Assembly (NCBI GenBank): GCA_025617375.2
Contig: JAMYGW020000025.1
Span: forward strand, 1-34,497
From: Acarospora socialis
Taxonomy: Eukaryota > Ascomycota > Lecanoromycetes > Acarosporales > Acarosporaceae
Reading direction: 5' to 3'
DNA: 34,497 nt
The notes beneath the pieces are model-generated. The model did not search any database and was not told the DNA's origin. It saw only the letters and a program-made list of their open reading frames with translations. Every line of letters begins with the position of its first letter. The first letter of the stretch is position 1. Made by a program: the position numbers and the translations under genes. Below, one piece after another: positions 1 through 34,497 of the stretch.

Positions 1-1118
1 AGATGTCTGAGATATACTCAAATGATGTTCATTGAAGTGAGTTGCTTGTCAAAAGTCCTTTGTAAGGGTCCACAGCCTCTTGACCATACAGTTGTAATCA
101 GGCTGACTTAGGATGATATCAAGTACTGACATTAAGGTCGTCATAAGATCATCACTGTGTGTGCGTTTGGACGTACGTTTGATATTTTGATAGTTTTTTC
201 TGCACAACGGCATGTTTCAAGTCCACTCTACTGTGGGCAACACCTGTTCAGCAGCCATGGCATGGATATGCTTCTGGTCCATCTTCATTTCGGATATAAA
301 ACCTGTGGGCAGGCGTGGGCGAATAACTCGCACTTTCGATCGCCTTTGGAGCGCAATGGACTTGCAACACTTCATGAAGCTGCGGTGAAATTCAAGTTCG
401 AACCTTAAGTCATACTCTACGCACATAAATAAGTCTCTTCCATCGGCGACGGCCATGTTATCGGCAAGTCACACTCAAGCCATCGCGAGCTGCCAGAACC
501 GGGCCGGCCCCTCGACCAGACAGGCCCTGTTGCCATTGTGCATGGAAGATCAAAGTCCGACAAATGCGGTCAAGAAGATCAACAACAACTACAAACCCCC
601 TTGAGAAACTTATTGAAACCTAATCCCGCGTAATGTTCAGCTATTAGCGGATAATCAATACGGTGTACAAGTACATAGTTGTCTTGTGGACGGAATCGAA
701 TGACATTCTCTTCAAAGGAGATCAAAAGCAGTTAGTATCCGAGCCATCGGCTAGCTTATAGAGATACGCACTGAATTTTGAGCAGCCGGGCACTCTGAGC
801 TTGAAAGGTTTGCAAGGTGGACCGAAGGAGGAGGTTCATGTACTGTAGCGACCGGGCACTGGGTAGCGTCCTGATAGAGCTCTGGGCACTATCCCACGAC
901 GAGTACGAAAGCTTGCCGGGCGTGCAAGGCGCGCGCCAGAGTTTTCCTCTATATAGGTAGGATATTTTACTAATGAGGGATCTTGTTCAACTCTATCCAT
1001 CTCAGAGTTACCATTCTGTAAGTTGCAATCTTTATATGTAAGTCTCCGCCTACCAAGGACGTAACACTTTGAACACTATCTTTCCCGAGGCAAGAAGCAC
1101 ATAGTTTTGCGAACTGTA
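1..1118. other. No recognisable gene
   Basis: Mixed-composition sequence with only short ORFs. A 79-codon ORF on the minus strand (217-456) and an 83-codon one on the plus strand overlap and neither resembles a family I know. A TATA-like run lies near 950 (tctatataggtagg), but no convincing coding exon follows it. I see no RNA gene or repeat here. Confidence 0.4.
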
Positions 1119-1438
1119 TCATAAACACTTAGTACATAGATATATTATAGAAGCGAGCCATGACCAACGTAACTTATAAGAGCTTTCTCTATCCTCAGTC
1201 GTACGGTTATAGTGGAACGACATCGGAGTCAATCTCCTCCCTCTTTGATTGGAGGAAGACGTTTTGCACCGTTTCGCTTCTTCCAAAACCTCTTGCACTC
1301 TCCCCAGATTGGCACGCTTCACTGAGGACTCTCCTCCTTGCATTGCCTCTCACACTTTTGTTGCAGAAGACTTGTCCGGTAATCGAATGCCGAAGGTTGC
1401 CGCAAAAGATAGCTACAACATAAGGATTTCTCATGATC

Positions 1439-2276
1439 TCAGGAGGGTGCCTGTCCCCCACATCTCGACAGGATCTTCATGTGAATCTTCAATGCTATCT
1501 TTCTTCCGTCATCGTCAGCGAATGTCATTGCTGTTTCTGCGTTTTGCTTTTTGACTAACTGCCAGCCTTCGTCTTGTGAGGGTAAGCTGTCCGACACAAT
1601 GGACGCTCCTGTGTGCAAGTTTGTGGGATCACCAAAGCCATGCTCTGCTAGAATGTCAATCGAAGGAGTATTGTCATCTCTTTCACTACTGTACTCTGTC
1701 GTTCTTGTTGTCACAGTTGGTAGCATTCGTAGGGTTGTGCCCGCAGTAAACCAGCATCGTTCTCAAAGCCGTTTCCAGCTTCCTCCCCTTCAACCCCCGG
1801 TCTCGTCGTCAGTTCCAGTGTAGTTCTCGGCCTGTCCTCGGCTTTGGTGCCTTCCAGGCGTCGCCTTCAGTGTTGTCCTCGGCATTGTCCTTGACGCTCA
1901 AAGAGCTAGTGATGATCCTCTCAACAAGTGCCTGTATCATCGGCGGATTGGAGAGCTTGAGAATGTGCTGGCAACGACTTCCTTGATGTCTATTGGAGGT
2001 ATTCAAGGACGGCGTCGGCCAGCTGTTTTGTTGACCTTTAACCACACAGGAACCCTGCTGACGTATGCCAATTGATGTGGTAAGCCAAAGTTTCACCAGA
2101 CTGCCGACACGTAGAGCGACGGTAATCGAAAAGGAACGCTTGAGACCTCCATGAGCATGGTCATGGTGTTCCATGGCATTGTGGTGAAAGAGAGTTGGTC
2201 TTCTGAAATTATATGTCAACGGTTGCTTTAAAAGGGGTACGTCAAGATTTTTAAAAAGAGTAAGGCACGGTAACAT
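1439..2276 (-). other. Weak, uncharacterised coding potential
   Basis: Two minus-strand ORFs (1809-2276, 155 codons; 1439-1726, 95 codons) sit in series. The downstream one has a polar, protein-like composition (Ser/Asp/Glu-rich, ending LSRCGGQAPS). I found no splice pair joining them that I trust and recognise no domain. Plus-strand ORFs over the same bases look like shadows. This could be the remains of a decayed gene or chance ORFs. Confidence 0.2.
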
Positions 2277-2540
2277 TTCACTCGAAAACTATCAACTCGC
2301 TTCAAGTTATGAAGGGTTGGCATTCGTGTAAGTTTATCAAATGGTCATTGATGCTAAGTCTAGGGCCTGACGTCGCAACCAAGAATAAACCTCTAGCCAA
2401 GAGACAAGATTGTTGTCAACCTTCACCCTCCTGTAACAGATTCCAGACCTTTGCTTCGCCTCAGCCCTGATCTTGTATGACCTATTGTAATAACCAGGGC
2501 AGCTATCTTGGAGGGGACAACTTGGCCTCACCTTCCGCAA

Positions 2541-4613
2541 TTATTTTCCCAACTGGTTGATGGTGGACTTACTGACAAGCCCAACTTCTTGCATCCACTT
2601 TGCTATTGTCTCATAGACTCTTTCAAAACCAAGGCGATGACTTTCTTGGCCCCTGAGTATCCAGTACTGAACCAAAACATCTACTTTCGAAGACTCAGGG
2701 GTATCAGTACCAAGAACGATATCTAGAAGATCACATATCTCCCTCTCCTTATCTCCATTTTCGAGTACTGGCATCGCACGCCACAACGAGTAAACGGCAT
2801 GTCGAACAACAGTTGCCGAATTGCCGATGAAGGTTCCTTTTTCCAACAGAGCGCAGAAGTCTACAAAGGGCTGGTCTGACTTCATGTCCTGGTGGAATGC
2901 GGTAGGACCAAGTTGAAGAAGTGATTCAAGAGCTCCTAATTTAACCGCCATTTCGTCGCAGTCCATGCCGTGAAGAATACTTCGACGTAGCTGGTCGCGA
3001 ATGGACATCGCAGCTGCGGTTTTCGCCCATTCGTGGAGTCCCACTAGCCCTTTGCCCTGTGGCGAACTAGCGAGGAGCATGAGAATATATAAATCATTCT
3101 TTTCGCGTTCGAGGCTGGGAAATTTCCGATATATCTCATCCCTACTTACGTTGGCGACGCACATCGGACTTGACAATTCATGACACTTCCATGGTGTGCA
3201 AGGCGCCTGCCCAAGCAACAGTATGGGTCTTACAGAGTAATTCCATCGGGACGCCCTTGACATTTGTTAGCATCATCAACGTACACGGGAAAATCTCTCC
3301 ATACCAGTTTATCGAGGCGATAAAGAAAGGTCAGCCTCTTGTTCAGGAGTGAGTACCATCCCGATGTATGATCGAGGTAGGAAGGCTCCACAAGATTTTC
3401 CACAAAGATTGCCGAACTGCGAATTTTCTCATCTATTTGGCGGATTCTGGACGGGTTACGTTCGGCCAAGTGCTTTAGATTAGGATCTGTTATTCCAAAT
3501 TTTCGACCGAGCAGAGTCAAGCTCTGATCCCGTGTGAAGAGCTGCGGTGGTCCGACGCGTTCTGGTGCTTCTGGTGGCCCTGTTCTGTTAATAGTGGCGA
3601 TTTGATGAAAGATATATGCCATTTGAAGCATCAAATCCAACGCAGAGCCTTGCGATAAGTCCCTCTTCGATGATACTTCCGTCTCTATCGCTGTCCCAAC
3701 GGCTTCTACACAAGCAAGCCATTGATGGGAAGGCAGCTTATAGAGCTTCTCAGCCTCGCAGCTACTGAAATCATCGACCAGCTCCATGAGAAGACGGAAA
3801 AGGTTGTTGCAGAATTGCAACCGAAACAGCAAGGGACTTGCCTAAACATGTCAACGAAGAATGCGAAGAAAGGAGTTATGGGAACTTACTTCGAGGAACC
3901 GGTAGAAAAGACAAAGATCAAAATGACCCTGATTCGCTTCTGATGCTGCAACTCGACGATAGCACTCGAGGTAGAGAGACGAGTAAGATACTCGTCTAGC
4001 ATGTTCAATAGATCTGGTCCACTTTGGGGTGTATCGTATTCGTCGATTCGTAGCGTTGAACCCGAGAGCTGATTCACAAGCTTCTCAACTAGTTCATGGT
4101 TTGATAGGTCAATAATAACGTCCCAATTAGTCCCACGTGAGTGTCGGTGTGGGAAAACAGCAATAACTGGTATCATGTCCGCAGTCACGCCGCTCTCTTC
4201 CAACCTCCGTTGCACGTCCATCACCGTCTCGACCTCTTTCGACATTTCTAGGCGGAAGAGGCACTGAGGTTCGTCGTGGCCGTTGGCAAACAGGTTCTGG
4301 AGTCTCGCAACCTATAGGGCGAAGATTAGAGACCATAGGTAGCTGTCATCAAGTCAAGTACTCACCTCTGCCACTTGCTTATCACCTCCTTGCTGGCAGT
4401 GCTGACTTCTTACATCGTGGAGTGATTGGCCTGGCTTTTTGAAGTGTCAGATACGTCAGCTACGACAGTGCGCGACCAAAGGGAGATGATGAATACATCG
4501 CCAGTTTCACATGAAGAGACCAGACAGTAATCGGAATCAGAATCGTCATCAGGAGTATTCTTTGTGACTGATGATGAGGGAATACTCAAATCCTTCGTAG
4601 GAGAGGCCTGCAT
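2541..4613 (-). CDS. Five-exon gene, uncharacterised ~615-residue protein
   Basis: Exons read on the minus strand: 4613-4497, 4434-4366, 4311-3890, 3836-3285, 3228-2541 (stop included); total 1848 nt, 615 residues, frame kept throughout. Introns are 62, 54, 53 and 56 nt. Donors read GTATTC, GTGAGT, GTAAGT and GTACGT; a perfect GCTAAC branch site lies at 3271-3266. I chose ATG 4613 because it opens a polar Ser/Asp-rich leader (MQASPTKDLS) that splices in frame; an in-frame ATG also exists at 4676. The leader is followed by a mixed alpha/beta-looking part with a conserved-looking stretch (LFRLEMSKEVETVMDVQRRL) and a helical C-terminal half suggestive of HEAT/ARM-like repeats. No membrane segment or signal peptide is visible. 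I cannot name the family, so function is unknown. One weak point: the exon 4 acceptor must be CAAG at 3838-3837, because the nearer TAG breaks the frame. Confidence 0.7.
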
Positions 4614-4699
4614 GCTGGTGATGAGAAGGGTGACTTTCAACTTGACTGAGTGGTCGTCCAAATGGCGATAGAGCACTTCCCAGGACTTAGAACGACTTC

Positions 4700-6250
4700 G
4701 CTTGGTAACTGGTGGTCAAAGAGTCACAATAATGTCGACGAAAAGTTGTAGGAAGATGGAAGAAATCGGTGGAGTATGGTCTTTCATGAGAAATAGAAGC
4801 ATGTGTAAATCAAGGTGTGATGGGGCACAGGGTAGGGCGAAGGGGCTCTTGGGCGCAAATACATGGGACTTTCAACGGTGAAGCCAGAAGCCGCATTGGG
4901 AATGACAAGGATCGGCATTCAATAACCTAACGCACGGTCGGAACACCCCGAAAGTACCTTGAACCTTACCTAGTCACTTCATGTCTGTACAGGACCTATG
5001 AGATGACCCTAGAACAATGAGACAGAGTCCAATAGGAAAGGCAACTGTGAGAGGCCACATGCATGCGGATGTCCCTGCCACAGAGATGCACAGCGTTCTC
5101 CTCGATAGGCTCAAATGCGAGAGGTACTTGTAGATGTTGTGAATATTGCGGTGGTCAATAATAATGATGGAAATATAAAGTCACGTAGAGTAAGGTCGAG
5201 CAAACTACTACAAGATCCCCAAACCCAACCGCCTCAGTATCAAATCCCGCCTCACAATGTCACACTCGAGCCGCCTGTACCTGAGAGGAATAGGATATCT
5301 GCGGTAATTACTGACCCTATTGAAGTGGGCATATGTTTGTTGCTTCGGACGAGTCGGATCAGACGAAACAAATCACTATGACTGGGACGCGGCAAGAAGA
5401 TCTCCTTGGGGCTGCAAGCCAGTAAAGGATCATTGAGGTCGGTACTCCGTACTCCTTATCTCTCGAGGCTGGCTAACGTGGGCGGGCGGCGCCGCAGTGG
5501 CTCCTTTTAGAAACCCTTTTGAACTTTTAGTGGTTCTCGAGGTCCGACGAGCATGGTTCGCCTCACTGAATGTATTTGATAGACGCCCGAGACTTAGGTA
5601 CCATGGACGGATGAGATTCTAGATCTAGCTTAGACAGCAACTAGTTACACATAGATACTCGAGTGCACATTGATGCTATAGGATTATTACTAATGCCGTA
5701 AAAAGCCGAAGGAGCTCGCTCTCCTAGTGGCTGTGCGTGCATAGAGTTGATTGTAAATGGTTTAAGGTCACGGAACTCCTCAGTAAAGAATATGTCATAT
5801 GATCTCCCTTTCAATCAGGTATTAAGGAGCGTCTCAGTAGTCGCAGCAGCGAGGTTAGATCGAGATCTTGATATTAAGGAGGCATCCATGTGGAAATTTG
5901 AGCAGGAGGAGGAGGGTAAGGTTGGTACTCGTTGTACCTTCGCACTTGAGGAGCCAAGTGCCAAGCGAGCCACTTGCGGAAAAGGTTGAGATCAGCCGCA
6001 GAGCCACCTCATTTCCTACCTACGGTATACACAATCGCCAGTTGTTCGAGCCAGCCACTTAAGCGAGCCATCAAAAAAAACATGTAAAAATCACACAAGT
6101 TTTTGAAATGCTATAACTTCACAACATCTATATGAATTCTAGAGATTTAATCTGTAAAATGATTATAGATATCATGCATATGTATAATACCTGTCGTTCT
6201 CCCGCTCTCTTTCGATGTTATTCCATCTGGGCGTGATGGAGCAGTCCTTC
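4700..6250. other. Intergenic, no gene recognised
   Basis: Upstream of the 615-residue gene. An 88-codon plus-strand ORF (5115-5381) and overlapping ORFs at 5747-6062 show no family resemblance. Composition is ordinary rather than AT-rich, so this is not one of the mutated repeat blocks. I see no RNA gene. Confidence 0.35.
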
Positions 6251-6260
6251 AGTCAATAAT

Positions 6261-6588
6261 ATTAGAGAGGATTTGCCGCTCTACCAACTCCCAGATCAAC
6301 TGCCTGATCAGATAATAGCTGAATGGGGCAGTCACTGCGGGGGGGCCCTTAGTTGAACGGCCAAACCATACAGTTGGTACTCCGTAGACCGATTCAACTG
6401 CCTTCCTACGTTTAGCAGCTACACATATAGTTAGCTTGATGTTGTAACTAATTTTCGAGAGCAACGCGATGCCCAAAGTACACAAGAGTGCACTAAAAAC
6501 TCATAACTTTCATAAGTTTCAAAGTACAAGATTCCGATCAGGCAGTTAAACTGGGAGTTGGTAGTTAGAGCGGCAAAACCTCTCTAAT
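6261..6588. mobile_element. MITE-like element with ~50-bp terminal inverted repeats
   Basis: The left end reads attagagaggatttgccgct and the right end, reverse-complemented, reads attagagaggttttgccgct. The match continues through (ctaccaactccca...aactgcctgatc) for about 50 bp per arm with a few mismatches and a 3-4 base insertion. The element is about 328 bp and has no transposase. The target-site duplication is ambiguous: TAAT on the left against TAGT on the right, or simply TA. The 78-codon minus-strand ORF inside it (6249-6485) covers the left arm and is not a gene. The arrangement fits a non-autonomous DNA transposon. Confidence 0.8.
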
Positions 6589-6599
6589 TAGTAAGTACT

Positions 6600-7400
6600 G
6601 TACGGGATGCCACGAGTTATGTCTCCTTTCCAGTCATAAAATGTCGCCTTAATTATACCCCACTCTCCGTCGTAAACCCATGTGTGTCTAAATTACTTGC
6701 TTTTATCGACATGATGGCAGATTCTCTTCAGCCTTTCACGCCATAGCAGATTCCGAATTAGCAGCAATCCCTCAAGCCAGACATCCCGTTCCACACCATT
6801 CTTTCATCAAAAGGGAACCCAGACAAGGGCGTACGCGCGGGAAGATATGAGGCAATACTCCCACCCCCTCTCGCTACACCCTCCAGAACTTACCAACGGG
6901 CAGCACTTACAAACAAGTTGTGCTCGCGTCGATGGGCTCGCTCGGAAGCGAACCGTTATGCCATACGTCAGGTCCACAAAACGGCGGGACAACTGCTCCC
7001 GGTCAAGCAGAATGGAATGTCTTTGACGGACAGCCTCGGTTACTATGGTCGCAAGAGAGAACGCAGTGATTCTGCCCGAGACCACCGAAGTTCATCACAA
7101 GATACTGGGTGGTTGTCAAGAGGTGAAATTGAAGGCACTGCCGCAGTTTCAGTGAGCATAGAGTAGCTCGAGATACTTAATTGGGTGAGGATGCCTGCCC
7201 AAATTTGGCGACTCTGTATTGAGTATGTTCGCTCTTAAGTGGTCAAATGCGAATTGAGGTAGCAGTAGGGGAGTCGGAGCAATCTTATCAGTCGTAAGTA
7301 GGCCATACGCAAATACATACAGTCACCTAACTCTTACACCCTAGGCCTGATCCATCGTGCGGTTCCGAATCTACAGATAAGAACCGAGGCTATCAGGGCG
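6600..7400. other. No gene recognised
   Basis: Short overlapping ORFs on both strands (for example 6807-7085 minus and 6918-7166 plus) give no recognisable product. The stretch lies between the MITE and the zinc-finger remnant. I see no repeat or RNA gene. Confidence 0.35.
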
Positions 7401-7408
7401 CAAGCACG

Positions 7409-7618
7409 ATGGGCTCGTCAGTTGTCAGCAAGCTGCCACAACCAAAGTGTTTCGATCATGGATGCAACGGCCGAGAGTTCTCCGCAATGACCAATGTCAT
7501 TCGTCACAAGCGGGAGAGACCCTGCACTACAACCAAGTCGTACTGTTCAGTTTGCGGAGCCGGTCACCAGACCGACAGCGAGGAATTCGCACACAGAGTA
7601 TGGAAAATGCAAACCTAG
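7409..7618 (+). pseudogene. Remnant of a fungal C2H2-type zinc-finger gene
   Basis: The 69-codon ORF starts at a true ATG. It contains a finger-like array: CFDHGC (C-X4-C) followed by GREFSAMTNVIRHKRE, then KSYCSVCGAGH (C-X2-C). The spacing and the GREFS...RHKRE signature resemble the paired C2H2 fingers at the C-terminus of many fungal regulatory proteins. Such proteins usually continue to a second His and are several hundred residues long. Here the frame stops soon after the second Cys pair and I find no upstream exon. I therefore read it as a truncated fragment; a very small genuine protein is less likely. Confidence 0.45.
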
Positions 7619-7678
7619 ATCCGAGACTGGGAACGAGACTGAGGAGTGGGTATAGATGAAGGCGGATTCGTTTGATGA

Positions 7679-8157
7679 TTATTGCTCGCTGTGACTCAGT
7701 AACGCGATCACGAACTTCCCGCAAATAGCCTTCTCATTGTTTCTAAAACTCCTCAGCAACTTCTTCTGGATTGGCTCCATTCCTGGCTCGGTGCTGTGCC
7801 AGTAAGTTGTACCAATGACATAAACTCCTAAACTGACGCGAGTCTTAGGAATTCGCTTCATTGGGTCGTCCGCAAGTGCTACCTCACCGTCTCGCCCCCG
7901 TCCATCCTCCTCCTCACTGTCTCCCTGTTGAAACCCTGAATAAAGGCCCGGACTACCTTCAGTGGAGGTAGACTCACCAGATTCAGGAGAGTTATCCTTC
8001 TGCATTTCGAATATCTTCAAAGCTGTTGCAGTCTCTGTGACGGGGATCTCCTTGAGACGGGATGGCTTGTACAACTTCCTTGATCTCGCTGGCTCCGTCG
8101 CTGACTCCCTCGTCGCCTCCCTCGTCGGCTTGTTCGGAGGCTCCCTCCTCTACTGGT
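7679..8157 (-). CDS. Uncharacterised ORF, charged and low-complexity N-terminus
   Basis: The open frame runs from just after a stop near 8158 to the stop at 7679. The first part is a short repeated motif rich in Thr-Arg-Glu-Ala/Pro (about 8100-8157), mirrored in DNA as repeats of ccctcgtcg. A Ser/Glu/Gly-rich acidic stretch follows (SEEEDGRGRDGE), then a more globular tail (VYVIGTTYWHSTEPG, LRSFRNNEKAICGKF). No family is recognised. There is no ATG in the first part; a possible upstream intron ending CCAGTAG lies at the left limit of the frame, but I could not match its phase to an upstream exon. It may be the last exon of a gene or a remnant. Confidence 0.35.
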
Positions 8158-8339
8158 GGAGTCTGATCATAGTGACCTTAGCACCGATGCTCCACGAAGC
8201 CGCACCTTACCGCAGCGCCTCATATTGTCAAGCCCTATGGATCCGTGACAATATATATTTATTTGTAGTTTTAACGGCTATTTCGAAGCGCATAGTGGCC
8301 AGATTCGTGACATTTCTTCAGGTTACAGTGCTATGAATA

Positions 8340-8804
8340 TGTAGATGCCAAAACCTTAGGTGCACACCCCTCATGAATTTTTTTTCGCAGAGATATTCAC
8401 CACATAGATCCATCACCCACACAGATAATTTGACACTGCAAATTCAGGATCTAATAGTTCTGAGTGAGTACAATTGATTCTCATACAGTCAGCTATCAAA
8501 AACAACGTGATTAGTATGAGAATCATAGATATCAATTACTGAAAATTTTCAGCCGCAAAGGCTTGGCAGACGGAAATCTCCGAGAATAAATTACACATTG
8601 TAATTTGTAATATATCAGCGTGAAACCTCAACAATTTGTGTGACTGCATACTACAAAAGTTGAGCATCAATTGCACTCAGTCAGGACTATAAGATCCTGA
8701 ACTTGCAGCGTCAAATTATCTGTGTGGGTGGTGGATCCATGTGGTGAATCTCTCTGCGAAAAAAAATTCATGAGGGATGTGCACCTAAGGTTTTGGCATC
8801 TACA
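8340..8804. mobile_element. MITE with long terminal inverted repeats, TA duplication
   Basis: The element begins tgtagatgccaaaaccttag and ends with its reverse complement. The arms match almost without gaps for about 115 bp and continue with lower identity to about 145 bp (around 8485), leaving a small core. TA flanks both ends (8338-8339 and 8805-8806), the target duplication expected of Tc1/mariner-type elements. No transposase is encoded. Arm-to-arm mismatches are few (for example cacccctcat against catccctcat), so the copy is not old. An additional partial inverted repeat (gattctcatac / gtatgagaatc) sits inside the core. Confidence 0.9.
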
Positions 8805-8806
8805 TA

Positions 8807-9320
8807 TGTATTACTCAGAGTTATAAACGTCGTAACCTCGCTTTCGCGTGTACTCTCTCGTAGTAGTAGGCTACGGTTTGTTGCGAGGTCTCTTGGGGTT
8901 TAGAAACACTCTCGAAAGTCCATGATGACACTATGCATCACATCCGTGAGTAGGGCGTGCCAGTCTCAAGCCCAATCTCCCTCCGCGAAGGCCAAGTCTC
9001 CCTGGATGTGAAGTCGCATATTAGCGTTCACGAAGGTGCTAGAGCCTGTGCTCCTATGTACATGAGGGTTTCGCCGGAAGAGTGGACCGGATTGTAAGCA
9101 GACTGCTTGAGATTCGGTGGTCAGCTTGCCAAAGGTGGCCCGCACAGTGGCGTAACCTATGGGGCAAGGGGAGTTTCTGTTTATAGTATTATATTAGTAA
9201 AAATCTGATATATCGTGATTTTCAAAGATTGCTAAGTCCTTTGCTTGATGTTGTGAGATAATATTTCTTCAACTTCTCCTTGGAAAGAAGTAGAAGACAA
9301 CTTCATGTCGTCCATACACG
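8807..9320. other. No gene recognised
   Basis: Ordinary-composition sequence between the MITE and the 3' end of the syntaxin gene. It has no ORF over about 60 codons with recognisable content, no repeat and no RNA gene that I can see. The last part presumably carries the 3' untranslated region of the syntaxin gene. Confidence 0.35.
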
Positions 9321-9326
9321 GCAGTA

Positions 9327-10159
9327 CTACTTTTTCAGGCCAAATACCAATGCCAATATCAACGCTAATGCGCAAACAATGAGAATCACGACGAACAAGA
9401 TCCACCGCTTCAGGTTCTTCATTTTCCTTGCAATTTCGTTCGCACCTCTTAGCTGCTTATTTCCGGCCTCTACGTTTCCCACGGTTTCCGCCGCGCCCGC
9501 CTCACAGGCGTTTACTGCATTATCTTGTGTCTTAACAATGGAACTGATATTTTCATTGAGATGGGCTATCTCCGTAAGTTTATCTTCTATTTTCTTAACA
9601 CTATCGTGCCTTGCACTTGTATTGCTGGACACGGTGCTCATTGCACCAGCTCGCGCCAGCTGATGTTATCTACGTAAGTAAAACCGCAAACTGGACGCTT
9701 TGGGCTCGCAGTCTCACTCACAGCAAACCTGAAAACTCCCATATCCCTGTCCTCTAAATATCTTGCACTCACTTCAGCCACAGAGGCGTTCGGATTAACA
9801 ATCCGATACTCTCGTACATACTGCTCTCTGCGGTGCTGCTGATACTTCTGCTCCTTTTGCTGGTACTCCTTCAGGGCTCTCTCAAGACGATTTTCCAGTC
9901 TTGTGATATGGGTTTGCTTTATTTTTTTGTTAGGGCTTGCTGACGGCATCTCTGCTGCATCGCGTTCAAGAAACTTTATGCGGCCCTGGATTTGCGAGCG
10001 AGTCTCTATCATGGCGCTTTTGAGAGCAGAGGTGGAAGTCAGGTCAAGATGGCTGACAGTGCGATGCTGGAGGGTGTCAATTTGGGCGATAGTGGAGTTT
10101 AGGCCGTCGATACAACCACAGATCTCGTTGACGATATTGCAAAATTCGGGAATATTCAT
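9327..10159 (-). CDS. Plasma-membrane-type syntaxin (Qa-SNARE)
   Basis: Two exons: 10159-9722 and 9659-9327, giving 256 residues. The 62-nt intron has a GTGAGT donor and CAG acceptor; an earlier TAG in the intron would break the frame. Residues 1-~140 are helical and resemble the Habc bundle of Sso1-like syntaxins, ending in the family-like NPNASVAEVSARYLED. Residues ~164-225 are the SNARE heptad region with the zero-layer Gln at about 191 (SSIVKTQDNAVNACEAG). A single C-terminal transmembrane segment (WILFVVILIVCALALILALV) with a short GLKK tail anchors the protein. Family role: membrane-fusion receptor for secretory vesicles. It is a little shorter than the usual ~290 residues, and its sequence drifts from the standard syntaxin, suggesting an extra paralogue rather than the housekeeping copy. 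ATG 10159 is the natural start. Confidence 0.9.
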
Positions 10160-10689
10160 ACCGTCGGTTTAGGTTTGAAAAAAGGTAGATGTCTGTTGCT
10201 AATGATTTGAGAGGTTTGAACGCTCAAGATGGGCTATAGTTGGGTTCTGAGTGTTATTATTGTGCTTGTTACTGCTGTTTGGTGGAAGAGTAACAAGGAT
10301 GCAAGTAAAACAGCACTATGAACAATGTTATCAGCAATAAAACCTCAGATGACACACTACATAATAACAATAGATGTTGGGTCTTCAAGGTGAGTAATAT
10401 AACTTCATATACATCCAAGGTGTAACCAAAGCCTAGACAGGCTTAGTATTAGGATCATTATACGAGTGGATGGAAGATGTAATTTCTAAGGATCTACCTA
10501 TGGAAAATCTTTACTATATAGCTATAGAGGTGCCTTCCATATCTAGCAATTAGCCCATTAAGCCCATGACGACAGCGAGGTTTGCAAGTGGCCCGGTGGG
10601 CCACGTCCGAAGGTCGAGGCCGAAATAGCGAGGCTATGCCCTATCCATAACACTTAGTAGATTCAATGACTAGTCAGAAAACATTTATC
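10160..10689. other. Intergenic, with a perfect GC hairpin
   Basis: Upstream region of the syntaxin gene, grading into AT-rich sequence. No gene is seen. At 10588-10604 a perfect short palindrome (gtggccc-ggt-gggccac) lies in a locally GC-rich patch (10560-10640) that ends ccataacac. This resembles the end of the LTR family found elsewhere in the window, so the patch may be a fragment of another LTR. Confidence 0.35.
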
Positions 10690-10952
10690 TGTTATGTTCC
10701 TGACCTGAGATTCCTTGGGTATTAGGGCTAAGGGTTTTGTGCTGTAGAGTATAATGGGTGTAAGGTATGATTGGTAAGTTTTATTGTAGGATAAATATAT
10801 GAGTTGATACTAAGTCTATGGTTACGATGATTATTTGTTCAGGTAGGATTTGGGCATTTTACCATGTGGTGGGCACCTTGGTGGCTAGCCCAGATAGCGG
10901 ATAAACGTTCTTCTGCTGTGTGTTCGCAGAGCTCTATGGGATGTTCGTGACA
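10690..10952 (-). repeat. Divergent solo LTR, reverse orientation
   Basis: The first ~55 bases (tgttatgttcctgacctgag onward) match the reverse complement of the 3' end of the LTR at 19973-20304, including tgacctgagat, cttgggtat, tagggcta and tttgtgct. Similarity fades further in. The other end reads ttcgtgaca, giving TG...CA termini and a length of about 263 bp. No matching target duplication is evident. No internal retrotransposon sequence of that family is attached, so it is a solo LTR or an older subfamily member. Confidence 0.6.
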
Positions 10953-12265
10953 TTTTAGGCTTGTAAGTAGAATGTACTTCTATTGAATGAGTTGAAAAAA
11001 CAATTGTTTCCATTAGAAAATGATCCTACTACATAATAGGTTGCTTGCTTGCTCATTGTTGAGCTGATGAGTCTTTTCTCAATGTCTTGTTGTCAAGCTG
11101 ACAAGCTTGACTGCTCGCTGTTAAGTAGTTAAGATGTTATGTAACTGCTATTTAACAATTTCGCTGATGTATGCTTCTCAGACATGTTAATTAGTTTGTA
11201 CTAAGTCTTTTAAACTTGATTGTAACATCATTTTTATCTCTCTAAGCACTAGTTCTCTAGAACTCATTTAAGTGATTATTAAGTCACAGTCAGATCAGAG
11301 TCAATTGCTCTGACTTGGTCTGTAAGACAATTTGAGTCAGAATATATACTATTATTAGAAATTTCAAGTCTCAATCTATTGATCTAGAACTAGATTGATT
11401 GAAATTAAGCATTAAAAATATATTAGTTTAGTATGATAAAGTTGTTGTTATAGATCAGGATTGACCTGCTAGATATGAAAGGCATCTCTATAGATATATA
11501 GAAAGAATTTTCCATAGATAGATTCTTACATCTTTCATCCACTCATATAATGATTCTAATAGTTGTTAAGTGTTATGATCAAGCTCAGAGAGACTAAAAC
11601 AAACTGATAAGTATATCTGTATAACTGTCAGAGTAAATAATGAAGCACAGTTACAGCACTACACCTTAGTAAGTATAGTTAGATGAGAGTCTATAATGAG
11701 ATTTCTCTGCATAGAAGACTCTTCAGAGATTAGTTTTGACATCAATAGAGATATATTGTGTTGCTCTATCATCAGATAGTTTGTGTATCATTATATCTCA
11801 CACTGTCATAAATCTACTCTAGTAATCTATCTGTGATGATATGCAAATGTGAAGTCAGCAACATTGAAGCAATGATGATATGCTGAATTCATCAAATCAA
11901 TCTTGAAACTGCACAGATTCAAATGATTCACTTGTGATAAATTCATCTTTGATAAACTCATCACAGACAGTGCAACATAAAACTGATCATTCTGCATCAA
12001 CACTTGAGAATTTAGATGTTGAGTTATATTTATTTATTTATTCTTCATTCTATGCATGCAGCTATAAAAGCTATGACAGTTAATAGAAATATAGTGAAAG
12101 ATGTAGACACAAAACAAAACCTGAAATCTTGTACATGTGAATAATCAATCTGAATGCTTTTTGATCACTTCTGTTCAGTCAACCTGATGCTGATTGTCAA
12201 TCAATATCTTTTCTTTCTTCTCACTCTTATTAGATCTTCTCTTCACCCTCAACTTCTTTTAACAA

Positions 12266-15200
12266 TCACTTTCTGATAGCTACTTTAAAAAACAGCAAAG
12301 TAGCTTTGATTTCTTTCTTGATGATAAACAGCACCTTTGCTGTGTATGACAAATTGACATATCTGAGCTGATTTTTCAGCTCAGTTTGCTGATGTTTATT
12401 ATGTTGACAAGCTGTCAACAAATGCTCTGAAGTTTGATCTTTATTACATGCATCATTGCATTTCTTGCTGTCATAGTCTGATAATCTATGCAAATATGCT
12501 TTGAAATAGTCATGATCCAGTTTCATTTGTGTGGAAGTAGCAAATAAAAGTCTGTCTGCACTTCTCAGATCTTCTTTGATGTGAAAACTAGATGTTTGAT
12601 CAAACTGAGCATAGTATCTTTCTTGAGTTGTCTTTTCTCAGTGAGTAGTTCAGTTTTTCAGTGCTTTGATCTTGATTTTGCACTTAATATAGCTAATAGA
12701 TGTAAATCTATCAGTATCTGATGAAATTGACTGTTTTGCACCTGATTTTGCAGCTTTATCTGCTATTTCATTGTCTTTAATGTCTTCATGTTCAGAAATT
12801 CAATGAATATGAGATGTAATCTCATAATCTATGAGTTTTTGAAGAGTTTCTTGACATTTAATAGCTAGATGCTGTTCAGATCCTTGATTTGTGGTTTGAA
12901 TTCTTTGTATAGCTGCTTGATTGTCTGAAAAAATTCATATGTCTTTGATTCTTTGATATTTCATGATTTCTTTGAGGCTTAACTTTAAAGACTGTGAAAT
13001 TCCAAACAATTCAGCATCATAGACTTTCATGATGATTTCTAGATTTCAAGATTGTTGATGTATAATGTCTTTATACATGTAGCAAAGATCTACATCTAGA
13101 TTTTCATCTAATTTTGACTCATCTGTGTACAAAACAGCATTTCTAGATCTGATATTCATAGACAAAAGAGTTTCTAGTCTCTTTAGATGTTTCAAAGTAG
13201 TTAGTTTCTTGTCAGATTTGCTGATTTGAATATCTATATCTGATGAAATGCTTCAAGATGCACAGTGTAACTCATTTTGAGTTGAAACTTTCAAATTCAG
13301 TGTTTCTGATAGATATTTGCAAATGTTATATAGCACTTTAATCAACTGAGTTAGATGTTTCTTCTTAATAAGTGAGTTTGAGTGTTGATTTCAGTCAAGA
13401 TAATGATTTTCATCTATATCACAATCAGTTTCAAGTTTTGATGAATAGATGTATGATGTTCTTTGTTTAATTAAATGATTTTCTGACAAAGTAGCTATTC
13501 TTAAAGCATATAGCTCAGTTTTTTGATCAAGTCTGAATCTGAGTGATATTATAGCTGATTTTAACTCTAATGCAGCTGATGATGAAAATTTAAATGCATC
13601 TAAAATTTTTCTAGTTGCTGAATTCTGAAGTTTTTGAAAGAGTTTTTCAAAGTTCTTTTATTGTTTTCATCAGATTGAGCTTTCATAATCACTTATAGAT
13701 GTGATGCAAACTGTATATAGCTGTTTTTCAGCTGATGTTGATAAATCTCATTCAGAATTTATCAGTCTGCAATAAATGCAGAGTTTTAGTTGCTGAGACT
13801 ATTTTCTTTTGCACATGTGTCATAAAAGACATTTTAGTGTCAAATCAAACTTCTAGTCAGTGTACAACTTCAGAAGATTGTATAACAGTGTTGTTTGATA
13901 GTTTAACTATTGATGTGACTTTGTTTTCTTTCTGAAAATGAATCAACTCTGACTTGCTGTCATCAAATATGACTGTATTTTCTTTAGCTCATTGAAATGC
14001 AGTTTTGATGACTGATTCTAGTGTTTTGCTGTTTTCTGCAGCTGATTTTTCTTTTATAATAATGACAACATTATCAATATAGCTTGATAACTTTAGTTGA
14101 GTGTGTTTTTTGTGAATAGAAATCTCATATAGATCAGAAATAGCATTGATGATATGAATGATTCTTGTGAAATTTCAGAATTAACACTTCATGAGTGATT
14201 TCTCTCATCATCAAATGCTAAAGCAATTGTTCTCTTTGTAAGAAAGCATTGTACTCATTTTAGCACAGTTTGTGATAAATGAAGTCTTTTCATGACTTTT
14301 AGCAGTTGATTCAAAGACACATAGTTAAATGCATCTTTAACATTCAAGAATAAAGCTGTCAAGACTTTGTTGTTGTTGATTGCTTGTTGAATATCATGTG
14401 TTAAACACATAGCTGCATCAATAGCTGATCTTTGCTTTTTATCATTCATTTGCTCATGATATAGCAAGTCTGTGATTTCAGCTCAATAGAAAAGTCTTGT
14501 TGTCATTATCTTTTCAGATATTTTGCTCAAGCAATTTAGTAGTGTGATTGATCTATATGCTTTGAATACTGAATAGTCTGATTTGTCTTTTTTTCTCAAG
14601 ATTGCACTAGTTTCTTGATACCAGCATACTGGATGATAGTCTTGATTTATTAAAACTGAATAAACAGTGTGAAATAATTCAGATATAGCTTGATATGCAT
14701 GTTGAATTATCACAAAAGACAATTCATCTGGTTCAGATACTTTCTTTGTTGATGAAGTCATAATAGTTTGCTTTATTTCTTTAGAAATAACTGAAAATCA
14801 TGATTTTGTAAAGCTATTGTCATCTTCTAGCTCAACTGAGCTGATTTGAGGTGATTTTGAAAACATGACTTCAAGAAATAAGTCACATTTGTCTTTGAAT
14901 GTGAGTTTCACTTTGTTTTTGTGCTTTATGAAAGATGTTTTCTCTATTTTTTGTGATTTAGTGTAATGATATGTTGTAAAAATATCTTTTTTAGCTGCAT
15001 CTTGCAGAAAAGTAGTTCATGAGGTATGTTTGACTTTCTGAATTGCATAAAAATATCTATTTCTTGCATTTCTGAATTGATTTCAATTTTCTTGTGATTT
15101 GTAATGTTTTCAGTATGTTTTAAAATTACTCATTTTAGTTCTAAGAACTGATAATGATTCAGATCATCATACTTTGACTTTTGAACAGAATTTTCTCTTT

Positions 15201-15590
15201 GATATATGCAGATCTGCTGCATTTGCTATCAAATTTCTAAGAGAAATAGCTATTTCTTCTAGATTTTGATTTGATAGTGTTTGCATAAAGCTTTGAATTT
15301 GAATGTCAGCTTATGTTGAGTTTATTTGCAGTGTTTCTGCAAATTTAATTCAGTCTGCTTTGTCTATGTTGTATGATGCACTCAGTGAACTTTCAATTCA
15401 TTCAGACTTATTTGCAGTTAATTCAAACTGAATAACTTCATGATCTGATTCAGACTTCATATCTTGATTTACTTGTCAGTTTCTTATGAAATTGCAAAGT
15501 AAAGATGTTGCAAATGTCAAATCAATCACTGCTTGAGTGAGTCTAGATTTGTATTTTATCTTACTTAATTCAGTATCTTGATGCTAATTT
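12266..15590 (-). pseudogene. LINE ORF2 (EN tail, RT, RNase H), destroyed by C-to-T mutation
   Basis: Reading 5' to 3': 15590-15400 shows an endonuclease end (TQAVIDLTFATSLL and a later SDHEVIQFEL with the catalytic Asp-His). 14761-14483 holds RT blocks with KAYRSITLLNCLSKISEKI, and 14467-14255 has QRSAIDAAMCLTHDIQQA and FLNVKDAFNYVS. The RT active-site box reads YIDN at 14081-14070 in place of (F/Y)xDD. RNase H lies at about 13150-12750 with YTDES, VYDAELFG, FSDNQAAI and KDNEIADKAAK; its acidic residues are kept. The ORF ends with a Cys/His cluster (KKCNDACNK...EHLLTAC) and a stop at 12266. Many in-frame stops are TGA at Trp positions, for example the Trp-Trp pair near 13670-13685 and HI*IS near 12805. 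Gly positions are often Glu or Asp. The element is dead. Confidence 0.88.
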
Positions 15591-15994
15591 CTAGTTCTTG
15601 TTGAACTATAGAGTTTGTAAATTGCTGAAGTACTTATTTGAGATGTTTTCTGACTTGTTAAAGTAGTTCATTACTATTTTGATTGTCTTTGAGATTAGTT
15701 TCATGCAGATTTGCACAAATTTCATAATAATTTGATTTTTTATCAGAGAAAATAGTTTCTGATACTGAGCTGACAAATGATTTTTTTTTTTAGACTTTAA
15801 AATAATCTTTTGAGAGAGTTTCATAATAAATTGTGATCTCAACAGATCTGGTGAACTCATAAAGAGTTGTGAAAGTGTTGTTTTTGATAATTTTTGTTGT
15901 TTTATGAGTGTTTTTAAGTTTTCTGTGTTGAAATCTCACATGAAATTGCTGAGATCTAGTGCAAAAGTCATGATATGAGATGTTTCTTGAAGTT

Positions 15995-16032
15995 CATTCA
16001 ATTCAAATTCAAATTCTATTCAAATTCAGTTC
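15995..16032. repeat. Short AATTC-type simple repeat
   Basis: Tandem-like run of attcaattcaaattcaaatt and close variants inside the mutated 5' part of the LINE block. It has no coding value. It probably arose or was exposed by the mutation of the surrounding repeat. Confidence 0.5.
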
Positions 16033-16647
16033 AGAAGATCTATGTTTAACAGTAATTATTTAATTTTAGAAGATTAAAACTAGACTTTTCTGAGATTTTA
16101 AATTATAGAAGCTTTGAATTCTTATTTCATCTAGAATAAACTGTACTCAATTGTCTAATTCAGATGTTGCTTAATATCTCAATTCATCTAAAGTAGATAG
16201 ACTCTACAATAGACTTTTATAATAAGTAAAATTGTACTATAAGTCACTCAATTGTTTTTGATGTTTTGATGTGAATAAGACTTAGTTGAGATATCTGATG
16301 TTGTTTGATGTGCAGAAATTCTGTTAAGTAAGTTAAGAAAATTAAGTGAGAATTTGTGAACTTCAAAAATCTAGATACTAAGAAATACAATTAAACAGTT
16401 CAACAACTTTGTGAGCAATGAAGATATTCAAAAGCAGTAATAATATGAATTTTAAAAGAGATCAATGCAAAGAAAACTGTTGATTCAGATTTTTCAAAAA
16501 TGTGTTGATTATGATGATGTTGATGTTCAAAATGTTGTTTTGAATTTTTGACTGAAGATATATGAATAATTTTCTGCAAGTAGTAATTGAGATTCTCAAT
16601 CATCAATATTGATGAGTCAGCATATGAAGATCATCACATACCTCTGC

Positions 16648-17870
16648 TCAATCCGCCAGCTGAAATGACACCTTAGCTGCAACAACTCCTCCCGGCCAAG
16701 GTTCAGACCAGGTAATTATTAGCTCTCCTCTCTCTTCATCAAAAGCCCATGGATGCGGATAAATGCAGTACATGAATGACTTGTGATGATGTAATCCTGT
16801 TGCTTGGAAAAGCTCAAGAAACTCCCACGGTCCTTCCAATCTTGGTGCCGTACCCATGATGACCTTGCTGTCACCGCAGGTACCAACACCAATGAAGATG
16901 TAGTTCTTGCCTTTGGAAGGGTGGAAGAGGTTCGAACGATATATGCCGCCGTGCTGTTTGTCCGAGAAAGCAGGCTTTGCGCTTTGCATGTCCTCCATGT
17001 AATCTTTTCCGTTCCAGAATGTGTAGGCTGACCTTTTGAAGGGATCCGCCGTGACGGCTACTCTGCCTAACATGATGTCCTTACCGTGGTGGCCCCAAAG
17101 GTAGATGTAGCCGTCGTTCCCGACAAGCGTTGCGAATGCGCCCCAGCATGGCTCGGAGGCCTATATTAAATGCTTAGCATCTTGAGTCAGAGCTAGTGGA
17201 GGATGTACCTACGTCAAACAAATCCTTTCTTTCGAAAGCGATGGCATTACCAGACTTTTCATCTAATCGAACCCGAGCTACTCCTGTCCCTAGAGGAAGC
17301 GGCAGTGGGCCATTGTCCTAGCCATTGGTGAGAACATAGTCAAAGAGTTGCCGTGGTCGATACTTACGCACTTCCCTCTCTCGAACCAGCACCATCCCGT
17401 ACCAGCACCGAGATGGTCCTCAGCAATACCGCTAAAACTCCACAAGGTACACCGGCCTTTGTGGTGTTTGTCTGCGTCAGATGCTTTCTCAGCTTCGGTC
17501 AAGGGAATGAATGAGACGACTTGACCGTCTTTATCGACAGCAAGGTACTTGGTCTTGGTGGGGCAATGCTTGTCCGGCACGCTGGCACAGGTGTGGCTGA
17601 CCACACCTGTGAATTTACCTTTGTCATCCTTGCAAAAGGTGTCTCCGAAGGTATAGAATGCGCGCCCTCCAAGAAATGATGAGCAGCCAATATCTCGAGA
17701 GTCATGAGGTTTTCGGTCTATAAGAATGATCAGCAAAGAATATTACGGTAGAGTCAATCATGCTGATCACCAGTAGGTTATGGTGACTGACCATCGTGAA
17801 CATATCCAAGAATCTCGACGTTTAGTGGTAGTGGAGGGTAGATTGCGTATTTGCGGCCCACCTTGTCCAT
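16648..17870 (-). CDS. DUF4185-like beta-propeller protein
   Basis: Four exons: 17870-17792, 17717-17368, 17317-17213, 17160-16648, giving 348 residues with the frame kept. Introns of 74, 50, 52 nt have donors GTCAGT, GTAAGT and GTAGGT and acceptors ending TATAG, GCTAG and ATATAG. The start ATG (MDKVGRKYAIYPPLPL) follows an AT-rich upstream region; the frame stays open for several codons above it (AYTATFT), so a longer 5' exon cannot be ruled out. No signal peptide is visible from this start. Residues ~35-54 (RDIGCSSFLGGRAFYTFGDT) and later WCWFERGKC, WGAFATLVGNDGYIYLWGHH and IITWSEPWPGG recall the repeated sheet-forming blocks of DUF4185 and glycosidase-like five-bladed propellers. The family's function is not established; carbohydrate binding or hydrolysis is only an analogy. 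No disabling mutation is seen although a mutated LINE begins almost at the stop codon. Confidence 0.8.
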
Positions 17871-17889
17871 CGTGAAGGTTGCCGTGTAG

Positions 17890-19972
17890 GCAAAGTTTTT
17901 TTCTTTTAATGTGAAATGAACTGTTCTAAACAGTGATCAAATTACTAAGAAATCAATAAAGTATTGAAAAGTGGTAGGATACTCATGCTATATTGCTGCC
18001 TATCTAGTGGAACTAACACCGTCGATGTTGACTGCAGTCGACGTGGGTTGTGGAAGTTAGTTGCCTGTATACTCTGCTATACAGAGACCTAGCTAAGACA
18101 ATGGAGGCAGCTAGAACACCATACTTCTCAACACAGTTATCTTTAAGAGATTGATCACAGTGACAAGGCTATAGAAGTGAAGCATTTTGAATGTAGAGAA
18201 TGAAGTCTTCAACACATTTGACTGCATGGGGCTCAAGTGCTGCTAGTATCATTACAACTTGAAGGAAGAGTTAGCGCAACATCCCAAGCTTCTTTCTCTG
18301 CTTTTTAGTGTAAACCTAATGAGCCGCTTTGATACCGGATGGTGTACTGGCTTGGTGTGGAGGGCAGAGAACAAAGTCCGGGGATATCAGTGCGCCATCA
18401 GCTAGACGACTTTCTGAAGGGGTGCGTGCACCTCCTTCATGCTCCAAGGTTCTAACATCCACCGCCTCACTTGAAGTAGCTCTTTGAGGTTGTGGTATGC
18501 AAAACACTATAAGGCGGCGAGCTTTGAATATCGCGATATTCTGAGCTAGGCGTTGATCTGTTTGTTGAGCATTGTTACACATACTTCTCGCTCTCGGCCT
18601 CTCCCAACTCTGTCAGTAAGGTTTCCCATGCCGGTCCTGTGACTTTTTAGTCTTTTGAGCAAAATCAAGTGGGCTTCAGAAGAAAGGGGAGCTAATGAAG
18701 TACTACGCGCTCAAACCTTGGCTGAGCGGCTGCCACTCTGGACTGAAATCGCAGATCACTGTGCTCTGCGCTAGAAGCTGATTTGTCGGAGATTTCATGC
18801 TCACAGTGACCCTGAAGCGCCAATATTCCTCTAGAATGCTCTCAAGTCTATCATCACTTTGACTAGCAGATGTCTACTCGCTAAGATATCTTGCAACTTT
18901 GTGCCCGCATCAGTATTCCCTGGCATATATTCTCTTAATTTGGTGAATAATGCCGGCGAGTAAGGGGCAGGGCCTCTGATTATCGTAATGGGCCATGCCA
19001 CCATCACACTTGTGCCAGGCATACTTGTCAGCATTAATTGGGTCTCTGTTGAGAGCTGTCGTCCTGCTTTTCGTTGTTTCACATACGAGATGAGCGTTGA
19101 CCTAGAAAGGGATTTCGATAGAATACTTGTGCTTCAGCTTGAAGCTTCTCTTGAAGGATTGGATATTACCAGACATGAGAATGTAATCATCAACTGAATT
19201 GATATCTGTTCGGATCTGGTGCAATTAGCTAGAGAAGTTACGTGAAGTCTTTGAAGAGGTTCTCATAAAGATCCTTCGCTACAAATACCTTGTTGGTTCT
19301 CTACCAACAGCTTTGAACATTACTTTGGACTTGTTCATCTGAAAGATTCCTTTCCGCTCATGCAGGAAGTGGAAGGCCCTCCAAGCGTTAGAACCCAACT
19401 ATGGATTGATCAGAAATATCTCCCGTCTCTATCGGCCTTCTGCAGTTCAAAATTTTTTGATTAGTACAGTAGGAAAATTCTAACATAAAAGCATATACAA
19501 TTTGCTAAAGATCTGAATATTGCTAGGAAGGATGCATATTCACATCTTGAAGTATGAGGGTATTGAGGAGGTCTAGGAGTCTGGGATGAATACAGCACAA
19601 GAATCTTTCATAGACCCCTAGTAGCCTAGAATCAACTGTGATGGTGACATTCAAGGTCTTTGACTGCTTTGCATCGTCCACATTCAACTCAAGGTGAGCA
19701 ACCACACCTCTGATATTTCTTGTGAATTGATCAGCGGACCATTGCTCACACAAATCCACAGGTAAGTCAATTGTGCTGGGTGATGACGAGCCTCATGTCG
19801 CTGCACCTGATGACGGCGGTCAAAGCTCGTATAGGCAGCCAACTCCTCCTTCTCTCTGCGATCTTCCAGTCCACTCGGCACCCGCGCACAGCCCGTCAAT
19901 GGCTGTAAGAACCTCAACAGCGCAACTGTTGGGGACAGGAAGCGGTCAAGGCCTGCCGTAGGTCCAGCGTAC
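17890..19972. other. No recognisable gene; possible decayed sequence
   Basis: ORFs of 60-90 codons on both strands (18316-18582 minus, 18831-19082 minus, 18988-19197 plus, 19523-19759 minus, 19684-19917 minus) show no family I know. At about 18011-18062 there is an imperfect hairpin: aactaac pairs with gttagtt, enclosing cgtcga/tcgacg. A consensus-like donor (cacag|gtaagtcaatt) occurs at 19758-19772, but I found no convincing exon for it. The composition suggests old gene or repeat debris. Confidence 0.3.
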
Positions 19973-20304
19973 TGTTACGACCAAGCCCAGAGGGGCTAGT
20001 CGAACCAAGGACGGTGACTCCATGTACGCAGGGACGGGACAGGAGGTACCGCTTGACGGTCACGTGATAACGAACTCGACGGTGCGACGCCATCGAGCCA
20101 GCATACTCGAACCCTGGGGGGCTTCGAGTCCATAGTATATAGAGGGATCGTTTCCCCTATGGAAACGATCGTGTTCAACTTCTCATCTAGCAATAGAGTT
20201 ACCATCTACGGGTTTACCCAACCGTACCATACAAATCGTTATATCAACAAGCACAAACCTCTAGCCCTAACATACCCGAGGCATCTCAGGTCTAGGACAT
20301 AACA
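19973..20304 (+). repeat. LTR copy 1, little mutated
   Basis: It starts tgttacgaccaagcccagag and ends ctaggacataaca, giving inverted TGTTA...TAACA termini and a length of 332 bp. A TATA-like tatatagaggg lies at about 20134, as expected of an LTR promoter region. It retains many CpG and CpC dinucleotides, unlike the copy at 33336-33672. Directly downstream, caatttggtgacatgg could contain a primer-binding site (TGGTGAC...). Five-base flanks (cgtac / caatt) do not match, so it is not a clean solo LTR. Confidence 0.85.
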
Positions 20305-21267
20305 CAATTTGGTGACATGGCTCAGAGCTGGCTCAGAGCTAGATTTTGCTCACTTTTACTCAAAAAACTGCTCTGAGCTCATGTCTCAGCTCAGGGCCAC
20401 TCTGAGCTAGCTCTGAGCTACATATAAAATGTGTATAAAAGTGAATAATATTCATAAATAAAATCATAAAAAATTGCTTAGTAATCAGTCTATATTTAGA
20501 AACTTTCTTGATTTTAGATAAATTTAATAGCTATAAGTGTGTGTAGTATTAGTAATTATAATGTATTAGATACTAGTGTATTTTGTCTGAATTTTTCAAA
20601 AATGAAATTATAAATACACTAGTGTTGATGAGTCATTAATTAAAGCATTAGTGTTGTTTTTACACTAAGCTATTAAGCTTAAATCTTAGTACATAGCTTA
20701 ATTCTAATTTTAGTAATTTGTAATATATGATGTAAAATACAATATAAATGAAATATATAATTCATAAGATTACTAAGCAGCTCAAAGTTCACTTAAAGCA
20801 CTCAGAGCTACTACACACAGCTAAAAGCTAGCTCTAATGTCAGAGTGCAATACTTACAATGAGAAGTTAAGTCCTCAGTAGAGATCTATTGGGCTCAATG
20901 CCATATAGTAATTAGTATGTGAAGTAGAGCTGTGGCTATCTGAGTCAAGTGTTAAGTATGAAGTCTGTTGTTGTTCTACTCTAAGCTATGTGTGGGAGTT
21001 ATATAAGGCCTAAGCGAACGCAGGGGAAGCAAATAGGCTAGGGTTTAACCATAACACTTTCACTAGGTTCTACAGATCTACAGATTCCTGATAGTGATGT
21101 ATTTCTTGTAAAGTGATCTCTGTGTTCAATAGTGTTAGAAAATAGCATTAAAACAATGAAGTTGACAGTATTTATGATTCAGCTTTGCATATCTCTTTTG
21201 TTTAGTCATTGTGTTCAAGTTAATTGAAGGTTACGGATTACCCTAGCATTCACTTACCTGGCCCTCG
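20305..21267. other. Spacer between the two LTRs, with palindromic repeat cluster
   Basis: 963 bp without coding content. The first 120 bp hold several copies of a GCTC(A/T)GAGCT palindrome (see separate entry). 20430-20870 is AT-rich with no recognisable protein. 20880-21070 is less AT-rich and ends with gggtttaaccataacac, which resembles a decayed LTR end. I see no gag or pol. It may be the deleted interior of an element bounded by the two LTRs, or unrelated nested repeats. Confidence 0.45.
20320..20419. repeat. Cluster of GCTC(A/T)GAGCT palindromes
   Basis: Copies at 20320-20329, 20331-20340, 20370-20379, 20400-20408 (one base short) and 20410-20419. Related half-motifs (agctc, gctagctctaatg) reappear at about 20776-20840 near the far end of the AT-rich part. 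Closely repeated short palindromes near both ends of a segment are typical of subterminal transposase-binding repeats of hAT-like elements, but I could not establish terminal repeats or an 8-bp target duplication. Confidence 0.55.
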
Positions 21268-21600
21268 TGTTACGGCCAAACCCAGAGGGGTTAGAGCAGA
21301 CATGAGGAAGGGACTCCATGTACGCTGGTGCACGGAACAAGAGAGCACGACTCGACGGTCATGTGATGTCGAGCGCGACAAGGCGACACTGTCGAGCCGT
21401 CGTACTCGAAGCCTGAGGGGTTTCGAGTCCATAGTATATAGTAGGGTCGATTCCCTTATGGAATCGATCGTGTTCAACTTACTTTACCAACAAGGTTACT
21501 ATCTACTGGTTTACCAACCGTACCATACAAATCGTTATATCAACAAGCACAAACCTCTAGCCCTAACATACCCGAGGAATCTCAGGTCTAGGACGTAACA
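21268..21600 (+). repeat. LTR copy 2, little mutated
   Basis: It starts tgttacggccaaacccagag and ends ctaggacgtaaca, 333 bp, in the same orientation as copy 1. The two copies share the terminal ~190 bp closely (tatatagt/ag, tgttcaactt, ccgtaccatacaaatcgtta, atctcaggtctaggac) and differ more in the first half. The 5-bp flanks (cctcg / ctatc) do not match each other or those of copy 1. They could be a 5'/3' pair of one deleted element or two solo LTRs. Confidence 0.85.
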
Positions 21601-22145
21601 CTATCATATTTTCTTAATGATAAACAACTTCAGTTTTTCATAAATTTTTCTGTGAATGAACTCATTTGATTTACAGTAAAAGAATATGATCTGAATCTTA
21701 TTCATTTTATTTACTTTACTCTCTATTTAAAACTGAAATTCATTATAACAATAAAGATATTCTCATTTAATTTTTCATTCTTTTTACTTTCTCACAATCA
21801 CTTTATTCAAATTTTTTAACAAAATATTCAAAAATTTCTTCAAAAGTTCTCATTCTTTCACAAGATCTTTCTTTTCACAGTATATATTTTATTAATTTAT
21901 GACAGAATAGTGTAAATATTAAATCATCTTTGAATACTGAGTCTTCTTTAACATATTCTCTATATTAGTATTCATCTAATAACAAAAGTCACAGTAATGA
22001 TCATAAATACTGCTTTTATAGAAATCAACATTCAAGAATATCTTAATAAAACAGATTCATTTAGTTTCACATTCAATCTTTAAATTGAAAAATTCTCAAC
22101 AATTATGCTTGATTTATTCACAGAGTTAAGTTCTTGTTTTTATGC
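21601..22145. other. AT-rich mutated repeat block
   Basis: Strongly AT-rich, with CpG and CpC essentially absent, so the same mutational signature as the LINE block. No protein could be read in any frame. It begins exactly after LTR copy 2 and ends at the insulysin fragment, so it has replaced the 5' part of that gene. It may be the mutated interior of a retroelement. Confidence 0.6.
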
Positions 22146-22147
22146 TC

Positions 22148-22599
22148 TGTGAGCTCGAAAGGCCTAAGAATCTCGGAGAGGAGGTCAGCCGCTCGTGGTC
22201 CTATATCACGGACGGGACATATGACTTTGAGGAAAGTAAGTTTCTTTACCGTGTCTGCATATCCCCCTTAGGTGAAGCCTAGAGGCTGATCTAGCCCACC
22301 TAGGGCGCCAAAACGCGGGCGAGGTGACGGCGCTGACTAAGGCCGAAATGCTCGAATTCTACGATCTGCACCTCATGCCCGGGTCGTCGCAGATCGCTAA
22401 GCTGTCGGTGCATATGATTTCGCAGGTAAAGCCTGAAGGACAGCCGGATGGCGTGGAAGGGGAAGATGCTGATGATGTTGTGAATGGGAAATTGATAACC
22501 GATGTTAACACCTGGAGAAAGCAGCTCCAAAGAAGCAACTTTCCTAAGTCTGTCATAGCTATCAGTGAGCTCAGTGAACACAAAACTCCGCAGAGATGA
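22148..22599 (+). pseudogene. Insulysin-like (M16 metallopeptidase) C-terminal fragment
   Basis: Two exon pieces: from about 22148 to 22235, then 22304-22599 (TGA). The intron (22236-22303, 68 nt) has a GTAAGT donor and CTAG acceptor. The first piece reads ERPKNLGEEVSRSWSYIT and the junction gives YDFEERRQNAGEVTALTKAE. It continues EMLEFYDLHLMPGSSQIAKL, SVHMISQ and ends KLITDVNTWRKQL. This matches the last ~125 residues of fungal insulin-degrading-enzyme homologues (Ste23-type). These are normally about 1000 residues with the zinc site (HxxEH) near the N-terminus. That catalytic part is absent, and the sequence upstream is an AT-rich repeat, so the fragment cannot be an active peptidase. The coding remnant itself shows no stop. 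Confidence 0.85.
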
Positions 22600-22820
22600 A
22601 TGTTTTAATTCATCAAAGTGTTCTTTATGTATCTTCGCAAGATTACCTCCGACCTAGAACATCCGTCACTCCATGTTTTCCCCCCCTTTCCTGGCTAACA
22701 GATGTAATATCTGGCCTTTTTCCTTTGTATAATTGATACAGAATAAAAAAGGGCGCAAGCTTGCCACATAGCCTAACCACAACAGCAATGGAATTCCATG
22801 CACGTTAACTCTATTCGCAG
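22600..22820. other. Spacer between gene remnants
   Basis: Likely 3' flank of the insulysin fragment followed by an intron-like stretch ending ctattcgcag at 22820. No ORF or repeat of note. Confidence 0.3.
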
Positions 22821-23247
22821 CACTGAGTTGGTCTGAGTGGGGAGGCGCTTGTTCAACTTCCTTGACACAAAGCTCGATATCAATGTCTACATCCCTGCGA
22901 AGACGGTGGATCGTCTCGTTGACGAAGCGGATCTGCTTCTAATGTAAGCTTGTCAAATAAAATGAAGGCATTGAAGAGGGAAGCTGCCGCACTGAGAGTC
23001 GAGCTTGAGAGGGCAGTGGCCACGGCGGCGGAGAAGCTCGTTCCTAACGACGACGAGACGGGGATAGAAGCCAGCCCCGAGAACGTAAACTCAGGGAACG
23101 CGACACCCGAGGCGAAGCCGGAAAAAAGGTAACTAGATAAATTCCTATATCCTTTATCCCAGGAATGAAACCACACATTAATGCTAATTTACTCACAGCG
23201 GAGGCTCCTCAGAGGCCGTGGAGGATGGCGAGTCTATGCAAGCGTAG
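22821..23247 (+). pseudogene. Remnant of a coiled-coil protein with acidic tail
   Basis: After a CGCAG acceptor the frame reads TELV, a TGA at 22834-22836, then VGRRLFNFLDTKLDINVYIP and VDRLVDEADLLLM, ending at TAA 22942. The apparent continuation is in another frame from about 22950 (LSNKMKALKREAAALRVELE, a charged helix). It ends at a good intron (23129-23198; GTAACT donor, GCTAAT branch site, CACAG acceptor) and a last exon to TAG 23247 (GGSSEAVEDGESMQA). The internal stop and the 5-base frame offset argue for a decayed 3' end of a gene. TGA could come from CGA by CpG-to-TpG change. Family unknown. A very short (35-nt) intron at 22941-22975 could also restore the frame, so a functional version is not wholly excluded. 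Confidence 0.5.
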
Positions 23248-23249
23248 GG

Positions 23250-23530
23250 CTGAGATCGATTCAACGGATGGAAATACTGCAAACAGGGAAGGAAATGAGC
23301 AGGGCCTGGACATGCGCTAGGAGTAAGCCGTTAGTTGTGATGGGTGCGAAGTTGAGGATGTGGTAGCAGCGATGAGGAGGCTTAGAATGGGTTGGTCATG
23401 CGGTTGGCTTGATTGTGAGTACTTGGGTCATCTTACGGGCTTTCGGCAGTGGGATGACAAACAGAATTGGCTGAGGTTGATAAACGCGGTCGAGCTAATG
23501 CATTTTGTCCATTCATCAATTACTCTTCGA
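23250..23530. other. No gene recognised
   Basis: Ordinary-composition sequence with 60-70-codon ORFs in overlapping frames on the plus strand that look like chance frames. It lies between the coiled-coil remnant and the minus-strand ORF that ends at 23533. Confidence 0.3.
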
Positions 23531-23532
23531 CT

Positions 23533-24159
23533 TTATATACCAGCCAGCTCGGCATCTAGTTTCGCAGTCATGTAGTCCTTGCGTAGGTGCTGGCCGCTAT
23601 ATACAAGTTTGAGGAACAGGTCATCCATAATCGGGATCCTATGACGGTCGTAGAGAGCCTTCAATTTATCGGCTCGTGCATGTGAGATGCCGATTTGTGT
23701 TGACAAGTCGATGAAGGCTTTAGTGTGAATGGCTTCCGCAGTAACCTCTCGACCGGGACTGCTCCAAGATGGGGTGATTTGTCGACCAGACTGTACCTTG
23801 CGGACTTGGGCTACACCGTTTTCCGTGGAGCCAGGTCGGGCAGTCTTGCCTGCGGACAGTATTGTAGCACCGACAGAGGTACGGACACCTGAAGTTGGTT
23901 GGCTAAGAGGTGATGACGGTAACCTTCGCTGCCGGCCTTGACTGTCTGGTCTGGCCAGATCCCTGCGATGCGGCCTTCCATATTCATGAACAACATCGTG
24001 GACGTGGCCATCGCAAGCTGGTGGCACTCGATCTGTGGTTTTGTGACTGAATGCTTCCGTTGTCGGTTCGCCGATTGGGTCTTTGAAGGGCCCGACTTGA
24101 AGTAGGTCGCCCACTCTACCAGAAGTGTAAGACGAAGAGTATGTTCGCCGCGGTCATCT
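23533..24159 (-). CDS. Uncharacterised ORF of ~200 codons
   Basis: Open from just after a stop at about 24160 down to the stop at 23533. The N-terminal two thirds are polar and rich in Arg/Pro/Ser/Gly. The last ~60 residues look folded and helical (FIDLSTQIGISHARADKLKA, IMDDLFLKLVYSGQHLRKDY). No ATG lies near the left limit, and an acceptor-like CTTCTGGTAG precedes position 24114, so this may be the last exon of a gene. I recognise no family. Plus-strand ORFs over the same bases are likely shadows. Confidence 0.35.
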
Positions 24160-27100
24160 GGACTCTATCATATCTTACCCTGAACACGATGAGGTTGAAC
24201 ATCTTTCTTTTCCATACCACAGTAAAACTTCAACAGAAGCCATCAACAGAGTGTGCTGTCAGTTTATCATCCTTGTTTCTCTAGGTATAAAAGCCAACAA
24301 AGGGCGTTGCTGCTGATAATGTCATATGGGTCTATGGAAGCTCCCTACTCTCAAGGTTAGTTTGAGGTGCAGTGGTAGGGAGACAGTGGGCCTCGTGAGT
24401 TTGTGATAGTTTTGTCATCCAAATCCTTGAAAGGACGGCAGTGCATACCCAGTTCTTACTGTAGAAACCTATATATCATAGTAATACGAAGGATTGATGG
24501 CTTCAGATATGTGCTCAAACTATGTAATTACCACTTCAAACTATATGGAACCAACCTCTATATTGAAGAATCAACCGCAGCCGAAGCCCTGCTGACTAAG
24601 TCCGACATCTAGTTCCATTTCGGCCCCTGCGTTCGTAAGCCCTATCCGTTCGCGGTTTCTATCCTTAAGTAAGGGGTCCTGACGATAAGCATATCGTAAT
24701 GGGTAGTGCCTTCTCCTTATCCTTCAATGAAACAAGCCCTTTGTCCATCTGGTACTGCCCAGAGTGGGTCTGGGGCTGCGCCTGGAAGCGGAGGCTTTGG
24801 GACATGCGGCGCTCCTGAGGGAGGAAGACATAACGCCTTATTGATGGACGTGTGCTTTTGCGTAATCGAATTCGACATCAAACCTGCCAGCAAAGAGTCA
24901 GAACCCAAAGAATAGCTTTTTGATAACCCATTTTATAGTTGACAGAGAGACAAGACATACAAACCTGCAAGCAGCCTTACTGTATTTAAATGTGTTCTGA
25001 CAGTTCAATAATAATCTATCTTAATAAAGATCTGAGATCAGCATTTCAAATCTGAAACGCTGAATGTTATATTTCACATGATTTTGAAACTTGTTCCTCT
25101 CTTTCCTGTTTTGGTCTTAGCAGAGGCAGAATAGACCTTCAGGACTCTTTACACCTGATCTCAGCCATTGTATTTGGCGATGACCAACTGGCCGTGGAAA
25201 TAGGATATACAGTAGTTGCATGAGGGGGCGCCATAATTTGATCCGTAAGGACTGACAACAGGATCAACACCATTTCCTGAGGCATAGAACTTCAGGACCG
25301 AGCAGTGGAGGCAGGCGATGCGTGCTTGATCGTGGAAGATTGACGCTGAAGCCGACAATAGATCTGGATGTGTTTCTTTTCCTCAATGGATTCCAGTTTG
25401 GCGCACTTTTTCACCACCGGAAAACCACGAACTTTGCCCGGGACACCTCCGGCAGGACGTCGCCTAAACCAGTTTGGACATCGTTGCTACGAGACAGCGT
25501 CTCAATACCACTACGAAGAAGCCTTTCTAAGTAGAGGGATTACAAATATGGATTTGGGATTGGGGGGCCCAACAAATCGTGAACTTTTGCTATTTGTTTC
25601 TTATCTAGCTATCTGCTTTCCATTCTTTTTACTTGTTGCCAAAGATGTTCCATATGACCTTGAAAAGGTTAGAATCTTGACCTCAAGCAGAAACTGTACT
25701 GTCCTTCAATCCAATGTCAATGTCAGTAATCTTTTGCTTCCAGGGATTTTAGTGCTTTCGTTTGCAGTGTGAAATACGATTGCATCAGCTATGACCATAT
25801 CTCTGTTCCCTTCTTTTGATTACAACTGACTGTTAAGACAGTTTTGCAATTCGATGTTCAAAAAACAATGAAAGGCATAAGATTAGTATTAGGGATGTTG
25901 ACAACGAAGATCAAGACAGGAGGTAAAATCAGAAGCTTGACTCACCAGAAGTTTGAAAACAAGTCCCGGTGGAACCTCAGTTACCTGGAGATCCTAATGG
26001 AGCTAGGGACTGAATTTCAAGAATACAACACCGTTTGTAAAGAGCAAAAATTGCGAGAAACGAATAAGCAGCGTGAAGGAGTTAAGAGGCATCAATTAAT
26101 TGGCTTCAAATGCTTCTGGTGTCAAAGTCCCACTTTCACCACCACGCTTCCTTTTGCGCAAATCCCTCGCAGTTGTGCCTCCTGGTGTCTTCTCTGGCTC
26201 AGATTGTGTTGTTTCCACCACAGTCTTGAGCTGAGCGGGGAATAGGAGCAAGGGCCACTTCCACTGCGCCAGTGTACAAGCCTGCCATTCATTTGAACTT
26301 ATTGTAGAACCTGCAGCGCCGGCCAAGACGGTTGAGCGTTGATCTCGCACCTCATACGCCTACAGATCGCCGGAACATTGTTTCAGCCCTGCTGATTAGC
26401 AAGTATTTCTTTGAGCTGAATGATCTTCTGGTCTATGAATTGGGATTGTATTGGTGTTGAGACTCTATCTGTTGTCGGAACAACAGACCAAAAGACTGCC
26501 AAAGCACTCCTTCGGCTCTAACTTCCTCAACTGGACTTTGTCACGGTTACTGAAGTACTGGCGATTTTTAACGGCATGGGCGACGTCTGTTCTCTATGCC
26601 AGCCGTATTGCAAGTCATTGATGTTCTACGTCAGGAACCTCACAAACGTCATGAGTATTTATCTGGAGGGCGGACAAGGAGAATACCGGAGGATCGGTGC
26701 ATTCCGTAAGAGTATAGATCGATTCCTCCAGCAGCAAAATCTACGCGCAAGCCTCAGTGTACCAGATCACGGAACCCAAGGAGCCTTGTTCTGCCGTCCC
26801 TGTTCCGACTCCCAATCGGCACAAAATATCCGGCCTCGGACAAGAAAGCTTCAGCAAATGAGCCTAGACCGATGGAGCAAGCCTCGACTTGAGTTGAATG
26901 TTGGCTGAATTGAGCGATTAACAGGTCTTTTGTCTACAGGCAACGTATGGAGATGACAGGAATCTTGGGATGAAGGTTCTGAACCGGAGGAAACACTCTA
27001 ATTTTCAAGACGTACTCATATTCTCTTGAAAGCCTTTCTCCACCTTCTCCCTACGTGCATTGAAAGCCACCTCGCTGCAGCGCTTCAGTTTGCAGCTCAC

Positions 27101-27430
27101 TGGGCGATCAATATCCTGCATCCATGAACTCTGACTTTCTGCCACCACATGGCATTGATGCTGCCGCTATATTCCTCCTTTGAGCGACGTCGCAGAACCT
27201 CCCACCCATAAGTCACGACCCTGATGAATCTGTCCCAAGCCGATGCGAATTGTCCGCGTATAGTGTCTTTTGCATGCGAATTGTTGATATCATGAGCTGG
27301 ACAAGGTGGATGACATTCAGTGACGCGGCACGGGTTCTCTGCAAGAGTTGGTAGCCGAAATTCACGATAATCTGAATTGCATACTGTTTTATAAAGTCTT
27401 GACAACAATGATCTCTTACAAAATTTGATG
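24160..27430. other. Low-confidence ORFs only
   Basis: Several ORFs of 65-135 codons, none assigned. Examples: 25161-25358 minus (ends SYFHGQLVIAKYNG), 25368-25772 plus (with a hydrophobic stretch LLLFVSYLAICFPFFLLVAK), 25844-26245 plus, 26096-26350 minus (tail with ARDLRKRKRGGES, a possible nuclear-localisation-type basic run), 26576-26908 plus, and 27097-27456 minus. The 26096-26350 frame has a CTGTAG acceptor-like site just upstream (around 26360), so it could be a terminal exon. Without homology I cannot separate decayed genes from chance frames. Confidence 0.3.
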
Positions 27431-28170
27431 AGATTTTCTTCAAGTTTGCACACCAATTGATCAAGAGATTAATAATTCTGTTATGTCACAACAGTGAAGC
27501 TCAAATATTACTACAACAAAGACCAGTTGTAAGAAGTACAATTCACAAAGCAGGTGCAATGTCATTCAGGAGCTTTACATTGAAGAAATAAAGTGAGTGT
27601 TTAATTGATTTACTTTTCATCAAGATCAACCATCAACTTTGAACATCTCAACCTACTTGAAACAGATTGATATGATAAACAGTTTACAAAGGGTGTCAAA
27701 AACATGAAAGCACAATCAGTGAGACTTAAGAGCAGTATACAATACTTGTACTGAACAAAGTTGCTTCTCTTTGTGTGTTGTAAACATCTTCTGCTGTTTG
27801 AGCACCACTTATTGCTCTGCCACGATCTTTGACATCTAGTCTTGGGTTGAGGCTACACCTCAAAAAACTCGCCCATGGCCGCTTATGTCACCTAGCCTCA
27901 GGCTCACTTGTAATGCCACAGCGCTAAAATGCTGACTAAGATCTCTCAGTCTTCAACTCTTCATGTGTAAGCATATCTTAACTTCCAGTTGAACAAAAGT
28001 TTTTCTTATAATTTTGTCTTATTTAGAGCATCATAGAAATAATATATTCCATAAAAGAAAATGAATAATTGTAGAGTCGCTCAAGTCAGATATTTTACAG
28101 CTGATGAAGTGCTCAGATTGCTTAGTCAGAAAACAGTGTGTGTGCACCTTCATAGAATCAAAACCTGAAC
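27430..28170. other. AT-rich repeat-like block with a GC-richer insert
   Basis: Mostly AT-rich sequence of the same look as the other mutated blocks, with no readable protein. A GC-richer patch (about 27830-27960, including ggcttatgtcacctagcctc-like text) interrupts it. The block forms the upstream flank of the F-box gene; the gene's promoter would lie between it and 28484. Confidence 0.4.
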
Positions 28171-28483
28171 CAAAAAGCTAACTGACCCGGTGGTCAGTCT
28201 CTAACAATATCTTTAACAAATTCACAACAAAAGTGCATAAATCAATTATCTGAAGAGCGGTTGTTTTCATTGATTTTAAGTTGTATTGTTGTTGTGTTAA
28301 TTCTATGTGGTGCTGCTTATAGTATGACCCATGACTAAAATCTAAATTTAGGTACTGTAACTGGCACATGACTTGGGTAAGAGGACACATAGGATCTCAT
28401 TAGAAACTTTGGCCGATATCCCACAATCAACCACTCAGTCTTGTCTTAGCTACTACTCTTAATTCTTTGAACCTCTGGTTTTC

Positions 28484-30069
28484 ATGGCAACAGCAAATAC
28501 AGCTCATCGACTCTGGGGGATATCAGAACTAGTAATATTGATATTGGAGCAGGTGGTTATTCATTCAGCTTTGAACTTCCGGCAAAAGCTTACATTTCTA
28601 GTTACCTAGTCCTGCCCTGGCGAGAACTACGTGTCTCAACAACCAATTGTATCGACTTGCTATACCTGTGTTATATCACTCTGTACAAATCTCTATCTTC
28701 AACCCAACACTGGACGATGAGCAGGCCCAAAAGTGTTTTATAGCTGCGGTCAACTCTTGCAAGACTCATCATGGCTTAGTAAAGCATTTGATGATTGATG
28801 GATGGGATGGGTATGATGGAGATCTTCCTACAGAGCATAAGAAAAAAAACATCAATGCATTGAAGTCGCAGTTTCGATGCATCAAAGAGGTAGTTAAGAT
28901 GACAACACATCTTTCTCACTTTGTGTATGTCGTCCATTACTTCTTTGTTTGTTTGCCTTGATTCTAAGAAAGATGTGCAATAGTTGGCAACCATCTGCGG
29001 GACTGCCTCAAAACCTTGTAAAGCCTCTCCTTAAGGGTCAAGAGCTTGAGAAAATTAGTATACCTTCGGCCTGGAATCCATGGTCTTCAGCACGGAACAA
29101 CAGTGGGTTTACTCTCACTAGCCTCTGTAGGTCCTTGAAGTCAGTCTCAGTCATTGGAATCAGTGATTCAGAGATGCTCAAGATGATCTTACATGAAGGG
29201 AACAAATACCATGGTCTCAGGCTTGAGTTTGTCCGCTTCTTCGAACTGGGTTCATTACCTTCCACACTAAGACCGACCATGTCAGTTCTATCCTGCCTAT
29301 CAATCTCTAACTGCTCAATTGAAGACCTCATCAGAGATGCAGAGCCACTGAAGTTCTGCAGTCTAGTTCAACTGAAGATTCTCTATTGCAAAGGTGTTGA
29401 AGAATTCCTGAGGTGTGTTAGTGATAAGCTAAAGGAGCTTGTCATCATACAACTGAAGATATCTGCACTCATCTCATTCCTGAACTCATCCAACGCCAAG
29501 CTTAATGTTCTGAGCCTTTGCTTTTACCAATGTGATGATGCTACTCAGACATGGGAAGAACTTTTAGAGGGCGTCAGCAGATATAAAGAGAGTCTTAGAT
29601 GGCTATCTCTGCAAGTGTCTGAACCGGGCAATGAGAAGACTTGTCCATTCGACATCTGGTGCAGATATGCGCCATTTATGCATCTGCAGGGACTCCAGCT
29701 GTCGTTTGCCGCTGATACAGCATCGTCTGGTATATGTGTGAGTATCAATTCTCTCTATTATCCACAGTGTATATATAGCTAACAGTCAAGAAGCTTCAAG
29801 ATCTTGTCTATCCTCCTTATATGACAAATCTCGAATACCTCTGGATCATGGGCCTGGGTTATGTTTCATTCCGGCGAATCGAAACTATTTTACACACGCT
29901 GGCGAGCAAAGCACCCAGATTACATGACATTACTTTTGATGCTTTTGAACACTATAAGGTCACCTTTCAAGCTGTTAACCCTGGTGGTCACCAGCACATT
30001 ATGTTGGTTAAAGATCATACTTGCACTTTTGTTCATCCTGAGGATTACCTATTTAGGAACTTTCTATGA
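28484..30069 (+). CDS. F-box protein with leucine-rich C-terminal region
   Basis: Four exons: 28484-28552, 28602-28924, 28969-29737, 29779-30069, giving 483 residues. Introns are 49, 44 and 41 nt. Residues ~10-55 form an F-box: WGISELVILILEQ joined by splicing to LPSPALARTTCLNNQLYRLA and IPVLYHSV. The remainder has leucine-rich-repeat-like segments (MSVLSCLSISNCSIEDL, LVQLKILYCKGVEEFLRCVS, LNVLSLCFYQCDD, LQGLQLSF). Family knowledge: such proteins are substrate adaptors of SCF ubiquitin ligases, binding Skp1 through the F-box and targets through the repeats. The ATG sits 69 nt before the first intron, with no earlier in-frame exon needed. The last intron is ambiguous: GTGAGT at 29738 to TATAG at 29778, or GTATAT at 29731 to CTAACAG at 29785; both keep the frame. 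No stop or frameshift is seen, so the gene appears intact. Confidence 0.8.
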
Positions 30070-30199
30070 CCCCAACTGCGATCCAGGGTCTAGGTTCCGT
30101 GTTTGGCATCGGGAATGCAATTAGCACAACTGAGCAAAGCTAAGGCTTGAACATTAGAGTCTGAGGTGCACAACAAGAAACACTGCCACAGGGAGCTGA

Positions 30200-31081
30200 G
30201 GCTGGTATGTTTGGGGAGGTACTTGAGAAGGCGTCGTTGGGCTATGCGGAGTCATGTCGGCAGTTCGGTCTTGGTTGGATATGTTCTCATCAACAGCATT
30301 CATAAATAGAGTAATGGGGGTCACATGTGAATTGATGAGGTTCCTGAAGCGAGGGCACCACCAAGCCAATTGTGCGATGTTCCAAGATATCCGGCGTCCG
30401 CAATATTGGAGTTCTATGTGAAGTGGATATAATCGGGTAGGTCAGAACTGACCACCTGAAAAAGTCGGAAAGATACCTGCAAGCATGAGAGACAAGAAAG
30501 GAAAGCCCGAAGCACTGCACAAAGGTGGTAGAAGAGCTTGCCGTAAATATCAGCAGCTGCAGGCCCACTCAAAGTGTTATTCACGGGTTTGGTTCTTGAA
30601 AGTCCTAGCATTGAGACCCAAACGGTAGCAGGAGTCCGTCTCCCCGGAACCGATTCTTTGCAATTTGACGGGAAGGAGATTTAAAAAGCAGATATCAATC
30701 ACAATAGTCCTTCCTGGATTCAGCAAGAGCGGAGTTGGTTCGCCTGTTCCGCCGTTAAGTCTTCTGGAACTGGGTGCTTTGGTCTTGATCTTTTCGCAAA
30801 TGCTTTTGATGAGAGGACGAATCCGTTGTTGAAGGATGTTAAGATCGGACTTGTGAATGAGAGCCGAGCATCAGATGTGGATTATGCACTCAACTGCCTC
30901 GTTGATGTTGTCGACTATGAGGGCAATAAGAAGCATAATAGCGTTGTGTGCCATGATAGCAAGATCACAGTCGTTCATTGTAATGTCGACAGATCAGTTG
31001 TCGCTGCTAGGGATCTGGGCGATGGTCTTGGCAACGTTTCGAAGGTCACTGGAAGCTATAGCGTGATAATTCCCATCAGTT
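30200..31081 (-). pseudogene. Pseudogene of a DUF4470-type fungal protein
   Basis: Pieces read on the minus strand, in order but in shifting frames. From about 31081 to 30750: SSDLRNVAKTIAQIPSSDN, DCDLAIMAHNAIMLLIALIV, DNINEAVECIIHI, CSALIHKSDLNILQQRIRPL and SICEKIKTKAPSS. Then a deletion and frameshifts to DLTAEQANQLRS, ALAESRKDY and NRFRGDGLLLPFG. At 30610-30420: LSGPAAADIYGKLFYHLCAV and LQVSFRLFQVVSSDLPDY. At about 30330-30260: TLFMNAVDENISNQDRTADM. The series resembles DUF4470-domain proteins of filamentous fungi, which are often found with a MYND finger; their role is unknown. At least three TGA stops interrupt it. One stands where Trp is expected (HIW) and one where Arg is expected (CGA to TGA). 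The upstream N-terminal part was not found. Confidence 0.75.
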
Positions 31082-31099
31082 TGGGAGCTGAGTTAGATT

Positions 31100-32820
31100 A
31101 AGTCAAACTGCACGTACCGGCAAACAAAGAAACTGTTTTGTTTGCGCATGCTCTACCATATAGAGAATTCGCACCCCGTACCCTCCTGACTTTAAGCACC
31201 TTTACTGCATGTGCACCGCAGATCATTGTAAAGCAATGATACTGAATAACTATTCAAAGTATAATGGGAGCCGATTCATACACTGACCCAAGTCACAGCT
31301 AATTGAGAACCACTCTCTACTCTGCTCAGTCAGATGGTCTTTATGATGGTGATAGATCTAATTGATAGAAATTGAGTGATCAATCTCAAGAGAACCTTCT
31401 ACTTCGCCTTGCCACGTTGAGTCGAGATTCAAATGACTTCGCGCACCCCTGTACGCTGCCCTGCCCAAGGTGTTGCTGCCTGATATGAGAGCCCGCGACA
31501 GCATTCTAGGTACTACATTACATCAAAGTAGATCTATGAGCTATCACCGATGTAGTGGACAATAATACGTAAGTTACCTTTTGGTCTAGCTCGCTGCGAG
31601 GCGAGAATCGGCAACAATGCATGCAAAGTGAAGCTCCTAAAACACATTTCAGGGTCAAGGCATTAGCTGACCACGACTAGGCTACCTTCGTCCGCAAGGA
31701 CGACAACTAGATAGCACGCCAAGGAAGACGACAAAGAAGAAAAACATTCAAAAAGATGCTTTCGAACAATTATGTACAGTGCCATATAAACTTGCACGCA
31801 GAAGAGGCTGACGTCACTGTCTCAGATCCATCCTCCAGCAAAAAACAGCATAATGAGCAAGAATGAAAGAAAATTGCGAGGCCAGTAGAGGAGGCTCTAG
31901 GTTCAAATCTACGGACCCTTGCGGTAAAGGTGCTAAATATTGACCGTCCAATATAGGACCTCCACCCATTTGACATCTGGCGCATAAACAGCTCGCCATG
32001 CCCTAGGGAGACATCGGTAGCGTTAAGTAGCTGATAGTCTTCTTAAAATTAAAGAATTCATATTGGCCAGCTAATACATCGAGGTCAAAATCCTGCTTTA
32101 GCAACTGATATACTAGAGAGTAAGCTTCTGTACAGGACCATCCCGTAGTATGATCTTCATCTGGTTATGCTCATGGGGAAACCGGGGAGGGTGATATTAA
32201 ATAATCAAACTCACAGCCTCTATACTACCGATGTAAATATTCCGAGGCGGTGGACCACCAACGGGGTCTAATTTACACCTCCATTCATACCGGAAGTCAT
32301 TATGTTAGATTCATGGGTTCCGGAATCGGCTATGACATTGATCAGTTGTCCGAGAGAGGGCGAGGCCCCGGAAAAGGTGGGGTTGAGGAAAGAAGGACTT
32401 GTTCTGTGATATCTTTTGATTTCAAATGGTTGTGCACCTGTCTGTAATATGCATGGTTCTTGAGGTGGCCGAGGAAGGCTACTGTCATGGATCCGCATAT
32501 CTTGGACCGATTCGACCATTTGGAGGATCTACTAGGTACGCCGCCTTTAGATCAAGTGGTTGGACCTACCTGTGGAACGAGGGGGTCACATTGTCATAAC
32601 TACAGATGGAGTCTAGTATAACAGTAGAGTCTGGACATGGCTTCAAAAACAACTCCGCGGCATGTCTTTCCGTACCACAGCTCATGGCTTCATCGCAACA
32701 GCAAAGCTTCAAGGTGTAAGGATTTGAAGCAGGAAAAGCCACTCTGCAATATTCACTTATCTAATTCTCCACTCAACATACTTGAAACTCAACTTGAACA
32801 GCTGATCAAAGTTTCATCAT
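31100..32820. other. No gene recognised
   Basis: ORFs of 60-83 codons (31770-31985 and 32268-32519 minus, 32250-32447 and 32637-32822 plus) show no family resemblance. There is no splice-linked exon set that I could assemble, no RNA gene and no clear repeat. AT content rises toward 32820. Confidence 0.35.
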
Positions 32821-33335
32821 AGTATTTTCTGGCTTTACTGAAAGATAAGTATAAATCATTAAAACTTCTTTCTTTCTTCAGCATCTCTTTGTTATGTTCT
32901 CACTGAAGATTTCTCTGGTATTAGAGCTAAGAGTTAAGCTTAGTGATATAAAGATTTCAATGACAACATCTTTGTAATAAATTTTCATCATGGCATTTGT
33001 AGAACTGATAAATTTATTGTGATTTATTATTTTATTAAGCTCATTCTCAACTTCATTGAGCAGTGTGAACTTATATTTAAATCTATAGTCATTTTGTATA
33101 AATTATTAGATTTGATTGTAACATTATTCTTTTTTGAATATTAATTCTTGTTGAAATTAAAGATCTTTAAAATTTCAACTCTATTCAATCTGACTTCTCT
33201 ATGTCATATGATACTGCTTAATCAGCATACATTAAAAGTTATTTTCTTTGTGTAGCTTAGTATTTTAAATATTTAAGATATCTAATAGTAAGTAATAGAA
33301 ATGTTTCAATTTCAACAGATTATATACTTAAATTT
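32820..33335. other. AT-rich mutated repeat sequence
   Basis: Very AT-rich, with CpG and CpC nearly absent, and no readable protein. It directly precedes the mutated LTR, so it is probably an older repeat into which the gypsy-type element inserted, or with which it was co-mutated. Confidence 0.5.
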
Positions 33336-33672
33336 TGTTACAACCATAAAATAGATTCATGAGACTATGCAGAGAGAGCATAAGAAGAAAACTGTTAAAC
33401 AGCAGTCACATAACATCTCATCATGCTCAATGATAAGCTTGATGAGCAAACTTAATGAATTGCATAAATGAGTCAGCTTAATGAGCTCAATGATAAGACT
33501 GATGAGCAGACTTAGTATATAGTTATGATTATTTTTCTTATGAAAATAATCATGTTCAACTTCTAATTACAATTTAAAAATTAAATTTACAGCTGCACAA
33601 AAACTCTTATATCAACAAGCTCAAACATTTTAACTCTACATACTCAAGAAATCTCAGATCTAAAATGTAACA
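33336..33672 (+). repeat. LTR copy 3, heavily mutated (5' LTR of gypsy-type element)
   Basis: It aligns end to end with LTR copies 1 and 2. It starts tgttacaaccataaaatag and ends aatctcagatctaaaatgta-aca, 337 bp. In the last 180 bases the differences from copies 1/2 are mostly C-to-T or G-to-A at CpG and CpC/GpG. CpA steps such as ttcaac, atcaacaag and gcacaa-like positions are largely kept. It is followed by gag sequence, so it is the 5' LTR of the element continuing off the window. Confidence 0.85.
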
Positions 33673-34497
33673 CTTTGAATACTTCTATAATATAAAAATA
33701 ATCACTTTCACAGCACAGAAATCAACTTCAACAAGTTAAATCAATCTTTAAGACCTTTAGAGAGTTTTTAATGTTTCTAAGATATTGTCACTCAATGTAT
33801 TCATCAGCAAAAGACAAAAGCTGCAGAGTTTTTTAATCAAGTTCAAATCATACATGAAATTCAATCAAGATAAATTCAAGTTCAAAATGAACAAGAGTTT
33901 ATTCATCATGTTGTATATGAAGAATGTAGTTTTCAGTTGAATCAATTTTAAACTGCATGAATTTCTTGACAAGACAGTTCAAGAATGACTTATAAATAAA
34001 GAATTCATCTTCTCTGACTATGACAAGTTCAAAATAAAACTATAAAAAGTTCTTAAAATAGTCAATGAGAAGCAAGCAGCAAGAAGATATCTACACATTC
34101 TAAAAATAAACAAGTCAGCAACTAAATATGCAGTGAAGTTTCAGAGAATTGCAGTTTTAATAGATTGAAATGATGATGTTTTCACATCAGTGTATTACTG
34201 AGAACTTTGTGAAACTATTAAAGATAAGATAGCTCAAATCAATCAATTAGATACTTTACAGAAAATGATTAATATCTTTAGCAACATAAATAATCAACAA
34301 TGAAAGCAACAGATAAAGTGAACTGAGTATTAAGTGTCATTAAAATTTGAATGAGAAAGAAAGCTCACTTAAATATGCTGAAAAAGTGATTCTATGAATC
34401 TTAACATGATTAAAAAACATCATCAAAAATCATAAAAGACTAAATAAATGAAGTCTAAACATCAAAAATAAAAAATTTAATGAGTCTTAAACATCAC
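33673..34497 (+). pseudogene. Mutated gag of a Ty3/gypsy-type retrotransposon (partial)
   Basis: From 33980 the frame reads a retrotransposon gag core: QE*LINKEFIFSDYDKFKIK, KVLKIVNEKQAARRYLHILK, SATKYAVKFQRIAVLID*ND, VYY*ELCETIKDKIAQINQL. The pattern of a charged helix, a YAxxFQRIA-like motif and an acidic W-containing stretch is that of fungal gypsy Gag. In-frame stops are mostly TGA where Trp is expected (QEW, DWND, YYWEL, FEWER), with a few TAA. The element is dead and truncated by the window end. It is preceded by the LTR at 33336-33672. Fungal chromovirus-like elements are the nearest group, but pol is outside the window. Confidence 0.8.

Follow-up and report, generated by a model that had tools for sequence, protein, structure and literature searches.

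Results

CpG-free blocks and LTR copies in the window

The analyzed window comprises 34,497 nucleotides of Acarospora socialis DNA and corresponds to contig C25 of a 31.1-Mb genome assembly in 38 contigs. Its gene-like parts showed CpG O/E values of about 0.63-0.85, and two AT-rich blocks contained no CpG. The first block (11163..16653; 5,491 bases) held 0 CpG against 118.6 expected from base composition and 26 CC/GG against 240.6, with CA/TG raised to 863 from an expected 576.9. The same trend was observed in the second block (32695..34497), which reaches the contig end: its 1,802 bases counted from 32,696 held 0 CpG against 32.6 expected and 10 CC/GG against 65.7. In both blocks CpC/GpG amounted to 11-15% of expectation, and CA+TG as well as CT+AG were in excess. 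Block edges differed, being sharp at 16,600 (within 100 bp) and gradual at 10,200-11,200 (about 1 kb). A further CpG-free stretch of 458 bases (27366..27822) had few CC/GG (8) and many CA/TG (74) between 27400 and 27799. No match was obtained in an Rfam scan over the window. An inverted repeat with 147-base arms (8337-8483 and 8661-8807; 93% complementary, 177-base spacer) was observed in DNA of normal GC content.

The second block contains a mutated LTR remnant (33336..33672, plus strand), whose family is represented by 41 other matches in the genome list. Compared with the expectation from composition, this remnant had 0 CpG (7.2 expected) and 1 CC/GG (14.7), together with 52 CA/TG (35.5) and 46 CT/AG (34.2). 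Two little-mutated copies lie on the same strand at 20052..20308 (copy 1; 7 CpG in a 170-bp core) and 21351..21604 (copy 2; 7 CpG in a 167-bp core), and a further relic of a related LTR, 78% identical to both over about 90 bases, was found at 10690..10777 (minus strand). The DNA between copies 1 and 2 (20340-21350) is also AT-rich, with a signature that differs from that of the CpG-free blocks (CpG O/E 0.28, CpC 0.73, TpA/ApT 1.25).

The first-pass annotation had described the remnant as the product of a RIP-like C-to-T mutation of CpG and CpC that spares CpA, quoting two alignment examples, both of which are present in the sequence. When this one short alignment was recounted over the sites at which copies 1 and 2 have the base and its 3' neighbour in common, losses fell mainly where it had placed them (C-to-T at 7/12 CpG and 9/16 CpC); CpA was indeed spared (1/13), whereas CpT was not clearly so (5/13). 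Copies 1 and 2 do not represent the derived state, since their C/G letters recur in other little-mutated copies and are shared by a young element with only 3/301 differences between its two LTRs. The indices proposed in that annotation, calculated for the two AT-rich blocks, gave TpA/ApT values of 0.66 and 0.78 and (CpA+TpG)/(ApC+GpT) values of 1.76 and 1.60, the opposite of classical RIP.

Context of C-to-T changes

Among 29 aligned copies of related LTRs, 10 had retained six or more CpG over about 170 bases, 16 had retained 0-1, and three were intermediate (L050, L057 and L058; tabulated apart for C-to-T rates and left out of the dinucleotide-fate table). Rates in the 16 mutated copies were calculated against the nearest little-mutated copy, with each base confirmed by two further such copies. 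C-to-T changes were found at 116/218 CpG and 188/284 CpC sites, and at 30/248 CpA and 35/310 CpT sites. Both strands were affected (108/187 CpC sites on the top strand, 80/97 on the bottom strand). Reverse changes in the family (T-to-C 13/674, A-to-G 12/814) reached 1.5-1.9%, against 11-12% C-to-T at CpA and CpT, so that the survival of CpA noted in the first-pass annotation holds for most sites without these being untouched. The preference for a 3' C or G was maintained throughout all tables made, and CpA was never the most mutated context. Loss at CpG occurred regardless of the 5' base, with no requirement for a 5' T. The strand tracts expected for RIP gave a weak signal (z values of 2.0, 2.9, 0.6, 0.5, 1.8 and -1.6 at lags 1, 2, 3, 5, 10 and 20).

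Scored as dinucleotides, 1/109 CG, 39/282 CC, 209/246 CA and 261/305 CT were retained in the 16 mutated copies. Former CpG sites were found as TG (46), CA (52), TA (8), CG (1) or other (2), and former CC sites as TC (149), CT (46), TT (36) or other (12), in addition to the 39 that were kept. CpG loss per strand is close to one half because a single hit ends the site; from these fates it follows that CpA, which classical RIP prefers as its target, is the end product in this genome.

Extent beyond the window

The hypermutation of CpG and CpC is confirmed; it is far stronger than first stated and reaches well outside the window. Twenty loci (L021-L040; 198 kb) were picked for holding LTR copies, and figures drawn from them describe these loci rather than a genome-wide fraction; as baseline we used the methyltransferase loci together with those parts of the window that are not AT-rich. 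In 500-bp windows at 25-30% GC (204 windows, 102 kb), 1 CpG and 113 CC+GG were counted; at 20-25% GC (18 windows) there were none of either, and at 30-35% GC (125 windows) 15 CpG and 307 CC+GG. The 33 copies of at least 200 bp that belong to the LTR family of the remnant in these loci (10,195 bases) contained 0 CpG and 67 CC+GG, as against 1,659 CA+TG and 1,484 CT+AG.

Longer elements followed the same trend. For 20 alignments, each 1,500 bp or longer (shorter ones were dropped) and taken from 19 loci outside the window, the reference was a young, little-mutated LTR element (L061, C14:275700-282200; CpG O/E 0.81, LTRs 99% identical). Sites kept were 0/1,993 for CpG and 31/5,800 for CpC, compared with 4,641/7,399 (63%) for CpA and 3,809/6,415 (59%) for CpT. 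C-to-T changes at CpA and CpT amounted to 28-35%, against 7-8% for reverse changes, a value that is partly ordinary divergence because the reference belongs to another subfamily (68-72% identical).

Among the loci sampled, only transposon-bearing ones were affected. Mutation there is confined to repeats, with one edge sharp and one gradual, and genes are spared (CpG O/E 0.86-0.95 in four methyltransferase loci). Short LTR copies in GC-normal flanks were little mutated and long elements were mutated, the exceptions being one young long element and a LINE family, both little mutated. Five of the six DNA-transposase loci (L062-L067) were outside the CpG-free state; L067 is CpG-free, and along it CpC passes from being kept to being mostly lost.

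The reading frames of dead elements bear the same context. Hits at CpG and CpC produce TGA (from CGA and TGG), whereas hits at CpA produce TAA and TAG. The 150 reverse transcriptase (RVT_1) matches listed, of 151 found among 435 candidates, contained 418 TGA, 60 TAA and 21 TAG stops (418/499 TGA), while TGA makes up 51% of stop triplets over all frames of 11 affected loci. Stops in 17 DDE_1 matches were TGA 53, TAA 16 and TAG 6 (53/75 TGA), and those in 19 DDE_3 matches TGA 15, TAA 2 and TAG 1.

Order and timing of the losses

The order of the losses was followed in the window and in 30 loci, which together gave 518 windows of 500 bp. CpC O/E below 0.2 coincided with CpG O/E below 0.1 in 342 of them, and another 24 had CpG O/E below 0.1 with CpC O/E of at least 0.2; none of the 518 combined CpC O/E below 0.2 with CpG above 0.1. 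CpG is lost first and CpC second. Eight windows (in L067, L028 and L029) had lost CpG at CpC O/E of 0.6-1.3, representing either an intermediate stage or descent from CpG-poor elements.

The three differences between the LTRs of the young C14 element are all C-to-T at CpG (3/3). When four mutated LTRs from two elements were compared with this copy, 72/72 CpG, 124/133 CpC, 16/115 CpA and 12/129 CpT sites had changed; the differences comprised 199 transitions and 4 transversions, besides 2 gap columns. In one of the four all 27 CpG and all 45 CpC had changed, accompanied by 69 transitions and 0 transversions in 359 bases. Moreover, in six mutated LTR pairs, each from one element and together covering 1,691 bases, the differences were 227 transitions, 2 transversions and 1 gap column. 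The two LTRs of an element are identical at insertion, so these differences arose afterwards. In two of the mutated pairs, sites with TG in one LTR and CA in the other numbered 4 and 5 (shuffled means 0.51 and 0.47), indicating independent hits on a lost CpG in the two LTRs; complementary TC/CT sites in the same pairs (4 and 1) were not above shuffles (maxima 5 and 6). From the comparison of transitions and transversions in LTRs, the mutation rate is much above background substitution. Near-complete loss of CpG and CpC with almost no transversions identifies an active mutator working after insertion, rather than slow decay.

An almost CpG-free LINE family

The first block also contains a dead LINE copy (13046..14731, minus strand), 88% identical to an open frame in L028. 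It belongs to an almost CpG-free LINE-like family (RT and RNase H) with open frames, represented by L028:7798-9900 (minus strand), L029:1-2000 and L068. At least 40 copies of it (40 of the 61 candidates were scored) lie on 13 contigs. These copies are 95-99% identical over 1.7 kb and form a single cluster per contig, within 143 kb; from this clustering, the sites are possibly centromeres. Among the RT matches listed, 23 were stop-free, all of LINE type by length (660-750 bp), and 21 of these lay at listed LINE places, the other two (C14:70865 and C1:2765376) falling inside the same clusters. The LINE-type stop tally covered 37 RT matches of 714-753 bp and left out four LINE matches of 660-687 bp, two on C8 (1 TGA and 1 TAG each) and two on C3 (no stops).

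The L028 frame contained 2 CpG, whereas a synonymous choice of codons with GC3 unchanged would give 45.3 (s.d. 5.5; minimum among 2,000 sets, 24); its CC+GG numbered 76 against 108.5 (s.d. 7.0). Of these 76, 51 lie in Pro CC, Gly GG or Trp GG. AGA accounted for 17 of the 20 Arg codons, and neither an NCG codon nor a C|G codon junction was present. In 22 columns with Arg in at least three of four distant relatives, the LINE kept Arg at 14, 11 of them as AGA. A second copy, a 401-base piece on C1, was 99% identical and had 1 CpG. CpG scarcity was thus read in two copies, and the identity of 95% leaves room for more CpG in the rest.

In the dead copy, C-to-T changes were found at 54/72 CpC, 27/284 CpA and 37/226 CpT sites; CC was kept at 2/72 sites, 70 having changed. 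Ten of its 12 new stops were TGG to TGA, one was CAA to TGA and one CAA to TAA. Its 37 transversions indicate that it is older than the LTR cases, and it shows that CpC was hit even where hardly any CpG existed. That so many copies remain open suggests either that the CpC stage is slow or that their sites shelter them.

Cytosine methyltransferase genes

The first-pass annotation had proposed a search for RID/DIM-2 homologues, and DIM-2, RID-like and DNMT5-like genes were found. A PF00145 profile search of the genome retrieved three genes (L017, L018 and L019), whose nearest named relatives are from lichen-forming fungi. L017 combines a methylase with a BAH domain, is related to PDB entry 9bap (E 2.3e-191) and is 62% identical to the 'DNA methyltransferase Dim-2' of Pleopsidium flavum. 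L018 has two exons, a single methylase domain and PPC, ENT and QARKR motifs, its nearest named relative being a hypothetical protein of P. flavum (51%). We take L018 to be RID-like from its single domain, by elimination and by the usual features of the family, as its matches carry generic names only; an NCBIfam scan likewise returned only generic methylase names. L019 (C8:614409-614897 and around) is a relative of 7r76 (named Rad8), which we take to be Cryptococcus DNMT5. One ascomycete thus carries three cytosine methyltransferase genes, of DIM-2, RID-like and DNMT5-like type.

Discussion

The context of the changes, their order, their presence on both strands, their completeness, the independent hits after insertion, their speed and the resulting TGA stops were all observed directly. 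They are probably the mark of a RIP-like defence that turns C into T on either strand of transposon copies, CpG first, CpC next and CpA or CpT hardly at all. Repeats would be recognised, probably through the RIP pathway with repeat homology as the presumed trigger, and a RID- or DIM-2-type cytosine methyltransferase may promote the C-to-T change, perhaps in the sexual (premeiotic) phase. The target would require G:C or C:G as the next pair, so that CpG would be consumed fast and then CpC, until exhausted; CpA and CpT, and the products TpG and TpC, would be poor substrates. A CpG hit once would become TpG or CpA and then stop, because neither product is a target, and in runs of C the last one before A or T would be left. 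Such a 3'-neighbour rule might arise if the enzyme contacts the guanine amino group in the minor groove, which both G:C and C:G offer. Several observations count against this reading. Many near-identical LINE copies with open frames, on which a strong, homology-triggered mutator of CpC would be expected to leave its mark, are present, and the DNA-transposase loci are mostly unmutated or have lost CpG only. The weak strand-tract signal, the complementary TC/CT counts no higher than in shuffles, the unequal block edges and the generic names of the L018 matches weigh on the same side.

The rule could instead be the sum of two enzymes acting in sequence, a CpG-specific process coming first (e.g. 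methylation by DNMT5 or DIM-2, or a CpG-type RIP) and a CpC-specific one later (e.g. RID). We regard this as the less probable account, although it deserves weight: CpG loss always preceded CpC loss in the 518 windows, eight of these (L067, L028, L029) had lost CpG at CpC O/E of at least 0.6, the genome has three methyltransferase genes, and CpC was lost from the LINE copy of the window even though CpG, as a starting point, is nearly absent from its living relatives. A single enzyme with unequal preferences would nevertheless yield the same order, and several of the eight windows are LINE sequence, whose open relatives are also without CpG.

The first-pass annotation had offered two interpretations, a variant RIP or deaminase specificity and methylation-linked deamination. 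Its interpretation is supported as regards a variant RIP-like specificity, whereas slow deamination alone is unlikely, given the near-complete loss of CpG and CpC and the near absence of transversions. A model without RIP, in which CpG and CpC of heterochromatin are methylated and then deaminate spontaneously over evolutionary time, would agree with the lead of CpG, with the methylation apparatus in the genome and with the restriction of the effect to transposon-bearing loci. In vertebrates the mutation rate of methylated CpG exceeds that of other sites only about tenfold, and here 205 CpG/CpC sites were nearly all lost alongside 4 transversions, and six LTR pairs accumulated 227 transitions to 2 transversions, which makes this explanation unlikely. 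Still less credible, to the point of being very improbable, is an APOBEC-like deaminase acting on single-stranded retroelement cDNA. Some such enzymes are known to prefer a C neighbour, but editing of cDNA affects one strand, before insertion, whereas here both strands are hit and the two LTRs of one element differ in the positions hit; matches to a DNA transposase (DDE_1), moreover, also carry mostly TGA stops (53/75). A search of the genome for APOBEC_N gave no match, but carries little weight, the control being equally empty.

The LINE family is the more surprising part of these results and the most testable. It is conceivable, though we hold it only tentatively, that a hypermutator requiring G:C or C:G on the 3' side of its target has been evaded by a LINE which, kept at one site per chromosome, was recoded almost without CpG and thereby escapes the fast CpG stage, and that the slower CpC stage killed the window copy. 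Recoding would offer no way round this second stage, since Trp TGG, Pro CCN and Gly GGN depend on CC or GG. That CpG can be removed by synonymous codons and CpC cannot suggests why a defence might extend beyond CpG. No description of a CpG-free fungal LINE was found in the literature consulted on escape from RIP, and the literature search found no paper on escape from RIP through codon usage.

By the index thresholds used in RIP surveys, searches based on TpA/ApT and on CpA depletion would score these blocks as unmutated, and mutators of this kind may therefore be overlooked elsewhere. The strict context also provides a handle on the target choice of RID/DIM-2-type enzymes.

Taken together, the data are best interpreted as a defence of RIP-like type in which C is attacked where G or C follows; this makes it a variant of a known process, for which one precedent has been reported. 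As in Neurospora crassa RIP, C-to-T changes occur on both strands and are confined to repeats, and RID-like and DIM-2 genes are present. The order of preference in Neurospora is given in excerpts of PMC5496416 as CpA>CpT>CpG>CpC; here, in contrast, CpG is followed by CpC, and CpA and CpT come at the end. There is no enrichment of TpA, the usual indices give the values of unmutated DNA, and the signature of classical RIP (CpA preferred, TpA up, CpA down) is absent. Going by excerpts of two papers, RIP affects CpG and CpA in the MATE elements of Aspergillus nidulans (PMC2621366) and CpA and CpG alike, with CpC last, in Trichoderma reesei (PMC5496416); both species share CpG as a main target with A. 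socialis but, according to these excerpts, also take CpA. In Cladonia rangiformis, another lichen former, RID and DIM-2 homologues and GC-poor transposon blocks with sharp edges are described in the portion of PMC12542154 consulted, with a GC minimum of about 16% as compared with about 24-32% here; CpG and CpA have 0 occurrences in the main text of that paper.

The first-pass annotation knew of no mutator with a preference for a 3' C or G, yet a precedent exists: one sentence of a review (PMC9409882) names 'especially CpG and CpC' as the dinucleotides affected by repeat mutation in Coccidioides (Onygenales). It was the only account of fungal transposon mutation at 'CpG and CpC' found in the literature search. 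CpG and CpC are thus the main C-to-T targets in both fungi, as far as that one sentence of PMC9409882 carries the comparison, and judging by its nearest named proteins the Acarospora genome is far from Onygenales. A further likeness is offered by Microbotryum, for which excerpts of PMC2621366 give the RIP context as CpG. In Microbotryum and other Pucciniomycotina, excerpts of PMC5381629 report hypermutation of retrotransposons at TpCpG, with an average of 1.7/35 sites hit per copy. Set against these excerpts, the two systems share a CpG-based, RIP-like mutation of retrotransposons, and A. socialis differs in that CpG is hit with any 5' base, CpC is hit as well, and both to exhaustion. The authors of PMC5381629 suggest that there may be an advantage for variants able to 'shed RIP target sites', and the LINE family of A. 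socialis would provide a concrete case of the escape that they predicted.
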